Shown: positions 1-64,000 of the stretch, piece after piece
How positions within the stretch are numbered: position 1 is the stretch's first letter
How the letters are laid out: each line of letters begins with the position of its first letter
From: Micrococcales bacterium
GTDB lineage: Bacteria > Actinomycetota > Actinomycetes > Actinomycetales > Microbacteriaceae
NCBI GenBank assembly: GCA_017306245.1
Contig: JAFKIY010000002.1
Location: forward strand, 62,001-126,000
Reading direction: 5' to 3'
Length of the DNA stretch: 64,000 nt
The notes under the pieces: model-generated
The model's database searches: none
Told to the model about the DNA's origin: nothing
Seen by the model: the letters and a program-made list of their open reading frames with translations, nothing else
Program-made: the position numbers and the translations under genes

Positions 1-402
1 CTGATCCTTCCGGTGACAGCGCTCGCGATCGGAACGATCGCCTCGGCGTCCCAGCAGGTGCGGGGCGCGGTGCTGGATGTCATGAAGCAGGACTACATCC
101 GCACCCTCCGCAGCAGGGGAGTTCCCCTGCGCGCCATCTACCTGCGCCACGCGCTCAAAAACGCGAGCGCCCCGGGACTGACCACCCTCGGGCTGCAATT
201 CGTCGCACTGCTCGGCGGGGCGGTCGTGATCGAGCAGATCTTCGCGCTGCCCGGGATCGGCTCTCTCGTGATCGTCTCCGCACTCAAATCCGATATCCCC
301 ATCATCATGGGCACGGTTCTCTTCCTCGTCGTTGTGGTCGTGATCGTCAACATCGTGGTCGACCTTGCCATCGCGTGGGCCAATCCGAAATCGAGGGTCT
401 GA
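1..402 (+). CDS. ABC transporter permease, oligopeptide/DppB type, 5' end missing
   Basis: The reading frame is open from the first base, so the gene starts before the window; 133 C-terminal residues are visible of the roughly 310-330 usual for this family. The visible part carries the cytoplasmic EAA-type loop (RTLRSRGVP, followed by ALKNA) that docks on the ATPase, then hydrophobic stretches that would be the last membrane helices. Family knowledge: binding-protein-dependent transport permease of the dipeptide/oligopeptide/nickel class. The stop shares one base with the start of the next gene, so it is the first visible member of a translationally coupled importer operon. The nearby rhamnosidase and esterase suggest that the cargo is an oligosaccharide rather than a peptide; that is inference. 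Confidence 0.9.
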   Translation: MILPVTALAIGTIASASQQVRGAVLDVMKQDYIRTLRSRGVPLRAIYLRHALKNASAPGLTTLGLQFVALLGGAVVIEQIFALPGIGSLVIVSALKSDIPIIMGTVLFLVVVVVIVNIVVDLAIAWANPKSRV

Positions 403-2180
403 TGAGCGGCGAACCGGCAGCCCTCGGAACTCCCGAGCTTCCCACCTTCATTCGGCAGGGCACGTTCCGCCGACTCGCGAAGATGCCGACCGTGTGGATC
501 GCGACGGTGATCCTCTTCACGGCGCTGTTCTTCTCCTTCTTCGGCGCGCTCCTGGCGCCGTTCGATCCGAACTTCACCGATCTGAACATGGTCAACATGG
601 CGCCGTTCGCCTCCGACTTCCTCCTCGGCGGCGACCGGGCGGGCAGAGACATCTTCAGCCGGTTGCTGGTCGCGACCTCGAATACGATCGGAGGCGCCGC
701 CATCGCGGTGTCCATTTCCGTGGCGATCGGCGCGAGCATCGGCTTGATGGCCGGGTACTACGGCCGCGTGTTCGACGCGCTCGGAGCGTGGCTTTCCAAC
801 CTCATCCAGGCGCTCCCCGGAATCATCGTTCTCATCGCCGTGTACGTCGTCGCGGGCCCGTCGACCGTGACGAGCATGATCGTCGTCGGGATCCTGATCG
901 CCCCCGTGTACTTCCGCCTCATGCGCAACGTCGTGATCTCCGTCCGGAACGAACTGTACGTCGATGCTGCCCGGGTGTCCGGTCTGTCCGATATCCGCAT
1001 CATGAGCCGGCACATCTTCGTGGTGGTGCGCGCGCCCATCATCATCGAGATGGCGTACATCGCAGGAATCGCCCTTGTCATCCAGGCGACCCTCGAATTC
1101 ATCGGGCTCGGCAGCCCCGAGAATCCGACCTGGGGCGGCATGCTTCAGGATTCCTTCAACGCCCTGTACATCTCGCCGTTCGCCATTCTGTGGCCGGCGC
1201 TGTCGATCATCCTCACGGTGCTTGCCTTCGTGTTCCTCAGCAACGCCGTGCGCGATACTCTGGGGGACCCGCGCAGCAGCGGGGGGAAGGCGCGCAAAGC
1301 GATCGTCAGCACGCCGGACTCGCGCGCGACGGCCGACGCGGGCTCCACGCACGCATTCCTTACCGTCCGCGACCTTTCCGTTGCCTATCCCCTGTCGAAG
1401 AACGAGTCCCGCACCGTCGTGAACAAGGTCAACCTCGAGGTCAACCGAGGCGAGGTTCTCGGACTCGTCGGCGAGAGCGGCTCCGGCAAGACTCAGACGG
1501 CGTTTGCGATTCTCGGCCTCCTGCCGCCGGAGGCGATAGTGGACTCCGGCCGCATCGTGCTCGGATCGACACCGCTGCTCGGGCTCACCGAGAAAAAACT
1601 GAACGCCCTCCGTGGAAGCGAAATCGCTTACGTGCCTCAGGAACCGATGTCCAACCTCGATCCGGCGTTCACGGTCGGCCAGCAGTTCGGATACGCCATG
1701 AGGAAGAAGTTGGGGCTGTCGAAAGCCCAGTCTCGCGAGCGGGCCCTGTCGCTTCTCGCGCGGGTGAACATCAACGATCCGGAGCGTGTCTACGACTACT
1801 ACCCGCACCAGCTCTCCGGTGGGATGGCACAGCGCGTGCTCATCGCCATCGCGGTGTCGTGCGACCCGGAACTGCTCATCGCCGACGAGCCGACGACCGC
1901 GCTCGACGTCACGGTGCAGGCCGAGGTGCTGGACCTGTTGCGCGGCCTTCAGCAGGAGCGATCGATGGCGCTCATCCTCGTGACGCACAACTTCGGCGTC
2001 GTGGCCGACATTTGCGACCGCGTCGCCGTGATGAAGGACGGAGAAATCGTGGAAACCGGCGACACGAGGAAGATCGTGAAGCACCCCGAGCATCCGTACA
2101 CGCAATTGCTGCTGTCGTCGGTTCTCGACAATGTGCCGATGCGTGCCCCGCTCGAGCCGCAAGCCGAGGTGAGAGCATGA
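402..2180 (+). CDS. Fused ABC transporter permease/ATP-binding protein (DppC-DppD type)
   Basis: A 592-residue protein that joins two subunits normally encoded separately. Residues about 1-300 are a DppC-type permease with several hydrophobic helices and an EAA loop ([13 protein letters not shown]). Residues about 315-590 are an ATPase with Walker A GESGSGKT near 357, Q-loop VPQEP, signature LSGGMAQR near 471 and Walker B LLIADEP near 491. I chose ATG 402, which overlaps the upstream stop by one base, over the longer reading from 375. Such permease-ATPase fusions are known in actinobacteria. The end overlaps the next gene by four bases (ATGA). The linker around residues 290-315 is rich in small and charged residues. 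Confidence 0.93.
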
Positions 2181-3025
2181 GCCGGGAAGCCACACCACTG
2201 CTCCAGGTCAAGGATCTTGCGGTCGAGTACCGCAGTTCCGGATGGCGAAGGCCCGCCAACCGCGTCCTCCACAACGTCTCGCTCGACATCCACGAAGGCG
2301 AGACGCTCGGCCTCGTCGGCGAGTCCGGGTCGGGTAAGACGACTCTCGGGCGCAGCATCCTCGGACTGGTGCCCGTCGCCTCGGGCCAGATCATTTACGA
2401 CGGCCGGGACATCACGAGGGCTCGACGCAGAGCGCGGCGCGCACTGGCCAAGGAAATTCAGGTCGTCTTTCAGGACCCGTACTCCTCTCTCAATCCGTCG
2501 CTGCTCGTTTCGGACATCCTGTCGGAGCCCCTTCGCGCCGCGGGCATCGGCGGCGCAGAGTCCCGACGGCGCGTACGGGAACTTCTGGATCGCGTCGGGA
2601 TGCCCGCGGACGCCTCTGAACGCTACCCGGTCGAATTCTCCGGCGGCCAGCGCCAGCGGATCGCGATCGCCCGCGCACTCGCGCTCGAACCGCGGCTCAT
2701 CATTTGCGACGAACCGGTGAGCGCACTCGACCTGTCGACTCAGGCGCGCGTGCTGGACCTCCTGATCGACATCCAGGAGCGCACGGGAGTCACGCTGCTC
2801 GTGATCTCCCACGATCTCTCGGTCATCCGCGCCGTCTGCCACCGCGTGGCCGTCATGTTCAAGGGTGAAATCGTCGAGCAGGGGAGCACAAGTTCGGTGA
2901 TCAACCACCCCACGCAGATGTACACGAAGAAGCTCCTGCTCGCTGCGCCGGTAACCGACCCGGACGAGCAACGCGAACGTCGGGAGGCTCGTCGCCTCCT
3001 TGCGGAGACCGAGGCGGTGGCCTGA
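2177..3025 (+). CDS. ABC transporter ATP-binding protein (oligopeptide/DppF type)
   Basis: A 282-residue ATPase, the second nucleotide-binding subunit of the importer. Visible motifs are Walker [10 protein letters not shown] near residue 50, Q-loop VVFQDPYSSLNP near 95, signature FSGGQRQR near 154, Walker B IICDEP near 174 and the switch histidine in ISHD. The C-terminal region HPTQMYTKKL is the HP-x-YT-x-x-LL type found in peptide-class ATPases. Start ATG 2177 forms an ATGA overlap with the upstream stop; the frame is open far upstream, but the domain begins at this ATG. It should pair with the ATPase half of the preceding fusion protein to make a heterodimer. Confidence 0.93.
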   Translation: MSREATPLLQVKDLAVEYRSSGWRRPANRVLHNVSLDIHEGETLGLVGESGSGKTTLGRSILGLVPVASGQIIYDGRDITRARRRARRALAKEIQVVFQDPYSSLNPSLLVSDILSEPLRAAGIGGAESRRRVRELLDRVGMPADASERYPVEFSGGQRQRIAIARALALEPRLIICDEPVSALDLSTQARVLDLLIDIQERTGVTLLVISHDLSVIRAVCHRVAVMFKGEIVEQGSTSSVINHPTQMYTKKLLLAAPVTDPDEQRERREARRLLAETEAVA

Positions 3026-3026
3026 G

Positions 3027-4226
3027 GTGGAGAGCGCGCCGCACGGCGAGGATGCGCGACTTCTCGCCGATCCGCAGGAGTGGCCGCTCGTGAGAACGGC
3101 GCAGGGCGAGTTCGCGGTCGAAGGAGCAGACCACGTCGAAGAGGTCGACTCCGGGGTGCTGTTCCACCGGCTACCGGAGGCTGCCCTTTCCCGGATCCCC
3201 ATGGAGTTCTTCCGCGTCGTCGAGGCCCAACCCACGGGGGTTCGCTTCAGGATGGAGACGCGGGCCACGGCGATCGAACTCGTTGTTTCGACAACGGTCG
3301 CGGTGTTTTTCACCGACGAGCCGGTGGAGTGGTTCGGGCAGGTCGACGTCCTCGTCGATGGCGAGCTGCACTCTCAGGTTCCGGTGCGCACCGGCGCGGT
3401 CAGAACCATGAACGTTCTGACCAATGACTCGACGGTGAACTCGGCCGATCCGGTGTCGGTTCGGTTCGACGGGCTTCCCGATCGGGACAAGATCGTGGAG
3501 ATCTGGCTTCCGCACGGCGTGGAGGTGGCGGTGCGGTCGTTGGAGGCCAACGCGCCGATTTCGCCGTCACGGGACACCCGGCCCATCTGGCTGCACTACG
3601 GAAGCTCGATCAGCCACGGGGTCAACGCCCAGGCGCCCACCGGCACGTGGCCCGCCGTCGCGGCGGCGGAGGCCGGGGCAAACTTGACGAGCCTCGGGTT
3701 CAGCGGGAACGCCATGCTCGATCATTTCGTCGCCACGGCGATCCGCGACAAACCCGCCGACCTCATCTCGCTGGAGATCGGCATCAACGTGGTCAATCAC
3801 GACGGATTTCGCGAGCGGACATTCGTCCCGGCGGTGAACGCGTTTCTCGATCGCCTCCGGGAGGGCCACCCGTCGACGCCGATCTGGGTGGTGTCCGCGA
3901 TCCTGTGCCCCATCGTCGAAGACCGGCCGGGGCCCACCATGATGGTGGGCGAGCCCGGGAAGCGCACGGCAGCCACCGACGGGCTCCCGCATGAGGTGGA
4001 GCGCGGCCGGCTGAGCCTGTCCCTGACGCGGACCCTCCTGCGGCAGATCGTCGAATCGCGCATCCCCCGCGACGCGAACCTGCACTACCTCGACGGGCGC
4101 GAACTGTACGGCGAACCCGAGTACGAGGCGATGCCGATGCGGGATGACCTGCATCCGGACTCCGATGCCCACCGCCACATGGGCACGCAGTTCGCCGATC
4201 TTGTGCTGCGGAAACAGTTTCGCTAA
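3027..4226 (+). CDS. SGNH/GDSL-family hydrolase
   Basis: About 399 residues. The N-terminal half (to about 180) looks like an accessory beta-sandwich. The C-terminal half carries the SGNH blocks: the nucleophile motif YGSSISHG (Ser near 192), a GIN block in LEIGINVVNHD, and the catalytic DxxH in DDLHPD near 372-376. The family cleaves esters, commonly acetyl groups on sugars. GTG 3027 lies two bases after the ATPase stop; an in-frame start at 3000 would overlap that gene. The gene is last in the importer operon and overlaps the convergent rhamnosidase gene by four bases. An acetyl-esterase acting on the imported glycan is a reasonable inference; the substrate is not shown by the sequence. Confidence 0.85.
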   Translation: MESAPHGEDARLLADPQEWPLVRTAQGEFAVEGADHVEEVDSGVLFHRLPEAALSRIPMEFFRVVEAQPTGVRFRMETRATAIELVVSTTVAVFFTDEPVEWFGQVDVLVDGELHSQVPVRTGAVRTMNVLTNDSTVNSADPVSVRFDGLPDRDKIVEIWLPHGVEVAVRSLEANAPISPSRDTRPIWLHYGSSISHGVNAQAPTGTWPAVAAAEAGANLTSLGFSGNAMLDHFVATAIRDKPADLISLEIGINVVNHDGFRERTFVPAVNAFLDRLREGHPSTPIWVVSAILCPIVEDRPGPTMMVGEPGKRTAATDGLPHEVERGRLSLSLTRTLLRQIVESRIPRDANLHYLDGRELYGEPEYEAMPMRDDLHPDSDAHRHMGTQFADLVLRKQFR

Positions 4227-6706
4227 GCCGGAACTGCTGGCGGCCACGGGACGTTCGTGCGCCCGGCGGGGTGCTCGCTCGCGGCGCCATCCGGGCGGAC
4301 GACGAGCACGGGTCGGGGAGAATCCACGGTGAGTACCCCGCCGTCGACCTGCAGCGCGACAGGGCCATGCGGGGTGGGTGCCGACACGCGGATGCTGCGA
4401 AGCCGGCCCAGTCTCGGGGCAACCCTCACGACGTCGAATCCGGGCTCGCCCGGCGAAATGCCGGCCACGTGAAGAACGAGGTCACGGGCGGGAGTCGCCG
4501 ACCACGCGTGCGCATAGGACTGGCCGCGCCACACCTCCCGCAGCGCGGTGGGCCCGATCTCCAGAAGCGCATCCCAGTCGTGGAGCAGGTCGGGCAGCGC
4601 GTCGGCATGGCCCAGCATCGCCAGTGCGTCGTGTACGACGTAGCGGAAGAACGGCTGTGCGGCGACCAGTTGGTGCTCGACATCCCAGTTGGGTGCGTGG
4701 CGAAGCGCGAGGGTCTGTTGGAAGAACGTTGCGGGCGTGTAGTCGGCGAGGAGCATCGTCGGGTCCACGATGCTGTCGCGATCCAGCAGGATGTCTGCGA
4801 CTCTGCCGCGGCGCGAATCCGGGACGAGGCCGCCCGCGACGGCCGCGGCGTGCGCGTGCTCGCTGAGCCTGCGGCTGCGCACGCCATCCTGGAGGGAGTC
4901 GACGTAGACGTTCCGCTCGGGGTCCCAGAACTGCTCAAACCCGCCCGCCACTCTCGCGTGCAGGTCCCGCGCCCATTCTGCCCGACCTTCGTCGCCGAGC
5001 CACATCGAAACTTCGGCGAACTCAGCAAGCGCCCTGGCCCACAGTCCGTTGAGCGAGGCCACCGCACCGTCCACCTCGGTCGGCGCCCACTCGATGAGAA
5101 CCCATTCGGTGACGTCGTGGAGAAGGCCGTCGTCCCGTTGGAACGCGGCGAACCAGCGCAGGATGGATTCGTACGCGGGCAGCAGCTCGGCGACCAGTTC
5201 GCGATCCCCGGTGTAGCGGTAGAGGTTGTGCACTGTTTTCGCCCAGTGCAGGCACGCGTCCGGGATGGTCACCATGCCGGGGTCGGAGAAATCCGCTGCC
5301 GCCACCATCGGGAGCAGCCCGTCGGGTCGCAGGGCAGCGTGGAGTTGGACGTTTCTGACGGCGAGCGTCCAGTTGGAGTTGTTGGTGAGGTCGACCCACT
5401 GGTGGATGACGGGGTCGCCGACCCAGGCCCGCTGTTCCCGCGTGGGGCAATCCAGGTAGGCATCCCGCGAGCACAGGTCGACCGTGCGGAGTGCCACGGT
5501 GTGCAGCCGATTCAGCGATTCGTCGTCGCAGTGGAAGTCCGGGCCTTCGGGCCGCGGCCTGATGTGCTCGGTGACCCCGATATCCTCGACGACCACGTCA
5601 GCTCCGTCCAGAACCGCCAGCACGGCATACCGGCCGCCCATCGATTCGAGGCTTGAGTACCGATCGGAGTCTCCGCGTGCCACGTATTCGATGCGGTTGG
5701 CGGAGGTCAGGGAGGATGGGTCGAGCGACTCGACGAGGCTCACGACGACCCGCGTGCCCGATTCGGCGTCCAACTCGAACGAGACGATGCCGGCGACGAT
5801 GCCCCCGAAGTCTATGACGAGAGCGGATCCCTGCGCGACGTTGTGGGGAAGACCGTCACTGGAACTGCACTGGATGCTCACCCCATCGCGATGGCCCTCC
5901 AGCACCTCACGAAGGGCGGCAGCACCGTCGGTCGAGGCAAGCGGCTGAGGGGCGAGCCAGCACGATTTCGGCGTGCGCAACGACGGTTCCGGACTTGCGA
6001 GCGGGTTGGGCAGCGGCATGCCGAACGGCGCCACAGGGGGGCGGGCGGATGTCGGGCGTCCGAACTGCGGGATGGGTGACGGCGCGGCGCGCCCCCACAC
6101 CGAGTCGTCGAACCCCACCGTCGCCCACGCGGGGTCGAACGCGCGAGAGTCGAAAACCTCGGGGATTTGGGCGGAAATGACGTCGGTCGGCCGGAGCGGC
6201 TCCCACGCCGAAGCCGGCCGTGCGAGCCAGGACGAATCGGAGGCGATCGGATCCGGATCGGGCTTTCCCTCCGCGCTGGCGAACGCCAGCTCGAGAAGGA
6301 GGCCGCCACCGCCCCCGGGGCCGGTGAGGGGCGTCGGTTCCCACCATGCCGTCGCGAATCCGTAGTAGCGCACGAACACCGCGATGCAGTTCGGTCCCTC
6401 CACGAGCTGGTCGGAGATGTCGATGGCGTCGTAAAACACGCGATGCGCCTGCGAACGGATGGGGCCGCGCAGCACGTCGCGGCCGTTCACGTAGACGATG
6501 TGCCGCGAGTTGGAGGTCACGCTCAGTCGGGCCGAGCGCACGCCGGAGGCGAGGGTGAATTCGCGGCGGAACAGAACCTTGGCGTCGCTTCCGTCGTCGG
6601 CGGCCGGGAAGCCTCCGAACGGGAACGGGGGACTGGGTTGTGCGGCCTCTGGCGACCAGATCCACTCGCCCCGCCAGGCTGCGCCGCCAGACGTATGAGT
6701 GCCCAC
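4223..6706 (-). CDS. GH78 alpha-L-rhamnosidase-like glycoside hydrolase
   Basis: An 827-residue protein with no signal peptide, so probably cytoplasmic. The N-terminal 330 residues look like beta-sandwich domains that open with WIWSP. The (alpha/alpha)6 catalytic part begins around 390 and contains the GH78 hallmark DCPTREQR near 419, followed by WVGD and TNNSNW. A short beta domain closes the protein. The family removes terminal rhamnose (sometimes related sugars) from glycans and glycosides. It is convergent with the importer operon and divergent from the LacI gene, with operator-like palindromes in between. It likely acts on material brought in by that importer. The exact sugar specificity cannot be read from the sequence. 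Confidence 0.88.
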   Translation of the reverse strand: MGTHTSGGAAWRGEWIWSPEAAQPSPPFPFGGFPAADDGSDAKVLFRREFTLASGVRSARLSVTSNSRHIVYVNGRDVLRGPIRSQAHRVFYDAIDISDQLVEGPNCIAVFVRYYGFATAWWEPTPLTGPGGGGGLLLELAFASAEGKPDPDPIASDSSWLARPASAWEPLRPTDVISAQIPEVFDSRAFDPAWATVGFDDSVWGRAAPSPIPQFGRPTSARPPVAPFGMPLPNPLASPEPSLRTPKSCWLAPQPLASTDGAAALREVLEGHRDGVSIQCSSSDGLPHNVAQGSALVIDFGGIVAGIVSFELDAESGTRVVVSLVESLDPSSLTSANRIEYVARGDSDRYSSLESMGGRYAVLAVLDGADVVVEDIGVTEHIRPRPEGPDFHCDDESLNRLHTVALRTVDLCSRDAYLDCPTREQRAWVGDPVIHQWVDLTNNSNWTLAVRNVQLHAALRPDGLLPMVAAADFSDPGMVTIPDACLHWAKTVHNLYRYTGDRELVAELLPAYESILRWFAAFQRDDGLLHDVTEWVLIEWAPTEVDGAVASLNGLWARALAEFAEVSMWLGDEGRAEWARDLHARVAGGFEQFWDPERNVYVDSLQDGVRSRRLSEHAHAAAVAGGLVPDSRRGRVADILLDRDSIVDPTMLLADYTPATFFQQTLALRHAPNWDVEHQLVAAQPFFRYVVHDALAMLGHADALPDLLHDWDALLEIGPTALREVWRGQSYAHAWSATPARDLVLHVAGISPGEPGFDVVRVAPRLGRLRSIRVSAPTPHGPVALQVDGGVLTVDSPRPVLVVRPDGAASEHPAGRTNVPWPPAVPA

Positions 6707-6745
6707 AGAATCGCCCTACCGGCAGAGTCCTGTCCGCCATTGTGT

Positions 6746-6757
6746 TGAATCGTTTCA
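6746..6757. promoter_or_regulatory. LacI-type operator candidate upstream of the rhamnosidase gene
   Basis: TGAATCGTTTCA lies 40 bases upstream of the rhamnosidase start. It is palindromic at 10 of 12 positions and close to the consensus TGAAACGTTTCA-type sites bound by LacI-family sugar repressors. The LacI gene begins about 110 bases away on the other strand, which supports local control. Confidence 0.5.
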
Positions 6758-6778
6758 CCATTAAGCTTAGGGATGGTC

Positions 6779-6793
6779 ATTGATATCGTCAAT
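6779..6793. promoter_or_regulatory. Inverted repeat in the rhamnosidase/LacI intergenic region
   Basis: ATTGATATCGTCAAT has 5-base arms (ATTGA/TCAAT) around a 5-base centre. It lies 33 bases from the operator candidate at 6746 and 72 bases before the LacI start. It could be a second repressor site or part of the divergent promoters. Evidence is limited to symmetry and position. Confidence 0.3.
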
Positions 6794-6864
6794 GTGCCGT
6801 CGCCGCGTGGCACCGCGGCCATATTCAGGGAATGTCCGCCCGATGGCGGCCAGAGAGGGAACCA

Positions 6865-7881
6865 GTGGCAACGGTCAACCTGCGCGACGTGGCAACGCTT
6901 GCCGGCGTATCCGTCGGATCGGTCTCGAACGTTCTCAACCGCCCTGGCACGGTGTCGCAGGACGTGTCGCAACGCGTGCTGTCCGCGATCGACACGCTCG
7001 GTTACGTTCGGAACGATGCGGCGCGCCAACTCCGGGCGGGGCGAAGCCGGTGCATCGGACTCGTGGTGCTCGACATCGCGAACCCCTTCTTTTCCGACCT
7101 GGTGCGCGGCGCGGAGCGGCGTGCGGCCGAGGAAAACCTCACGGTGCTGCTCGGCGACACGGAGGAGGACCCCGCGCGCGAACGCGTGTACATCGACCTG
7201 TTCGCGGAGCAGCGGGTGTACGGGTTGCTCGTTTCGCCACTCGGCGAGGCCATGCCGCGGCTCCGCGCCCTGAAGAAGCAGGGCCTGTCGACCGTGCTCA
7301 TGGACTGGCACACCGAGGATCACCAGTTCTCCTCGGTGGCCGTTGACAACGTGGCCGGCGGCAAGCTCGCGGTGGATCACCTGCTCGAAATGGGAAGGAC
7401 CCGAATCGCCTTCGCCGGCGGCCCGCACAGCATCCGCCAGGTGAGCGACCGGTTCGAGGGCGCGCGAAAGGCGGTTGCGCAACATCCTGGCGCGACCCTC
7501 GAGGTCATCGACACCCAATCCCTGACGGTACTGCAGGGCAGGGAGGCCGGCCATCGAATCAGCCAGCGAAAGGCGGCGGCCCGCCCGGATGCGATCTTCG
7601 CCGCCAACGATCTCCTCGCCCTCGGCGTCCTTCAGGCATTCAACCTGTCCGGCCGAATCTCAGTTCCGAACGACATTGCGCTCATCGGCTACGACGACAT
7701 CGACTTCGCCGCGGCGGCGATGGTTCCGCTCTCGTCGGTGAAGCAACCGAGCACCGAGATCGGGCACACCGCCGTCGACCTGCTGCTGCGCGAAGTTGCA
7801 GCGGGGGCCGATTTCGAGCCTGAACGGATCGTGTTCCAGCCGGAGCTGGTCATCCGCGACTCGACGAGCGCGCAGCACTGA
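6865..7881 (+). CDS. LacI-family transcriptional regulator
   Basis: About 338 residues. The N-terminal helix-turn-helix and hinge read LRDVATLAGVSVGSVSNVLN followed by NDAARQLR. The rest is a periplasmic-binding-protein-like effector domain with typical motifs IGLVVLDIANPFF, GGKLAVDHLL, FAANDLLALGVLQA and IALIGYDDIDFA. GTG 6865 is preferred over ATG 6832 because AGAGAGGGA sits just upstream and the DNA-binding domain starts directly after it. It most likely represses the divergent rhamnosidase gene, and perhaps the importer operon, in the absence of a sugar inducer. Confidence 0.9.
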   Translation: MATVNLRDVATLAGVSVGSVSNVLNRPGTVSQDVSQRVLSAIDTLGYVRNDAARQLRAGRSRCIGLVVLDIANPFFSDLVRGAERRAAEENLTVLLGDTEEDPARERVYIDLFAEQRVYGLLVSPLGEAMPRLRALKKQGLSTVLMDWHTEDHQFSSVAVDNVAGGKLAVDHLLEMGRTRIAFAGGPHSIRQVSDRFEGARKAVAQHPGATLEVIDTQSLTVLQGREAGHRISQRKAAARPDAIFAANDLLALGVLQAFNLSGRISVPNDIALIGYDDIDFAAAAMVPLSSVKQPSTEIGHTAVDLLLREVAAGADFEPERIVFQPELVIRDSTSAQH

Positions 7882-7927
7882 CCGGTTCCCCAGATCTACT
7901 GGCAACCCGACCTGATTGACGGCCGGG

Positions 7928-9250
7928 TCAGCTCTTCTGCGCCTCGGCCTCGATGATGGCGATCTCCTGGGTGGCGAGTTCGTGGGCACGCCCGTCTGCG
8001 GCGTAACCGATGTGGAAACGCGGCCGAGCCCATGTGTAGCGCACGCGAACCCGCTTGTACCGCAGGAGCCAGTACAGGCACACCGAGGCCGCGACGACAC
8101 CGGAAAGCGCGGCAACTCCGAGTCCCCAACGCGGCCCGAACTGGTTGACGACCCACCCCACGAACGGTGCGCCGATGGGGGTTCCGCCGACGAATATCGC
8201 CATGTAGAGCGCCATCACCCGGCCGCGCATGGCCGGTTTCACGGTCGTCTGCACCATCGAATTGGCTGTCGTCATGAACATGAGGGCGGCGAACCCGATG
8301 AGGGTGAGCGACACCGCGAACATGATGAAGGTGGGCATGAGGGCGGACAGGCCGCTCGCGAGCCCGAACAGGGCTGACGAGAAGAAGATCGTGCGCATCC
8401 GGGGTCTCGCCTGCCTGGCGGAGAACAACGCGCCGGTGATCGACCCGATCGCCATCACCGAGGTGAGAAGCCCGAATTCGGTCGCGCCCTTGTGGAACGT
8501 GATCGTCGCCATCGTGGAGATGAAGATCGAGAAGTTCATTCCGAACGTTCCGACGACGCCGATCATGATGAGGATGACGACGATCGCCGGCTTCTTCAGC
8601 ACGTAACGGAATCCGGCCATGATCTGACCGCGCGCTCGAGGCGCGCGCGGCTGAGCGCGGAGATCGGCCACGCGGATGGCGATCAGCGCGACGATCGTGC
8701 CGAGGAACGTTCCCGCGTTGATGATGAAAACCCATCCGGCGCCGACGAGCGCAATGAGGACGCCGGCCGTTGCAGGCCCGACGAGCCGGGCCGCATTGAA
8801 CGAGACCGAGTTCAGCGAGACCGCGTTCGTGAGGTCCTTCGTTTCGACGAGCTCGGCAACGAAGATTTGGCGCACGGGCGCGTCGATGGCGGAAACGACC
8901 CCGAGCAGAAGCGCGAACAGATACACGTGCCACAACTGGGCGACCCCGGTGACGACGATGACTCCGAGCCCGAGAGCGAGTGAGCCCATCGCCGCCTGAG
9001 TGGCCATGAGCATGCGTCTCACGTTGACGCGGTCCGCGATGAGGCCGGCCCACGGCATGAGCAGGAGAACCGGACCCAGCTGCAGCGCCATCGTGATGCC
9101 CACCGCCGCGGCGTCGTGGTCGGTCAGTTCGGTGAGCACGATCCAGTCCTGGGCGGTGCGCTGCATCCAGGTGCCGATGTTTGAGGTGAGGCCGCCGGCG
9201 AACCAGATCAGATAGTTTCGGACTCCGAGAGAGCGAAAGGTGGGGCTCAC
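7928..9250 (-). CDS. Major facilitator superfamily transporter (MFS_3-like effector exporter)
   Basis: A 440-residue membrane protein with about twelve hydrophobic segments. The first half has the GTWMQRTAQDWIVLTEL start typical of the transmembrane secretion effector/EntS-like MFS subgroup and a cytoplasmic loop-2-3 motif GLIADRVNVRR. GTG 9250 is chosen because it overlaps the MarR stop (GTGA); the frame remains open to 9676 but that extension overlaps the regulator. Co-transcription with a MarR regulator suggests drug or metabolite efflux. The substrate is unknown. Confidence 0.85.
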   Translation of the reverse strand: MSPTFRSLGVRNYLIWFAGGLTSNIGTWMQRTAQDWIVLTELTDHDAAAVGITMALQLGPVLLLMPWAGLIADRVNVRRMLMATQAAMGSLALGLGVIVVTGVAQLWHVYLFALLLGVVSAIDAPVRQIFVAELVETKDLTNAVSLNSVSFNAARLVGPATAGVLIALVGAGWVFIINAGTFLGTIVALIAIRVADLRAQPRAPRARGQIMAGFRYVLKKPAIVVILIMIGVVGTFGMNFSIFISTMATITFHKGATEFGLLTSVMAIGSITGALFSARQARPRMRTIFFSSALFGLASGLSALMPTFIMFAVSLTLIGFAALMFMTTANSMVQTTVKPAMRGRVMALYMAIFVGGTPIGAPFVGWVVNQFGPRWGLGVAALSGVVAASVCLYWLLRYKRVRVRYTWARPRFHIGYAADGRAHELATQEIAIIEAEAQKS

Positions 9251-9663
9251 TGCTCGGCGAGTTTCTTGAGCACGGGAACGGCAGCGTCGAGGATGCCACG
9301 CTCCTGCGCGGACAGCGCGGCGAGCTGCTTCGTGAACCAGGCGTCTCTCCGACGCCGGGTTTCGCTGACAAACGCTCGCCCCACATCCGAAAGGTCCAGT
9401 TCGATGCGGCGGGCGTCGTCTTCCGCGGTGGCCCGCGTGACGAGGCCGGCCGCGACCAGGGTGTTGACGGTGCGATTCATGCTGGGTGGCGTCACGCACT
9501 CGTGCTCGCTGAGCGAACTGAGGGATTGCCGGCCATGGTTGTCGAGCGTGAACAGCACAGAGCGCTGGCTTTCCGGCACGTCGTCGTCGGCCGCATTCGA
9601 TCGGATGCGCCTCGCGAGCCGCTGGATCGCGAGACGAAGCTGCTGGTTGCCGTCCTTTTCCAT
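9247..9663 (-). CDS. MarR-family transcriptional regulator
   Basis: A 138-residue winged-helix regulator. The recognition region reads LSSLSEHECVTPPSMNRTVNTLVAAGLVTRAT, with the wing DDARRIELDLSDVGRAF, followed by the C-terminal dimerisation helices. It is first in a two-gene operon with the MFS exporter and overlaps it by four bases, so it probably represses its own operon and is released by a small ligand. Confidence 0.88.
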   Translation of the reverse strand: MEKDGNQQLRLAIQRLARRIRSNAADDDVPESQRSVLFTLDNHGRQSLSSLSEHECVTPPSMNRTVNTLVAAGLVTRATAEDDARRIELDLSDVGRAFVSETRRRRDAWFTKQLAALSAQERGILDAAVPVLKKLAEQ

Positions 9664-9669
9664 AATTAC

Positions 9670-9695
9670 TTAGCATAGCAAATTAGACAGGCTAA
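9670..9695. promoter_or_regulatory. Possible MarR operator/promoter region
   Basis: This A/T-rich interval lies directly upstream of the MarR start. TTAGC at 9670-9674 and GCTAA at 9691-9695 form an inverted repeat with a 16-base spacer that covers likely promoter elements. The position fits autoregulation; the symmetry is short. Confidence 0.35.
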
Positions 9696-9755
9696 TGAAT
9701 GACGGATCGCGCGAGGCGCCAGCGCCCGCAATACACTGTGGAGAAAGGAGGCACC

Positions 9756-10622
9756 GTGGCCACTTCGACCCCGACACGCGACGACCGCACCTATCAGGAT
9801 GCCGAAGGCGTGACGACCCACTACTACGTCTGGAAAGCCAGCAAGCCCCGCGCCGTGATCCAGCTCCTCCATGGCCTCGGCGAGCATGCCGCCCGTTACG
9901 AGTGGCTCGCGGGCAAGCTCACCGCGGCCGGATACACGGTGTACGCCGACGATCACCGTGGGCACGGCCAGACCGGACTCGGCCAGTACGGCGGAGATCA
10001 CTCGAAGCTCGGAAAGCTCGGGCCGGGCGGAATGCGGGCTACGGTCGAGGCGGTGCACAAGCTCACGGGGATGATCCGCGCGGAGCACCCGAACCTTCCG
10101 CTCGTGCTTCTCGGGCACAGCTGGGGCTCGTTCCTCGCCCAGATGCTCCTCAACCGGTATTCGGCCGACTACGATGCCATGATCCTCAGCGGCTCCGCTC
10201 TTCTCACCCTCGGCCACACGAACACCGGCGACCTGAACGCGAAATACAAGCACCTCGGTTCGACCGGCTACGAGTGGTTGAGCCGCGACCCGACAGTGGT
10301 CGCCGCTGCCGCCGCCGACCCGCTCATGTTCATCGCGAACGGGATGAAGCTGTTTGGGATCGCCGACAGCCTCCGAATGCTGGGAAAGCCGGCCAAGGGG
10401 ATTGAGCATGATGTGCCCGTTCTCATCCAGGTGGGCAGCGACGACGTCGTCGGCGGTGTGAAGAGCAACGAGCTTCTCGCGCAGGCGTACCTCACGCGCA
10501 GCGGGTTGAGCGATGTCGAACTCATCGTGTACAACGGCGCCCAGCACGAGATCTTCAATGAGACGAACAAGGACGAGGTGGTTGACGACACTCTCGCCTG
10601 GCTGGCCGACCGTGTGAAATGA
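9756..10622 (+). CDS. Alpha/beta hydrolase, monoacylglycerol lipase-like
   Basis: A 288-residue serine hydrolase. The oxyanion region LLHGLGEH, the DHRGHGQT strand and the nucleophile elbow GHSWGS (Ser near 122) are those of the monoacylglycerol lipase group. The likely acid is in VGSDDVVG and the catalytic His in NGAQHEIFNE near 262. GTG 9756 has an excellent ribosome site (AAAGGAGG). It is the first gene of an overlapping run with the HIT protein. The substrate is not known. Confidence 0.87.
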   Translation: MATSTPTRDDRTYQDAEGVTTHYYVWKASKPRAVIQLLHGLGEHAARYEWLAGKLTAAGYTVYADDHRGHGQTGLGQYGGDHSKLGKLGPGGMRATVEAVHKLTGMIRAEHPNLPLVLLGHSWGSFLAQMLLNRYSADYDAMILSGSALLTLGHTNTGDLNAKYKHLGSTGYEWLSRDPTVVAAAAADPLMFIANGMKLFGIADSLRMLGKPAKGIEHDVPVLIQVGSDDVVGGVKSNELLAQAYLTRSGLSDVELIVYNGAQHEIFNETNKDEVVDDTLAWLADRVK

Positions 10623-11050
10623 CGACGCTCTTCACAAAGATAATCCAGGGGCGGGAGCCGGCGCGGTTCGTCTGGAAGGATGAACGGTGCGTGGCGTTCC
10701 TCACGATCGAGCCGCGCCAGCCCGGGCACACCCTCGTCGTGCCGAGGCTGGAGGTGGACCGGTGGCTGGATGTCCCCGATTCGCTCATCGCCGAACTCAT
10801 GGTCGTCGCGCATCGGATCGGGTCGGCGCAGCGCGAAGAGTGGAACTCCGATCGCGCGGGCCTCATGATCGAGGGCTACATGGTTCCGCATTTGCACATC
10901 CACGTGTGGCCGTCGAATTCGCCGCGCGAGTTCCATCCGTCCGGGATCGACCGCTCTGCGGAGCCGGCGGACCTCGATGCCGCGGCGGTCAGGCTGAGGT
11001 CACGCTTGAGGGCGCACGGATACGCGGAATTCGTTCCGGCCGAGCAATAG
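10619..11050 (+). CDS. HIT-family nucleotide-binding protein
   Basis: A 143-residue histidine-triad protein. The motif HLHIHVW near residues 91-97 carries the triad (H-x-H-x-H), and the N-terminal LEC-like region FVWKDERCVAFLTIEPRQPGHTLVVP is typical. Family members hydrolyse nucleoside phosphoramidates or dinucleoside polyphosphates. The start overlaps the hydrolase stop (ATGA). The length is normal for the family. Confidence 0.9.
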   Translation: MTTLFTKIIQGREPARFVWKDERCVAFLTIEPRQPGHTLVVPRLEVDRWLDVPDSLIAELMVVAHRIGSAQREEWNSDRAGLMIEGYMVPHLHIHVWPSNSPREFHPSGIDRSAEPADLDAAAVRLRSRLRAHGYAEFVPAEQ

Positions 11051-11086
11051 GCTTGATTGGCCTGCAGCAACGAGGAGGACGAAACC

Positions 11087-12136
11087 ATGCACGGTGAGTA
11101 CAAGGTTCCCGGCGGCAAACTCGTTGTCGTCGATCTGGATGTCGTCGATGACCGAATCGCGAATTTCCGGCTCGCCGGCGACTTCTTCCTCGAACCGGAC
11201 AGCGCGCTCGAAGCCATCAACGAGGCAATGAACGGCCTCCCGGCGAACAGCGACTCGGCGTGGATTGCAGCCGCGGTGAGAGGTGCCTTGCCCGAGGATG
11301 CGCTGCTTCTCGGATTCACGCCGGAGGCCGTGGCGATCGCCATCCGCCGTTCCCTGTCCCGCGCGAGCAGCTGGACCGACTACGAATGGCAGCTGATCCA
11401 CGGCGCCGCGTATCCGCCCGTGCTCCAGATGGCTCTCGATCAGGTTCTGGCGGAGGAAGTCGGGGCCGGCAGGCGGAAGCCGACGCTGCGCATCTGGGAG
11501 TGGAACGAGCCGGGCGTCGTGATCGGCAGTTTCCAGTCCGTGAAGAACGAGGTGGACCTCGAGAACGCCGAAAAGTACGGCATGCAGGTGGTTCGGCGCA
11601 TCAGCGGCGGTGGTGCGATGTTCATGGAGGCGGGCTCGGTCATCACGTACTCGATCTATGCTCCCAGCGATCTCGTGCAGGGGATGTCGTTCGCCGACTC
11701 GTACGCGTTCCTCGATGAGTGGGTGATCACCGCGCTCAAGGGCCTCGGCATCGACGCGTTCTACCAGCCGCTCAACGACATCACGAGCGCGAAAGGCAAG
11801 ATCGGCGGTGCTGCGCAGAAGCGGCTCGGGACGGGCGCCGTGCTGCACCACGTGACGATGAGCTACGACATGGATGGCGACCGGATGGTCGAGGTGCTTC
11901 GGATCGGCCGCGAGAAGCTGAGCGACAAGGGCACGAAGAGCGCGGCGAAGCGCGTCGACCCGCTGCGCAGCCAGACCGGGCTGAGCCGCCCCGAGATCAT
12001 TCAGAAGATGATCGCGACATTCCGAGGCCTGAACGGGCTCACCGACGGGGAGATCACGTCGGAGGAGCTCGCGCGAGCCGAACAGCTCGTCATCGACAAG
12101 TTCTCCACGGATGACTGGCTGTACCGTGTGCCGTGA
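11087..12136 (+). CDS. Lipoate-protein ligase A-family protein
   Basis: About 349 residues. Residues 1-85 resemble the accessory domain usually found C-terminally in LplA. Residues 100-340 are the biotin/lipoate ligase fold, with the lipoate-binding RRISGGGAMF motif near 170 and the lysine in AKGKIGGAAQKR near 237. The enzyme attaches lipoate (or octanoate) to carrier domains of 2-oxoacid dehydrogenases. ATG 11087 is preceded by GAGGAGGA and is chosen over an in-frame start at 11057. The accessory domain at the N-terminus is a permuted order relative to the E. coli enzyme but recurs in actinobacteria. Confidence 0.85.
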   Translation: MHGEYKVPGGKLVVVDLDVVDDRIANFRLAGDFFLEPDSALEAINEAMNGLPANSDSAWIAAAVRGALPEDALLLGFTPEAVAIAIRRSLSRASSWTDYEWQLIHGAAYPPVLQMALDQVLAEEVGAGRRKPTLRIWEWNEPGVVIGSFQSVKNEVDLENAEKYGMQVVRRISGGGAMFMEAGSVITYSIYAPSDLVQGMSFADSYAFLDEWVITALKGLGIDAFYQPLNDITSAKGKIGGAAQKRLGTGAVLHHVTMSYDMDGDRMVEVLRIGREKLSDKGTKSAAKRVDPLRSQTGLSRPEIIQKMIATFRGLNGLTDGEITSEELARAEQLVIDKFSTDDWLYRVP

Positions 12137-13038
12137 CCCGGCGGCGACGGGGCGTCCATGAGCGCGGGAGCGCCGTCGTGACGTGGACCCCGGATGGCGA
12201 CAACCTCGTCATCCATGGCGACAACCTCGTCGCGGCTGCTGCCTTGCCGGACAATACGTTCACTGTCGTGTACCTCGATCCGCCGTTCAACACCGGGCGC
12301 TCGCAGAGGCGGCAGTCCACGACGAGCGTGCGCAGCGCATCAGGAACCGTGGTCGGATTCAAGGGCCAGCGCTACGAGCGCATCCGCGGCGACCTCATGG
12401 CGTACGACGACGAGTTCGACGACTACTGGTCGTTCCTGGAGCCGAGGCTCGCGGAGGCGTGGCGCGTGCTCGCCGACGACGGAACCCTGTACCTGCACCT
12501 CGACTACCGGGAGGCGCACTACGCGAAAGTGCTGCTCGATGCCCTGTTCGGGCGGGAGTGCTTCCTCAACGAGATCATCTGGGCGTACGACTACGGTGCC
12601 AAGTCGAAGAGCCGCTGGCCCACGAAGCACGACACGATCCTCGTGTACGTGAAGAGCCCCGGCGGTTACTACTTCGATTCGGATGCGGTGGACCGCGAAC
12701 CGTACATGGCGCCCGGCCTCGTGACACCGGAGAAGGTTGCCCGCGGCAAACTACCGACGGATGTCTGGTGGCACACGATCGTTTCCCCGACCGGCAAAGA
12801 GAAAACGGGTTACCCGACCCAGAAGCCGGAGGGCATCCTGCGGCGGATCATCCAGGCATCCAGCCGCGAAGGCGACTGGGTGCTCGACCTCTTCGCGGGG
12901 AGCGGAACAACCGGAGTTGTCGCGGGCGCGCTCGGCCGCCGATTCCTGCTCGTCGACGAGAGCGCTGACGCGGTCGGAGTAATCCGGAGGCGTCTCGCGG
13001 CTTCGGGTGTCACATTCGGCGAAGAGGTGAGCCGCTAA
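12133..13038 (+). CDS. Site-specific DNA methyltransferase (beta-class amino-MTase), orphan
   Basis: About 301 residues. DPPFNTG near residue 48 (catalytic motif IV) precedes FAGSGTT near 253 (SAM-binding motif I); that order defines the beta class of N6-adenine/N4-cytosine methyltransferases. GYPTQKPEGIL is the motif X-like segment just ahead of the SAM motif. The GTG start overlaps the lipoate ligase stop (GTGA); a start at 12178 or 12181 is possible. No endonuclease or specificity subunit is adjacent, so it looks like a solitary, possibly regulatory, methyltransferase. The target sequence cannot be deduced. Confidence 0.88.
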   Translation: MTRRRRGVHERGSAVVTWTPDGDNLVIHGDNLVAAAALPDNTFTVVYLDPPFNTGRSQRRQSTTSVRSASGTVVGFKGQRYERIRGDLMAYDDEFDDYWSFLEPRLAEAWRVLADDGTLYLHLDYREAHYAKVLLDALFGRECFLNEIIWAYDYGAKSKSRWPTKHDTILVYVKSPGGYYFDSDAVDREPYMAPGLVTPEKVARGKLPTDVWWHTIVSPTGKEKTGYPTQKPEGILRRIIQASSREGDWVLDLFAGSGTTGVVAGALGRRFLLVDESADAVGVIRRRLAASGVTFGEEVSR

Positions 13039-13063
13039 CGGTCCGGAAAACCGGCCGATGCGG

Positions 13064-14506
13064 TTACAGCGCCCGAGCGGCGATGATCCTGCGGTATTCG
13101 AGCGCGCTCGCCTTGGGGGTGCGCAGCTGAGTGTCATAGTCGACGCGCACGAGGCCGAATCGTTTGGCATAGCCCCAAGCCCACTCGAAGTTGTCCAGCA
13201 GGGACCAGTAAAAGTACCCCTCAACCCTGATGCCGTCATCGATTGCGTCGAGGACAGCCCCCAGGTGCAGTCGGAGGAATTCTGCGCGATCGGTGTCGTT
13301 GACGCTCCCATCAGCTTCGACGGTGTCGTCGTAGGCTGCGCCGTTCTCGGTCACGGAAATCGACACGTGGGCCGCCGCGGTGTATTCATCGTGGATTCGG
13401 CGAAGGAGGCGGGTGAGTCCTTCGGGTTGAACCTCCCACCCCATTGCGGTTTCCGGCAGCCCGCGCGGATGCCAGTACACGCCGTCGGCCGCGGGAAACG
13501 GCGACCGCTTCGGCCGCGCAGAAGGCGCCGCCGTGGTCAACTGCCGCTCGGTGGGCCGGGCGCTGACGAAATCTCCGTGATAGTAGTTGATGCCCAGGGC
13601 ATCGATGGGGGTCGAGATGATGTCGAGATCGCCCGGCTTGATCATCGATTCGAAACCGTGGCCTCCGACGTCCCGGACGACATCCTCCGGGTAGCGTCCG
13701 CGGAAGATCGGGTCGAGGAAGAACCGGTTGAACTGCCCGTCGATCCTCCGCGCGGCATCGAGGTCGCCGGGGTCGGTGGGGTTCACCGGATCCGCGACGG
13801 TGAGGTTCAGTGTGATTCCCAACTGGAGGCTCTCGTCGCGCGATCGAAGTTCGCGGGTGGCCAATCCGTGCGCCAGCAGCAGATGGTGTGCGGCGGCGAG
13901 GCCCGCACGCACATCCTGTCGCCCGGGGGCATGTTCGCCGCCGATATAGCTGAGGAAGGACGCACACCACGGTTCATTGAGGGAGGTCCATGCGGTCACG
14001 CGATCACCGAGGGTGTCGTGAACCACCCCGGCATAGTCGGCGAATCGGTGCGCGGTATCGCGATCTGCCCAGCCGCCTCGGTCCTCCAGCGTCTGGGGCA
14101 GATCCCAGTGATACAGGGTGAGCCACGGTGCGATACCGCGGGTCAGGAGTTCGTCGACCAGCCGCGAATAGAAATCGAGGCCCTGCTGGTTCGGCGCTCC
14201 GCCATCCGGGCACACCCGAGACCAGGAGGTGGAGAACCGGTAGGTCTGGAGGCCCAGATCGGCCATGAGGGCCACGTCGGAGGCATACCGGCGGTAGTGG
14301 TCGCACGCGACATCCCCGGTGTCTCCGCCGACGACGGCACCCGGTTCGCGGCAAAAGACATCCCAAATCGAGTCGGTTCTCCCGTCCTCATGCGCCGCAC
14401 CCTCGATCTGGTAGGCGGCGGTCGCCACACCGAACAGGAATCCTTCCGGGAAGGGTCTGGCGGTGGCTGGTTCCGCAGGTGTTGCGCTGGATGCTTCCCT
14501 ATCCAC
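13064..14506 (-). CDS. GH1 beta-glucosidase
   Basis: A 480-residue family-1 glycoside hydrolase. It opens with FPEGFLFGVATAAYQIEG, has TSLNEPW near residue 177 (acid/base Glu), ALGINYYHGDFV in the middle and SVTENGAAYDD near 385 (nucleophile Glu), and ends with YWSLLDNFEWAWGY. All catalytic positions are present. GTG 14506 is preferred because GGGGAGAG lies just upstream; the frame continues to 14599. No signal peptide, so it is an intracellular enzyme on disaccharides or glycosides. It is not obviously in an operon. Confidence 0.93.
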   Translation of the reverse strand: MDREASSATPAEPATARPFPEGFLFGVATAAYQIEGAAHEDGRTDSIWDVFCREPGAVVGGDTGDVACDHYRRYASDVALMADLGLQTYRFSTSWSRVCPDGGAPNQQGLDFYSRLVDELLTRGIAPWLTLYHWDLPQTLEDRGGWADRDTAHRFADYAGVVHDTLGDRVTAWTSLNEPWCASFLSYIGGEHAPGRQDVRAGLAAAHHLLLAHGLATRELRSRDESLQLGITLNLTVADPVNPTDPGDLDAARRIDGQFNRFFLDPIFRGRYPEDVVRDVGGHGFESMIKPGDLDIISTPIDALGINYYHGDFVSARPTERQLTTAAPSARPKRSPFPAADGVYWHPRGLPETAMGWEVQPEGLTRLLRRIHDEYTAAAHVSISVTENGAAYDDTVEADGSVNDTDRAEFLRLHLGAVLDAIDDGIRVEGYFYWSLLDNFEWAWGYAKRFGLVRVDYDTQLRTPKASALEYRRIIAARAL

Positions 14507-14648
14507 CGTGACCTCTCCCCGTATTGGGCACGCGTCATACTGCCTGCCCGCTGCAACGAACTGTACCAACTGACCCGGGTCGCCGGGCCGCTGGACCATG
14601 GTGCACGCCGCTCGGCGAAAGCTGAACGGGATCCCCGGAATCCGGCGC

Positions 14649-14654
14649 TAGGAT
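14649..14654 (+). promoter_or_regulatory. -10 element of a probable leaderless promoter
   Basis: TAGGAT ends seven bases before the ATG of the VanY-type lipoprotein gene. No ribosome site is visible in between, so transcription probably begins at or next to the start codon. The same spacing recurs at several genes in the window. Confidence 0.45.
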
Positions 14655-14661
14655 CGACACC

Positions 14662-15435
14662 ATGCCAGCAGCCCGGACCCGCCGAATCGCGTCGCTCCTG
14701 ACAGCGATCGCCGTTGTCGTCGCACTGGCCGCGTGCGCACCGGAGCGGACTCCGATCGCCAGCAGCTCGCCAACGCCGACCGTGAGCGTGCTGCCCGCAC
14801 CCGTGGAAAAGGTGAAGTCCTTCTTCGACAAGACGAAGTACTCCCTCGACGACCCGACGAGCCTCTGGGTTGTCAACGACAAGCTTCGACCGCTCAACCC
14901 GATCGACTACGTTCCGCCGGACATGGTGGACGCGCCGGTCCGGTACATTTACGAACCGCTCATGAGGCCGGCCGCCGCGGCGGCGATCGCCAAAATGTTC
15001 GCCGCGTCGGAAGCGGAAGGCGGCGGGACCATGCAGGTACAGAACTCGTATCGTTCCTTCGAGTCGCAAACGCGCATCTACAACCGCGCGGTCGCAGCAT
15101 ACGGCCAGGCGGGGGCAGATTCCGACACGGCGCGACCCGGATACAGTGAACACCAGACCGGCTGGACCGCCGATGTTGCGGCCTACCCGAGCAAGTGCGA
15201 CATCCAGGAATGCTTCGGCGATACGCCGCAGGGAATCTGGCTCGCTGCGAACGCGTGGCGGTTCGGGTTCATCATCCGCTATCCGCAAGGAAAGGCGAAC
15301 GTCACAGGATACGTATACGAACCGTGGCATATTCGCTATGTCGGGGAGGAACTCTCCACCGAAATGCACAACACGGGCATCACGACGCTGGAGGAATTCT
15401 TCGGCCTGCCGGATGCGCCGGACTACGCCAAATAG
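14662..15435 (+). CDS. D-alanyl-D-alanine carboxypeptidase, VanY family, lipoprotein
   Basis: A 257-residue exported enzyme. Signal peptide with lipobox LAAC (Cys25), then a Ser/Thr/Pro linker. The M15B peptidase core has the zinc ligands in SEHQTGWTADV (His near 163, Asp near 170) and EPWHIRY (His near 222). The family trims the terminal D-Ala of peptidoglycan stem peptides. The usual length and complete motif set suggest an active enzyme anchored to the outer face of the membrane. Confidence 0.9.
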   Translation: MPAARTRRIASLLTAIAVVVALAACAPERTPIASSSPTPTVSVLPAPVEKVKSFFDKTKYSLDDPTSLWVVNDKLRPLNPIDYVPPDMVDAPVRYIYEPLMRPAAAAAIAKMFAASEAEGGGTMQVQNSYRSFESQTRIYNRAVAAYGQAGADSDTARPGYSEHQTGWTADVAAYPSKCDIQECFGDTPQGIWLAANAWRFGFIIRYPQGKANVTGYVYEPWHIRYVGEELSTEMHNTGITTLEEFFGLPDAPDYAK

Positions 15436-15448
15436 CTGCGCGGCGGGT

Positions 15449-17086
15449 TCACCCGGCCCATCCGCCGAGCGCCGCATCGACGATGATTTTCGCTTCGGCC
15501 TGAACCTGGGCAAGATGCTCCGGACCGCGGAATGACTCCGCATAGATCTTGTAGACGTCCTCCGTGCCGCTCGGTCTGGCTGCGAACCACGCGTTGTCCG
15601 TGACGACTTTCACGCCGCCGATCGCCGCCCCGTTGCCCGGAGCCTCGCTGAGCTTGGCGGTGATCGGCTCGCCGGCCAAATCCGTCGCGGCGATGTCGGC
15701 ACCGGTGAGTCGTCCGAGGGCGGCCTTCTGCTCCTTCGTCGCGACGGCATCCGTTCTCTCGTAGGCGGGGTCGCCGAATTCGTCGACGAGTTCCGCATAC
15801 AACTGGGAGGGGGATTTTCCCGTCACGGCCCTGATCTCGCTGGCCAGAAGCGCGAGCAGGATCCCATCCTTGTCGGTGGTCCACGCTGCGCCATTCGTGC
15901 GGAGGAAGCTTGCGCCGGCGCTCTCTTCGCCGCCGAACGCGACGGAGCCGTCGACGAGCCCGGGGACGAACCATTTGAACCCGACCGGCACCTCCCACAA
16001 CCGCCGCCCGAGGGAGGACGCGACGCGGTCGATCATGGAACTGGAAACCAGGGTCTTGCCGATCGCGGCGTCGGCCGGCCACTGCGGCCGGTGCGTGTAG
16101 AGGTACTGGATGGCGACCGCGAGATAGTGGTTCGGGTTCATGAGCCCGCCATCCGGCGTGACGATGCCGTGCCGGTCGGCGTCGGCGTCATTGCCGGTGA
16201 GGATGTCGAAGTCGTCTCGGTGGGCGAGCACGGAGGCCATGGCCGACGGCGACGACGGGTCCATGCGGATCTTCTCGTCCCAGTCGAGCGTCATGAACGC
16301 CCACCGCGGATCCACCGTCGGGTTGACGACGGTGATCGGCAGGTGGTGGCGGTCGGCGATCGCCGACCAGTAGTTCACGCTCGCACCGCCCAGCGGGTCC
16401 GCGCCGATCGTCAGGTTCGCGCCGCGAATTGCGTCCAGGTCGATGATGTTCGCAAGGTCATCCACGTAGTGGCCGCGGAAATCGTACGTCCCGACCGCCG
16501 ACGGCTCGGCGCGGCGCACGTCGCGATTGCCGCCGGCGAGGAGCTCGTTCGCGCGGTTCGCGATCCATCCGGTCGCGTCGCTGTCCGCCGGGCCTCCGTG
16601 CGGCGGGTTGTATTTGAAGCCGCCGTCCCGGGGCGGGTTGTGGCTTGGAGTGATGACGATGCCGTCGGCGAGTGGCCGCCCCCCATTTGCTGACGCAGCA
16701 TTGTGGGCAATGATGGCGTGCGAAAGGGCGGGGGTGGGCACCCAGTCCGCAAATTCGTCGACGAGGACGTCGACTCGATTGGCTACGAGAACTTCGAGCG
16801 CCGTCGTCTGGGCCGGGGCGCTCAGGGCGTGGGTGTCCGAGCCGATGAACAGGGGTCCCGTCGTTCCCTGACCCTCGCGGTACTCGATGATGGCCTGCGT
16901 GATCGCCGCGATGTGGGCGTCGTTGAACGCGGTGTCCAGGGATGATCCGCGGTGGCCGCTCGTGCCGAACGCCACCCGCTGGGAGGCGGTGGACACATCC
17001 GGGGTTCGGTGATGGTAGGCGTCAAGCAATTCGGTCACATCGATGAGATCCGACGCCGAGGCCGGCGTTCCTGCGCGAGCGTTCAT
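15449..17086 (-). CDS. pgm: Phosphoglucomutase (alpha-D-glucose phosphate-specific)
   Basis: A 545-residue enzyme, normal for bacterial Pgm. It interconverts glucose 1-phosphate and glucose 6-phosphate, feeding glycogen, cell-wall and nucleotide-sugar synthesis. Visible signatures are FGTSGHRG near 45, the phosphoserine loop TPSHNPPRDGG near 150, the metal loop GNDADADRHG near 300, FGGEESAG and the phosphate-binding ARPSGTEDVYKIY near the C-terminus. ATG 17086 has GGGAGAG upstream; the longer open frame to 17449 overlaps pheA. It is divergent from pheA with only 34 bases between them. Confidence 0.95.
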   Translation of the reverse strand: MNARAGTPASASDLIDVTELLDAYHHRTPDVSTASQRVAFGTSGHRGSSLDTAFNDAHIAAITQAIIEYREGQGTTGPLFIGSDTHALSAPAQTTALEVLVANRVDVLVDEFADWVPTPALSHAIIAHNAASANGGRPLADGIVITPSHNPPRDGGFKYNPPHGGPADSDATGWIANRANELLAGGNRDVRRAEPSAVGTYDFRGHYVDDLANIIDLDAIRGANLTIGADPLGGASVNYWSAIADRHHLPITVVNPTVDPRWAFMTLDWDEKIRMDPSSPSAMASVLAHRDDFDILTGNDADADRHGIVTPDGGLMNPNHYLAVAIQYLYTHRPQWPADAAIGKTLVSSSMIDRVASSLGRRLWEVPVGFKWFVPGLVDGSVAFGGEESAGASFLRTNGAAWTTDKDGILLALLASEIRAVTGKSPSQLYAELVDEFGDPAYERTDAVATKEQKAALGRLTGADIAATDLAGEPITAKLSEAPGNGAAIGGVKVVTDNAWFAARPSGTEDVYKIYAESFRGPEHLAQVQAEAKIIVDAALGGWAG

Positions 17087-17107
17087 TTGCCTACTCTCCC
17101 GCATCAA

Positions 17108-17113
17108 TAGACT
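17108..17113 (+). promoter_or_regulatory. -10 element of a probable leaderless pheA promoter
   Basis: TAGACT ends seven bases before the pheA ATG, inside the 34-base pgm/pheA intergenic region. There is no room for a ribosome site downstream of it, which points to leaderless transcription. Confidence 0.45.
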
Positions 17114-17120
17114 CACTTCC

Positions 17121-18077
17121 ATGCCTGAGACAATTTCCGACGAGACATACAGCTTTCTTGGGCCCGCCGGCACGTTCACGGAGGCCGCGCTCGCGCAGGT
17201 TTCCGCGGCCGCCGGAAAAGTGTGGCGCGCCGTGAACAATGTCGGTGAAGCGCTCGACGATGTCGTTGCCGGCCGGAGCGTCGCAGCGATGATCGCGATC
17301 GAGAATTCGGTCGAGGGCGGGGTGAGCGCGACGCAGGATGCCCTGGCGAACATCCCTGGGCTGCGCATCATCGGCGAATATCTGGTTCCGGTGAACTTCG
17401 TGCTTGTCGCGCGACCCGGGGTCGCCCTGCCCGACGTCAAAGTCGTCAACGCGCACCCGGTCGCCTACGCCCAGTGCCATTTGTGGTTGGAGCAGAATCT
17501 TCCGAGCCACGGCCACATTCCGGCGAGTTCGAATGTTGCTGCTGCGGCGCGCCTGTTCGACGACGAGCCTGGCGTCGCGGATGCGGCGATCGCGCCCCCC
17601 GGCATCACCGCGCACCACGACCTCGAGGTTCTGGCGACCGGAATCGGCGACAACCCGAACGCCGTGACGCGTTTCGTGCTCGTGAGCCGAACGGTTCCCA
17701 CCCCGCCGGCGACAGGCGCGGACAAGACGAGCATCATCGTCGAGCTGCCATCGGATGCGCCCGGCGCGCTGCTGGACCTGCTGGAGCAGTTCGCGACGCG
17801 AGGGGTCAACTTGAGCCTCATCCAGTCGCGTCCGATCGGCGACACACTGGGCAGGTATCGGTTCGTGATCGACCTCGATGGCCACATTCTCGATGAGCGC
17901 GTGGCGGATGCCTTGCTCGGATTGAAGAGGTTCAGCCCGAACGTGATCTTCCTCGGCTCATATCCGCGGGCCGACAACGTGCACACGACCTTCGATCAGC
18001 GCTACCGTGATGACGTGTTCGTTGAGGCACGCGACTGGCTGCGCGGACTGATTTCGGGTGAAACGGATCGTGGCTGA
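17121..18077 (+). CDS. pheA: Prephenate dehydratase
   Basis: A 318-residue monofunctional enzyme that converts prephenate to phenylpyruvate in phenylalanine synthesis. Residues 1-190 form the catalytic domain, opening with SFLGPAGTFTEAAL and containing the conserved TRF triplet (NAVTRFVLV) near 181. Residues 200-290 form an ACT domain with GALLDLLEQFATRGVNLSLI and QSRP, the phenylalanine-binding feedback site. The frame is open upstream, but the domain and promoter point to ATG 17121. The next gene starts inside its 3' end. Confidence 0.95.
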   Translation: MPETISDETYSFLGPAGTFTEAALAQVSAAAGKVWRAVNNVGEALDDVVAGRSVAAMIAIENSVEGGVSATQDALANIPGLRIIGEYLVPVNFVLVARPGVALPDVKVVNAHPVAYAQCHLWLEQNLPSHGHIPASSNVAAAARLFDDEPGVADAAIAPPGITAHHDLEVLATGIGDNPNAVTRFVLVSRTVPTPPATGADKTSIIVELPSDAPGALLDLLEQFATRGVNLSLIQSRPIGDTLGRYRFVIDLDGHILDERVADALLGLKRFSPNVIFLGSYPRADNVHTTFDQRYRDDVFVEARDWLRGLISGETDRG

Positions 18078-18498
18078 GAAGTTCGATCCGCGATTCGACG
18101 CGCGATTCCAGCCGGGCTTCGAGCAGAAAGCCGAACGGCAAGCGCCCGCATACCCCGCCCCGGAGAGGGCTTCGCACGATGACGCCGCCCACGGCACGAT
18201 GGCGCCGGGGGAGCTTGCACCCGATGAATCTGAACCGGTTGAGGCGGACCCGGATCCCAACCCGTTCGAGCGTGCGCTTTGGGTGTTCGCGGCCGTGCTC
18301 ATTGTCGGCGGTGTAGCGGTGGCATTCTGGGCAAACGGCCTCAACTACAGTCAGAGTGCGGTTGATGGCGGCTGGACATGGCCGCGAATTGTCCAAAGTT
18401 CGGGGTGGGCGCTCTCCGGCCCCATGGTCACGGTGGGGCTCGCCACGGGCATCGGTCTCCTGTTCCGCAGGGCGATCACCTGGCGGCCGCCCGAATGA
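18070..18498 (+). CDS. Two-helix membrane protein with FDPRF...FQPG N-terminus
   Basis: About 142 residues, function unknown. The N-terminus reads FDPRF-x5-FQPG, then a Pro/Glu/Asp-rich linker of about 50 residues. Two hydrophobic segments follow, ALWVFAAVLIVGGVAVAFWA and a second one starting GPMVTVGLATGIGLLF. GTG 18070 overlaps the pheA stop; GTG 18058 is also in frame. The same N-terminal motif and two-helix layout occur in the protein at 39583-40119, and the next gene resembles its membrane part. No match to a named family is claimed. Confidence 0.75.
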   Translation: MAEKFDPRFDARFQPGFEQKAERQAPAYPAPERASHDDAAHGTMAPGELAPDESEPVEADPDPNPFERALWVFAAVLIVGGVAVAFWANGLNYSQSAVDGGWTWPRIVQSSGWALSGPMVTVGLATGIGLLFRRAITWRPPE

Positions 18499-18764
18499 GA
18501 AAGCACAATCCGTGGATCGGGGCGCTGTGGGCAATAGGGGTCGTGCTCGTGGTGGGCGCGTACTCCGCGGGAGTGTGGCAGTCCACGTTCTTCTACCCGC
18601 CGCCGGGGCGACCGGATCCCGGACCCGTCGTGGAATTCTTCCAAGCGCTTGCCGACACCCTGAAGGGTCCCGCGCTCCTGGCAGGGTTCAGCACGATCGC
18701 CGGGCTGCTGTTCCTCCACGCCAGGAACCATGCGCGCCGCGCTACGAAGAAACCCTCACGATGA
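18495..18764 (+). CDS. Small two-helix membrane protein
   Basis: An 89-residue protein, unknown function. The first hydrophobic segment is NPWIGALWAIGVVLVVGAYS and the second GPALLAGFSTIAGLLFLHA, which match in layout the two helices of the preceding protein (NPF...ALW; GP...G...T...G.LF) but without the N-terminal FDPRF domain. The ATG overlaps the preceding stop (ATGA), so the two are translationally coupled. The C-terminus is basic and overlaps the convergent lipid kinase gene by 23 bases. Confidence 0.7.
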   Translation: MRKHNPWIGALWAIGVVLVVGAYSAGVWQSTFFYPPPGRPDPGPVVEFFQALADTLKGPALLAGFSTIAGLLFLHARNHARRATKKPSR

Positions 18765-19743
18765 GCGCACCGGGGTCGGTGTAGCATTCGACGGCAGTGA
18801 CCTTCCCGAACTCGTCACCGTCGAGCTGGAACGCTTCGGGCCGCTCGAGTTCAACGAGCAGGCGGGCGCCGCGGAAGTACGCGACATCCCGCACATCCGC
18901 GGTCAGGTCGATGATCCTGCGACCGGCGGCGCTCTTGCGCAGCACGCCGTTCTCCCAGGTGATCTTGTTCCACACCCGGAGCCACCCGAACCGGCCCCGG
19001 GGTTTCAGCGCTGCGATATCGAGGATGCCGTCGTCGAGCTCCGCCTCCGGCAGGAGCAGGATTCCGCCAGGCAGCGCGCCACAGTTCCCGATGATGAGCG
19101 TGTGGGCGTTCAACGAGCGATGCGCTGCATCGTCCAGTCGATAGCGCAGCCTCACCGGCTCGAGCTTCGGCAGCGCTCGCACTCCCGCGTCGACATACGC
19201 GAGCCAGCCGACTGCCTTCTTGAGTTTCGCATTCGTCTTGGCAATCATGCGGGCATCCAGACCGAGACCGGCCATGACCAGAAAGCCGTGGGTTTCCCGC
19301 GAGCCGTCCTCGCGGGAGATTTCCGCGATGCCAAGGTCGATCGCGCGGTCGCGCCCCGTGAAGGCGGTCGCCACCGCAGACTCCAGGTTCGTCACCGAGA
19401 GGTCCAGGTTGCGGACGAGCAGATTGCCGGTACCCGCGGGGATCAGCCCGAGCGGAACCCCGCTTCCACGCAGTGCCTCGGCGACGGCGCGCACCGTCCC
19501 GTCTCCGCCGGCGGCGAGAACGAGCGATGCTCCCTTCGCGAGCGCGTCGCGGGCCATGCCGGTACCGGCATCCGTCGTGCTGGTCTCAAGCCACTTCGTG
19601 CGCGCCCAGCGCGAATCCGCTTCGACCTTCCCGACAAGTCGACGCAACTTCCGCAGGTCCACCTTCGTCGGGTTGTACACGACGGCGGCGTGAGGCTTCC
19701 GCGTCGAATCCCGACCCGAACCCGTCACCCCTGTGCGCGCCAC
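18742..19743 (-). CDS. Diacylglycerol kinase-family lipid kinase
   Basis: A 333-residue protein of the DAGK catalytic-domain family. AVVYNPTK opens the ATP site, AAGGDGTVRAVAEAL near 77-91 is the family hallmark, and IPAGTGNLLVRN follows. C-terminal half: FLVMAGLGLDARM and ELDDGILDI. The enzyme phosphorylates a lipid (diacylglycerol or related) at the membrane. The GTG start is preceded by a TACGGT element six bases upstream. Convergent with the small membrane-protein gene and divergent from serS. Confidence 0.9.
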   Translation of the reverse strand: MARTGVTGSGRDSTRKPHAAVVYNPTKVDLRKLRRLVGKVEADSRWARTKWLETSTTDAGTGMARDALAKGASLVLAAGGDGTVRAVAEALRGSGVPLGLIPAGTGNLLVRNLDLSVTNLESAVATAFTGRDRAIDLGIAEISREDGSRETHGFLVMAGLGLDARMIAKTNAKLKKAVGWLAYVDAGVRALPKLEPVRLRYRLDDAAHRSLNAHTLIIGNCGALPGGILLLPEAELDDGILDIAALKPRGRFGWLRVWNKITWENGVLRKSAAGRRIIDLTADVRDVAYFRGARLLVELERPEAFQLDGDEFGKVTAVECYTDPGALIVRVSS

Positions 19744-19749
19744 GACTCA

Positions 19750-19755
19750 ACCGTA
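19750..19755 (-). promoter_or_regulatory. -10 element of a probable leaderless lipid-kinase promoter
   Basis: On the minus strand TACGGT is followed by exactly six bases and then the GTG start of the lipid kinase. No ribosome site fits between them. Confidence 0.4.
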
Positions 19756-19785
19756 CGTCACGGAACTGTTCAATAGACTGGGGAG

Positions 19786-21051
19786 GTGATTGACCCCCAG
19801 CTGCTGCGCGAAAACCCGGATGCCGTTCGGCGATCGCAAAGCGCTCGTGGCGATTCCGTCGAGCTCGTGGATGCGGCACTGGAGGCCGATCTTCGGCGTC
19901 GTTCCGCGCTCACCGAGTTCGAAAGTCTGCGGGCCCAACAGAACGCGTTCGGGAAGACAGTCGCCTCCGCCGCGAAGGAGGAGAAAGCGCACCTTGTCGC
20001 TCAGGCTCAGGAGCTTGCGGCGAAAGTCAAGGACGCCAACCAGGCGGTGACTGAGGCGGAGTCCGAGTTCGATCGCATCGTCGGTTCGATCGCCAACCCG
20101 ATCATCGACGGGGTTCCGGCGGGCGGCGAAGAAAATTTCACAACCTTGCGGGAAGTCGGCGAGAAGGCCGCCTTCGATTTTGAGCCGCGGGACCACGTCG
20201 AGCTCGGCGAGGCGCTGCGGGCCATCGATGTGACCCGGGGCGCGAAAGTTTCCGGCAGCCGGTTCTACTTCCTCACCGGCATTGGCGCGCGGCTGGAAAT
20301 CGCGCTCATGAACATGGCCCTCGACAAGGCGCTCGACGAGGGCTTCACCCCGCTCATCACCCCCACGCTCGTGCGGCCGGAGATCATGAAGGGCACCGGT
20401 TTCCTCGGCGAACACGCCGACGAGGTGTACTACCTTCCCGCTGACGACCTCTACCTCACCGGGACGAGCGAAGTGGCGCTCGCCGGTTTCCACTCCGACG
20501 AGATCCTCGACCTGAGCTCCGGGCCGCTGCGCTACGCCGGGTGGTCCACCTGCTACCGGCGGGAAGCGGGCTCGGCAGGCAAGGACAACCGCGGAATCCT
20601 GCGCGTGCACCAGTTCAACAAACTGGAGATGTTCAGTTACGTTCTGCCGGAGGATGCGCAAGTCGAGCACGACCGACTCGTCGGATTCCAGGAACAGATG
20701 CTGCAGGCCTGCGAGCTGAGCTACCGCGTGATCGATGTCGCCGCGGGAGACCTGGGAGCAAGCGCTGCGCGCAAATTCGATATCGAGGCCTGGGTGCCCA
20801 CGCAAGGCACCTACCGGGAGCTCACGAGCACGAGCAATTGCACGACCTATCAGGCGCGCCGGCTCGACATCCGGTACCGCACCGAGTCCGGCAAGACCGC
20901 GCCCGTGGCGACGCTGAACGGCACGCTGGCAACGACGCGCTGGCTTGTGGCGATTCTCGAAACTCACCAACAGAAGGATGGATCAGTGCGAATTCCCCAG
21001 GCTCTTCAGCCCTATCTGGGCGGTCTCGAAACTGCGGAACCGGTCAGTTAA
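19786..21051 (+). CDS. serS: Seryl-tRNA synthetase
   Basis: A 421-residue class II aminoacyl-tRNA synthetase that charges tRNA-Ser. It has the N-terminal tRNA-binding coiled-coil arm (about 1-105), motif 2 in [21 protein letters not shown], the Ser-specific [10 protein letters not shown], and motif 3 in [10 protein letters not shown] near the C-terminus. GTG 19786 is preceded by GGGGAG, and a TAGACT -10 lies at 19774-19779. The HAD gene follows immediately, and tRNA-Ser(UGA) lies 890 bases downstream. Confidence 0.97.
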
Positions 21052-21915
21052 TTGGCGACAGATACCACGAAACTTTCCTCAGACGACGTCTGGCTGGTTG
21101 CCCTCGACATTGACGGCACCGTCATTTACGAGGATGGAACGCTGACCGACGCCGTGCTCGACGCGGTGCAGAGCGCACGTGACGCCGGCCACATCGTGAC
21201 GCTCGCGACGGGTCGATCCTGGGAGATGACGCAACCGATTCTCGAGTCACTCGAGCTTTCGCCGGAGTACGTCGTGTGCGCGAACGGCGCGATCACGATG
21301 AAACGGGACCCGGAGTCGGAAGCCGGATACCGGCGCGACCTCGTCGAAACTTTCGATCCGGGACCCGTGCTCCGGAGGATCCGCAAGGGCCTGCCCAAGG
21401 GCCTTTTCCTCGTCGAGGACGCGAAAGGGCATCGACTCTACACCGAGGGAATGACGGAGTGGAACCTCACCAATGCCACCCAGGTGGAGTTCGACGACCT
21501 GATGGGCACCCCGGCCACGCGTGTCGTCGTCGTGTCGCCGGGGCAGGATCCGGACGATTTCCTGTCCCTCATCGAGGCGCTCGGCCTGCACCAGGTGAGC
21601 TACTACATCGGCTGGACCGCCTGGCTCGATATCGCCCCTGCCGGAGTGAACAAGGGAACCGCCATGGAGCGCGTTCGCGGCATCCATTCCATTCCGCGAG
21701 CGCGCGTGCTCGCGGTCGGCGATGGGCGCAACGACATTGAAATGTTCGAGTGGGCAGGTGCCGGCGGCAGGGCGGTCGCGATGGGCCAGGCACCCGACGA
21801 GGTGAAGGCTGTCGCCACGGAGGTGACGGATCCGGTGCTGGAGGACGGGCTCGTACCGGTCCTGGCCGCGCTGCCTGGAGCCGTCATCAGGGACCGGCCA
21901 ACCTCGGTCGGTTAG
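21052..21915 (+). CDS. HAD-superfamily hydrolase, Cof type
   Basis: A 287-residue phosphatase-like protein. Motif I is ALDIDGTVIYEDG with Asp19 and Asp21; LATGRSW is motif II; the lysine in VNKGTAM and AVGDGRNDIEMFEWAG form motifs III/IV. The large C2-type cap between 90 and 190 places it in the Cof/sugar-phosphatase group. The start is a TTG directly after the serS stop, with no convincing ribosome site, so translation may be coupled to serS. The substrate is unknown. Confidence 0.87.
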   Translation: MATDTTKLSSDDVWLVALDIDGTVIYEDGTLTDAVLDAVQSARDAGHIVTLATGRSWEMTQPILESLELSPEYVVCANGAITMKRDPESEAGYRRDLVETFDPGPVLRRIRKGLPKGLFLVEDAKGHRLYTEGMTEWNLTNATQVEFDDLMGTPATRVVVVSPGQDPDDFLSLIEALGLHQVSYYIGWTAWLDIAPAGVNKGTAMERVRGIHSIPRARVLAVGDGRNDIEMFEWAGAGGRAVAMGQAPDEVKAVATEVTDPVLEDGLVPVLAALPGAVIRDRPTSVG

Positions 21916-21940
21916 AATCTCAGCGGCGCGTGTCGCGTCG

Positions 21941-22025
21941 GGAGGGCTGTCCGAGCGGCCGATGGAGCCAGTCTTGAAAACTGGTGAGGTGAAAGCCTTC
22001 GTGGGTTCGAATCCCACGCCCTCCG
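21941..22025 (+). tRNA. tRNA-Ser (anticodon UGA)
   Basis: Cloverleaf: acceptor GGAGGGC pairs with GCCCTCC, the anticodon stem CCAGT/ACTGG encloses CTTGAAA with anticodon TGA, a long variable arm follows, and the T arm is GTGGG-TTCGAAT-CCCAC. The long variable arm and G73 discriminator fit serine. The 3' CCA is not encoded. A TAGAAT at 21913-21918 is a plausible -10. Confidence 0.97.
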
Positions 22026-22058
22026 CACACTGCACAGTCCACACACGGGGAGAAGCCA

Positions 22059-23294
22059 ATGAGCGAGAACACACCAGGCAGGAGAAGCTCCGCCGACCTG
22101 ACCGCCATCGCGCGGCATGGGCGCCTCCGCCGAAGCAAGCCGTGGCTCACCGCGATGAAGATTCTCGGCGCCGCGATGGCGGTCGTCCTGGTCAGCGGCG
22201 CGAGCGTGGCCGGTTACGCGGTGTGGAAGCTGGAAAGCACCATCAAGACGGTGACGATCGTGGGTGAAACTCAGGGTCCGCCGCCGGAGCTGGGCGCCTA
22301 CGAGGGCGGGTTCAACATCCTGCTCGTGGGCAGCGACCGGTGCGAGGATCCCAACGGCTGCAAGGATCGGGATACGGAACTCAACGACGTGACGATCCTG
22401 TTGCACGTTTCTCAGGACCAGTCCAACGCCGTGGCAGTCAGCTTCCCGCGCGACCTCGTCGTGCCCATTCCGTCCTGCCCGGACCCGAGCGGCGGAAGCT
22501 TCTACTCGATGTCCGCGCAGCCCATCAACGTGACGCTCTTCTACGGCGGGCTGCCGTGTACCGTTTTGACCGTCTCGAAACTGACCGGCCTGGATATCCA
22601 GTTCGCGGCTGAGGTCACGTTCTCCGGAGTGGCCAGGATTTCCAGTGCCATCGGCGGCGTGAAGGTGTGCGTGAACGGGCCGGTGACGGACAGCTACTCC
22701 GGCCTGAACCTGCCCGCCGCCGGCGAATACACCCTGGACGGCTGGGAGGCGCTCGCATTCCTGCGCACCCGCCACGGCGTCGGGGATGGAAGCGACCTGG
22801 GGCGCATCAGCAACCAGCAGGTGTTCATGTCGTCGCTCGTGCGCACCATGAAATCGGATGGCGTTCTGAATGATTTCGGAAAGCTCTACAACATCGCGAC
22901 GGTGGCCAGCGAGAACCTGACGGTGTCCAACAGCCTGAGAAACCTCAACACCATGGTGTCGATGGCGCAAGTGTTGAAGAAGCTGCCGCTGGAGCGGGTG
23001 ATGTTCGTGCAGTATCCGGGTGTCACCGGACAGGGCGGCGTCTATTCCGGAAAAGTTGCACCCGTGACCTCCGTTGCCAATGCGTTGTTCGACCGGATCA
23101 GGGCGGACCAGCCGTTCACCCTGGAGGCGGGAAACACCGGGGTTGGTTCCGTGGAGAATCCGAACAAGCCCACCGCCACGCCGGAACCCCAGGCTTCCGG
23201 TTCTCCTGAACCGTCACTCCCACCCGCAGCGCTTCTCCCGGGAGTTAAGGGTCAAAGCGCCGCCGACTACACCTGTTCGAACGCAAACAATTGA
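22059..23294 (+). CDS. LytR-CpsA-Psr (LCP) family protein
   Basis: A 411-residue cell-envelope ligase. One N-terminal membrane helix near 32-55 anchors an extracytoplasmic LCP domain with FNILLVGSDR, the Asp/Arg-rich DRDTELNDVTILLHV, SFPRDLVVPIP and FLRTRHGVGDGSDLGRISNQ, which carry the conserved arginines and aspartates of the pyrophosphate/lipid site. LCP proteins transfer undecaprenyl-linked glycopolymers onto peptidoglycan. The C-terminal tail is Pro/Ser-rich. The start follows a GGGGAGAAG ribosome site. Confidence 0.92.
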   Translation: MSENTPGRRSSADLTAIARHGRLRRSKPWLTAMKILGAAMAVVLVSGASVAGYAVWKLESTIKTVTIVGETQGPPPELGAYEGGFNILLVGSDRCEDPNGCKDRDTELNDVTILLHVSQDQSNAVAVSFPRDLVVPIPSCPDPSGGSFYSMSAQPINVTLFYGGLPCTVLTVSKLTGLDIQFAAEVTFSGVARISSAIGGVKVCVNGPVTDSYSGLNLPAAGEYTLDGWEALAFLRTRHGVGDGSDLGRISNQQVFMSSLVRTMKSDGVLNDFGKLYNIATVASENLTVSNSLRNLNTMVSMAQVLKKLPLERVMFVQYPGVTGQGGVYSGKVAPVTSVANALFDRIRADQPFTLEAGNTGVGSVENPNKPTATPEPQASGSPEPSLPPAALLPGVKGQSAADYTCSNANN

Positions 23295-23299
23295 CGTCG

Positions 23300-24040
23300 A
23301 TGGGTATCGAGGTCACCGAGCCGCAACCTGGCGTGCGTCTGCTGACCATCGACCGGCCGGGCACGAAGAATGCGCTCGACATCGAAGCGTATTCGGCGTT
23401 GACTTCCGGCTTGCGCGATGCGGACTCTGACGGGAGCGTGCACGCGATCATTGTCACCGGTGCCGGCGGCACATTCTCCAGCGGAAACGATCTCGAGGAC
23501 TTCCGCCGTTACAGCGACCCGACTCCCGCGCGTGATTTCCTGCGGACGCTCGTTCTCATCGGGACCCCGCTCATCGCCGCAGTGGAGGGTGCCGCAGTCG
23601 GGATCGGCGCCACCATGCTCCTGCACTGCGACCTCGTGGTTGCGGCTCGCTCGGCCACATTCCGCATGCCGTTCGTGCCGCTCGGCCTCACGCCGGAGGG
23701 CGGATCGACCCACCTCCTGCCCAAGGCTGCCGGAGCAAAACTCGCCGCAGAACTGCTCCTTTTCGGCGACGCGTTCGCGGCGGATGTCGCAGAGCGTGCG
23801 GGCATGGTCAATCGGGTGGTTCCCGACGGGGAGGCGCTCCCGAGTGCACTCCGGTTGGCCGAACGGCTCTGCGGGTTGCCGTCGGAGGCCCTGCGCGAGG
23901 CCCATAAGCTCCTGCACAGGGATCGGGACCAGTTGCTCGCCGTCATCGATGACGAGATCGCGGTGTTCCGGGAGCGGCTCGAATCCCCGGAGGCGCAGGC
24001 GATTCTGAACTCGATGGGTGGTTCAACGGACCGGGGCTGA
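23300..24040 (+). CDS. Enoyl-CoA hydratase/isomerase-family protein
   Basis: A 246-residue crotonase-fold protein. The oxyanion-hole regions are GGTFSSGNDLEDF and EGAAVGIGATMLLHCDLVVAA; PEGGSTHLLP carries a Glu at the usual catalytic region. The family acts on acyl-CoA thioesters (hydration, isomerisation). ATG 23300 is used; a TTG at 23291 overlapping the LCP stop would add three residues. No clear ribosome site precedes either. It is not next to other fatty-acid genes, so its pathway is unclear. Confidence 0.85.
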   Translation: MGIEVTEPQPGVRLLTIDRPGTKNALDIEAYSALTSGLRDADSDGSVHAIIVTGAGGTFSSGNDLEDFRRYSDPTPARDFLRTLVLIGTPLIAAVEGAAVGIGATMLLHCDLVVAARSATFRMPFVPLGLTPEGGSTHLLPKAAGAKLAAELLLFGDAFAADVAERAGMVNRVVPDGEALPSALRLAERLCGLPSEALREAHKLLHRDRDQLLAVIDDEIAVFRERLESPEAQAILNSMGGSTDRG

Positions 24041-24271
24041 TGGGCCTGGGCCGCGCACACACGCTTCGCAGGGGTTCATGAGAGAATAGGTGGAGCAAGT
24101 CTCGTACGACGTCATTGGCGCGCGTGACGCACCCCCGGAACCGGAACGATTTTCGCGATCCCGTGCCATCCAGTGAACCGCGTCGTCGTCCTCAACCGGT
24201 GCGGCACACCGCTGCACCACAGCGCCGGGTTGCAGACCTGGCCGCAACCTCAGATTAAGGAAGTGTGTTCA

Positions 24272-24793
24272 TTGCTTTTCGAAGTCGGAGAGACCGTCGT
24301 CTACCCACACCACGGAGCCGCCACCATTACGGCCGTCAAGAACCGCAAGGTGAAGGGGGAGAACAAGAAGTACGTCACACTGAACATCCACCAGTCTGAG
24401 CTCACGATCGAACTGCCGATCGAAAACGCCGACCTCGTCGGCGTGCGCGATGTCATCGACATGGCCGGCGTGGAAGCCGTTTACGACGTTCTGCGCGGTG
24501 ATGTCGAGGAGGAGACGGGCAACTGGTCCCGGCGCTTCAAGGCCAACACCGAGAAGATGGGCAGCGGCGATGTGCTGCGCATCGCCGAGGTCGTGCGCGA
24601 TCTGTGGCGCCGCGAGCAGGGCTCAGGTGTCTCGGCCGGCGAGAAGCGGATGCTGTTCAAGGCCCGGCAGTTTCTGGTATCCGAACTGGCCCTCGCCCTG
24701 AAGCTGGACGACGACGGCGCCACAGAGGCGCTCGATGCGGTGCTCGTCACGACGATTCCGGCCAAGGAGTCGGACGAGTCCGTCGCCGCTTAA
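24272..24793 (+). CDS. carD: CarD-family RNA polymerase-binding regulator
   Basis: About 173 residues. The N-terminal Tudor-like RNAP-interaction domain reads LFEVGETVVYPHHGAATI, followed by the helical DNA-binding domain containing GNWSRRFKANTEKM and WRREQGSGVSAGEKRML. CarD stabilises open promoter complexes, especially at rRNA promoters, and is usually essential in actinobacteria. TTG 24272 is chosen because AAGGAAG lies upstream and the protein then begins at the conserved LFEVG. The frame continues upstream to 24173 without domain support. Confidence 0.92.
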   Translation: MLFEVGETVVYPHHGAATITAVKNRKVKGENKKYVTLNIHQSELTIELPIENADLVGVRDVIDMAGVEAVYDVLRGDVEEETGNWSRRFKANTEKMGSGDVLRIAEVVRDLWRREQGSGVSAGEKRMLFKARQFLVSELALALKLDDDGATEALDAVLVTTIPAKESDESVAA

Positions 24794-24880
24794 GCCGCGA
24801 GCGGCTCGGCTCCGGCCGGTGCGGCACGGCGCCGCGCGCAGAACTGTGCCGCCGCACGGTCTGGAAGTGCACCGCGCTCC

Positions 24881-24894
24881 GTCACTATAGTGAC
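24881..24894. promoter_or_regulatory. Perfect 14-bp palindrome over a promoter -10 element
   Basis: GTCACTATAGTGAC is a perfect palindrome. It contains TATAGT at 24886-24891, a good -10 hexamer placed exactly six bases before the ATG of the GH5-like lipoprotein gene. The layout suggests a repressor operator over a leaderless promoter. The regulator is not identified. Confidence 0.5.
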
Positions 24895-24897
24895 GGC

Positions 24898-26565
24898 ATG
24901 TTGCGGCAAAGCGCGGGGATCGTTCTTCTCGCCGTTGCCGCGCTCCTGACGAGCGGATGCACCGCGAGCCCTGATCCTTCCCCCACGCCGACCGGTGGCG
25001 CTTCTGCGAGTCACCCCATCCAGATTGTCGATGGAGGTTTCGTGGATGTCCGCACCGGGAAGCCGTTCGCGGTGCGCGGCACCAATTACTTCACCATCGT
25101 GTCGGCGGGCGGCCGCTTGCAGGACCGCTTCTTCTCGCCGGCGGTGTTCGACGCTGACACCGTGGACGCGGATTTCCACAGGCTTGCCGAGCGCGGCTAC
25201 ACGACCGTGCGGCTGTTCCTCGACTCGTGTTCCGTGGGCCCGGACTGCATCTCCCGGGTCGGCGTGGACGGCCTCAATCCGGCGTACCTCGAATCGATCG
25301 CCGAAACGATGCGCATCGCCGAACGCACCGGAGTGTTTCTCCTCCTCACCTCGAATGACCTGCCGGATGGCGGCGAATACACCGGGATCGCGTACCGATC
25401 TGATCCTTCGGAATTCGAGGGGTATCGCAACAGCGTGTTCCTCACCGCCGCCGGTGCCGAGGCGGCCGCCGCCTATTGGGATGATCTGCTGACCGGCCTC
25501 GCCGCGCTGGACGCCCCGTTCGGGTCGGTGCTCGCGTGGTCGATCGTCAACGAAATGTGGGTGTTCAAGGAACAGCCGCCGCTCACCCTGCGAAGCGGCA
25601 CCCTCCGCGGCGCGGATGGCGGCAGTTACGACATGGCTGACGCGGGCCAGCGCCGTGGCCTGGTGCTCGCCGGGTTCTCCCACTATCTGGACTCCGTTGC
25701 CGCGGTCATCCGCAGCCACGACCCGGACGGGCTCGTCACATCCGGGTTCTTCGCACCCCAGTTCCCGAATCCGACCTCCACCGGAGGGGACTGGTATGTC
25801 GACACCGCACCGCTCCTGGGCACGGTCGACCTCGACTTTTTCGACTTCCACGCGTACCCAGGGGGAGACATCACCCTTGCGAAGCTGGCAGAAAATTTCG
25901 GCATGACCGCCACCCCGGACGTCCCCGTCGTGATGGGCGAGGCCGGTGCGTTCCTGCACGACTACCGCACCGTCGAGTCTGCGGCGCTCGCCCTCCAGCA
26001 CTGGGTCGCCCAGTCCTGCGAAGCGGGCTTCGACGGCTGGCTGCACTGGGGTTACCTCCGGGCGCCCGTCGCCATCGGGGATGCGACGTGGGGGCTCGTC
26101 GACGACGACGGGTACTTGCTCGATGTTCTCGCACCGGCCAACTGGCCGGATCCGTGCACTCCGACACTCGCAGACCCGGACATTGCGAGGTCCGGCACCG
26201 CGACCGCGTCCAACTCCCTGCCCGACGAGCCGCCCGCTGCCGCAATCGATGGGGATCCCGGCACCCAGTGGGGCTCTGGCGGCGACGCGCCCCAGTGGCT
26301 CGAGGTGCACTTTCCGGCTTCGACCGTCGGGCGAGTGCGGTTGAACGTGGCGCAGTATCCGGCGGGCCGAACGGTTCACGACGTGGCCGTGCGCACCGCG
26401 GCGGGAGGGTGGACCACGGTGGCCGTGGCCGACGGGGTTACCGCCGATGGCGATCTGGTCGACGTGTCTTTCACCCCGGTCGATAATGTGGTCGCCGTGC
26501 GCGTGACGACTACGGTAAGCCCGTCGTGGGTGTCGTGGCGCGCGGTGGAGGTGCTCGCGGAATAA
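24898..26565 (+). CDS. GH5-like cellulase-superfamily lipoprotein with C-terminal F5/8C-type domain
   Basis: A 555-residue exported protein. Lipobox LLTSGC (Cys20 or so) follows a hydrophobic signal. Residues 45-420 look like a GH5/GH2-type TIM barrel: FAVRGTNYF, the acid/base in SIVNEMW near 217, DFFDFHAYPGGD, and the nucleophile in VMGEAGAF near 347. Residues 425-555 resemble a discoidin/CBM32 sugar-binding domain (SGTATASNSLPDEPPAAAID, QWLEVHF). The frame is open far upstream, but the signal and promoter fix ATG 24898. It is probably an extracellular mannan/glucan-active enzyme; specificity is not visible. Confidence 0.85.
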   Translation: MLRQSAGIVLLAVAALLTSGCTASPDPSPTPTGGASASHPIQIVDGGFVDVRTGKPFAVRGTNYFTIVSAGGRLQDRFFSPAVFDADTVDADFHRLAERGYTTVRLFLDSCSVGPDCISRVGVDGLNPAYLESIAETMRIAERTGVFLLLTSNDLPDGGEYTGIAYRSDPSEFEGYRNSVFLTAAGAEAAAAYWDDLLTGLAALDAPFGSVLAWSIVNEMWVFKEQPPLTLRSGTLRGADGGSYDMADAGQRRGLVLAGFSHYLDSVAAVIRSHDPDGLVTSGFFAPQFPNPTSTGGDWYVDTAPLLGTVDLDFFDFHAYPGGDITLAKLAENFGMTATPDVPVVMGEAGAFLHDYRTVESAALALQHWVAQSCEAGFDGWLHWGYLRAPVAIGDATWGLVDDDGYLLDVLAPANWPDPCTPTLADPDIARSGTATASNSLPDEPPAAAIDGDPGTQWGSGGDAPQWLEVHFPASTVGRVRLNVAQYPAGRTVHDVAVRTAAGGWTTVAVADGVTADGDLVDVSFTPVDNVVAVRVTTTVSPSWVSWRAVEVLAE

Positions 26566-26579
26566 GCGTCGCCCCGTGG

Positions 26580-27440
26580 TCAGGGGCGCAACTGATCGTT
26601 CGCGTACCGGCTCGGCGGGATCCCGTGGATGCTCGTGAACACGCGGGAAAAGTGGAGCGGGTCCGCGAATCCGACCTCCCGTGCGACCTCGTTCACGCGC
26701 AGCCCGCTGGTTCTAAGGAGAAGCGCAGCTTCCTGCATTCGATGCTGGCGCGACCAGCCCTGAACGGTCTGGCCGGTGTGCCGGGAGAAGGTGCGTTCCG
26801 CGGTGGAGGGGCTGCAGTCCCCGGCCCGCGCGATGTCAGCCACGGTCAGCGGCCGGTCCAGATTCGCGCGGATGTGGTCGATCATCCGTTGGAGAACGGG
26901 TGGAACGGCACGGGTTGTCTCGGCGGCGCCCCATCCGGCGCTTTCTTCCAGCAGGAGCACGGCGAGCGCGCGCATCGCGGGCTCGCTTACGCGCTCCGAG
27001 TGGAAACGCTCGACGCAGTAGGCGGCGAGGGCGATCACGCTGCGCCCCGACCCCGCCAGGCCCGACACGGTTTCCGGAGGTTCGGCCTCGGTCGGCCCGC
27101 GGCGCCACGGGGCGTCGAGCAGCGGGTCGCCGTGCTCGAATCCAACCCTGAACTCCACGGGGACGGTGCGCGGGTGATCCGGAATGATGTGAACGGTGCC
27201 GAGGTGGAACGGGGTGCGCGGGTCCGGACGATACTCGACGTCGTGGTTCCAGGGGAGCCGCAGCACTGTCGCGGCGGTCATCTCGAACGTCTCGCCGCGA
27301 CTCGTGATGGTGCCGGAACCGCTCACCACCCAGAGGATCGACACGCTTGCGACGAGGGCATGCCGGATGCGTTCATCGGGGCGGAACCGATACCAGTTCG
27401 CGCCCACCACGACCGGGTCGGAGGTGATTGTGGTATCCAT
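26580..27440 (-). CDS. AraC-family transcriptional regulator
   Basis: A 286-residue regulator with an N-terminal cupin-like sensing domain (residues to about 170) and a C-terminal double helix-turn-helix: RPLTVADIARAGDCSPSTAERTF and the second motif LRVNEVAREVGFADPLHFSRVF, ending in GIPPSRYAND. ATG 27440 is used, supported by a well-formed promoter six bases upstream; the open frame to 27524 is not needed. It is divergent from the P450 gene and convergent with the GH5-like gene. Control of one of these is possible but unproven. Confidence 0.88.
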   Translation of the reverse strand: MDTTITSDPVVVGANWYRFRPDERIRHALVASVSILWVVSGSGTITSRGETFEMTAATVLRLPWNHDVEYRPDPRTPFHLGTVHIIPDHPRTVPVEFRVGFEHGDPLLDAPWRRGPTEAEPPETVSGLAGSGRSVIALAAYCVERFHSERVSEPAMRALAVLLLEESAGWGAAETTRAVPPVLQRMIDHIRANLDRPLTVADIARAGDCSPSTAERTFSRHTGQTVQGWSRQHRMQEAALLLRTSGLRVNEVAREVGFADPLHFSRVFTSIHGIPPSRYANDQLRP

Positions 27441-27446
27441 GTGTTC

Positions 27447-27475
27447 ACCGTACAAGGGTTCGAGAAGCATGTCAG
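27447..27475 (-). promoter_or_regulatory. Leaderless promoter of the AraC-family gene
   Basis: On the minus strand CTGACA (27475-27470) and TACGGT (27452-27447) are separated by 17 bases, and the -10 is followed by six bases and then the ATG. This is the clearest sigma-70-type leaderless promoter in the window. Confidence 0.6.
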
Positions 27476-27570
27476 CCTGATGAGGTGTTGCGCCAAATAT
27501 CCATGTACTGCGCGTTGGGACCATTGCCGCCTACGCTCGCGCACCGTTAGGTTGGGTGCAACCCGAAAGG

Positions 27571-28806
27571 ATGGCCCGTCGCGTGCTTGACCGATCCGAC
27601 GCACCTCAACCGACTGCGCATGGTTGCCCGTTTCACGAAGTGAGGACGATCCCTGCGGATGGCACGCCGCTCCTCCCGTCGCCATCGCTGGCGGAATGGC
27701 GCGACGCGGCGCCTGCCCTGCCTCTGCAGTACAAGGATGGGCACGTTGGCTGGATTGTCACGCGATATGAGCGTGCCCGCGAGGTGCTGGCAGATGACCG
27801 ATTCACGAAACGGCCGCTCCGCATGCCGGGGGAACCCGAGATCGGCTACGACAGCATGCCGAACCTCACCGACGAGGAGCTCGCCGCGCTCGAGGTCGGC
27901 AACCTGATCACGCAGGACCCGCCGCAGCACACCCGCGTGCGGCACGTGGCGTTGAGGCAGTTCTCGGTCCGCGCCGTTCGCGAGCGCGGGGGTGCCGTCC
28001 AGGAAATTGTGGGGCGCCAGCTCGCCCACCTCAAGGCTCAGGGCTCTCCCGCCGACCTCACGGAACACTTCGCGTTGCCGATCTCCTCTGCCGTGCACTG
28101 TCGCGTTTTGGGAATCCCCGAAAGTCACGCGCAACGGTTTTCCGCCCTGTTCGCCGGTGAGTCGGAGATGCACGCGAAGCTGGCGTTCGTTCACGAGCTT
28201 CTGACGATCAAACGGGCCGATCCAGGTGACGATGTCCTCAGCGCGCTCATCGAATCCGATCTGACGGATGATGAAGTGGCGGGGCTGACCCGGTTGCTGC
28301 TGATCTCCGGTCACGACTCGGTGGCGTACCTGATCGTGACGGCCACGCTCGCCTTGCTCGGGCATCCGGACCAGCTGGAGGCGCTGAGGGAGGATCCGAG
28401 CCTGATCGACGGTGCCATCGAGGAGTTCATGCGGTTCGGCACGATGTTCATCACGCTGTTTCCCCGCACGGCGACGGAGGATGTCGATTTCGGGGATTGG
28501 CGGGTTGCGAAGGGCGAATCGGTCTCGGTGTCGTCGGTCGCCGCGAACCGCGACGGCCGGAAGTTCGACCGCCCGGACGAGTTCGACATCCGCCGCCCGG
28601 TTTCCGGGCACCTGGGGTTCGGGCACGGGATCCACGGATGCCTCGGCCAGCAGCTGGCCCGCCTGGAGATCCGCGAAGCGATCTCGCAGCTTCTGGCCGG
28701 CCTTCCCGGACTCCACCTCGTCGAGGCGGAGCAGGCGTCGCCCATGCCGTTCGCACATCCGGTGGCGACCTACGATGCCGGTTCGGTGATCGTCGGGTGG
28801 GAGTAG
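27571..28806 (+). CDS. Cytochrome P450
   Basis: About 411 residues, soluble bacterial type. The haem-binding loop is GFGHGIHGCLGQQLAR with the cysteine ligand near residue 356; the K-helix ExxR motif is in EEFMRFG; the I-helix reads LLISGHDSVAYL, with Asp-Ser where many family members have Glu/Asp-Thr. No redox partner (ferredoxin or reductase) is adjacent. GTG 27556 is also in frame; GAAAGG lies directly before ATG 27571, so the exact start is unsure (GTG 27583 is a third option). Substrate unknown. Divergent from an AraC regulator. Confidence 0.88.
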   Translation: MARRVLDRSDAPQPTAHGCPFHEVRTIPADGTPLLPSPSLAEWRDAAPALPLQYKDGHVGWIVTRYERAREVLADDRFTKRPLRMPGEPEIGYDSMPNLTDEELAALEVGNLITQDPPQHTRVRHVALRQFSVRAVRERGGAVQEIVGRQLAHLKAQGSPADLTEHFALPISSAVHCRVLGIPESHAQRFSALFAGESEMHAKLAFVHELLTIKRADPGDDVLSALIESDLTDDEVAGLTRLLLISGHDSVAYLIVTATLALLGHPDQLEALREDPSLIDGAIEEFMRFGTMFITLFPRTATEDVDFGDWRVAKGESVSVSSVAANRDGRKFDRPDEFDIRRPVSGHLGFGHGIHGCLGQQLARLEIREAISQLLAGLPGLHLVEAEQASPMPFAHPVATYDAGSVIVGWE

Positions 28807-28876
28807 GGGTGCGCCTGTGGGGCACCCGCGAGTCGGCGGTCGCGCGTCTGGCCGCTATGATTGCTGACGAGCAACT

Positions 28877-28968
28877 GGAGACGTCGCATAGTCCGGCCTA
28901 GTGCACCACCCTGCTAAGGTGGAGTTCCCGTAAGGGAACCGAGGGTTCAAATCCCTCCGTCTCCGCCA
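28877..28968 (+). tRNA. tRNA-Ser (anticodon GCU), CCA encoded
   Basis: Acceptor GGAGACG pairs with CGTCTCC; the anticodon stem CCACC/GGTGG encloses CTGCTAA with anticodon GCT; the variable arm GTTCCCGTAAGGGAAC is a strong hairpin; the T arm is GAGGG-TTCAAAT-CCCTC. CCA follows the discriminator G. A TATGAT at 28856-28861 is a likely -10. Confidence 0.97.
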
Positions 28969-28981
28969 CAGAAACCGCTGG

Positions 28982-29794
28982 TCAGAGTGTGTTTTCGGGT
29001 GTCGCCCGCACGTCGCTTGCGTTAGGCCTGTTTGCGAGAGCGTCTCGGCGCAGCAACTCATCCGGCCGCGTGTGAATGCGAGCCGCTTCGGCGGGATCCA
29101 GGAAGACCGGCGTGCCGACGCTCGCCGCGCCGATGAGCACGCTCGCAACCTTCACCGCCATCTGGGTGATCTGCAGCACTTCGGTTTCGCTGGAACCGAG
29201 GGCGAACATGCCGTGGTTCTGCAGGTAGATCACGCGCGGAACTCCGTCGGTTCGTTCGCGAAGCATCCGACGCACCTCCTGGGCGAGCCGCAGGCCAGGG
29301 TCGACGTACGGCACCAGCAGCGGCGACGTGCCCAGCACCACGATCTGGTCCGGGAACAGCGCTCCGTCGGTGAGCAACGTCGGCTGCGACGAACAGAGGA
29401 TCGCGTTCACCGGCACCGGATGCGTGTGGCCGACGACCGTGACCCCAGGCTGCTCAAGGCACACGGCGTGCAGAAGCGACTCCACCGAAGGCCGCCGACC
29501 AACGGACCTCTCCGCGACGGCATCGAACACGCGGCGCACGTCATCGTCACCGGCCACATCGTCATCGATGAGCGACAGAAGTTCGCTGAGGGGAAGCTCG
29601 ACGAAATCAGCTGAGGTGGCGGTGCCCATCTCGGCACCGCTCGCCTTGACATGGACGTCGCCACTCTCGGTGAGCAGGGAGCAGTTGCCTTCGGCCAGGA
29701 TCGCCCACTCGCGGTCGCTCCGGCCGAGCTCGCCGGCGAGGGCTGCCAATCGTCCGCCGGGAGGCGCATCCGCCCCATCCGCAATCGGCACCAT
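28982..29794 (-). CDS. Class II aldolase/adducin-family protein
   Basis: About 270 residues. The zinc-binding HTHP motif (VVGHTHPVPVNAIL) and the later LQNHGMFALG are typical of L-fuculose-phosphate/L-ribulose-phosphate-type enzymes; EGNCSLL near the N-terminus corresponds to the GNxS phosphate-binding loop. The family cleaves or epimerises phosphorylated sugars. ATG 29794 is used; a TTG at 29812 is possible. It follows the RpiB-type isomerase gene by 28 bases and is very probably co-transcribed, so the two may act in one sugar or polyol pathway. Confidence 0.82.
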   Translation of the reverse strand: MVPIADGADAPPGGRLAALAGELGRSDREWAILAEGNCSLLTESGDVHVKASGAEMGTATSADFVELPLSELLSLIDDDVAGDDDVRRVFDAVAERSVGRRPSVESLLHAVCLEQPGVTVVGHTHPVPVNAILCSSQPTLLTDGALFPDQIVVLGTSPLLVPYVDPGLRLAQEVRRMLRERTDGVPRVIYLQNHGMFALGSSETEVLQITQMAVKVASVLIGAASVGTPVFLDPAEAARIHTRPDELLRRDALANRPNASDVRATPENTL

Positions 29795-29822
29795 CAGCTC
29801 CGTTTCGTGCAATCGACCCGAG

Positions 29823-30395
29823 TTAGAACGCCAGACCGCGCGGTTCTGGCCCAAGGTCGGCTTCCTGCGGGTCGAGGACGCTGAATCCGTTCGCCTTGTA
29901 CGCCTCATAGTCGAAGTTCTCGCACTCGTCGAAGCCGATCCGGTGGTAGTCGTGGAACCCGTCCCACTCCTCGTATCCGTCGCCCAGGCCGCTCTCGAGG
30001 AACGCATCCGCCATCGCGTTCGCCAGCCTGGGCGCGGTGAAGAACGCGCCGATCGCGAGAACATTGGCGTTGTTCGCGGTTGCCGCCCGCTTTGCCGTCG
30101 CCACGCTTTCGCACACGGCTGCATGCACGTGCGGGCATTTGCTTGCCGCGATGTGGATGCCCATGCCGGACCCGCAGAACGCGAGAGCCTTCTCGAACTC
30201 CCCCTCGGAGATCTGCGAGCCGACGAGAAAACCGACGCGGTGGTACATGGGCAGATTGGTGTCCTCGGGGGTGAGATCGGTGACCGTCCAGCCCCGCGCC
30301 TCCAGATGCCGCTTGACCGCCTCTTTGAGCCGGAAGCCCGCGAAATCGGCTCCGACGACGACGTGCTTGTCCCTGGTCGACTTCACGGCGGGCAC
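29823..30395 (-). CDS. RpiB/LacA/LacB-family sugar-phosphate isomerase
   Basis: A 190-residue isomerase, longer than the ~150 residues of plain RpiB. VVVGADFAGFRLKEAVK opens the fold, the active-site cysteine lies in AFCGSGMGIHIAASK near 70, and ATAKRAATANNANVLAIGA is the conserved C-terminal strand region. The C-terminal tail is extended (YEEWDGFHDYHRIGFDE). Substrate could be ribose-, allose- or tetrose-phosphate. Co-transcribed with the class II aldolase gene. GTG start with AGAGGG upstream. Confidence 0.88.
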   Translation of the reverse strand: MPAVKSTRDKHVVVGADFAGFRLKEAVKRHLEARGWTVTDLTPEDTNLPMYHRVGFLVGSQISEGEFEKALAFCGSGMGIHIAASKCPHVHAAVCESVATAKRAATANNANVLAIGAFFTAPRLANAMADAFLESGLGDGYEEWDGFHDYHRIGFDECENFDYEAYKANGFSVLDPQEADLGPEPRGLAF

Positions 30396-30505
30396 CCCCT
30401 CTGGATTCTCAACCGTCGCTGCAATTGGCTCTCAGCCTATCGGAGAGGGCGGGCCGGCCACCGTGGCACCGATTGCCGACGGCGGGCGCTTTCAGGGCAA
30501 ACCAC

Positions 30506-30511
30506 TACGCT
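30506..30511 (+). promoter_or_regulatory. -10 element of a probable leaderless promoter for the ATP-grasp operon
   Basis: TACGCT is followed by exactly six bases and then ATG 30518. No ribosome site is present between them. Confidence 0.45.
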
Positions 30512-30517
30512 CTGCAC

Positions 30518-32251
30518 ATGGCAGACCTGTTCGACGGATACGGCGCCGCATCGCGCACCCGCCGGCGGGTGGACCCCTGGGACGAGATGTTCGGCGACAT
30601 CTCCTCGCCGCAGGGAAACCAGGTTCGTGCCCCGTATCGGGAGATCCACTCCGCACTCGCGCAAATGACGCAGGACGAATTGCGTGGCCGCACCGAGGCC
30701 CTCGCGAGCAGCTATCTCGCCCAGGGCGTCACGTTCGACTTCGCCGGTGAGGAACGGCCGTTCCCGCTCGACGCCGTACCGCGGGTGATTCCACAGGCCG
30801 AATGGGCCGAAGTGGAATCGGGCGTGCAGCAGCGCGTACTCGCCCTCGAAAAGTTCCTCGCGGATGTCTACGGTGAGCAACGCGCAGTGGCCGACGGTGT
30901 CATCCCCGCGCGGCTCATCAGCTCCTCCAGCCACTTCCACCGGCAGGCGGCGGGCGTTGTGAGCGCGAACGGCGTGCGCATCCAGGTCTCCGGCATCGAC
31001 CTCATCCGCGACGAACACGGCACCTGGCGCGTGCTGGAGGACAACGTCCGGGTGCCGTCCGGCGTCAGCTACGTGATCTCCAACCGCCGCGTCATGGCGC
31101 AGACGCTCCCCGAACTGTTCACCTCGATGCGGGTGCGGCCGGTCGGCGACTACCCGCAGAAACTGCTCAACGCGCTGCGCGCGGCAGCACCAGCCGGCGT
31201 TGAAGATCCGGTCGCGGTCGTGCTCACGCCCGGCGTGTACAACTCCGCGTACTTCGAGCACGCACTGCTCGCGCGGCTCATGGGCGTCGAGCTCGTCGAA
31301 GGGCGCGACCTGTTCTGCTCCGGCGGCCGCGTCTACATGCGCACCACCGCCGGTCCGAGCCGCGTCGACGTGATCTACAAACGCGTCGACGACGAATTCA
31401 TCGACCCGCTGCAGTTCCGCGCCGACTCCATGCTCGGCTCGCCCGGGCTCATGTTGGCCGCGCGCCTCGGCAATGTGACGATCGCGAACGCCGTGGGCAA
31501 TGGCGTCGCGGATGACAAACTCGTCTACACCTACCTGCCGGACCTCATCCGCTACTACCTGTCGGAGGAGCCCATCCTCCCGAACGTCGACACGTGGCGG
31601 CTCGAAGAACCGGGCGCGCTCGAGGAAGTGCTGGATCGGCTCGATGAACTCGTCGTGAAACCGGTGGACGGGTCCGGCGGAAAGGGCCTCGTCGTCGGGC
31701 CGGATGCGACGCGCGCCGAACTGGACACTCTTGCCGCGCAACTCCGCAAAGACCCGCGCGGGTGGATCGCGCAGCCTGTCGTGCAGCTCTCCACGATTCC
31801 CACTCTCGTCGACGACGGGATGCGGCCACGCCATGCCGACCTGCGCCCGTTCGCGGTGAACGACGGCAACGAAGTGTGGGTGTTGCCCGGCGGCCTCACG
31901 CGCGTGGCCATGCCCGAGGGTCAGCTCGTGGTCAACAGCTCGCAGGGCGGTGGGTCGAAGGACACCTGGGTGGTCGGGCATGAGCCCCTGCGCACCGCCT
32001 ACCACGACGTGCCCAGCCTCGTCGAGGATCAGGCCACCGTCACCGAGGCGATCACGATCATCCGGCCCGAGGATCTCGAGCGCGAACGCGAGAGGGTGCG
32101 CGACCGGACGAGCGACCAGGTGGTCGCGGATGCGCCCCAACAAACCCAGCCGCAACAGCAGCAGCAACAGGATGACGGCGAGCCGTCGACCCCGGACGCG
32201 AAGGCCGCCCGCATCACGGCGCGCCTCGACGAGGGGAGTGAGCCGTGCTGA
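30518..32251 (+). CDS. Circularly permuted ATP-grasp protein
   Basis: A 577-residue protein of the permuted ATP-grasp group related to glutathionylspermidine synthase. Recognisable blocks: VRIQVSGIDLIRDEHG and WRVLEDNVRVPSGVSYV in the first third, VDVIYKRVDDEFIDPL, then LDELVVKPVDGSGGKGLVVG near 390 (nucleotide-binding), and WVLPGGLTRVA with SQGGGSKDTWV near the C-terminus. The tail is Gln-rich and disordered. With the next two genes it forms a widely conserved triplet (ATP-grasp, alpha-E, transglutaminase); comparative work links such sets to peptide or amide-bond chemistry, but the product is unknown. Confidence 0.9.
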   Translation: MADLFDGYGAASRTRRRVDPWDEMFGDISSPQGNQVRAPYREIHSALAQMTQDELRGRTEALASSYLAQGVTFDFAGEERPFPLDAVPRVIPQAEWAEVESGVQQRVLALEKFLADVYGEQRAVADGVIPARLISSSSHFHRQAAGVVSANGVRIQVSGIDLIRDEHGTWRVLEDNVRVPSGVSYVISNRRVMAQTLPELFTSMRVRPVGDYPQKLLNALRAAAPAGVEDPVAVVLTPGVYNSAYFEHALLARLMGVELVEGRDLFCSGGRVYMRTTAGPSRVDVIYKRVDDEFIDPLQFRADSMLGSPGLMLAARLGNVTIANAVGNGVADDKLVYTYLPDLIRYYLSEEPILPNVDTWRLEEPGALEEVLDRLDELVVKPVDGSGGKGLVVGPDATRAELDTLAAQLRKDPRGWIAQPVVQLSTIPTLVDDGMRPRHADLRPFAVNDGNEVWVLPGGLTRVAMPEGQLVVNSSQGGGSKDTWVVGHEPLRTAYHDVPSLVEDQATVTEAITIIRPEDLERERERVRDRTSDQVVADAPQQTQPQQQQQQDDGEPSTPDAKAARITARLDEGSEPC

Positions 32252-33174
32252 GCCGCATCGCCGAATCGCTGTTCTGGATCGGACGCTACATCGAACGCAG
32301 CGACGGCACCGCCCGCATCCTCGACGTGCACCTTCAGCTGTTGCTGGAAGACCCGTGGATCGAAGAAGACACCGCCTGCCGTTTGCTGCTGAGCGTCATG
32401 GGGACCGAAGCTCCTGACAACAGCCGGGTCACGAGGGCAGACGTTTTGGAGATCCTCGCGCTCGACCGCGACCAGCCGGCATCCATCGCATTCTCGCTCA
32501 ACGCGGCGCGGGAGAATGCGCGCCGGGCGCGCGAAGTCGTGAGCACCGAGCTGTGGGAAGCGCTCAACACCACGCGCGCCCGGATGCCGCATCGCGTGGC
32601 CGGTGATAAGGTCCACGAGTTCTTCACGTGGGCGCGCGAGCGCAGCGCGCTCGCCATCGGCATCATGGAATCCTCGGCCAGCCGCGACGAAGCGTGGCGG
32701 TTCTTCAACCTCGGCCGGGCTCTCGAGCGCGCCGACATGACCGCGCGGCTCCTCGCGACCCGCTCCCTCACGGAAGTATCCGGCCCTTCCTGGACCACGA
32801 TCCTTCGCTCGGTGGGTGCCTACGAGGCCTACCTGCGCACCTATCGCGGGATGCCCAGCGCCATCCACGCCGCCGAATTCCTGCTTCTCGACCGGCTGTT
32901 CCCGCGCAGCATCATTTACTCGCTCACCCGAGCTGAGGAATACATGCGCGAACTCGAACCGCGCTCCGACCGCGTCGGCGTCGGCGACTCGGCCCAGCGG
33001 CTTCTCGGCCAGATCCGCAGCGAACTCGAATACCGGTCGATCGCCGACATCATCGACGACCTGCCCCAGCACATGGATGACGTGCAGGCGGCGACGAGCG
33101 CCGCGAGCGAGGCGATCCGCGCGCGCTACTTCCCGGCGAACGACGTATCCCAGTGGGTGGGTGAGCGCACATGA
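32245..33174 (+). CDS. Alpha-E domain protein
   Basis: A 309-residue almost all-helical protein that opens with LSRIAESLFWIGRYIERSDGTAR, the hallmark of the alpha-E family, and has RFFNLGRALERADMTARLL in the middle. Function is unknown; it is almost always found with the permuted ATP-grasp protein. The GTG start overlaps the preceding gene by seven bases and its own stop overlaps the next start (ATGA). Confidence 0.9.
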   Translation: MLSRIAESLFWIGRYIERSDGTARILDVHLQLLLEDPWIEEDTACRLLLSVMGTEAPDNSRVTRADVLEILALDRDQPASIAFSLNAARENARRAREVVSTELWEALNTTRARMPHRVAGDKVHEFFTWARERSALAIGIMESSASRDEAWRFFNLGRALERADMTARLLATRSLTEVSGPSWTTILRSVGAYEAYLRTYRGMPSAIHAAEFLLLDRLFPRSIIYSLTRAEEYMRELEPRSDRVGVGDSAQRLLGQIRSELEYRSIADIIDDLPQHMDDVQAATSAASEAIRARYFPANDVSQWVGERT

Positions 33175-34013
33175 ACCGGCTTCGGATCAAACACGTCACC
33201 GGGTTCCGCTACGACGGCGACGTGACGGCGTCCTACAACGAAGCGCGGATGCTGCCCGTGACCTCCGAGGGCCAGCTCGTGCTGTACGCGAACCTCGAGG
33301 TGTTCCCGAACTCCCTCAACCACAGCTATGTCGACTACTGGGGCACCCAGGTGTCCTCGTTCGAGATCCTCACCTCCCACGACGAACTGTCGCTCACCGC
33401 GACAAGCCTCGTCGAGGTGCGGCCCCGCGACCATCGCGAACGGCATCTCGACTGGGCGGCGCTCGGCACAGAGATGGAGCGCGCCACGTCCTACGTGGAA
33501 CAGCTCGTGCAGACACCGCCGACCGCGCCGCCGGAAAGCGTGGTGGCCCTCGCCCGGGAGGCGATCGCGTCCAACAGCCCGTGCGACGCCGCGCTCGCGA
33601 TTTGCACGGCCATCGGCGAGCAAATCGAATACGTGCCGGGTTCCACGGGCGTTCACACGACCGCCGCGGAGGCGTGGTCCCAGAAGAAGGGCGTGTGCCA
33701 GGACATCGCCCACCTGGCAATCGGTGCGCTCCGCTCGGTCGGGATTCCCGCCAGATACGTGAGCGGATACTTGCACCCCGACCCGGATGCCGCGCTCGGC
33801 CAGACCGTCGTCGGCGAGTCCCACGCGTGGGTGGAGTGGTTCTGCGGGGACTGGCGCGGTTTCGACCCGACCAACCGTATCGACATCGGTGACCGACATG
33901 TGGCGGTGGGCCGCGGCCGGGATTACAACGACGTCGCGCCGCTGCGCGGTGTGTACGCGGGGCAGCACGCATCCACACTGTTCGTCTCGGTGGAGATCAC
34001 GCGGGAAGCGTGA
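33171..34013 (+). CDS. Transglutaminase-like cysteine protease-family protein
   Basis: A 280-residue protein with the N-terminal beta domain common to this group (LRIKHVTGFRYDGDVTASYN) and the transglutaminase core: catalytic Cys in KKGVCQDIAHLAIGALRS near 176, His in GESHAWVEWF near 220 and Asp in WRGFDPTN near 236. No signal peptide. The full triad suggests amide hydrolysis or transfer. It is third in the operon and is likely to process or use the product of the ATP-grasp enzyme. Confidence 0.9.
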   Translation: MNRLRIKHVTGFRYDGDVTASYNEARMLPVTSEGQLVLYANLEVFPNSLNHSYVDYWGTQVSSFEILTSHDELSLTATSLVEVRPRDHRERHLDWAALGTEMERATSYVEQLVQTPPTAPPESVVALAREAIASNSPCDAALAICTAIGEQIEYVPGSTGVHTTAAEAWSQKKGVCQDIAHLAIGALRSVGIPARYVSGYLHPDPDAALGQTVVGESHAWVEWFCGDWRGFDPTNRIDIGDRHVAVGRGRDYNDVAPLRGVYAGQHASTLFVSVEITREA

Positions 34014-34028
34014 GCCACGGCGGTCGAA

Positions 34029-34928
34029 TCACCGCCAGAGCGTGAGCTTTTCGGGGTTGCGCACAATATAGATATCGGTGATCAGGCCGTTCGCGACAGT
34101 GATCGACACGATGGAGTCGGCCAGCCCGTCGATCGTCACGAGGAAAGCGAGCCCATCACCGGTCAGCGTGGGCTCGATGCGCGCGGTGGGCTGCAAGTGA
34201 GGCAGTCCGAGCACGAACCGGGCGACACGGTCAGCGCCAACCACGGGCTTGCGCGCGGCGGAGGCGAGGCCGCCGCCATCCGACTTCAGGACGACCTGCG
34301 GATCAAGCAGGGAAACCAGGTTCGCCAGATCGCCCGTTTCGGTCGCCACCGCGAAGGCCTCTGCCACAGCGTCGTGCTGTTCGCGAGTGGAAACGCTCGT
34401 TCGGCGCTCGTGCACCTTGCGGCGCGCCTGCGAGGCCAGTTGGCGCGTCGCGGCCGGAGTTCTTCCCACCGTTTCGGCGATCTCGGCAAACGGCACGGCG
34501 AACACGTCGTGGAGTACGAACGCGACCCGCTCCGCAGGAGTAAGCGACTCGATTACGAGGAGAAGTGCCGTGGACACGGAGTCGTCGAGACTTACCCGGT
34601 CCGCCGGGTCGAGCGGGGCCGCCATGGCGATCGACGAGGCGCCGGGGATCGGCTCGGGGAGCCATTCCCCCACATACCGCTCGCGACGGGCGCGAGCGGA
34701 ACCAAGCATGTCGAGGCACACGCGCCCCGCGACGCGGGTCAGCCATGCGGCAGAATTGCGGATCTCGGCGCGCTCGGCATCAGTCATTTGGTACCAGCGC
34801 ACGTAGGTCTCCTGCACGGCGTCCTCAGCGTCGGCAACCGTGCCGAGCATTCGGTATGTCAGCCCGAGCAACGCTGCACGTTCGTTGTCCGGCGCATCGA
34901 TGTCGCGCAAATCGAACCCCTTTCGCAT
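34029..34928 (-). CDS. sigJ: SigJ-like ECF sigma factor with SnoaL-like C-terminal domain
   Basis: A 299-residue ECF41-type sigma factor. Region 2 contains YRMLGTVADAEDAVQETYVRW; region 4 contains LTPAERVAFVLHDVFAVPFAEIA and VGRTPAATRQLASQARRKV. From about 190 a SnoaL-like/NTF2-type domain follows (DAVAEAFAVATETGDLANLV), which in this group regulates sigma activity in place of a separate anti-sigma factor. It is divergent from an NAD(P)-binding oxidoreductase gene, the usual partner arrangement for ECF41 members, so the neighbour is the likely target. Confidence 0.9.
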   Translation of the reverse strand: MRKGFDLRDIDAPDNERAALLGLTYRMLGTVADAEDAVQETYVRWYQMTDAERAEIRNSAAWLTRVAGRVCLDMLGSARARRERYVGEWLPEPIPGASSIAMAAPLDPADRVSLDDSVSTALLLVIESLTPAERVAFVLHDVFAVPFAEIAETVGRTPAATRQLASQARRKVHERRTSVSTREQHDAVAEAFAVATETGDLANLVSLLDPQVVLKSDGGGLASAARKPVVGADRVARFVLGLPHLQPTARIEPTLTGDGLAFLVTIDGLADSIVSITVANGLITDIYIVRNPEKLTLWR

Positions 34929-34952
34929 AACCGACGATATAGCCGGTGAGAA

Positions 34953-34972
34953 TGTGAGTGTCGCGACTCACA
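34953..34972. promoter_or_regulatory. Inverted repeat between sigJ and the oxidoreductase gene
   Basis: TGTGAGT (34953-34959) and ACTCACA (34966-34972) form perfect 7-base arms around a 6-base centre. It lies 24 bases upstream of sigJ and 58 bases upstream of the oxidoreductase gene. It may be an operator or a promoter part; no dedicated regulator is adjacent. Confidence 0.4.
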
Positions 34973-35030
34973 CTTTCGGGTGCTGCATCGTCGTAGTTGT
35001 ATAGGCAGAGGCAAGGCGAAAGGACATCCG

Positions 35031-35771
35031 ATGAAAATTGCAGTGGCCGGGGGGACCGGGACCGTCGGTGCCCCTACCGTGGATGCTCTCCGTGCGGCGG
35101 GCCATGAACCTGTCGTGCTCACCCGGTCGAACGGCATCGATCTGGTGAACGGCGACGGTCTGGATGCCGCTTTGGTCGGCGTCGATTCGGTTATCGACCT
35201 GGCGAACATTTCGACGCTTTCCCCCGCGGACGCGGCCGCATTTTTCACCGCAGCAAGCGGCAATCTGGTAGCGGCAGCATCCCGCAACGGCGTGAGGCAC
35301 ATGGTGTTGCTGTCGATCGTCGGTATCGATCGGGTACCGCACGGCTACTACGCCGGAAAGGTCGCGCAGGAGAAAGTGTTCGAGGCTTCGCCCGTCCCGT
35401 GGACGATTCAACGGGCCACGCAGTTCCACGAGTTCGCAGCGCAGATGTTCGGCCAGGCGAAGTTCGGTCCGCTGCATATCGCCCCGCGGGCCCGCATCCA
35501 GCCGATCGCTGTACGCGAGGTTGCCGAGCGGCTCACCGAGCTCGCCTCCGGCTCGGCGCACGGACACGTGCCCGACCTGGCCGGGCCGCGCGAGGAGAAA
35601 CTCGACGAGATGATCCGCGCCTATGCCCGAAGTGCCGGCTATCGGGGGTGGATCCCGTCGATCAACGTGCCGGGGGGCCAGATGAAGGGGATGCGCGCCG
35701 GACTCGTGCTCCCCGGCCCGCATGCCGTGCTCGGCACGCAAACATTCGCCCAGTGGCTCGCCGGACGCTGA
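35031..35771 (+). CDS. NmrA-like/SDR-family NAD(P)-binding oxidoreductase
   Basis: A 246-residue atypical short-chain dehydrogenase. The nucleotide-binding loop is AVAGGTGTVGAPTVDAL at the extreme N-terminus, followed by VIDLAN and MVLLSIVGIDRVPHGYYAGK, where the YYAGK supplies the Tyr/Lys positions. ATG 35031 has an AAAGGA ribosome site; the open frame upstream to 34980 is unsupported. Divergent from sigJ, the common genome context for ECF41 sigma factors. Confidence 0.88.
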   Translation: MKIAVAGGTGTVGAPTVDALRAAGHEPVVLTRSNGIDLVNGDGLDAALVGVDSVIDLANISTLSPADAAAFFTAASGNLVAAASRNGVRHMVLLSIVGIDRVPHGYYAGKVAQEKVFEASPVPWTIQRATQFHEFAAQMFGQAKFGPLHIAPRARIQPIAVREVAERLTELASGSAHGHVPDLAGPREEKLDEMIRAYARSAGYRGWIPSINVPGGQMKGMRAGLVLPGPHAVLGTQTFAQWLAGR

Positions 35772-35806
35772 GGCGGCCAATTCCAGGAACCGCGCCGCCC
35801 GCACAA

Positions 35807-35812
35807 TAGAAT
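35807..35812 (+). promoter_or_regulatory. -10 element of a probable leaderless promoter
   Basis: TAGAAT is followed by exactly six bases and the ATG of the Pr6Pr-like gene; no ribosome site fits. Confidence 0.4.
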
Positions 35813-35818
35813 CCCACC

Positions 35819-36442
35819 ATGACACGCGAGCGCTGGATTGCCCTGTTCCGTTTCGGATTCGCCCTGCTCGGCCTGGTCGGCCTCACGGCGCAATACCTGT
35901 ACAACGTCGCGAACATCCCCGACTACAAACCGGCGAACTTCTTCAGCTTCTTCACCGTGGAGTCCAACATCATCGCGGTCGTCGCGCTGTTCATCTCGGC
36001 GCTGTACGCGTGGCGGGGAAACCTGCCGCGCTGGGTCCACTACCTCCGGGGCGCGGCAACCATTTACATGACCGTCACCGGAATCACGTACAGCCTCCTG
36101 CTGCGCAACGTGGAAGTCGACACAGCGGTGCCGTGGGTGAACCTTGTCTTGCACTACATCATCCCGATCGTGATGATCGTGGACTGGCTCATCGACCTGC
36201 CGCCGTTCCGCATCCGGGTCGGGCAGGCAATGATCTGGCTCCTGTACCCGATCCTGTACCTCGCCTACAGCCTCATCCGCGGGCCGATCGTGGACTGGTA
36301 CCCCTACCCGTTCCTGGATCCGCGCCCCGAAGGGTACGTCCCGGTGATCGTGACGAGCATCGCGATCGCGATCGGGGCGCTCATCCTCGCGGTCGTGATG
36401 TCGTGGACGACGCGCATTCGGATGCATTTCGAAAAGCAGTGA
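35819..36442 (+). CDS. Pr6Pr-family integral membrane protein
   Basis: A 207-residue protein with about six hydrophobic helices. The motif FFSFFTVESNIIAVVAL after the first helix and LHYIIPIVMIVDWLID are typical of the Pr6Pr (FAR-17a/AIG1-like) family, which also has the Tyr/Pro-rich loop YPYPFLDP near the C-terminus. Function in bacteria is unknown; eukaryotic relatives hydrolyse hydroxy-fatty-acid esters. No operon partner. Confidence 0.82.
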   Translation: MTRERWIALFRFGFALLGLVGLTAQYLYNVANIPDYKPANFFSFFTVESNIIAVVALFISALYAWRGNLPRWVHYLRGAATIYMTVTGITYSLLLRNVEVDTAVPWVNLVLHYIIPIVMIVDWLIDLPPFRIRVGQAMIWLLYPILYLAYSLIRGPIVDWYPYPFLDPRPEGYVPVIVTSIAIAIGALILAVVMSWTTRIRMHFEKQ

Positions 36443-36478
36443 CGCGCGACGGGTGCGCGCGGCGCCGCGGGAGCTCCG

Positions 36479-37108
36479 TCAGCCGAGGATTGCCGCGCGA
36501 AGTGTGGACGCCATCCACTCGACGTAATTCTCCATCGAGTAGTCGGCGCGGCGAACGAGCAGGTCGTAGGATTCGGGGCCTGCGATCACCCATGCGGTAT
36601 CGGCGGCCGCGTCGACGGTGAGCCCGGTTCGGCGGGCACTGGCGGGAATAAGCTGCACGATGTGCTGCATCGTTGTGCGTCGCGCCTCCTGCAGCTCTTG
36701 CCAGTCGGCGGCAATCTCCGGGTCGGTCGCGGCGGCATCCCGATACAGTTTCCACGCGGTGGCCGAGCGCACCGCGATCTGGCCGACCGTCACGGCGAGT
36801 TCCTGGACGATCTCCTCGGCGCCCAACCCAGCGAACCGACAGACCACATCCTCGGGTGTGCCGGTTGAATTGGTGATGACGGACTCGATGTACCCGTGAA
36901 GCAGCGCGCGTTTGCTGCCCCAGGCGAGGTAAAGGGTCTGCACCGTGACCCCTGCGCCACGGGCGATGCGGTCAACCGTTGCTGCCGCGTAGCCGCGTTC
37001 GGCGAACTCCTCTCCTGCGGAAACGAGAAGCCGCCGCCGCGTCTCGGCGCGGGTCGCCGTGCCCACGGCCTGTTGGCGGCTGATCGGTTTCGTCGTCGGT
37101 TCACTCAT
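36479..37108 (-). CDS. TetR-family transcriptional regulator
   Basis: A 209-residue regulator. The N-terminal helix-turn-helix is ERGYAAATVDRIARGAGV with TVQTLYLAWGSKRALL following. The C-terminal ligand domain is helical and variable. ATG 37108 is used; a GTG two codons upstream (37114) is also in frame. It is divergent from the CocE/NonD hydrolase gene with a 75-base gap, so that gene is a candidate target. A weak CTAA/TTAG symmetric element lies at 37119-37133. Confidence 0.87.
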   Translation of the reverse strand: MSEPTTKPISRQQAVGTATRAETRRRLLVSAGEEFAERGYAAATVDRIARGAGVTVQTLYLAWGSKRALLHGYIESVITNSTGTPEDVVCRFAGLGAEEIVQELAVTVGQIAVRSATAWKLYRDAAATDPEIAADWQELQEARRTTMQHIVQLIPASARRTGLTVDAAADTAWVIAGPESYDLLVRRADYSMENYVEWMASTLRAAILG

Positions 37109-37183
37109 GGACACCAGTCTAACTATGGTTTAGAGTGGGGTTCAAGTGACTTAGAATCACACTCATAATCATGTGGAGTAATC

Positions 37184-38890
37184 GTGAAGAGTGCCGCAAT
37201 TGACGTTCCATGGCGTCGTCAGGGCAGGGGATCGTATGCACGCCACCGCCTCGCAGCCTTCCTGCGCCCGCCGGTGACCGTGGTCCCGGCCCCCGCCGAC
37301 CTGCGCGTGGAACGCGATGTCGAGGTCCCCATGAAGGACGGGGTGATCCTGCGGGTCAACGTGTACCGTCCTGCAGGCGACGAGCCCGTTCCCGTCATCC
37401 TGTCCGCGCATCCGTACGGCAAGGACAATCATCCGCATCGCACACGCCGTGGCTGGTCGCTCAACATCCAGTACCGCATCATGAACCAGCCGGCGCCGAT
37501 CGAGATCTCCAGCGAGACCGGGTGGGAGGCTCCGGACCCCGTCTGGTGGGTGGCGCAAGGATACGCCGTGATCAACGCAGACCTGAGAGGTGCCGGACAC
37601 TCCGACGGCACCGGTTCGCTGTTCACCGACGCGGAGGCCGCGGACATCGTCGAGCTGATCGAGTGGGCGGGGGCGCAGCCCTGGTCGACCGGACGAGTCG
37701 GGATGCTCGGTGTTTCGTACCTTGCCATTTCGCAGTACAAGGCGGCCGCCCTGAACCCGCCGAGCCTCAAAGCAATTTGCCCGTGGGAAGGGTTCACGGA
37801 TGCCTACCGCGATTTCATGACCACGGGCGGCGTTGTCGAAAACGGTTTCGCGAAGATCTGGCTTGCGCTTTCCCGGCGCGTGGCACGACTGAGCACCGAC
37901 CTCGGCAAAGAACGCCAGTCTCATCCCCTCCGCGATGACTGGTGGGAAGCCCTCACCCCGAATCTGGCTGCGATCACTGTGCCGATGCTCGTGTGCACGA
38001 GCTTCTCGGATGACAACCTCCACAGCGCGGGCTCGATGCGCGCCTTCCAGCGCGTAAGTTCCACCGATCGTTTCGCCTACAGCCATCGCGGCCCGAAGTG
38101 GGCGACGTTCTACAGCGAGCCCGCCCGCACCGTGCAGCGGCAGTTCCTTGACCGCTATCTGAAACAGGAGGAGGTGGCGGCCCCCGATGCCTTCCGCCTT
38201 GAGGTGCGGGAGTCCGCGCGCGCGGTCGCGGCCGTGCGCCAGGAGCACGAGTGGCCCCTTGCCCGCACTGCGTGGACCGAACTGTTTCTGGGGGCGGCCG
38301 GCCAGTTGCTCGCATCGTCCCTCGGCGCCGGCACGGTCGAGTTCCCTTTGCGGCGCAACGCCGCGGCATTCACGTGGGTTATGGAGGAGGATGTCGAACT
38401 CACCGGCCCCATGGCGCTGAAAGTGTGGATTTCACTCGGTGGCAGAGACGATGCCAACATTTTCGTGGGCGTGGAGAAGCGCGCCGGCGGGCGAGCGGTC
38501 GGGTTCGAAGGCTCCTACGGGTATGAGCGCGACCGTGTCGCATCCGGCCGGCTGCGGGTGGCCCTCCGCGAACTGGATGCGGCCCGTTCAACACCGCACG
38601 AGCCAGAACACACCTTCACGACCGTGCAGCCTGTCGCTGCCGGCGAGGTTGTCCCTCTGGATATTCCCCTGACGGGGTCGTCGACCCTGTTCCGCAAGGG
38701 CGATGAGCTCCGACTTCTCGTGGCCGGGCGGTACCTCGAGCCGAGAAATCCGCTGTTCGGTCACTTCCCCACGCACTATGTGCCGAGTCGCGGGGGTCGC
38801 TGCATCGTTCACTGGGGCAGCGAGTTTCCGTCGAGGCTGCTGGTTCCGGTTATCCCCGCGGACGAGGCTTCGGGCCAGCCGGAGGCGTGA
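37184..38890 (+). CDS. CocE/NonD-family hydrolase (X-Pro dipeptidyl-peptidase S15 type)
   Basis: A 568-residue serine hydrolase. The N-terminal alpha/beta domain has VPMKDGVILRVNVYRPAG, DLRGAGHSDG and the nucleophile elbow GVSYLAISQY (Ser near 180). The C-terminal jelly-roll domain typical of the family spans about 385-560 (ELTGPMALKVWISLGG). Members cleave cocaine esters, acyl-peptides or other amides; the natural substrate here is unknown. No signal peptide, so intracellular. Divergent from a TetR gene that may regulate it. Confidence 0.88.
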   Translation: MKSAAIDVPWRRQGRGSYARHRLAAFLRPPVTVVPAPADLRVERDVEVPMKDGVILRVNVYRPAGDEPVPVILSAHPYGKDNHPHRTRRGWSLNIQYRIMNQPAPIEISSETGWEAPDPVWWVAQGYAVINADLRGAGHSDGTGSLFTDAEAADIVELIEWAGAQPWSTGRVGMLGVSYLAISQYKAAALNPPSLKAICPWEGFTDAYRDFMTTGGVVENGFAKIWLALSRRVARLSTDLGKERQSHPLRDDWWEALTPNLAAITVPMLVCTSFSDDNLHSAGSMRAFQRVSSTDRFAYSHRGPKWATFYSEPARTVQRQFLDRYLKQEEVAAPDAFRLEVRESARAVAAVRQEHEWPLARTAWTELFLGAAGQLLASSLGAGTVEFPLRRNAAAFTWVMEEDVELTGPMALKVWISLGGRDDANIFVGVEKRAGGRAVGFEGSYGYERDRVASGRLRVALRELDAARSTPHEPEHTFTTVQPVAAGEVVPLDIPLTGSSTLFRKGDELRLLVAGRYLEPRNPLFGHFPTHYVPSRGGRCIVHWGSEFPSRLLVPVIPADEASGQPEA

Positions 38891-38955
38891 CGAGGGGAAC
38901 TCGTCGGTGTGGCCAAGATCCCGTACCGCCGCGGGTCGCGCTCGCAGCGGCATCC

Positions 38956-39528
38956 TCAGCAGCTGCCCCACAGGCCGGCGTCGGCGTGTCGGGCGTCCTC
39001 CTCGGCGATCGCGAACTGCTTCCAGTACGTGTCGCTCGGGGCGGTCCGCAGCGCGGTCGCGTAGCCGTTCGCCACGAGATCGAGGTTCACGGACCGGCCG
39101 TCCTCGGTCCACACATAGAGGAGGCTGCGGCCGTACTGGTCCAGCTTCTCCACGTCGGATTTGATCCACACCGCCGTACCTTTCGGCAGGAGCGCGCGCA
39201 CGTAGTCGCGTGCCTCGATGCCGAAGCATTCGACCGTGGGGCGAATCTCCGGGGTGTCGATTCCGATGAGACGCACCGTGATTTCGTCCGCGCGCGACGT
39301 CGTCCCGTCCGGCTGCAAGTACAGGGTGTCGCCGTCGTGCACGTAGGCCACATGGGAAAGGGTCGCGTCGGAGGGCCGTTCCAGCACTGCGGCGACCGGT
39401 GTTCTGCCCCCGGCAGCAGGATGATCGGAATCCGTGCGAGGAGAAGGGAGCTGGGAAACCAGCACGACGACGGCGAGGACAATCACCACGATCGCGAGTG
39501 CGATTGTGGACGTTTTTCTCATCATCAC
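38956..39528 (-). CDS. Secreted or membrane-anchored thermonuclease-family (SNase) protein
   Basis: A 190-residue protein. One hydrophobic segment near residues 8-27 acts as signal or anchor. The SNase core shows HVAYVHDGDTLYL, TVRLIGIDTPEIRP and DQYGRSLLYVWTEDGRSVNLDLV, which hold the conserved Asp, Arg and Glu positions, and ends in ARHADAGLWGSC. It degrades nucleic acid outside the cell with calcium in known relatives. The N-terminal start could be any of the first three codons. Confidence 0.88.
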   Translation of the reverse strand: MMMRKTSTIALAIVVIVLAVVVLVSQLPSPRTDSDHPAAGGRTPVAAVLERPSDATLSHVAYVHDGDTLYLQPDGTTSRADEITVRLIGIDTPEIRPTVECFGIEARDYVRALLPKGTAVWIKSDVEKLDQYGRSLLYVWTEDGRSVNLDLVANGYATALRTAPSDTYWKQFAIAEEDARHADAGLWGSC

Positions 39529-39582
39529 ACTGTATCCAGAGCCGCAGATGTCTCCCGGTTAGACTCGTGGTCGGGAGGCGCG

Positions 39583-40119
39583 ATGTCCGAGGCAGAGGGT
39601 GTGAGCAAGAGCTTCGATCCGCGATTCAGCCGTGCGTTCCAGCCAGGCTACGACCCTCGAGTCCACCGCGAGGAACCGCCCGGGGCCGTGCGGCGCGAGG
39701 AGCCGCGGATCGAGCGTGCCTCCGCCACTACGGTAGCGGACGGCGCGCAGGCCGACGAGGCGCCGGTGTTCGCGGTGCCCGGACCCGCGGACACCGCCGA
39801 TGGGGTGCCCGCCCGCTCGGCGGCCGACCGAACCGCTGACGATGATGATGACGCGTATCCGATCGCCTGGTGGCGGCGGGTGAACCCCTGGTACTTTCTG
39901 CTCTGGGCGCTCGGGGCCGTGTTCATCGCGGCGGGAATCGCGGCCGTCATGGTCGCCGTCGGGCTTCAGACTGTGACGTACCAGACACCCGACCAGAGCA
40001 TGGCCAATTTCATCATCATGCAAATGACGATGCAGGGTGCCCCGATGCTCATCGTGCTGGGGATCGCCACCCTCACGTCGACCGCGGTCATCCAGGCCGC
40101 GCGCTGGCAACGGCGCTGA
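39583..40119 (+). CDS. Two-helix membrane protein with FDPRF...FQPG N-terminus (paralogue)
   Basis: A 178-residue protein of unknown function. The N-terminus carries FDPRF-x5-FQPG, as in the protein at 18070. A charged, disordered linker ending in an Asp run leads to two hydrophobic segments, NPWYFLLWALGAVFIAAGIA and a second near GAPMLIVLGIATLTSTAVI. ATG 39583 has GGGAGG upstream and a TAGACT -10 at 39561-39566. The frame is open much further upstream, but that part is antisense to the nuclease gene. Confidence 0.78.
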   Translation: MSEAEGVSKSFDPRFSRAFQPGYDPRVHREEPPGAVRREEPRIERASATTVADGAQADEAPVFAVPGPADTADGVPARSAADRTADDDDDAYPIAWWRRVNPWYFLLWALGAVFIAAGIAAVMVAVGLQTVTYQTPDQSMANFIIMQMTMQGAPMLIVLGIATLTSTAVIQAARWQRR

Positions 40120-40150
40120 CCTGTTTCGTCCGCTCTCCCGCGGCGCCCGC

Positions 40151-40789
40151 CTAGAGCCTCGAGCGGATGAACGCGCCGAGTTCGCTGACTTCCGCATCCG
40201 AGACTGCGTGGCCGAGACCCTCATAGATGCCCTCGGTGAGGGTGGAATGGGTTTCCAGCCATTCTTGCGTGTGGTTGATGAGGGACTCGGGGATCACGGT
40301 GTCGTGGGTGCCTCGGCCCCAGAAAACGGGCGGTCGCAGCTCGGCGAGGCGGGCATCGCCTGCGTGCTCCGACGGGAACACAAAGCCGCTCAACTGCACG
40401 ACGTAGCCGAACCGATCCGGCTGTTCGCGCAGCAACTCCAGCGCCATCGCACCGCCCTGCGAAAGCCCGAGCAGGCCGACCGCGGTGGAGGCGGTCGAGT
40501 CGAGCCACTCGACGAGGGCAGCGACCGACGCCCCGACAGCGTCGAAGCGCGCATCCGCCGAGGCGCCCCGCGACGACGTGTCATCGACGGAAGGGAACCA
40601 GGTGAAACCGGCCCCTTCCGAGTGCGGTGCCCGCACCGAAGCGATGACCGGTTCGAGCGGCAACGACCGGGACATCGCGAACATGTCGCCCTCATGTGAG
40701 CCGTAACCGTGCAGCAGGACGAGCAGCGGCCGAGATGCGCGCTCGCGTTCCGGCGCCGACCACATCACAGCATCCGCGTCAATGTGCAT
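40151..40789 (-). CDS. Phospholipase/carboxylesterase-family alpha/beta hydrolase
   Basis: A 212-residue serine hydrolase. LLVLLHGYGSHEGD forms the oxyanion region, GLLGLSQGGAMALEL the nucleophile elbow (Ser near 115), WGRGTHDTVIP the acid and EGLGHAVSDAEV the His. This is the short-esterase/acyl-protein-thioesterase-like group. ATG 40789 is preferred; the frame is open to 40849. No operon partner. Confidence 0.87.
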   Translation of the reverse strand: MHIDADAVMWSAPERERASRPLLVLLHGYGSHEGDMFAMSRSLPLEPVIASVRAPHSEGAGFTWFPSVDDTSSRGASADARFDAVGASVAALVEWLDSTASTAVGLLGLSQGGAMALELLREQPDRFGYVVQLSGFVFPSEHAGDARLAELRPPVFWGRGTHDTVIPESLINHTQEWLETHSTLTEGIYEGLGHAVSDAEVSELGAFIRSRL

Positions 40790-40857
40790 CGGTCGTGTTC
40801 CTTCCCGTCCCGGCAATCCTTTCACCACTGACCGCGGCGAGTGGGCCACAATGGAGC

Positions 40858-41400
40858 ATGAGCTCCGTCGGAACGCCAGACCCCAACTCCGGCTGGTTGT
40901 CGGATGACGAGCTCACGAGCATCCGGATGCGACTGCCGCTGCTCTACGTCGAGGCGGTGCCGGTGCGCATCGACGGCCTCGGTCAGGTCATTGAGGTGGG
41001 CGTGCTCTTGCGCGCGTCGGCGAACGGCGAGATGACGCGAACGCTCGTCTCCGGTCGGGTCATGTACGGGGAGACGCTGCGCGAGGCGCTGTTCCGGCAC
41101 CTCGAAAAGGACCTGGGGCCGATGGCATTCCCGCAGTTGCCGACGAGCCCCGTGCCGTTCTCGGTTGCCGAATATTTCCCCCTGCCGGGCATCAGCGCGT
41201 TCACGGATGAGCGGCAGCATGCGGTGTCCCTCGCCTATGTTGTGCCGGTGACGGGCACGTGCGAGCCGCGGCAGGATGCCCTCGAGGTTACGTGGCTCAC
41301 CCCGGGAGAGGCTGCCGGCGAGGAGCTATCCCGCGAGATGGAGGGCGGCCGCGGAACTCTCGTGCGCGCGGCACTGGCGTCTGTCGGGGGCCTGCCGTAG
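40858..41400 (+). CDS. NUDIX-like (DUF4916-type) protein
   Basis: A 180-residue protein similar in layout to the DUF4916 group of NUDIX-fold proteins. VLLRASANGEMTRTLVSGRV and YGETLREALFRHLEKDLGP correspond to the strand-helix region of the NUDIX box, but the canonical GX5EX7REUXEEXGU is only partly kept (E in GETLREAL and E in LEKDLG), so pyrophosphatase activity is uncertain. Hairpins follow the stop. Confidence 0.7.
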   Translation: MSSVGTPDPNSGWLSDDELTSIRMRLPLLYVEAVPVRIDGLGQVIEVGVLLRASANGEMTRTLVSGRVMYGETLREALFRHLEKDLGPMAFPQLPTSPVPFSVAEYFPLPGISAFTDERQHAVSLAYVVPVTGTCEPRQDALEVTWLTPGEAAGEELSREMEGGRGTLVRAALASVGGLP

Positions 41401-41470
41401 CCAACGCGTGCCTCGCCGGAGCGCGTCCTAAGCTGCCAACTCCAGCGCGCGCCGACGTATTCACTCCTTC

Positions 41471-41523
41471 ACTTGCGAGAAATGGCCCTTCCTGCGCGTG
41501 AGGAAGGGCCATTTCTCGCAAGT
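41471..41523. terminator. Perfect 23-bp-stem hairpin, possible bidirectional terminator or repeat
   Basis: Bases 41471-41493 are the exact reverse complement of 41501-41523, with a 7-base loop (GCGCGTG). The stem starts ACTTGCGAGAAATGGCC. It lies between convergent genes, as expected for a terminator, but there is no T-run after either arm and the stem is unusually long, so a mobile or repeated palindromic element is also possible. Confidence 0.55.
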
Positions 41524-41575
41524 CAGCGGTGACAGCCTGCCCCGAGGGGTCAGTGAGTGGTCTTTGAGCACACAG

Positions 41576-41634
41576 CTGAGGGGTCCCACAGTGCCCTTCC
41601 CCAGTATCGGGAAGCGCCAAAGGGGACCCCTCAG
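41576..41634. terminator. Hairpin with 12-bp arms and nested inner stem
   Basis: CTGAGGGGTCCC (41576-41587) pairs with GGGACCCCTCAG (41623-41634). Inside, TTCCC and GGGAA form a second stem around CAGTATC. It lies 36 bases beyond the helicase stop. The second arm is followed by TATCGTTATTAG rather than a T-run, so it is a weak intrinsic terminator at best. Confidence 0.45.
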
Positions 41635-41669
41635 TATCGTTATTAGTGCTAACGCTTTAGCTCAGAACA

Positions 41670-43148
41670 TCAGCCCTGGGCGCGGCGCCCGGCGCGACGC
41701 CGACCGCCGCCTGACGTGCCGGCGGGTGCCGGAGTCGAGGTGCTGTAGCTCGTGAAGCCGCGCTGCGGGGCACCGGATGTTGCCGGGCGTCCCGAGCGAT
41801 CACGGCGCTGGCCGCCTGAGCGTCCACCTGAGGCGGATGCCCCTGCCGTGTGTCCAGCGGATGGCCGCGCGTAGCCACCGCTGCGGTTTGCACGCTTGCG
41901 CTGGGCATTCGCGCCCTGCGAGCGTCCGCCCTGGGACTGCCCGCGAACAGGCTTCGCCGCGCGCGGTGCCGGCGTGACGTACGCCGCGACCTCACCGATG
42001 AGGGCGAGGACAGCTGGCGACGATGCGGTGACGCGCTCGGGCGCCACGGAAATGGCGGCCTTGCGCAGGAGGGACGCGACATCCGAACGCTGGGCGGGAA
42101 GCACAACGGTCACGACGTCGCCGGCGCTGCCCGCGCGGGCCGTACGGCCGCTGCGGTGCAGGTACGCCTTGTGCTCTGCGGGCGGGTCGACGTGCACGAC
42201 GAGCTCCACATTGCCGATGTCGATTCCGCGGGCGGCGACATCCGTGGCCACGAGAACGCGAACATCTCCGGTGGAAAAGGCTGCCAGGTTGCGGTCGCGC
42301 TGTGGCTGCGACAGGTTGCCGTGCAGGTCGACGCTCGGAATTCCGGCGTCGATGAGCTGGCGCGCCAGCTTCTTCGCGTGGTGCTTCGTGCGCATGAACA
42401 AGATGCGTCGTCCGGTGCCGGAGGCGAGCGCGTGCACGAGGTCGCGCTTCGCGTCGACGCCGTCGACCTCGAACACGTGGTGCGTCATCGCTTCGACGTG
42501 GCTCGTGACGTCATCCACCGAGTGCATGATTTCGTCATGCAGGTAGCGGTTCACGAGCTTGTCGACGCCGTTGTCCAGGGTGGCGGAGAACAGCATCCGC
42601 TGGCCGCCATCAGGGGTTTTGTTCAGGATGCGCGTGACCGATGGCAGGAATCCGAGGTCGGCCATGTGGTCGGCTTCGTCCAGCACCGTGATCTCGACGG
42701 CGTCGAGAGTGAGGAACCTCTGCTGGAGAAGGTCTTCGAGGCGGCCGGGGCAGGCGACGACGATGTCGACGCCGGCCTTGAGCGCTGCAACCTGCCGCTG
42801 CTGGGAGATGCCACCGAAAATGGTGGTGACGTTCATTCCGTACGCCTCCGCGAGCGGGGCAAGCGTTGCAGTGATCTGGGTGGCGAGTTCACGGGTCGGA
42901 GCGAGAATCAGGCCGCGCGGCCGCCCGGACTGCCGGCGTCCGCCGTTGGAGAGCCTCGCAACCATGGGGATGGTGAAGGCGAGCGTCTTGCCGCTGCCGG
43001 TTTTGCCTCGGCCGAGAACGTCTCGCCCGCGCAGGGTGTCGGGGAGGGTGTCCTCCTGGATGGGAAAGGGGCTCGTGATGCCGGCCCGGTCAAGGGCGGC
43101 AACGAGTGGTGCGGGCACGCCGAGCGCGCCGAAGGTTGTTTCAGTCAT
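41670..43148 (-). CDS. DEAD-box RNA helicase
   Basis: A 492-residue ATP-dependent RNA helicase. Motifs in order: Q-motif region ITSPFPIQEDTLP, Walker A GKTGSGKT near 50, APTRELA, VACPGRLEDLL, VLDEADHMADLGF near 155, FSATL, VLVATDVAARGIDIG and HRSGRTARAG. From about 385 the tail is Gly/Arg/Ser/Gln-rich and low-complexity, as in CsdA/RhlE-like RNA-binding tails. ATG 43148 begins the conserved TETTFGALGV; the frame stays open to 43274 (an Arg-rich extension), so a longer product cannot be excluded. Probably acts in ribosome assembly or cold adaptation. Confidence 0.92.
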   Translation of the reverse strand: MTETTFGALGVPAPLVAALDRAGITSPFPIQEDTLPDTLRGRDVLGRGKTGSGKTLAFTIPMVARLSNGGRRQSGRPRGLILAPTRELATQITATLAPLAEAYGMNVTTIFGGISQQRQVAALKAGVDIVVACPGRLEDLLQQRFLTLDAVEITVLDEADHMADLGFLPSVTRILNKTPDGGQRMLFSATLDNGVDKLVNRYLHDEIMHSVDDVTSHVEAMTHHVFEVDGVDAKRDLVHALASGTGRRILFMRTKHHAKKLARQLIDAGIPSVDLHGNLSQPQRDRNLAAFSTGDVRVLVATDVAARGIDIGNVELVVHVDPPAEHKAYLHRSGRTARAGSAGDVVTVVLPAQRSDVASLLRKAAISVAPERVTASSPAVLALIGEVAAYVTPAPRAAKPVRGQSQGGRSQGANAQRKRANRSGGYARPSAGHTAGASASGGRSGGQRRDRSGRPATSGAPQRGFTSYSTSTPAPAGTSGGGRRRAGRRAQG

Positions 43149-43328
43149 GGATTGTTTCTGTACTAGGTGGGCAAACATGGCGATGGCCAGATTTGTTCGC
43201 CGCAGCAAAAGATCAGCCCGATGTGGGCGGTGATGCGTTCTACGACGCAGGGAGCGCAGGAATTGCGCTCGCAAGTACTTTCACTGTAGCAGCAATGGCT
43301 GTTGTGCCGCCTGTGATTGGGCTGTGTT

Positions 43329-43403
43329 CCCTTCGAGACGCGCTCCGCGCTCCTCAGGGAGCGACAGCAGAGCCCGTGCCCGCTCCCTGAGGCTCTCGAA
43401 GGG
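43329..43403. repeat. Long imperfect inverted repeat between hutF and the helicase gene
   Basis: CCCTTCGAGA (43329-43338) is complementary to TCTCGAAGGG (43394-43403), and CCTCAGGGAGC (43352-43362) to GCTCCCTGAGG (43382-43392). The two stems are stacked with an internal bulge on the left side. It lies just past the hutF stop and may end hut transcription. The sequence has the look of a dispersed palindromic repeat; a genome search would show copies. Confidence 0.6.
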
Positions 43404-43430
43404 AGCAACGATGAAACGTCGATCCCAAAG

Positions 43431-44780
43431 TCAGTCGAAGACGGCGTTGATGGCCGACTCCAAAGCGGGCCCGACTGCATCCACGGTTCGATGCCGACCT
43501 TCGTCGACGACCAGCTCCCCGCCGACGATGACCGTGTCCACGTCGGAACCGGTTGCCGCGAAAATCACGTGGGCGAGCGGGTCGCCGCCGCGCGCGCCAG
43601 CCGTGCGCGGTGAATCCAGAACCACTGTCACGAGATCAGCGAGAGCACCAACTTCGATGCGGCCGGCGTTCCAGCCGAGGGATGCCGCGCCCGATGACGT
43701 CATGGCGGCGGCGAGCTCGGTCACGCGGAAGTGTCCGCGCACGCCGGAGATGAGGCGCTCGTCGAGCTCGATGGCGCGGACCTCCTCGAACAGGTCGATG
43801 GCCATGTGGGCGTCGCTGCCCACCACGATGGGGGAGCCGGCGGCGGCCAGACGCGAGGCCGGACCGACACCGTCGGCGAGATCCCGTTCGGTGGTGCAGC
43901 ACATCGAGATCGTGGTGCCGCTGGACCCGAGCAGGCGGATGTCCTCCTCGGTGAGGTGCGTGGCGTGCACCGCGGTCGTGCGCCCGCCGAGCGCCCCCTC
44001 GGCCGCGAGCAACTGCGTGGGCGTGATCCCGAACGCTTCCAGGCTGGCCTCGTTCTCCGCGGGCTGCTCGGAGAGGTGCACGTGCAGGGGAAGTTTGCGG
44101 CTCGCGGCGTAGTCAGCAACGGGCGCGAGCGCGGCCCGCGGGACGGCGCGCACACTGTGGATTGCGGCGCCGACGCGCATCGTGTCGGTGTCCTTCAGCA
44201 GGTCGACCCTGGAAGCCCACGCCTCCCATGACCCGTCATCGAATCGGCGCTGAACGCCGTCGAGGGGCGCGCCGTGAACATCCGCCTGCAGGTAGCACGT
44301 GTCGATGAGGGTGATGCGCAGCCCCGCGTCGTTCGCGGCCCGCACGACCACGTCGCCCAGCTCATTCGGGTTGGCGTATTTCTTGCCGCCCAGATCGTGG
44401 TGCAGGTAGAAGAACTCGCCTACCGACGTGATGCCGCTCAACGCCATTTCGGCATAGGTGGCGTGCGCGAGGGCGTACAGCGACTCCGGATCCAGCCGCT
44501 CGGCGACCCCGTACATGAGGGTGCGCCATGACCAGAAATCGGCCACTCCGCTCTGGCTGCGGCCCCGGATGGCGCGGTGGAACACGTGCGAGTGCGTGTT
44601 CGCCAGTCCCGGAAGTGTGAGGCCGCGCAACCGGTGCGCTCCGGCGGGCGCGTCGACGTTCGTCGACACCCTGGTGATGACACCATCCGCCACCTCGATG
44701 AGCACGTTAGCTGTCGGCTCGTCGCCGCCGAGCCAGGCCAGTTCCGCATGGAACGCCGCATTCGCCTGCCGTGCACTCAC
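43431..44780 (-). CDS. hutF: Formimidoylglutamate deiminase
   Basis: A 449-residue amidohydrolase-fold enzyme that converts N-formimidoyl-L-glutamate to N-formyl-L-glutamate and ammonia in histidine breakdown. The metal site HSHVFHRAIRG lies near residue 63, LHVHLSEQPAENEA near 230, VHATHL near 265 and VVGSDAHMAIDL near 320. TERDLADG is typical of HutF. The start overlaps hutI (ATGA type). It is the last gene of the hut run. The N-formylglutamate deformylase (HutG) that would complete this route is not in the window. Confidence 0.93.
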   Translation of the reverse strand: MSARQANAAFHAELAWLGGDEPTANVLIEVADGVITRVSTNVDAPAGAHRLRGLTLPGLANTHSHVFHRAIRGRSQSGVADFWSWRTLMYGVAERLDPESLYALAHATYAEMALSGITSVGEFFYLHHDLGGKKYANPNELGDVVVRAANDAGLRITLIDTCYLQADVHGAPLDGVQRRFDDGSWEAWASRVDLLKDTDTMRVGAAIHSVRAVPRAALAPVADYAASRKLPLHVHLSEQPAENEASLEAFGITPTQLLAAEGALGGRTTAVHATHLTEEDIRLLGSSGTTISMCCTTERDLADGVGPASRLAAAGSPIVVGSDAHMAIDLFEEVRAIELDERLISGVRGHFRVTELAAAMTSSGAASLGWNAGRIEVGALADLVTVVLDSPRTAGARGGDPLAHVIFAATGSDVDTVIVGGELVVDEGRHRTVDAVGPALESAINAVFD

Positions 44781-46000
44781 GTCAAAAACCCTTCTACGAC
44801 GGCCCCTCGCGCGATGACGGTTGTCACCGCGTTGCGGCCGATCCGGTACGCGACATCTTCGTGGCGTGCGACATCCAGAACGATCACGTCAGCCTGCATG
44901 CCCACTTTAAGTGATCCGACACTCTCCTGACGGCCGAGCGCCCGTGCCGAACCGTGCGTCGCCGCCCGCAGAGCCTGGGCAACGGACAGGCCTCCGGTGC
45001 GGCAGGCCATGGCCACTGCGAGCTGCATGTCGGTGACCCAGCAGCCGGGGCAGATATCCGTCGCGAGTGCAAGCTCCATGCCGGCGTCAATCACCCGGCG
45101 CGGATCCAGCGGGCGCGAATGGGCGACAGAGTATTCGAGGCACGGCATGTACACGCCCGCGATACCGGCGTCCCCGAGAGCGCGCAACTCCGCATCCTTC
45201 GTGAAGTTGAGGTGGTCGACGCTCACCGCCCCCAGCTCGATCGCGATGGCTGCTGCGCCGGTGTGGCCGTACGCATCCAGGTGCAGTTTCGGCTTGAGCC
45301 CTGCATCGAGGCCGGCCGAGAGGATGCGCGCCGTCTGCGCGAGGTCGAAATATCCTTCGTCGCAATACACATCACAGAACTCGGCGAGGCCGCGCTCCGC
45401 AACCTCCGGAATGAGGTCGACCACCTCGTCGACGTAGCGGTCCTGCTCCACATCCGCCGGGAACGCGTGGGCGCCAAGGTAGGTGGAGACGATGTCCGCG
45501 GGCATCGTTTCAGCCAGACGCTGGCTGGTTTCGAGCAGCCGCAGCTCGTGCTTCGAATCGAGGCCGTAGCCGCTCTTGCTCTCCAGCGTGGTCGTACCGC
45601 TGTTCACCATCTCGCGAACGCGAGCGGACGACTCCTGCAGCAGCTGCTCTGCCGTGGCAGCACGGGTGGTCGCGACCGTGCCGGTGATGCCGACCGGCAC
45701 TCCGGCGGGAGGCGTCTGCCCGCTCACTTTCGCCGCGTATTCGTCGACGCGGCTGCCGCCGAACACCACGTGCGTGTGCGAGTCCACGAAGCCGGGCATG
45801 ATCACGCCGCCCTGGGCGTCAATCACGCGGTCGGCGCGGTATCCGGACACGTCGCCGACCGCGACAATGCGCCCACCGGAAATGGCGACCCCGCCGCCGG
45901 GGATGAGCCCGATGAGATCGGACGCATCCTCGGCGCAGGTCAGGAGTTCGGCGGCTCCCGTCACCACCAGATCAACGTGCGGCGATTTGCTCTCAGGCAT
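44777..46000 (-). CDS. hutI: Imidazolonepropionase
   Basis: A 407-residue amidohydrolase that opens 4-imidazolone-5-propionate to N-formimidoyl-L-glutamate. PGFVDSHTHVVFGGSR near 75-90 gives the metal and substrate residues, KSGYGLDS near 143, TYLGAHAFP near 170, HLDAYGHTGAAAIAIELGAV near 240, and ALATDICPGCW near 315 are all present. It overlaps hutU by eight bases upstream and hutF by four bases downstream. Confidence 0.95.
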   Translation of the reverse strand: MPESKSPHVDLVVTGAAELLTCAEDASDLIGLIPGGGVAISGGRIVAVGDVSGYRADRVIDAQGGVIMPGFVDSHTHVVFGGSRVDEYAAKVSGQTPPAGVPVGITGTVATTRAATAEQLLQESSARVREMVNSGTTTLESKSGYGLDSKHELRLLETSQRLAETMPADIVSTYLGAHAFPADVEQDRYVDEVVDLIPEVAERGLAEFCDVYCDEGYFDLAQTARILSAGLDAGLKPKLHLDAYGHTGAAAIAIELGAVSVDHLNFTKDAELRALGDAGIAGVYMPCLEYSVAHSRPLDPRRVIDAGMELALATDICPGCWVTDMQLAVAMACRTGGLSVAQALRAATHGSARALGRQESVGSLKVGMQADVIVLDVARHEDVAYRIGRNAVTTVIARGAVVEGFLT

Positions 46001-47768
46001 CGTCCGGACCGAACGTGGCCGTCGGCGTCCACCACAGCGGGACGGAGAGGCCCTCGCCGGGGCCGACCGTGTTCGCCACTTCCTTGGCCCTTGCGTATCC
46101 GGACTGGGCGTGGCGCACCACGCCGATTCCGCTGTCGACCGTGAGTGCCGCCTTGAGCCGGAACGCCGCGACGTCGGTGCCGTCCGCGATCATCGTCACG
46201 CCGGTGTGCACGGAGTCGCCCATGGCGTAGTTGGCCTGGATGGCGATGAGGTCGCACATGCCGGAGGCGTTCAGCAGCCCGTTCAGGTACGGCCAGTCGG
46301 AGATGAGGTCGGAACCGTCCGGCATCGCCTCGGACTCGAACGTCGGGTTGATGATCGAACCGGAGTCGAGGTTGTCCCGCGAGAACGCGACCGGGCCCTT
46401 CACCTCGCCGTTCTTGATGAGTTCGTTGACCGCGAGACCGAACTTCTTGCGCTCGCCGAATCCGAGGTAGCAGACCCGCGCCGGCAGACCCTCGATCGGC
46501 ACGTGCTGGCGGGCGAGCGTGATCCACCGGGTCGCGATGTCGTCGTCGGGGAACAGTTCGAGCACGAGGTCGTCCAGCCGCGCCAGGTCGGCGGGGTCGC
46601 CCGAGGTGCAGGTCCAGCGGAACGGTCCGCGGCCCTCGAGGAAGAGCGGGCGGAGGTACGCCGAGACGAACCCGGGAATCTTCATCGCATCCTCGAAGCC
46701 GTGCACCTGGCATTCGCGGCGGATCTGGTTGCCGTACTCGAACGTGGGGACTCCGTTGTCGAAGAACTGGTTCATCGCCTTCAGCTGGCGCACCATCGCG
46801 GTGCGGGAGATCTCGAAGTAGGCGTCGCGATCCTTCTTGCGGAAGTCCTCCGCCTCCAGAACCGTGTATCCGATGGGCACGTAGGCCAGCGGGTCGTGCG
46901 CCGGAGTCATCTCGGTGACGACATCCGGGCGGAAGTCGTTTTCGAGGCAGTACTCGAAGAGCTCGGTGGCGTTCGCGACGACTGCGATACCCAGCGGCTT
47001 CTTGGCGGCGGCGGCCTCCTTCGCGAGTTCGATGGCGTGCGGGATGGAGTCGGCGAGCACATCCGCGTAGCCGACCTTAATGCGGTTGCGGATGATGCGC
47101 TCGTCAACGTCGGCGCAGATGGCGACGCCACCGAGCATCGTCATGGCGCGAGGCTGGTTGCCGCCCATGCCGCCCATACCGGCGCACACCAGGATCTTGC
47201 CGACCCAGGAGCCGTTGAGGTGGATGTTCGCGACGGAACGCAGTGTTTCGAAGGTGCCCTGGATGACTCCCTGCGTGCCGATGTACTCCCACGGCGAGGC
47301 GGTGTATTGGGCGAAGATCGTGAGGTTCTTGTCCTGGAGCTCGTAGAACGTTTTCCAGGTGGGCCGCACGAAGTTCGTGGTCGCCATGACGACGCGCGGT
47401 GCGAGTTCGTGGGTTTCGAACACGGCCACCGGCATTCCGGACTGCACCACGAGAGTTTCGTCGTCTTCCAGGTTCTTGAGGGACTCGATGATCGCGTAGT
47501 ACGACTCCCAGTTGCGGGCCGCTTTGCCGATGCCGCCGTAGATGACGAGATTTTCGGCGTGCTCCGCGACCTCCATGTTGTTTTCGAGCATCCGCAGGAT
47601 GGTCTCCTGCTTCCAGCCTTTGCAGCGCAGCGTGTCACCGCGCTGGGCCGTGACCTCGTAGAGAACTTCCGGCTTCACGGCGGGAAGCTCACCGAAAGCG
47701 ATACCCGTAGCGTTGCCGCCGGGGTGCTTCGTGTTGATCGTGACGGGGGTGTCGTGGGCGATGGACAT
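45993..47768 (-). CDS. hutU: Urocanate hydratase
   Basis: A 591-residue NAD-dependent enzyme that hydrates urocanate to imidazolonepropionate. Key stretches: YGGIGKAARNWESYYAII, CAGMGGMGGNQPRAMTMLGG (NAD-binding), RVCYLGFGERKKFGLAVN, and the late TGVTMIADGTD. Length is longer than the usual ~555 because of N- and C-terminal extensions. It is 12 bases downstream of hutH with a clear GGAGTA ribosome site. Confidence 0.95.
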   Translation of the reverse strand: MSIAHDTPVTINTKHPGGNATGIAFGELPAVKPEVLYEVTAQRGDTLRCKGWKQETILRMLENNMEVAEHAENLVIYGGIGKAARNWESYYAIIESLKNLEDDETLVVQSGMPVAVFETHELAPRVVMATTNFVRPTWKTFYELQDKNLTIFAQYTASPWEYIGTQGVIQGTFETLRSVANIHLNGSWVGKILVCAGMGGMGGNQPRAMTMLGGVAICADVDERIIRNRIKVGYADVLADSIPHAIELAKEAAAAKKPLGIAVVANATELFEYCLENDFRPDVVTEMTPAHDPLAYVPIGYTVLEAEDFRKKDRDAYFEISRTAMVRQLKAMNQFFDNGVPTFEYGNQIRRECQVHGFEDAMKIPGFVSAYLRPLFLEGRGPFRWTCTSGDPADLARLDDLVLELFPDDDIATRWITLARQHVPIEGLPARVCYLGFGERKKFGLAVNELIKNGEVKGPVAFSRDNLDSGSIINPTFESEAMPDGSDLISDWPYLNGLLNASGMCDLIAIQANYAMGDSVHTGVTMIADGTDVAAFRLKAALTVDSGIGVVRHAQSGYARAKEVANTVGPGEGLSVPLWWTPTATFGPDDA

Positions 47769-47780
47769 GGGTACTCCTTC

Positions 47781-49424
47781 TTACTGGTTAATGGTGCGAA
47801 GCGCGTCGAGAACGGCACCGCTGTGCACGAGTTCGACGGCAGAACGAACTCTGGGGTAGAGAACGGTGTCTTGGGTAATGTGGTCAATGAGGCGGCCGTC
47901 GGCGGAGCGATGCGAGCGCACAAGCTCCAGCACGGTTCGGCTGGCTGGGGAGAGCGCCGACAAATCTTTCCCCTCGAGCTTGAGGCGCAACTCCAGGGCT
48001 TGTGCCGCCATGAGCAGTTCGATGCCGATCACGTTCTCGATGTTGCTGACGACCTGGCGCGCGTGCCGTCCGGCGTTGTTCGCCATGGAGACGTGGTCTT
48101 CCTGGTTGGCGCTCGTCGGGATCGAATCGACGCTGTCCGGATGCGCGAGCGTTTTGCAGTCGGAGACGAGGGCAGCTGCGAGGTACTGCGGCAGCATGAA
48201 TCCGCAGTCCATGCCGACCTGTTCGCTCGCGATGAGCATGTCCGGCAGCCCCCGGTTGAGCGTTCCGTCGGTAAGGCGGAACAGTCGACGCTCGGCGATG
48301 TTGCCGATCTCGGTGACGACGATGGAGAGGAAGTCCGAGGCGAACGCGAGGTATTCGGCATGGAAGTTGCCGCCGGACACCGCTTTGAGGGTGCGCGATT
48401 GCGGGAGATCCGGGAAGACGAGCGGGTTGTCGGTCGCGGCGTTGATTTCGGTCTCGACGATGCCGCGAACGAAGCGCAGGGTGTCCTTGACCGGGCCGAG
48501 CACTTGCGGTGTGCAGCGCAACGAGTAGGCGTCCTGCGGAGGCTGGCGCACCGGGTCACGGTCCACATCCCCGTCGATGAACTCGCTGCCGGCGAGCAGT
48601 TCGCGGATGCGCGCGGCAACCTCGATCTGCCCCCTGTGGCCCCGTGCCTCATGGATCTGAGGCAGGAAGGCGTCGCCGAAACCGGCGAGGGCCTCAATGG
48701 ACATGGCGGCTGTGACTTGAGCGGTTTCGAGCAGGTTTTCGGCATCGGCAAGCGCGAGCGCAGCCTGCGCGGTGGAGAAGGAGGTGCCGTTCGTGAGTGC
48801 GAGGCCTTCCTTCGGGCCGAGCACGATGCGCTCGAGGCCCGCCGCCTTCATTGCGGTGATCCCGCTGACGAGTGTGCCGTCGACGAAGGCTTCGCCGCTG
48901 TCGATGTCCACGTCGTCGCCTGCCGGCCGCGACATCACGATAGCGAGGTGGGCAAGCGGAATGAGATCGCCGCTCGCGCCGAGGGAACCATACTCGGGCA
49001 CGGCAGGGAATACCCCGCGCTCCAGCATGGCCAGAAGTGTTGCGGGAAGCTCGAGCCGCACAGCCGAGTAGCCGCGGGTGAGACTCACAGCGCGGATCAG
49101 CATCGACCCGCGAACGACATCCTCGTCGAGGAAGCGACCGACTCCGCTCGTGTTGGACAGGATGAGTCGTCGCGAGAGCTCGGATGCGTCATCGACGCTC
49201 TCGAAAGCCTGGCGGCCGGCGAGCGATCCGAAGCCGGTGTTGACGCTGTAGATCGGGGCGACGGCCTTACCGGCACGCATGTCGTCGGTGATGGCGCTCA
49301 CCCACTGTTCGCTGACCCGCATCGCTGCAACAGCGCCCTCGGAGATCGTTGCTTTCCGGCGGTCGCGAACGATCGCCAGAAAATCCTCGAGGGTGAGAGG
49401 CTTCTCGCCGATTTCGATGCTCAC
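47781..49424 (-). CDS. hutH: Histidine ammonia-lyase
   Basis: A 547-residue enzyme that converts histidine to urocanate and ammonia. The MIO cofactor forms from the Ala-Ser-Gly in GSLGASGDLIPLAHL near 160. SVNTGFGSLA, TNGTSFSTAQAALAL and QEDHVSMANNAGRHARQVV are also typical. GTG 49424 has GAAGGA upstream and starts just before the domain; the open frame to 49478 is unsupported. It is first in the hut operon, and an operator-like palindrome lies 67 bases upstream. Confidence 0.95.
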   Translation of the reverse strand: MSIEIGEKPLTLEDFLAIVRDRRKATISEGAVAAMRVSEQWVSAITDDMRAGKAVAPIYSVNTGFGSLAGRQAFESVDDASELSRRLILSNTSGVGRFLDEDVVRGSMLIRAVSLTRGYSAVRLELPATLLAMLERGVFPAVPEYGSLGASGDLIPLAHLAIVMSRPAGDDVDIDSGEAFVDGTLVSGITAMKAAGLERIVLGPKEGLALTNGTSFSTAQAALALADAENLLETAQVTAAMSIEALAGFGDAFLPQIHEARGHRGQIEVAARIRELLAGSEFIDGDVDRDPVRQPPQDAYSLRCTPQVLGPVKDTLRFVRGIVETEINAATDNPLVFPDLPQSRTLKAVSGGNFHAEYLAFASDFLSIVVTEIGNIAERRLFRLTDGTLNRGLPDMLIASEQVGMDCGFMLPQYLAAALVSDCKTLAHPDSVDSIPTSANQEDHVSMANNAGRHARQVVSNIENVIGIELLMAAQALELRLKLEGKDLSALSPASRTVLELVRSHRSADGRLIDHITQDTVLYPRVRSAVELVHSGAVLDALRTINQ

Positions 49425-49490
49425 AGGGGTGTCCTTCCAGTTGCTGCCAGCAACGCTAGTCGTGCCGGGAGCAGGCACAAGGGACGATTC

Positions 49491-49510
49491 TCACCAGGTG
49501 AAAATGGTGA
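49491..49510. promoter_or_regulatory. Candidate hut operator
   Basis: TCACCAGGTGA (49491-49501) is a perfect palindrome, and a further GGTGA half-site lies at 49506-49510. It is 67 bases upstream of hutH. The site is suited to a dimeric repressor or activator; an IclR-family gene (63348-64000) is the only regulator of a type known to control hut in actinobacteria seen in the window. Confidence 0.45.
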
Positions 49511-49936
49511 ATCCTGATTTGCGGCAGATGCGCTGATTCAACTCGCCGCCATGGCAGGTTTCACTCGATCGCGTGTCACGCAAGTTCGGACTTTTGCCAC
49601 CTGGTTCGGACAACGACGCTTCAGGCGGACTCCCCAAGGTTGGCCAATACAAACCCCGGCAGCTGGCTGCTCCGAGCGAACCCAGCACACCACAACTGCT
49701 GAGGTTGACATCACAGTGAGGCTGGAAGTCCGCCCGATAGGGGAACGGTCTGCGCAACAAGTCTGGCTCCCTGTACCGGATGGGTCAACGCGAAAGCTTG
49801 ACCGGACTCAATTTGCTGAGTAGCGTCAGGCATACTTACCCAAAATGAAGATCACTGAAAGGTGAGCAGATCCCGAGTCCGGGTGTCAATGGAGAACCCG
49901 ATCCCGACGACATTGACGAAACAATGTAGGTAAGTC
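49511..49936. other. Gene-poor boundary region between hutH and the accessory segment
   Basis: A 426-base stretch. Short overlapping ORFs exist on both strands (49551-49823 plus; 49491-49760 minus), but neither shows a ribosome site, domain or believable composition. Base composition shifts to more A/T toward 49800. An ACTTACC at about 49833 and a GGTAAGT at 49930-49936 are complementary but 90 bases apart. Nothing else was recognised. Confidence 0.6.
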
Positions 49937-49948
49937 ATGGGAGTGCTG

Positions 49949-50644
49949 ATGAAAAAGAGCCGAATTCGTTTGGGCTTCGTTGCGCTGGTCGCGAGTGTCG
50001 TCTTAGTTGGCGGGGTGGCCACGCCGAGTTATGCAGACAGCGGGCAGATTTCGCCGGATGTGCTGGCGTTTATCAACACCAACTTCGATGAACTTGGTGT
50101 CGCCCAAGAGGTGCGGGCGGGCCTGCTCAAAAAATACGCTGCTGGGGAATCATTCGACAATGCTTCGGGTGCCCAGCCGGTGAGCGTGGAGTCCTACAGG
50201 GTTGACATTACCGACTACACACGGGAGGTTTTCGCGGATGGTTCTGTGACGTTGACCTCGCTTGAACGTCCGACGACTCCCACCAAATCATCGAAGGGTC
50301 TTACGCCGTATGGAATTGTCGGGTGCTCATACAAGCTCAGTGGTGGGGTTGCAACATGGTCAAACTGCAAAATCGAGAAGAACAACATCATATTGACGAT
50401 GTGGTACCACGCAGGGTATTGGCGTTACTCAGGTGGCGGCTACGGAACCTCCATCACTAATACTTGGGACTGGGATATTCAAACTGCCGGTGGCGCGTGC
50501 GCTTTTAACTATCTTGGAAACCCGACTTCCACGAAGTCCCGCCTTCGCGCGTACTGCACTGTGGTGCTCGGTATCGGCTCCTCTTACCCCTACTTGGATC
50601 TCGACATCACGTCGAGCACGGTAGCGGTCAACGCGAACTGGTAG
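49949..50644 (+). CDS. Secreted aromatic-rich protein with four cysteines, unknown function
   Basis: About 231 residues. Signal peptide: KKSRIRLGF, a hydrophobic core VALVASVVLVGGVA and a cleavage site after SYA. The mature N-terminal half is helical and polar; the C-terminal half (from about 130) is rich in Trp, Tyr, Gly and Ser and holds four cysteines (GCSYK, SNCKIE, GGACAF, AYCTV), enough for two disulfides. ATG 49949 has GGGAG upstream; ATG 49937 is also in frame. A short hydrophobic reading frame follows directly. No family recognised; role as secreted effector, adhesin or bacteriocin-like protein is open. Confidence 0.75.
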   Translation: MKKSRIRLGFVALVASVVLVGGVATPSYADSGQISPDVLAFINTNFDELGVAQEVRAGLLKKYAAGESFDNASGAQPVSVESYRVDITDYTREVFADGSVTLTSLERPTTPTKSSKGLTPYGIVGCSYKLSGGVATWSNCKIEKNNIILTMWYHAGYWRYSGGGYGTSITNTWDWDIQTAGGACAFNYLGNPTSTKSRLRAYCTVVLGIGSSYPYLDLDITSSTVAVNANW

Positions 50645-50652
50645 TGGAACTA

Positions 50653-50821
50653 TATGAACCCCTTCTTACAAGTCATTGGAATGCTGCTATTGCTACTGCC
50701 CACGGGTATCCTCGTAGCGGTGCTCGTGGTAGTCGTTCGAGGATTCAGGCGGACTAGTGCTGAACTGGTTGAGCTCAAGAGCCGCGATCGCAATCGGGCG
50801 AACCACGTTGAAGAGGACTAG
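50653..50821 (+). pseudogene. Small membrane protein frame, apparently frameshifted
   Basis: From ATG 50653 the frame reads NPFLQVIGMLLLLLP and then loses its hydrophobic character at a run of four C (50698-50701), ending early. If one C is removed, the frame continues TGILVAVLVVVVRGFRRTS and AELVELKSRDRNRANHVEED to the stop at 50819-50821, giving a 55-residue single-helix protein with a charged cytoplasmic tail. It sits eight bases after the secreted-protein gene. Either a real frameshift or a homopolymer sequencing error. Confidence 0.55.
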
Positions 50822-51148
50822 GTGTAGTTCCTTTGGGCGTTGTGTCCGGCATGAGGTGAAAAGCGAAGGCCTCCGTTTGTCGAAGTGGGTAACCACACTT
50901 AGTTCGACAAACGGAGGCCTTTGTGACTCACATTTAGTGCGCCCTTTGCGTCGTTTGGCCGTGCCCGTCTGGCCAGTCTCATCGTCGATGATGGATGGAT
51001 GGTAACTTGGCTCGCCGAACGGTTTCATGTATTGCCGTCAGCAGCAGCGAAACGGGCTGCCGACACCGGGCGGGCTCACCGGTAGAGGAACCCTCAACGG
51101 GAAATCACTCGTCTTGTCGTCGAAGGCAGATGCCCCTGGTGACTGACC
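50822..51148. other. Non-coding stretch between the secreted-protein module and the MerR promoter
   Basis: It contains the strong hairpin at 50866-50921. From 50925 to 51148 no gene, RNA or clear repeat was recognised; short ORFs on either strand have no supporting features. Confidence 0.55.
50866..50921. terminator. Strong hairpin terminator after the secreted-protein module
   Basis: AAGGCCTCCGTTTGTCGAA (50866-50884) pairs perfectly with 50903-50921; the loop has an inner GTGG/CCAC stem. The right arm is followed by TGTGACTC rather than a long T-run. Its position fits the end of the 49949-50821 transcript. Confidence 0.6.
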
Positions 51149-51179
51149 TTGACTTGGAGTGCACTCCAAGTTTTAGGCT
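51149..51179 (+). promoter_or_regulatory. MerR-type promoter with 20-bp palindromic operator
   Basis: TTGACT (51149-51154) and TAGGCT (51174-51179) are separated by 19 bases, the over-long spacing typical of MerR-activated promoters. ACTTGGAGTGCACTCCAAGT (51152-51171) is a perfect palindrome inside it. The ATG follows the -10 by six bases, so the transcript is probably leaderless. Confidence 0.75.
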
Positions 51180-51185
51180 CACGGT

Positions 51186-51602
51186 ATGGCAATGAAAAAC
51201 GCGCTCCCGCAGCAGGAGTCGAACCTGACAATCGCGGAGGTTTCAGAGCTCACCAAACTCTCGGCCGACACCCTGCGCTACTACGAGAAGGCCGGCCTGA
51301 TCGAGCGGGTGGGGCGAACGACCGGCAACCAGCGTCGCTACGCCTCCGCGGACCTGGCATGGCTGGCGTTCTTGCTTCGTCTCCGAGAAACCGGAATGTC
51401 CATCACCGACATGAAACGCTTCGCCCGACTCCGCGCGGCAGGAGATGCAACCATTCCCGACAGGATCACTCTGCTGCGTGACCATGCCGAGGTGGTCGCC
51501 AGCCACATCAGCGCCCTCCAACAGAACGCACTCGCCCTGGGCGACAAGATCACTCACTACGAACAGCAGCTGAACTCACGGAAGAAAGTAGATCGACAAT
51601 GA
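51186..51602 (+). CDS. MerR-family transcriptional regulator
   Basis: A 138-residue regulator. LTIAEVSELTKLSADTLRYY (helix-turn-helix) and EKAGLIERVGRTTGNQRRY (wing) are typical, followed by the long antiparallel dimerisation helix. No metal-binding cysteines are present, so it belongs to the non-metal group that often senses redox or electrophile stress. ATG 51192 is a second possible start. It overlaps the next gene by four bases (ATGA) and should autoregulate from the palindrome directly upstream. Confidence 0.9.
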   Translation: MAMKNALPQQESNLTIAEVSELTKLSADTLRYYEKAGLIERVGRTTGNQRRYASADLAWLAFLLRLRETGMSITDMKRFARLRAAGDATIPDRITLLRDHAEVVASHISALQQNALALGDKITHYEQQLNSRKKVDRQ

Positions 51603-52030
51603 GCATCGACAACGCCGCACCTAACTTGGCCCACTCCCGGGAGGAGTCCTTCGAGCGCGGGATGGAAGCCTTGACCGCAATCGACGGCGCCGGCGGCCAG
51701 AAAGTCATCGACTCCTTGGCCGACATCTCGCCTGAACTCGGGCATCAGGTCGTCGCCTGGGCTTTCGGGGAGATCTACGTGCGACCCGGCCTTGCCCCTC
51801 GCGACCGCCAACTTGTGACACTCGGCATGTTGACCGCTCTTGGCGGCTGCGAACCCCAGCTCGACGTACACATTAACGCTGCCCTCAACGTCGGACTCAC
51901 CACGGACGAGATCATCGAAGCGCTCCTGCACTCCGCGGTCTACTGCGGCATGCCCAAAGCCCTCAATGCCACCTTCGTCGCCAAAAAGGTATTCAGCGAA
52001 CGCGGCTTGCTCAAAGCCCAAGCCGCCTAG
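51599..52030 (+). CDS. Carboxymuconolactone decarboxylase-family protein
   Basis: A 143-residue helical protein of the CMD/AhpD fold. RDRQLVTLGMLTALGGCEPQLDVHINAALNVGLTTDEI and ALLHSAVYCGMPKALNA are the family core; cysteines at GGC and YCG do not form the CxxC of AhpD, so a peroxidase role is less likely. Members with a MerR partner are often annotated as decarboxylases or dehydrogenase-type oxidoreductases of unknown substrate. It is translationally coupled to the MerR gene. Confidence 0.85.
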   Translation: MSIDNAAPNLAHSREESFERGMEALTAIDGAGGQKVIDSLADISPELGHQVVAWAFGEIYVRPGLAPRDRQLVTLGMLTALGGCEPQLDVHINAALNVGLTTDEIIEALLHSAVYCGMPKALNATFVAKKVFSERGLLKAQAA

Positions 52031-52196
52031 CTTCTCCCGACTCGTCGTTGCCGGGGTGGGGGCAAACGCGGCTCAGCTGTCCGTAAGCCGAACCCTCGAC
52101 GGGCGATTGTTGCACCGCGCTAGTTCGCGCATGGCGCCCGTCAGCTGTGGCTTGCCGTGACCGTTTGCGACCGGCCATTGAGGCGAGTTCATCGGA

Positions 52197-52835
52197 CTAC
52201 ACCCGACCGCGCCATGGTAGGGAGACCGCGACAACTGCCAGTAGTAAGGCGGGAAGGTAGAACCAGCCGAGGGTCGCGGAAGCGACTACTGCGAACACTC
52301 CTAGCAGCGCGGTGCTGGCGATCGACACAGCGCGCCATCCGCGTTTGCGGGCGATAAGAGGCATTATGGCGAGCAGCAGCGGAATCGTCATCGGGATCAG
52401 CACGATCGGTGAGTTGCTCTGCAGCAGAGTGGTCGCCACGATGATGTGGTCGCCTGAGTCGAGTTGAGTGTCACTGATACCGGCCGGTAGCAGCAGCGCC
52501 GCGAGCGTCGCGGCGACTACCAATGCGAGTACCCCGATCTGGAGCCCGCGCGGCACAGTCAAGTACTTAGGATGGGCGGTGCGACCAGTACGTTCCTCAT
52601 AATCATCTAGTGCCTGTTGGGCAACTTCTTCGGGAGTTCCGAGTGAGCCGAGCACATCGTCGGTGCGGTCGGGATCGTCGCTGGCTGCACCGAGTCCCTC
52701 GCGGATGTGCGCTTCGATTCCGGCAATGACCTCACGCTGGTCCCTTTGAGGGAGCGCCCAGAGGTTGCCGCGCAGTCTGCGGAGATAAAACTGTGCCAGT
52801 CCAGGCAGCACGGTGACTCGATCTGTTGTGTTCAT
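52197..52835 (-). CDS. HAAS-type membrane protein, PadR partner
   Basis: A 212-residue protein. The N-terminal 90 residues are a helical domain of the HAAS/DUF1700-like type: FYLRRLRGNLWALPQRDQRE, EVIAGIEAHIREGL, then LGSLGTPEEVAQQALDDY. Four or so hydrophobic helices fill the rest. In known cases the HAAS domain gates or senses with a PadR regulator. The start overlaps the PadR stop by four bases, so the two are translationally coupled. Confidence 0.8.
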   Translation of the reverse strand: MNTTDRVTVLPGLAQFYLRRLRGNLWALPQRDQREVIAGIEAHIREGLGAASDDPDRTDDVLGSLGTPEEVAQQALDDYEERTGRTAHPKYLTVPRGLQIGVLALVVAATLAALLLPAGISDTQLDSGDHIIVATTLLQSNSPIVLIPMTIPLLLAIMPLIARKRGWRAVSIASTALLGVFAVVASATLGWFYLPALLLAVVAVSLPWRGRV

Positions 52836-53170
52836 GGTTTCTCCTTGACGATGCTACTCACGCTGGCACTGAACGGCTCCCACACGGTGGTGAAGCGGCG
52901 TACGCTCTCTCGTCCGACATCGGTAATGGCGTAATACTTCCGGGCTCGCCCCACGTCCGACTCATCCCAGCGAGTCGTAACCTGTCCCGACTGCCGCAGC
53001 CGGGACAATAACGGGTAGACAGTGCCCTCTCCAGCGAGCAGGCCAAGTTCGCTCATCGTGCGTGCGATGTCCCAGCCGTAGGCCTCTCCATTCCGAAGCA
53101 GAGCCAGTAGGCAGAACTCAAGCGTCCCTTTGCGCAGGTTCGCCAGGGTCCTTTCTTCGGATGACGTCAT
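52832..53170 (-). CDS. PadR-family transcriptional regulator
   Basis: A 112-residue winged-helix regulator. LRKGTLEFCLLALLRNGEAYG opens the domain, followed by GTVYPLLSRLRQSGQVTTRW and GRARKYYAITDVGRESV. ATG 53170 is chosen since the PadR core begins within eight residues; the frame continues to 53311 without support. It probably represses its own operon with the HAAS protein. An inverted repeat lies 106 bases upstream. Confidence 0.88.
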   Translation of the reverse strand: MTSSEERTLANLRKGTLEFCLLALLRNGEAYGWDIARTMSELGLLAGEGTVYPLLSRLRQSGQVTTRWDESDVGRARKYYAITDVGRESVRRFTTVWEPFSASVSSIVKEKP

Positions 53171-53275
53171 GCATAACATGATATCAACTAATGCAAGGTA
53201 CAAAAGACACTCGAGACGGCGTTTCGCGGAACCAAATTGAGAAACCAAGAGAGCCGCATTCCCAAAATCACTTAA

Positions 53276-53294
53276 TACCTTGTATCGCAAGGTA
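53276..53294. promoter_or_regulatory. Inverted repeat, candidate PadR operator
   Basis: TACCTTG-TATCG-CAAGGTA has perfect 7-base arms. A further copy of the half-site CAAGGTA occurs at 53194-53200, close to the PadR start. The palindrome lies between the PadR operon and the secreted-protein operon at 53413, so it could serve either. Confidence 0.5.
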
Positions 53295-53412
53295 AGAAGG
53301 TGTAGCGTCACGGTCGAGGTGACGATATTTTACGATTGGGAAAAGCTGCGATCGGGGGATGCCACCGTAGTCACCTCATTGACACCCTCTGACGGAGCGT
53401 TGGAGGTATGTC

Positions 53413-54231
53413 ATGAAACACACTCGATTGCCGCTGATTGCGGCGCAACTAGGTGTCGCCGCGTTGATCGCCTCGATCGGGATCGCCGCCCCCGCCTACG
53501 CCGACTCTGAGACGTCGCAACTCGTGGCGAATCCTACGACCTACATCGATCACAGTGGCGTGGTCCACTACCAGTTTGATCCGGTGGAGTTGCCGGGTGC
53601 GATCGTTCGGGTCGACGCAGGCACAAGCACGGATGGATCGTGCCAGTTCACTGGTACGGGTTCAGGATCAGCGAAGGACGCGCCGACCATCGAGGTAGGT
53701 TCGGAACTCACCTTCGATCCGGCAACCTGCACACGCCAGATCGCGGTCGGCAAGTATGAGCTGAGCAATGCCCCGGCTTCTGTGTTGGCAACGCTCAACA
53801 TCCCGAAGGGGATGATCACCGACAGCGTAATCGACACCGCGGCATCCGCCCAAGCTGCCCTATCGAACTGGTACGGAATGATGAACGCACGAGTTCAAGA
53901 TCCGATCGGCATCCACGTCTCGGAGACCGAGGCGGAGCACACCTGGAACAGCGGTGGAGTCGTCTCTCATCACAACAGATGGGGCTGGTACTCGCCAACA
54001 GGTTGGAGTCGCACTTCGTCATCGACCCTGAACACGTCAATAGCCACGAACACCCGCGGCACGTTCCAGAACATTATCTTCTGCAACCCATTCGCCGCGA
54101 CCTACACCAATCACAGTCGCACCGAGTTCCGAGGCTACACCTCGGGTCTGTGGGACTGGGGTTACACAATGAGCAAGTCCGGGGACTGTGCCGAGTTGCT
54201 CAGCTACCACTACTCGGTAATCGCACCATGA
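53413..54231 (+). CDS. Secreted protein with four cysteines, unknown function
   Basis: A 272-residue exported protein. Signal peptide KHTRLPLIAAQLGVAALIAS with cleavage after AYA, giving a mature start DSETSQ much like that of the protein at 49949 (DSGQIS). Four cysteines (GSCQF, ATCTR, IFCNP, GDCAEL) could form two disulfides. The C-terminal half is rich in Trp, Ser, Asn and His (HNRWGWYSPTGWSRTSSS). GGAGGT precedes ATG 53413. It overlaps the next gene by four bases. No family recognised. Confidence 0.78.
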   Translation: MKHTRLPLIAAQLGVAALIASIGIAAPAYADSETSQLVANPTTYIDHSGVVHYQFDPVELPGAIVRVDAGTSTDGSCQFTGTGSGSAKDAPTIEVGSELTFDPATCTRQIAVGKYELSNAPASVLATLNIPKGMITDSVIDTAASAQAALSNWYGMMNARVQDPIGIHVSETEAEHTWNSGGVVSHHNRWGWYSPTGWSRTSSSTLNTSIATNTRGTFQNIIFCNPFAATYTNHSRTEFRGYTSGLWDWGYTMSKSGDCAELLSYHYSVIAP

Positions 54232-54860
54232 GTGCGACGGGAATCGGCGCCGCACGGCGAAGCGGTCGGCGTATTTTGTCAGCAATCGTAGGTCTCGCCG
54301 CTCTTGCCCTCGGAATATTCGCTTTCGGACCATCACCGTCTCAAGCGGCCACGCCACTCACGACGAAGGCGACTTTGATTGTCACAGGGTTCGATGCGAG
54401 TGTTGCAGAGGCGAACGGATACAGGGTCGTAACTTCTTCCGACGGCACCGCAACCGTCGTGCCCTCTACGAACAAACCCAACGACTTGTCAAACGGCGTG
54501 CCGATTCCGGCAGGACTAACACGGGCAAAGTCTGGTGGCAGTGTACAACCGAACAACACTGGGTACGGCGAATGTGGCACGTCCTGGCTCTACTTCACGA
54601 GCTCGACCCAGTACCGCACCGGGTTTTCGATCAACGGGTCCTACGGCAACGCGGTTTGGCGAACTTGGCAGGTCAGCAAAACCTCAACTGCCGGAAGTGC
54701 CGGAGACGGATTCAACTCGATCATGAACGCGTCTAGTTGGCAGGAATATCGAGCCTTCGGGCTCGGTGGCACCAATCGCCGCGCGCAGGTTTCTGACGGT
54801 TGGGTGCTCACTGCGTTCGGATTTACTTGCTCAACTATCAAACCCTGGGACACTTGGTGA
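54228..54860 (+). CDS. Secreted protein with two cysteines, unknown function
   Basis: A 210-residue exported protein: twin-arginine-free signal with a hydrophobic core LSAIVGLAALALGIFAFG and a site after SQA. The middle part TGFDASVAEANGYRVVTSSD followed by TVVPSTN resembles small secreted actinobacterial proteins of unknown role. Two cysteines (YGECGT, FTCSTI). It ends in an aromatic KPWDTW. The ATG overlaps the previous stop, so the two exported proteins are made together. Confidence 0.75.
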   Translation: MSATGIGAARRSGRRILSAIVGLAALALGIFAFGPSPSQAATPLTTKATLIVTGFDASVAEANGYRVVTSSDGTATVVPSTNKPNDLSNGVPIPAGLTRAKSGGSVQPNNTGYGECGTSWLYFTSSTQYRTGFSINGSYGNAVWRTWQVSKTSTAGSAGDGFNSIMNASSWQEYRAFGLGGTNRRAQVSDGWVLTAFGFTCSTIKPWDTW

Positions 54861-54886
54861 CTCGTAGGTAGGCGACGAAGGCGTGG

Positions 54887-54920
54887 TCGATCAGACGCCA
54901 TTGGTGGCTTCTGATCGACT
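54887..54920. terminator. Hairpin between secreted-protein genes and small membrane-protein gene
   Basis: GTCGATCAGA (54887-54896) pairs with TCTGATCGAC (54911-54920), with an inner GCCA/TGGC stem and TTGG loop. No T-run follows. It may reduce transcription into the 55017 gene. Confidence 0.5.
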
Positions 54921-55016
54921 GCACCAGTTCGCGGCGACGTTCAGCTTCCACGTTCAACTGGCTAGTAAGAAACCAGATGCGTGCGCACCGTATGAGCCTC
55001 AAACATCGGAGGATCA

Positions 55017-55262
55017 GTGCAGAAAACACTACTCATCATTGCAACGTGGGCAGTCACCGTGGCCATCTCTGTGCTTGGGGTCAATGCCGGGGCAACGATC
55101 TGGTTCTATATGGAGCCAGCGATGGGGTCAATAGATGAGCCAGCCAGCTATTCTGTTGCTGTTTACTCTGGGTTGGTGGCACTAGCTCTGAGCATCGTCG
55201 TGAGTATTGGAATATCCATTCACCTGCTGCGGTGTAAAAAGGTAGTCGTCGCGCACCAGTGA
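55017..55262 (+). CDS. Small two-helix membrane protein downstream of the secreted-protein pair
   Basis: An 81-residue protein with two hydrophobic segments (LLIIATWAVTVAISVLG and VAVYSGLVALALSIVVSIGI) joined by a short acidic loop, and a basic C-terminus. GTG 55017 has GGAGGA upstream. No family recognised. Its position after two exported proteins parallels the short hydrophobic frame after the secreted gene at 49949, so an immunity or anchoring role is a possible inference. Confidence 0.65.
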   Translation: MQKTLLIIATWAVTVAISVLGVNAGATIWFYMEPAMGSIDEPASYSVAVYSGLVALALSIVVSIGISIHLLRCKKVVVAHQ

Positions 55263-55581
55263 TCTTGCGTTCACCGTCCGGCGGTGCGCTCAAAATGTGG
55301 CTTATGTCTCTACTGACAGGCGACGACTCCTCCCGCACGGGTTCGCGCTTGTTCTCGGTGCACCGTCCGCGACCGTGAACGTACCGCGCTACACCCGAGT
55401 GTTGACGATCACCGGACGCCACTTCAAGACCTTGCGGAAGCACTGCCAAGACCATATGTCGCCGAAATGCGGTGCCCGCAGGGGAACCACTTACGGGACG
55501 CTCATGTTTCAGGAAGCGGATCGACTTATGGCAAGGCGCGGCACTAAGTGCGGTCATCTGATGATGTTTGTCCGTTTCGGT
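55263..55581. other. Non-coding or eroded stretch
   Basis: About 320 bases without a believable gene. ORFs on both strands (55297-55614 plus; 55081-55557 minus) have odd composition and no ribosome site or domain. Possibly a decayed gene. Confidence 0.5.
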
Positions 55582-56565
55582 TCACCCGGGGCTGTGCGTC
55601 GAGGATGTAACTGAGGCGACCTTCTGGATACGGACTCGAAGCCCGAGCAGCCGCAGCGAAATGAGGCAACCTGCCAATGTCATCCCGATCAACACGGCTA
55701 TCCCGAAAACATCCTCAAACGCCCTTCTTCCCATAGTGCTCAACGCCACCGCTGCAAAAGGCAAGCCCAAGATTAGGACACTCGCCGCCCACGCCCGCTG
55801 GCCAAATAACCGCAGCAATATTGAGGCCGCGACGACGACCACCGGCGACCAGGCGAGTACCGGCAAGGAGAGTACCGTCCAATTCTCCATCCATGCCGGG
55901 TTCTGAAATAGACGATCGTTCGTCAGCTGCGGCAGGAGTAGCACAATTAATGGCGGCACGAACCAACAAAGCAACCACCGAACCCCCTTCCGACCGGCCG
56001 CTGGGTTTCCGGCCACCACGAGCACAGCAAGCATTATCAGCAGACCGTAGAACGTCCATGTGGGCCGCAAGAACATGCCGCTTGCGTCTGCGAACACTCG
56101 TGTACCGATCGCCAATGGGATTGTCAACGCGATGATCCACCGGCCGGCCACAGTGAAGCCGGCTAAGGACACCAGCAGGGCCGCGAGCCACGCGAAGTAC
56201 AGGAGGATGGCGGGAGAAGCGAAGGGACCGAACGACACCACGTCGACACCAAACATCGATTCCGCGCGGAGTGGGTTCGACTCCAATTGCATGATTGCGG
56301 TGAGCGAGATGGCAGATCCGAGCGCAAGAGCTGCCGTTGACGTTCGATCGCGTACCGCCGGTGAGACCATCGCAGGAAGCATTCGCATCCTGGTGGACAG
56401 GCCATGGGCGGCAAGATTCACCATTTCAGAGATCCGGGGTCGGGTGCGGTGTTCGGCGTCCGCAACATCCATCAGTGTCCCCACCACGACTTCCTCGTTC
56501 GTAGCCCGCCACCATGCCGGATACCACAGTAGGGCCCGTCGGTACTGCCGCGTAAGTGTGCTCAC
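55582..56565 (-). CDS. Multi-helix membrane protein, PadR partner
   Basis: A 327-residue protein. The N-terminus reads YRRALLWYPAWWRATNEEVV-GTLMDVA, an amphipathic WYPxxWR motif typical of membrane proteins encoded beside PadR regulators. About eight hydrophobic helices follow. The start overlaps the PadR stop by four bases. Function unknown; perhaps a membrane sensor or transporter-like protein whose level the PadR protein controls. Confidence 0.75.
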   Translation of the reverse strand: MSTLTRQYRRALLWYPAWWRATNEEVVVGTLMDVADAEHRTRPRISEMVNLAAHGLSTRMRMLPAMVSPAVRDRTSTAALALGSAISLTAIMQLESNPLRAESMFGVDVVSFGPFASPAILLYFAWLAALLVSLAGFTVAGRWIIALTIPLAIGTRVFADASGMFLRPTWTFYGLLIMLAVLVVAGNPAAGRKGVRWLLCWFVPPLIVLLLPQLTNDRLFQNPAWMENWTVLSLPVLAWSPVVVVAASILLRLFGQRAWAASVLILGLPFAAVALSTMGRRAFEDVFGIAVLIGMTLAGCLISLRLLGLRVRIQKVASVTSSTHSPG

Positions 56566-56897
56566 AGTGCGAACCCCTCACGGTATCGACCTAATAACGC
56601 GGTAGCCCTCGCCGCGCGATCCGTGAGACGCGCCGATTCAGTTTCAAGAGCAGCGGCACCTTGGCTGGTGATCGTGAAATATCGGCGATGCCGCCCGGCG
56701 ACCACCTCCGTCCCGGACTCCTCCACCCAGCCCTGACGGGCGAGCCGCTCAAGCGAACCGTACAGCGTGCCCACTTGCAACGTCAGTCTCCCTTCGGACA
56801 GTGTGCCCACCTCGGATATCAGGGCATATCCGTGCTTTCGGCCACCCAGTAACGCCGTCAGGACGAAGAATGTGGGCTCGCGCATCTCGTTACTCAT
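56562..56897 (-). CDS. PadR-family transcriptional regulator (second copy)
   Basis: A 111-residue winged-helix regulator: EPTFFVLTALLGGRKHGYAL, LQVGTLYGSLERLARQGWVE and GRHRRYFTITSQGAAALETE are the PadR core. It differs clearly in sequence from the PadR at 52832. First gene of a two-gene operon with the membrane protein at 55582. Confidence 0.88.
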   Translation of the reverse strand: MSNEMREPTFFVLTALLGGRKHGYALISEVGTLSEGRLTLQVGTLYGSLERLARQGWVEESGTEVVAGRHRRYFTITSQGAAALETESARLTDRAARATALLGRYREGFAL

Positions 56898-57080
56898 GAC
56901 GTGAGGATACTACGGCAACTGAAGTATGTGGCATGCTCTACCGCGTGTCGTGGCAACCCCAGACCGGCATCCGATGGCAAGCCCACGTGGGCACCACTGG
57001 CCAGGATACGAAGTCACGGCAGCACTTCGCGCAGCATCAGGATGGCAGGCTCGAGTTCGTTGGCCTATGTCGGCTGAGCG

Positions 57081-57677
57081 TCACTTCTCCGCGGTGGGGC
57101 GGGTCTGGCCATCCCCGCTAATCGTCAATGCAACGGCAGCTTGACCGGCCCTAGTGACGGTAAGTGAGAAGCAGCGCGTTGGGTCTTGGACCAGCAGACC
57201 ACCATAGAAACTGGTGGGCGCCTCCGCGCAACCATGGGCAACAACCTTTGAACTGGTCCATCCTCTCCTAGCGGCAACTGATTCGTCGGCACCAGTCCAA
57301 GCGTCCGCGCTGGTCCAGACCAAATACTGCCTACCGTCGTCCGGCACCTCAAGGGTGACCACCTGCGAGCCTGCGGAGAGAAATAGAGGTGCCTTTCGGA
57401 AACTCCATTCCTTCGTAGGCGCCCAGATACCGACGTCCATGGCTTTGGGAAGAGTCGAGATCGTGTCTCGAAGTGCACTACCCACTCCCTCCGTCAGGAG
57501 AAGCGACGGCACTATGGAGCCGGAATTTGCGAATCCATCCGCGCACTGTAGCTGAACACTCGAGGCGATGGTCGGCGTGGCGGAGGGTTCGGGCTTGCTC
57601 ACTTGTGCCGTGCATGCGGTCACCGAAATGAGAATTCCGATCACAAAAACCGGTACCGACGCCCGCCAGAGCTTCAT
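57081..57677 (-). CDS. Lipoprotein of unknown function
   Basis: About 198 residues. Lipobox ISVTAC after a hydrophobic signal, with the cysteine near position 22, then a Ser/Thr/Pro linker and a mature domain of unknown fold with three further cysteines (QCADG, HGCAE, RCFSL). ATG 57677 is chosen; a TTG at 57689 is in frame. It stands alone between the PadR operon and the toxin-antitoxin pair. Confidence 0.7.
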   Translation of the reverse strand: MKLWRASVPVFVIGILISVTACTAQVSKPEPSATPTIASSVQLQCADGFANSGSIVPSLLLTEGVGSALRDTISTLPKAMDVGIWAPTKEWSFRKAPLFLSAGSQVVTLEVPDDGRQYLVWTSADAWTGADESVAARRGWTSSKVVAHGCAEAPTSFYGGLLVQDPTRCFSLTVTRAGQAAVALTISGDGQTRPTAEK

Positions 57678-57932
57678 CTTTGAAGTCAATCATGATCTAA
57701 TGCAGGCCGACAATGATCCGACAGCAATTTCATCCTTACATCGGAGGTTCACCTGACGCCATTTCGCATGGTCGTGAGAGCAGGCTCGACTCGAGGCCAC
57801 TTTCGACCAAGAAGGGTGCACGCAAGCGGGACGATGAGCGGGCGGCTTGTTAGTCGACTTGCTGTCGTCGGATTTGGGGCCGAGTACCGCTTTGAGGGGT
57901 GCCCGCACGGGAACGTCCATCGCGACAGATTG

Positions 57933-57949
57933 GTATAACCGGGTTATAC
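57933..57949. promoter_or_regulatory. Palindromic operator over the mazEF promoter
   Basis: GTATAACCGGGTTATAC is a perfect 17-base palindrome. The right arm overlaps TATACT (57945-57950), a -10 hexamer placed six bases before the antitoxin ATG; GCGACA lies 17 bases upstream of it as a possible -35. The layout is typical of toxin-antitoxin autoregulation with leaderless transcription. Confidence 0.65.
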
Positions 57950-57956
57950 TGGTTGC

Positions 57957-58205
57957 ATGAAGACCGCAATTTCTCTTCCCAATGACACTTTTGAGCGCGC
58001 CTCACGCCGCGCGATGGATTTAGGTCTGAGCCGCTCTGAGTTTTTCGCCCGTGCCGCGAACCGCTATCTGGAGGAACTGGACGCCGCGTCGGTGACCGAG
58101 CAGATCAATGCCGCTCTGAAGCAGATCGGCGGGATCGACGATTCGCTGGAAGTTGCGGTCGAATCCGGGCGGCAGCTTCTTCTCGACAGTTCTGACGAAT
58201 GGTGA
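57957..58205 (+). CDS. Antitoxin, ribbon-helix-helix MazE-like
   Basis: An 82-residue protein. KTAISLPNDTFERASRRAMD and GLSRSEFFARAANRYLEEL form the ribbon-helix-helix DNA-binding domain; the C-terminal tail from about 50 is the flexible segment that would bind the toxin. It overlaps the toxin gene by seven bases and should repress its own promoter from the palindrome just upstream. Confidence 0.88.
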   Translation: MKTAISLPNDTFERASRRAMDLGLSRSEFFARAANRYLEELDAASVTEQINAALKQIGGIDDSLEVAVESGRQLLLDSSDEW

Positions 58206-58543
58206 TTGAGCACGGTGGTATCTACTGGGCAGAATTGGGTCCAGCGGTCGACAGTCGTCCGGCAAAGCGACGACCGGTATTAGTGATCCAGTCGAATTCG
58301 TATAACGAGAGTCATCTTGCGACCGTGCTCGTTGCCGTGATCACAACCAACACCGCCCTGGCAACAATGCCAGGCAATGTTTTTCTCGCCGCGACAGCGA
58401 CTGGACTTCCACACGATTCCGTCGCTAACGTGACTGCGATCGTGACGCTCAACAAGGCAGACCTTGCCGATTATGTCGGGCAGGTGCCGGATGTTCTGCT
58501 CGAGGATGTCCATCGCGGTCTAAGACGAGTCCTAGAGTTGTGA
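58199..58543 (+). CDS. mazF: MazF/PemK-family endoribonuclease toxin
   Basis: A 114-residue toxin. The family signatures are visible: GGIYWAELGPAVDSRPAKRRPVLV at the N-terminus (with the catalytic Arg in RRPVLV), TVLVAVITTNTAL, and LPHDSVANVTAIVTLNKADL with the Asp/Ser and Thr positions. It cuts mRNA at short sequence motifs when the antitoxin is degraded. Length is normal and the active-site residues are kept, so the system may be functional. Confidence 0.9.
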   Translation: MVIEHGGIYWAELGPAVDSRPAKRRPVLVIQSNSYNESHLATVLVAVITTNTALATMPGNVFLAATATGLPHDSVANVTAIVTLNKADLADYVGQVPDVLLEDVHRGLRRVLEL

Positions 58544-58614
58544 GCACCACGACTCACCAACACAACTGCCTGCAGGCGGAACGTTCACCGAACAGTGAAA
58601 ACCCCGGCCATCCT

Positions 58615-59172
58615 CTAGTGCTCCAAACCTGTCTCGAACTTAATTCGGAGCTTCGAGCGGATCCGAGCGTGCCGACTTCTTACCGTGGCGGGTCTCAGTC
58701 CTAGAAGTGAAGCGGCTTCGACGAGGCTGAATCCATCCCAATAGTGAAGACGGACAATTTCCTGATCGATTGCGTCTAGTTGTTGGATAGCGGAGCGTAC
58801 GACGTCCAGCATCTCGTCATCTGCGTGGTCCGGTTGCGGGGTGTTGAGTTCTTCCGCCAGCCGTTGACGAAGTGCGGTCCGTCGCCTGTTCCCGCGGCGC
58901 TGCCCTGCGAGCACTTTCCTGGCGATGCCATACATCCACATCCTCGACTGAGTTTCGTCTTCCGGAATTGATCGTTCGCGACGCCATACGATCAGCAGGG
59001 TCTCTCCGAGCAGATCCGCCGCATCCTCGTGGTTGCTCGTGCGACGCAGAAAATAATTCAGTAGCTTTCCCGATTCTCGTTCGACAAGGTCGCTCACCTC
59101 GGCGCTCCGATCACGAACCTGAAGGCGATCCCCAGCTCGACGCAACATGAAGGCAGGGTTGCCGATGCTCAA
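58615..59172 (-). CDS. ECF-type sigma-70 family sigma factor
   Basis: About 185 residues. Region 2: LVERESGKLLNYFLRRTSNH and EDAADLLGETLLIVWRRE; region 4: IQQLDAIDQEIVRLHYWDGF followed by SLVEAASLLGLRPATVRSR. TTG 59172 is chosen because it overlaps the upstream stop (TTGA) and AGGGGA lies just ahead of it; ATG 59190 is also in frame. The upstream gene encodes a one-helix membrane protein that may be its anti-sigma factor. Confidence 0.82.
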   Translation of the reverse strand: MSIGNPAFMLRRAGDRLQVRDRSAEVSDLVERESGKLLNYFLRRTSNHEDAADLLGETLLIVWRRERSIPEDETQSRMWMYGIARKVLAGQRRGNRRRTALRQRLAEELNTPQPDHADDEMLDVVRSAIQQLDAIDQEIVRLHYWDGFSLVEAASLLGLRPATVRSRHARIRSKLRIKFETGLEH

Positions 59173-59765
59173 TGAAGTTCCCCTGTGCATTGGTCGGTGA
59201 CCCCATACCCGGTGCCTGTTGGCGTAATTCCTTCGGGGATGAGATCGAAGATGTTCTCGTCCACGGCATGCTGCCACGCGACTAGTTGAACGTCATCCGA
59301 CGTGGCACCCCCAGGCCACCCCACCGTGGCTGCTTCCCACCATGCTCGGTCGCCCTCGTGGGCCAGAGCCGCGTCGTAGATGCGTTGTCCCACTCCGGTC
59401 CAGTCCTGAGCTCGGAGGTATTCAACCTCAGGCGTGGTTAATTCGACGTAGTTGATTTCCATGTTGAACAGGTCGATCGAGCAGGACACGGCGGTACCGG
59501 TGTCGGTTGTGTAGTTCACAGGAATACTGAAATCAGGAACCATGCGCGGCTCCGTCCCTGCGGTCGTAGCGAATGCGATTGCAGGAACCGCCAAAAGCGG
59601 AGCAACAAGCCACCACAGGCGCCGGCCTGGGCTACGGGGACTGGACTTCACGGCCGCACGGGACTCCTCGGCCACCGCACGAATCATGGCCTGGACTCGG
59701 AGGCTCTCCGCGCCCGTCGGCGGCGCACTTCGCGCAATCAGCTCATCAATAGTCGGCTTCATCAT
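59169..59765 (-). CDS. One-helix membrane protein, possible anti-sigma partner
   Basis: About 198 residues. A cytoplasmic N-terminal domain of about 55 residues, one hydrophobic segment (RLWWLVAPLLAVPAIAFATT) and a C-terminal extracellular domain with two cysteines (VSCSIDL, DQCTGEL). Anti-sigma factors have this topology, but the N-terminal ZAS-type HxxxCxxC motif is absent. It is encoded just upstream of the sigma gene and coupled to it. ATG 59765 has AAGGAT upstream. Confidence 0.6.
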   Translation of the reverse strand: MMKPTIDELIARSAPPTGAESLRVQAMIRAVAEESRAAVKSSPRSPGRRLWWLVAPLLAVPAIAFATTAGTEPRMVPDFSIPVNYTTDTGTAVSCSIDLFNMEINYVELTTPEVEYLRAQDWTGVGQRIYDAALAHEGDRAWWEAATVGWPGGATSDDVQLVAWQHAVDENIFDLIPEGITPTGTGYGVTDQCTGELH

Positions 59766-59981
59766 GAGATCATCCTTCGCACTCAGGTGGGCATTCAACT
59801 AGTACGTGGCCGGCATCGTCAAAAACGTTGCAACGACATGGACATTCCACCCAGGGGGCGGGTATCGACCTACTTCTGACTGCTTTGGACCGGCCGCAAG
59901 CGGAACGTAAGCCGGGTCGTGGTAGTGATGCGTGGCGGACCATCCCACCAGCCTCACTCACCCAGTTCGCTGCCGTCGAAC
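59766..59981. other. Flank of the IS256-type element
   Basis: About 216 bases left of the insertion sequence. A short frame (59828-60043) runs into the element and would continue on the other side if the element and one target copy were removed, giving a stop near 61530. No domain is recognisable, so an interrupted gene is possible but unproven. Confidence 0.4.
59973..59981. repeat. Target-site duplication, left copy
   Basis: CCGTCGAAC directly before the left end of the insertion sequence; the identical 9 bases follow its right end at 61408-61416. Confidence 0.85.
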
Positions 59982-61407
59982 GGTCGCGTCCCGTGGAGTG
60001 GTGTAAATCTCGGCTGGTGAGCGTCGCGTCGTCGACGTGGTGAGCCATCGTGCGATGGTCAGTGAGTACCGATCAAAGTCACTCACAGAAAGACACAATC
60101 ACATGATGGCTCTAGACCAGTCTGCCCTGCTCGACCTGCTTGGCGAGTTGAAACTCACCGATGTCTCCGACCGAATCCGGGTCGCGACCGAGAAGCTCTA
60201 TCAGGAGCTGATCGATGCCGAAGCGACTGCGTTCATCGGCGCCGGACCGTTCGAGCGGTCGAGCGAACGCACCACTCAGCGAAACGGTTCACGCCTAAGA
60301 ACATTGACCACAACTGCCGGGGATCTAGATTTGAAAATCCCGAAGCTGCGTACAGGATCTTTCTTCCCTGCCCTGCTGGAGCGGCGCCGCCGGGTCGACC
60401 AGGCCCTCTTCGCGGTGGTGATGGAGGCGTATTTGCATGGCGTCTCGACCCGGAAGGTCGACGATCTGGTCAAGGCCCTCGGCGCCGAGACCGGGATCTC
60501 CAAATCCGAGGTGTCGCGCATCTGCGCGGGTCTGGACGAGGAGATCGCGGTGTTCCGCGACCGCGACCTGGCCTCGCTCGACTACCCGTATGTGTTCCTC
60601 GATGCGACCTATTGCAAAGCCAGGGTCAACCATCGAATCGTCTCCCAGGCGATCGTCGTCGCCGTTGGGATCGCCGCCGACGGACGCCGTGAAGTTCTCG
60701 GCTTCGATGTTGGTGACAGCGAGAACGAGGGCTTCTGGACAGCATTCCTCAGGTCGATGAAGACCCGTGGTCTGGGCGGAGTGCAGTTGGTCATGTCCGA
60801 CGCTCACAGCGGGCTGAAGAAAGCGATCGCCACCGTGTTCCAGGGCGCATCCTGGCAGCGATGCCGGGTCCATTTCATGCGCAACGTCCTCTCGGTCGTG
60901 CCGAAGGGCTCCCAGGACATGGTCGCCTCGATCATTCGCACGATCTTCGCCCAACCCGACGCCGAGCACGTGTCGACCCAATTCGCCGAGGTCACCAGCA
61001 TGCTTGGGCGCTCTCACCCGAAGGTCGCCGCCATGCTCGATAATGCCCGCGACGACCTCCTGGCCTTTACCGGATTCCCCCAACGGCACTGGCGACAGAT
61101 CTGGTCCACGAACCCGCTGGAGCGGGTCAACAAGGAAATCAAACGCCGCACCGACGTCGTGGGTGTCTTCCCCAACCCGGCCACACTGTTGCGACTGGCC
61201 GGCGCAGTTCTGGTCGAGCAACACGACGAATGGGAAGCTGGCGACCGCCGCTACTTCTCGGAAAGCTCCATGCTCGAACTGAAGGCAATGAACGCCGCCA
61301 TCCCCGCCAGCGAGGAGGTGAATGCCATCCCAGAACTCACCGCCGCCTAAACTAAACCCAACTGACCGCACGGTGTCGAGAAACTCCACCACTCAGCGGG
61401 ACGTGAC
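59982..61407 (+). mobile_element. IS256-family insertion sequence, complete
   Basis: About 1.43 kb with one transposase gene. The ends are imperfect inverted repeats: the left reads GTCGCGTCCCGTGGAGTGGT from 59983 and the right, on the minus strand, GTCACGTCCCGCTGAGTGGT from 61407. Both are flanked by the 9-base duplication CCGTCGAAC. Intact ends, intact transposase and identical target copies point to a recent insertion. Confidence 0.9.
60103..61350 (+). CDS. IS256-family transposase
   Basis: About 415 residues. Family blocks: LYQELIDAEATAFIGAGPFE, LKIPKLRTGSFFPALLERRR and the DDE catalytic residues in YVFLDATYCK (first Asp), VQLVMSDAHSGLKKAI (second Asp) and STNPLERVNKEIKRRTDVVG (Glu). No frameshift or stop. 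ATG 60103 is chosen; the frame is open to 60037. The product would move this element and related copies. Confidence 0.95.
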   Translation: MMALDQSALLDLLGELKLTDVSDRIRVATEKLYQELIDAEATAFIGAGPFERSSERTTQRNGSRLRTLTTTAGDLDLKIPKLRTGSFFPALLERRRRVDQALFAVVMEAYLHGVSTRKVDDLVKALGAETGISKSEVSRICAGLDEEIAVFRDRDLASLDYPYVFLDATYCKARVNHRIVSQAIVVAVGIAADGRREVLGFDVGDSENEGFWTAFLRSMKTRGLGGVQLVMSDAHSGLKKAIATVFQGASWQRCRVHFMRNVLSVVPKGSQDMVASIIRTIFAQPDAEHVSTQFAEVTSMLGRSHPKVAAMLDNARDDLLAFTGFPQRHWRQIWSTNPLERVNKEIKRRTDVVGVFPNPATLLRLAGAVLVEQHDEWEAGDRRYFSESSMLELKAMNAAIPASEEVNAIPELTAA

Positions 61408-61416
61408 CCGTCGAAC
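61408..61416. repeat. Target-site duplication, right copy
   Basis: CCGTCGAAC directly after the right end of the insertion sequence, identical to 59973-59981. Confidence 0.85.
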
Positions 61417-61569
61417 AGTTCACACCAGCACGCGTCGCCGCAGTAGTGGCCGTGCCACCCACCCTAGTTTCCTCCCGAAACCCTCGCCGAACATCACGCG
61501 GATACCCTGGAGGACCACACATCCACTAAGTGTTGCAACGGCCCCTTGAACCCAAGTGCCTTCTATCCC

Positions 61570-62052
61570 CTATTTCGCGCTCTGCCCGGGCATCTTGTCT
61601 GACTGAGATGCGGAGCCAACCACCGTAAACGTTCCGATGACGGTCGTACCGTCCTTGGCGTAAACGCTTATCGTTTGGTCAGTGGATCCGATCGATTGCT
61701 GCCACGCAAGTGCCTCGGCGGGTGATTTGAAGCCGGCTGCTGCAGCAGTTCCGTTCGCTTCATCGAGCTCAGTCTTCCGGACATAGCCAACTTCGCCGTT
61801 AGATGCGACGGCCTGAATTAGATCCGGCTCCGTTCCAGGCGATACCGCGTCGAGAGCAGACCCGTAGGTTTCCCCGTCCGCATTCGTAGAATACTTTGGA
61901 GCGGGCATGGGAGCACTCCCAACTCCACTCGGCGCAGTGAGGCCTGCAGGTGCCAACAGCGTTGGTACAACTGCAATTGCGGCACCTCCGACGATGCCGA
62001 GTCCGGCTGCGACCACGACGCTGGTCGCAATCATGATCGTTCGTCTCATCAT
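61570..62052 (-). CDS. Membrane-anchored protein, partner of the secreted protein at 62062
   Basis: A 160-residue protein with one N-terminal hydrophobic segment (IATSVVVAAGLGIVGGAAIA) and an extracytoplasmic domain. The second half YVRKTELDEANG...FKSPAEALAWQQSI and TTVIGTFTVVG resembles small actinobacterial proteins that occur beside secreted partners like the next gene. No cysteines. Nine bases after the 62062 gene, so one operon. Confidence 0.7.
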   Translation of the reverse strand: MMRRTIMIATSVVVAAGLGIVGGAAIAVVPTLLAPAGLTAPSGVGSAPMPAPKYSTNADGETYGSALDAVSPGTEPDLIQAVASNGEVGYVRKTELDEANGTAAAAGFKSPAEALAWQQSIGSTDQTISVYAKDGTTVIGTFTVVGSASQSDKMPGQSAK

Positions 62053-62061
62053 TTACTCCGA

Positions 62062-62523
62062 TCAGCTGTTCTGGTTCGGCGACTTGAAGGTGTAAAACGA
62101 TGTGTATCCGCCGCCATTCCATGCCAGAGAGACCCCGTAGCCATACCACGCAGCCGAGGTGAAGCGGTTACACGAATAACCAACTGCCAGTGAACCCGCA
62201 CTGCTGTTGTATATGTTGCTTCCTTCGCAACTCAACGAGCCACCACTTGTGAATAATCGGCCACGCGCGCCCGCCCACCCGGTCGGTGTGCTACCCGAAC
62301 TCCATGAAGTGTTAGTAATTGCAACCACGATCGAGGGGCCGGTATTGATAATCGCCCGATTTACGTATTGGTGCCCCGCAACGGTGTAGTAGCCGTCCGA
62401 ACTATAGGCGGTTCCTGCGTCGGCTGCGTTGACTCCAACACCCAGTAAAAGCCCCGTCGCGAATACAATCGCAACGGAGATACCCCAACGCCGGTTCTCT
62501 GGAGATAGGTCTCTAAGTTTCAT
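62062..62523 (-). CDS. Secreted protein with two cysteines, unknown function
   Basis: A 153-residue exported protein. The signal has a basic start (NRRWGISVAIVFATGLLLG) and a site after ADA. The mature protein is rich in Ser, Gly, Tyr and Trp and holds two cysteines in GGSLSCEGSNIYN and AVGYSCNRFTSAAW. It ends KSPNQNS. It is first of a two-gene operon with the anchored protein at 61570. Its layout is like that of the other exported proteins in the segment. Confidence 0.75.
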   Translation of the reverse strand: MKLRDLSPENRRWGISVAIVFATGLLLGVGVNAADAGTAYSSDGYYTVAGHQYVNRAIINTGPSIVVAITNTSWSSGSTPTGWAGARGRLFTSGGSLSCEGSNIYNSSAGSLAVGYSCNRFTSAAWYGYGVSLAWNGGGYTSFYTFKSPNQNS

Positions 62524-62615
62524 GGAAGCCGACCTTTCTTGATTGCACGTCGTACTTCTATATAGCCCGAGGTTACGCCTGCATATTTACTTCACACAAT
62601 CCCCAGTTCTGCTGT

Positions 62616-62706
62616 CAGCGGCCATGAAAAGCTGCCCGCGGGCGGTCATGGAATTGCCTACTGAATGCCAGAGGAACTGCCCGCTGATGGCCGTGAGAAC
62701 TGCCCA
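62616..62706. repeat. Four degenerate 23-bp tandem repeats, IS21-type end
   Basis: Units begin near 62616, 62638, 62661 and 62684 and follow the pattern GGCCATGAAAA-CTGCCCGCTG with variation (GGTCATGGAATTGCCTACTG; GGCCGTGAGAACTGCCCAC). Multiple ~20-base repeats of this type mark the ends of IS21-family elements in actinobacteria. No transposase gene adjoins them, so this would be a solo remnant. Confidence 0.5.
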
Positions 62707-62735
62707 CTTTTGTTTCTGATCCCCACGCGTGGTTT

Positions 62736-63093
62736 CGACCTACCTCATTCAGGAGGACCCTCACTCGAGTCTCGCCATCGGGTGCTCGGACGAAGAACCG
62801 GGGAATACCCACGGTTCCGTGGTCAGCGGATGAACAATCTCGTAGCCTCGACGGCGAGCATCTGCGTAGGCGTCCTCAACGTCGTTCACCTTGACCGTGA
62901 GTTGTAGGTTCTTGGGCGCAGTCGCTTCATGCGAGACGAGCTGGATGTGCTTCCCAGAGCCGGGCACGACCAAGCGTGTGGCCCAATCGAGACCCAAGTC
63001 CTCTGATTCCAACCCGAGACAGTCTGCGTAGAAAGCGCTCGCCTGCCCGATGTCTGGTACCACGAGGTCCGTCGTTGCGCGGACGATGCGCAT
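62736..63093 (-). pseudogene. Glyoxalase/VOC-family protein, frameshifted near its C-terminus
   Basis: From ATG 63093: RIVRATTDLVVPDIGQASAF, then YADCLGLE and VSHEATAPKNLQLTV are a VOC fold. After VHPLTTEPW the frame leaves the family (VFPGSSSEHPMARLE, stop at 62761), while the alternative frame gives GIPRFFVRAPDGETRVRVLL, the expected end. One missing G in the run at 62808-62810 explains both. The family includes metal-dependent dioxygenases and drug-binding proteins. Confidence 0.75.
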
Positions 63094-63347
63094 GGTCTTC
63101 TGCCGCCGCAGCTGTCGACCAATCGCGTCACGCAACGCCTACGGGTGTCCACCGCAAGTGATCCGCCAACGGACGCCCGCAAGCCGGAAGATGAACAGAC
63201 ACTTCCCCGCGATGCCGCATACATGGAGATAGGCATCACTAGATGTCGCATGTGCCCCGCCCGACATTAAGCCCGATGGAGGGGCGTCATATGCTCGAGC
63301 CAGATGCGGTGTCTTGTCCGAACTGGCGAATCCCGTGACGTCGCGGT

Positions 63348-64000
63348 TCAGCGCACGTGCGGTTCCATCGCGTCGGTGAGCAGATCGGCCGCGTCGCTCA
63401 GCGCCCGCAGCGCGCGGTGCGACCACGCGTTGCTGCTGCAGCGGCTTTCCGGCCCGGCGACAGTGAGGGAACAGACGATTTCGCCGCCCGAGAAGACTGG
63501 GCGCGCGATCGCGATGGCGCCCTGGCTCAACTCACCGCGCGAGATCGCGTATCCGGTGTCCCGGATTTGCTTCAGGTACTCGAGCAGGGCACCGCGCGAC
63601 GGCGTGCGCTCGGTGAAGCGCGGAAAACGCTGCTCGAGCACCTTCTCGATGACCGCCTCCGGCGCATAGGCCAGAAGGGTGCGCTGGCCTGCGCCGGCAT
63701 GCAGGGGCAGCAACTGGTTGATCTTGAACGCGTAGCGCAAGGGGTGCGGCGAACTCACCTGCTTCAGGCAAATGGCATGCAAACCGGATCTCACGGCCAG
63801 AACCGCAGTCTCCGAAGTGCTCTCCACAATCGATTCGAGCACCGAGACGCCGATCTCCGCGAGCCGCGTATGCGTCAGGTGCTGCCCGGAGAGGTCGAGC
63901 AGCCTCCAGCCCGGCGTGTAGCTGCCGTGGAACTCTTCGATCAGCGAAAGTTCCCGCAGGCTCTTGATGTAGCGGTACACCGTGCTGACCGGAATGCCGA
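63348..64000 (-). CDS. IclR-family transcriptional regulator, 5' end outside the window
   Basis: At least 216 residues; the frame is open to the window end. The helix-turn-helix remnant GIPVSTVYRYIKSLRELSLI sits at the truncated N-terminus, followed by the effector domain with SVLESIVESTSETAVLAVRS, LPLHAGAGQRTLLAYAP and GYAISRGELSQGAIAIARPV. IclR regulators next to hut operons control histidine use in actinobacteria, so this may be the hut regulator, now about 14 kb from hutH. Confidence 0.87.
   Translation of the reverse strand, partial: GIPVSTVYRYIKSLRELSLIEEFHGSYTPGWRLLDLSGQHLTHTRLAEIGVSVLESIVESTSETAVLAVRSGLHAICLKQVSSPHPLRYAFKINQLLPLHAGAGQRTLLAYAPEAVIEKVLEQRFPRFTERTPSRGALLEYLKQIRDTGYAISRGELSQGAIAIARPVFSGGEIVCSLTVAGPESRCSSNAWSHRALRALSDAADLLTDAMEPHVR

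Follow-up and report, generated by a model that had tools for sequence, protein, structure and literature searches.

Two short PadR regulators encoded close together in a 64,000-nucleotide stretch of Microbacteriaceae DNA (hereafter the window) probably belong to two independent, autoregulated modules that are neighbours by chance. Judging from sequence comparison, the first regulator (PadR1) would repress a pair of secreted-protein genes, sec1 and sec2, that lies between the modules, whereas the second (PadR2) would not. An observation about a gene neighbourhood is thereby turned into two separable regulons with defined predicted operators. The gene positions given in a preliminary description of this DNA were all confirmed, and the genes and predicted operators are arranged as follows.

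52197–52835, minus strand: HAAS-domain membrane protein of 212 aa, partner of PadR1 (Pfam HAAS)
52832–53170, minus strand: PadR1, short PadR regulator of 112 aa (Pfam PadR)
53180–53202, no strand assigned: predicted degenerate second PadR1-type operator, just upstream of PadR1 (PWM)
53276–53294, no strand assigned: perfect palindrome TACCTTG-N5-CAAGGTA, strongest predicted PadR1-type operator, in the divergent region (PWM)
53413–54231, plus strand: sec1, secreted protein of 272 aa (signal peptide by eye)
54228–54860, plus strand: sec2, secreted protein of 210 aa (signal peptide by eye)
55017–55262, plus strand: small membrane ORF of 81 aa (hydrophobic by eye)
55582–56565, minus strand: WYPxxWR membrane protein of 327 aa, partner of PadR2 (no match in Pfam or NCBIfam)
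56562–56897, minus strand: PadR2, short PadR regulator of 111 aa (Pfam PadR)
56907–56927, minus strand: predicted PadR2-type operator ATACT-N11-AGTAT, whose end lies 9 bases ahead of the PadR2 start (PWM)

Among the seven genes of 52197–56897, Pfam matches are confined to the two PadR regulators and the HAAS domain, and no Pfam family was found in sec1, sec2 or the ORF at 55017–55262. The preliminary description had placed an enclosed operon of secreted proteins at 53413–55262. This stands for sec1 and sec2 (53413–54860), which overlap by 4 bases. The operon is secure for these two genes only, because 156 bases separate sec2 from the small ORF and because that ORF was not found beside the same pair in G036, a family genome of a different genus; its membership is uncertain. 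Identical copies of the HAAS protein and sec1 occur in one other genome of the same genus (G007), and an identical copy of the WYPxxWR protein is present in an uncultured Microbacteriaceae MAG.

The identification of 52197–53170 as a PadR gene joined to a gene for a HAAS-type protein was borne out by Pfam, which matched PadR in PadR1 with an E value of 9.1e-20 and HAAS in the product of 52197–52835 with an E value of 2.4e-11 (residues 17–74), both over the cut-off. PadR1 also has 40 sequence matches in the PDB at E ≤ 1e-5. Within the GxP motif of the HAAS protein, P68 is invariant and G66 nearly invariant among 13 aligned sequences. The unit therefore has the composition of a HAAS-PadR dyad, in which a standalone PadR-like winged helix and a HAAS domain with GxP are encoded by adjoining genes. 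Partners at other loci were termed HAAS-linked when they matched a two-sequence profile (A3) at E ≤ 0.001. The HAAS-type set comprised 22 loci, of which 16 were used since L063–L066, L077 and L080 have no detected PadR; second hits in genomes already represented (L083–L086) were left out. Among the partners run against Pfam, HAAS was over the cut-off in L053, L067 and L081 in addition to the window, and just under it in L071.

In both units the regulator gene overlaps that of its partner by exactly four bases, as had been described (CCATGA for PadR1 and the HAAS gene, CTGTGA for PadR2 and the WYPxxWR gene). The same overlap was found at all 16 HAAS-type loci with a PadR that were examined (15 read directly and L070 from the ORF table) and at all 30 WYP-type loci examined, which are the window and 29 others (27 read directly; L031, L036 and L037 by reading from that start). 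At the WYP-type loci the last four bases of the PadR gene are ATGA or GTGA, and the partner starts within them. We rejected the shared overlap as a sign that the PadR1 and PadR2 units are linked; it is present at every examined locus of both families and is therefore no evidence connecting these two units.

The operator sequences separate the two modules. The TACCTTG palindrome singled out in the preliminary description is an exact match at 53276–53294 (TACCTTG-TATCG-CAAGGTA) and the single one in the window at three or fewer mismatches, a level also reached in 40 of 100 shuffles of the window. The 2.68-Mb genome has two such places at two or fewer mismatches (three in the backwards control), and both adjoin PadR genes, one being that of the window and the other lying on contig C7. 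Exact palindromes occur in 5 of 299 family genomes, with none in the backwards control; three of them are immediately at a PadR gene and two lie within the same conserved coding gene. The more general form TRCCTTG-N5-CAAGGYA is found at three or fewer mismatches upstream of the PadR gene at 14 of 16 HAAS-linked loci and at 1 of 30 WYP-linked loci, a contrast that is no test on independent cases because the loci are related by descent. The two HAAS-linked PadR genes without a good site are those of L072 (6 mismatches) and L074 (4 mismatches).

These comparisons indicate that TACCTTG-N5-CAAGGTA is a predicted operator class of HAAS-linked PadRs, so that those of the Microbacteriaceae gain a recognisable operator that can be used to predict targets. 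The accessible portions of PMC11237479 and PMC6624303 give no operator sequence for a HAAS-linked PadR, and among the titles listed by a literature search for the half-site together with PadR, none concerned a PadR regulator. The PadR on C7 of the same genome (L001) carries the palindrome class beside a partner with no Pfam match, and the class is therefore not exclusive to HAAS-linked PadRs. This regulator might bind PadR1-type sites in the window as well.

A PWM for PadR1-type sites, built without the window, L072 and L074, places its three best sites of the entire 64 kb at 53274, 53180 and 53163 (scores 26.7, 14.7 and 13.8; maxima of five shuffles, 8.9–12.8). All three (53163–53296) fall within the region between PadR1 and sec1 or at its edge. 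The site at 53180, just upstream of PadR1, occupies the place that is usual for autoregulation, and autoregulation of PadR1-HAAS is the best reading of this arrangement. The best promoter-like site on the plus strand (53280–53308, toward sec1) overlaps the palindrome at 53276–53294, and the best one on the minus strand (53205–53178, toward PadR1) overlaps the site at 53180–53202; neither scores above shuffles, and a general promoter scan gave nothing beyond shuffled sequence. Because the promoter-like sites score no higher, or barely higher, than shuffles, the step in which a regulator covers a promoter is one that we infer.

In the mechanism that we favour, PadR1 would sit as a dimer on TRCCTTG-N5-CAAGGYA sites. 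The weak site at the PadR1 start would provide autoregulation, and the perfect site, which is centrally placed in the divergent region and covers the likely sec1 promoter, would provide repression of sec1 and sec2; given these two placements, PadR1 would repress the secreted pair as well as its own operon. Coupled to PadR1 through the overlapping start, the HAAS membrane protein would sense the envelope or membrane and free PadR1. PadR control of the exported proteins, as put forward in the preliminary description, is therefore plausible for PadR1, since the divergent region that it shares with sec1 holds its operator class and since the secreted pair adjoins PadR1-HAAS in G036; it is not supported for PadR2. 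We conclude that PadR1 probably represses the divergent secreted operon.

The distribution of the secreted proteins bears on this conclusion. Matches to sec1 occur in 3 of 299 family genomes, namely the window's own genome, G036 (54% identity) and G075 (weak and partial, with no PadR found there), and in 1 of 396 genomes of the order, again its own. In G036, sec1, sec2, PadR1 and HAAS lie in a row on one strand, with identities to the window of 54, 47, 50 and 36%, respectively, and the PadR1 and HAAS genes again overlap by 4 bases. Recurrence of the pair beside PadR1-HAAS thus amounts to one other genus. A PadR1-type site is present in G036 between sec2 and PadR1 and none was found before sec1 (the best other site in the contig scores 7.5), so that the form in which PadR1 would control the secreted pair is not conserved. 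Proteins resembling sec2 belong to a wider Microbacteriaceae family, with matches in 19 of 299 genomes. At 18 further loci from these genomes, no PadR was detected in flanks of approximately 1.5 kb. A plasmid search returned no match for sec1 and one weak match for sec2, on Xylanimonas pXCEL01 (28% identity, E 2e-4), and no PadR was detected in 10 kb of that plasmid. A structure model of sec1 from two sequences (mean pLDDT 32) was useless.

These data leave some room, though we consider it unlikely, for PadR1 regulating only itself, with the palindrome at 53276 serving a distant PadR1 promoter through a long leader and the secreted pair being a chance divergent neighbour. Such an arrangement would agree with G036, where the site precedes PadR1-HAAS only, with the other HAAS-PadR loci that have a site, at all of which it is close to the PadR gene itself, and with the absence of a nearby PadR from most sec2 relatives. 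However, a site at the position usual for autoregulation already exists at 53180, and this reading gives no account of the stronger site, which lies 106 bases from PadR1; moreover, PadR1-HAAS is found next to this secreted pair in two genera. Repression of the pair by PadR1 in addition to itself is the reading that we retain.

The second module differs in its partner as well as its operator. Pfam identifies PadR in PadR2 with an E value of 2.2e-15, and a PDB search at E ≤ 1e-5 returned no sequence match for PadR2. The WYPxxWR protein (55582–56565) has no Pfam or NCBIfam match. Of 299 family genomes, 47 contain relatives of it, and of 89 genomes of the phylum, 5 do, its own included in both counts; some of the matches in the 46 other family genomes are weak and partial, and 29 fetched loci were examined along with the window. 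A PadR gene is directly upstream at all 29 of these loci, and also at four WYP loci fetched from other families of the phylum. An alignment was made of 23 of the 30 proteins; no Pfam or NCBIfam model matched more than one of these members (best E 0.003), and HAAS was absent from their Pfam matches at E ≤ 0.1. When the HAAS-partner and WYPxxWR-partner families were compared by hhalign, the probability was 0.1%. The two membrane partners, which had been called unrelated, are so at the profile level. A HAAS-like N-terminus in WYPxxWR proteins is unsupported by the same comparison, and the label HAAS-PadR dyad does not suit PadR2-WYPxxWR, since no HAAS domain was detected in its membrane protein.

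A structure model of the WYPxxWR protein (mean pLDDT 82) has three N-terminal helices (blocks at 82–97) followed by a helical bundle, and a Foldseek search of the whole model against the PDB gave nothing at E ≤ 0.001. Literature searches returned nothing for PadR with a permease prefix domain, and for PadR with coupling no title on WYPxxWR, a name that is itself not searchable. The chances seem to us about even that the WYPxxWR proteins represent, alongside HAAS, another and so far undescribed type of PadR partner, in which a three-helix N-terminal domain is placed on a multi-helix membrane part that holds or releases the cognate PadR, and which is encoded with the 4-base overlap, has its own conserved operator in front and is spread in the phylum beyond the Microbacteriaceae. 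A common family of PadR partners, for which no Pfam or NCBIfam model was found, has been pointed out.

Near their start codon, WYP-linked PadRs have in common a ATATATCGATCANNTGAGTAT-like site, and the left side of the family consensus is ATATATCG-like. At each of the 30 loci, no more than 2 of 100 shuffles attained the leave-one-out score of this site. With a PWM made without the window, the best score in the 64 kb (18.8) falls at 56907–56927, which is the promoter of PadR2 itself; other sites in the window score 9.9 or less (maxima of shuffled windows, 8.0–11.8), and no PadR2-type site was found by this PWM at the central secreted operon. The site contains an exact TACT-N11-AGTA upstream of PadR2, a form that is exact at only 2 of 30 WYP-linked loci. 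A promoter-like site directed toward PadR2 (56934–56907) overlaps the operator and scores 9.7, against a 95% value of 9.6 for shuffles. Definition of a PadR2 regulon by genome consensus was too loose, giving at least 114 matches at three or fewer mismatches compared with 34 in the backwards control. Among the consensus matches listed, those at C7:706769 and C7:380961 lie 250 or fewer bases upstream of other PadR domains.

We propose that PadR2 would bind its own ATACT-N11-AGTAT site, that the WYPxxWR membrane protein would modulate PadR2, and that the secreted operon would not be a PadR2 target. Joint sensing of envelope stress by both modules with shared control of the exported proteins, as the preliminary description had envisaged from the two units flanking the secreted operon, and to which a weak PadR2-type match (9.9, within shuffled maxima) at 49832 before another secreted-protein gene could be added, is very improbable, because the operator classes differ, with the sole strong PadR2-type match in the window at its own promoter, and because co-occurrence speaks against it, the 46 other genomes with WYP matches having no sec1 match and G036 having the secreted pair with PadR1-HAAS and no WYP match.

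Among described families, the best match of both PadRs is NCBIfam TIGR03433, an acidobacterial PadR paralog family (E 1.9e-18 and 5e-17), with 66 and 62 bits lying below its curated cut-off of 101.8. The studies cited below provide more specific comparisons. Clostridium difficile cdPadR1, of the PadR-s2 type, needs the inverted repeat TACT-N11-12-AGTA for binding (PMC5050560). PadR2 resembles it in being a short PadR (approximately 110 residues) whose own gene is directly preceded by an exact TACT-N11-AGTA. Unlike cdPadR1-like PadR-s2 proteins, PadR2 has no tryptophan in the C-terminal helix (PadR1 has one; alignment judged by eye) and is not close in sequence to solved proteins (PDB, E ≤ 1e-5). 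By description, Bacillus cereus bcPadR1 with the membrane protein BC4207 is similar to PadR2-WYPxxWR in pairing a PadR-s2 with a membrane protein of unknown function, but its site is described as ATGT/ACAT-like (PMC3506622).

For the first module, a HAAS signalling model with envelope stress as the signal has been put forward in the HAAS-PadR proposal (PMC11237479). The LltR operon of Listeria encodes a PadR, a DUF1700 membrane protein and a DUF4097 exoprotein, and is induced approximately 100-fold in an lltR mutant (PMC6624303). PadR1-HAAS shares with both a short PadR, an adjacent HAAS protein with GxP and an exported protein nearby, and differs from them in that the exported proteins of the window are encoded divergently and belong to no described family. 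The LltR operon is the closest studied parallel that we encountered.

Two further PadR gene pairs are encoded by the genome to which the window belongs (G000), and the 4-base overlap is also found in both.

G000:C3:153932-157153 (L004), second WYPxxWR-PadR pair of this genome
G000:C7:163499-166720 (L001), PadR with a palindrome of the type predicted as operator for PadR1, the HAAS-linked regulator, and a 447-aa partner

The 447-aa partner had no match in a Pfam search.

Genes of the sec2 secreted-protein family lie within a few kilobases of an ECF sigma factor gene in all three cases noted (3/3).

58615-59798 (-), ECF sigma factor gene region of the window
L053:5628-7137, ECF sigma factor region of G036, a genome of another genus
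L087:2524-4078, ECF sigma factor region of a Xylanimonas plasmid

In G036 and the plasmid the sigma factor gene is adjoined by one for a CU044_5270 family protein. At 18 other sec2 loci, 1.5 kb of flanking sequence revealed no relatives of the three sigma factors.

Several other features were recorded in the window.

45576-49517 (+), 1313-aa open frame
49937-50644, another secreted protein
57957-58543, VapB-type antitoxin and ChpB/MazF-type toxin (weak matches)
60037-61350, transposase of the IS256 family, near the PadR and secreted-protein region

The long frame, antisense over 47781-49478 (aromatic ammonia-lyase-like, as judged by eye), is probably a high-GC shadow frame. A family search with the secreted protein returned nothing over the cut-off. 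Nearby, position 49832 matches the PadR2-type operator weakly, with a score of 9.9. By sequence similarity, 57957-58543 is likely a toxin-antitoxin pair.

In the phylum genome G691 (L118), the WYPxxWR match is confined to the N-terminus, covering only the first 92 profile positions. Because this N-terminus seems to be fused to a different membrane part, the WYPxxWR N-terminal domain may be mobile.
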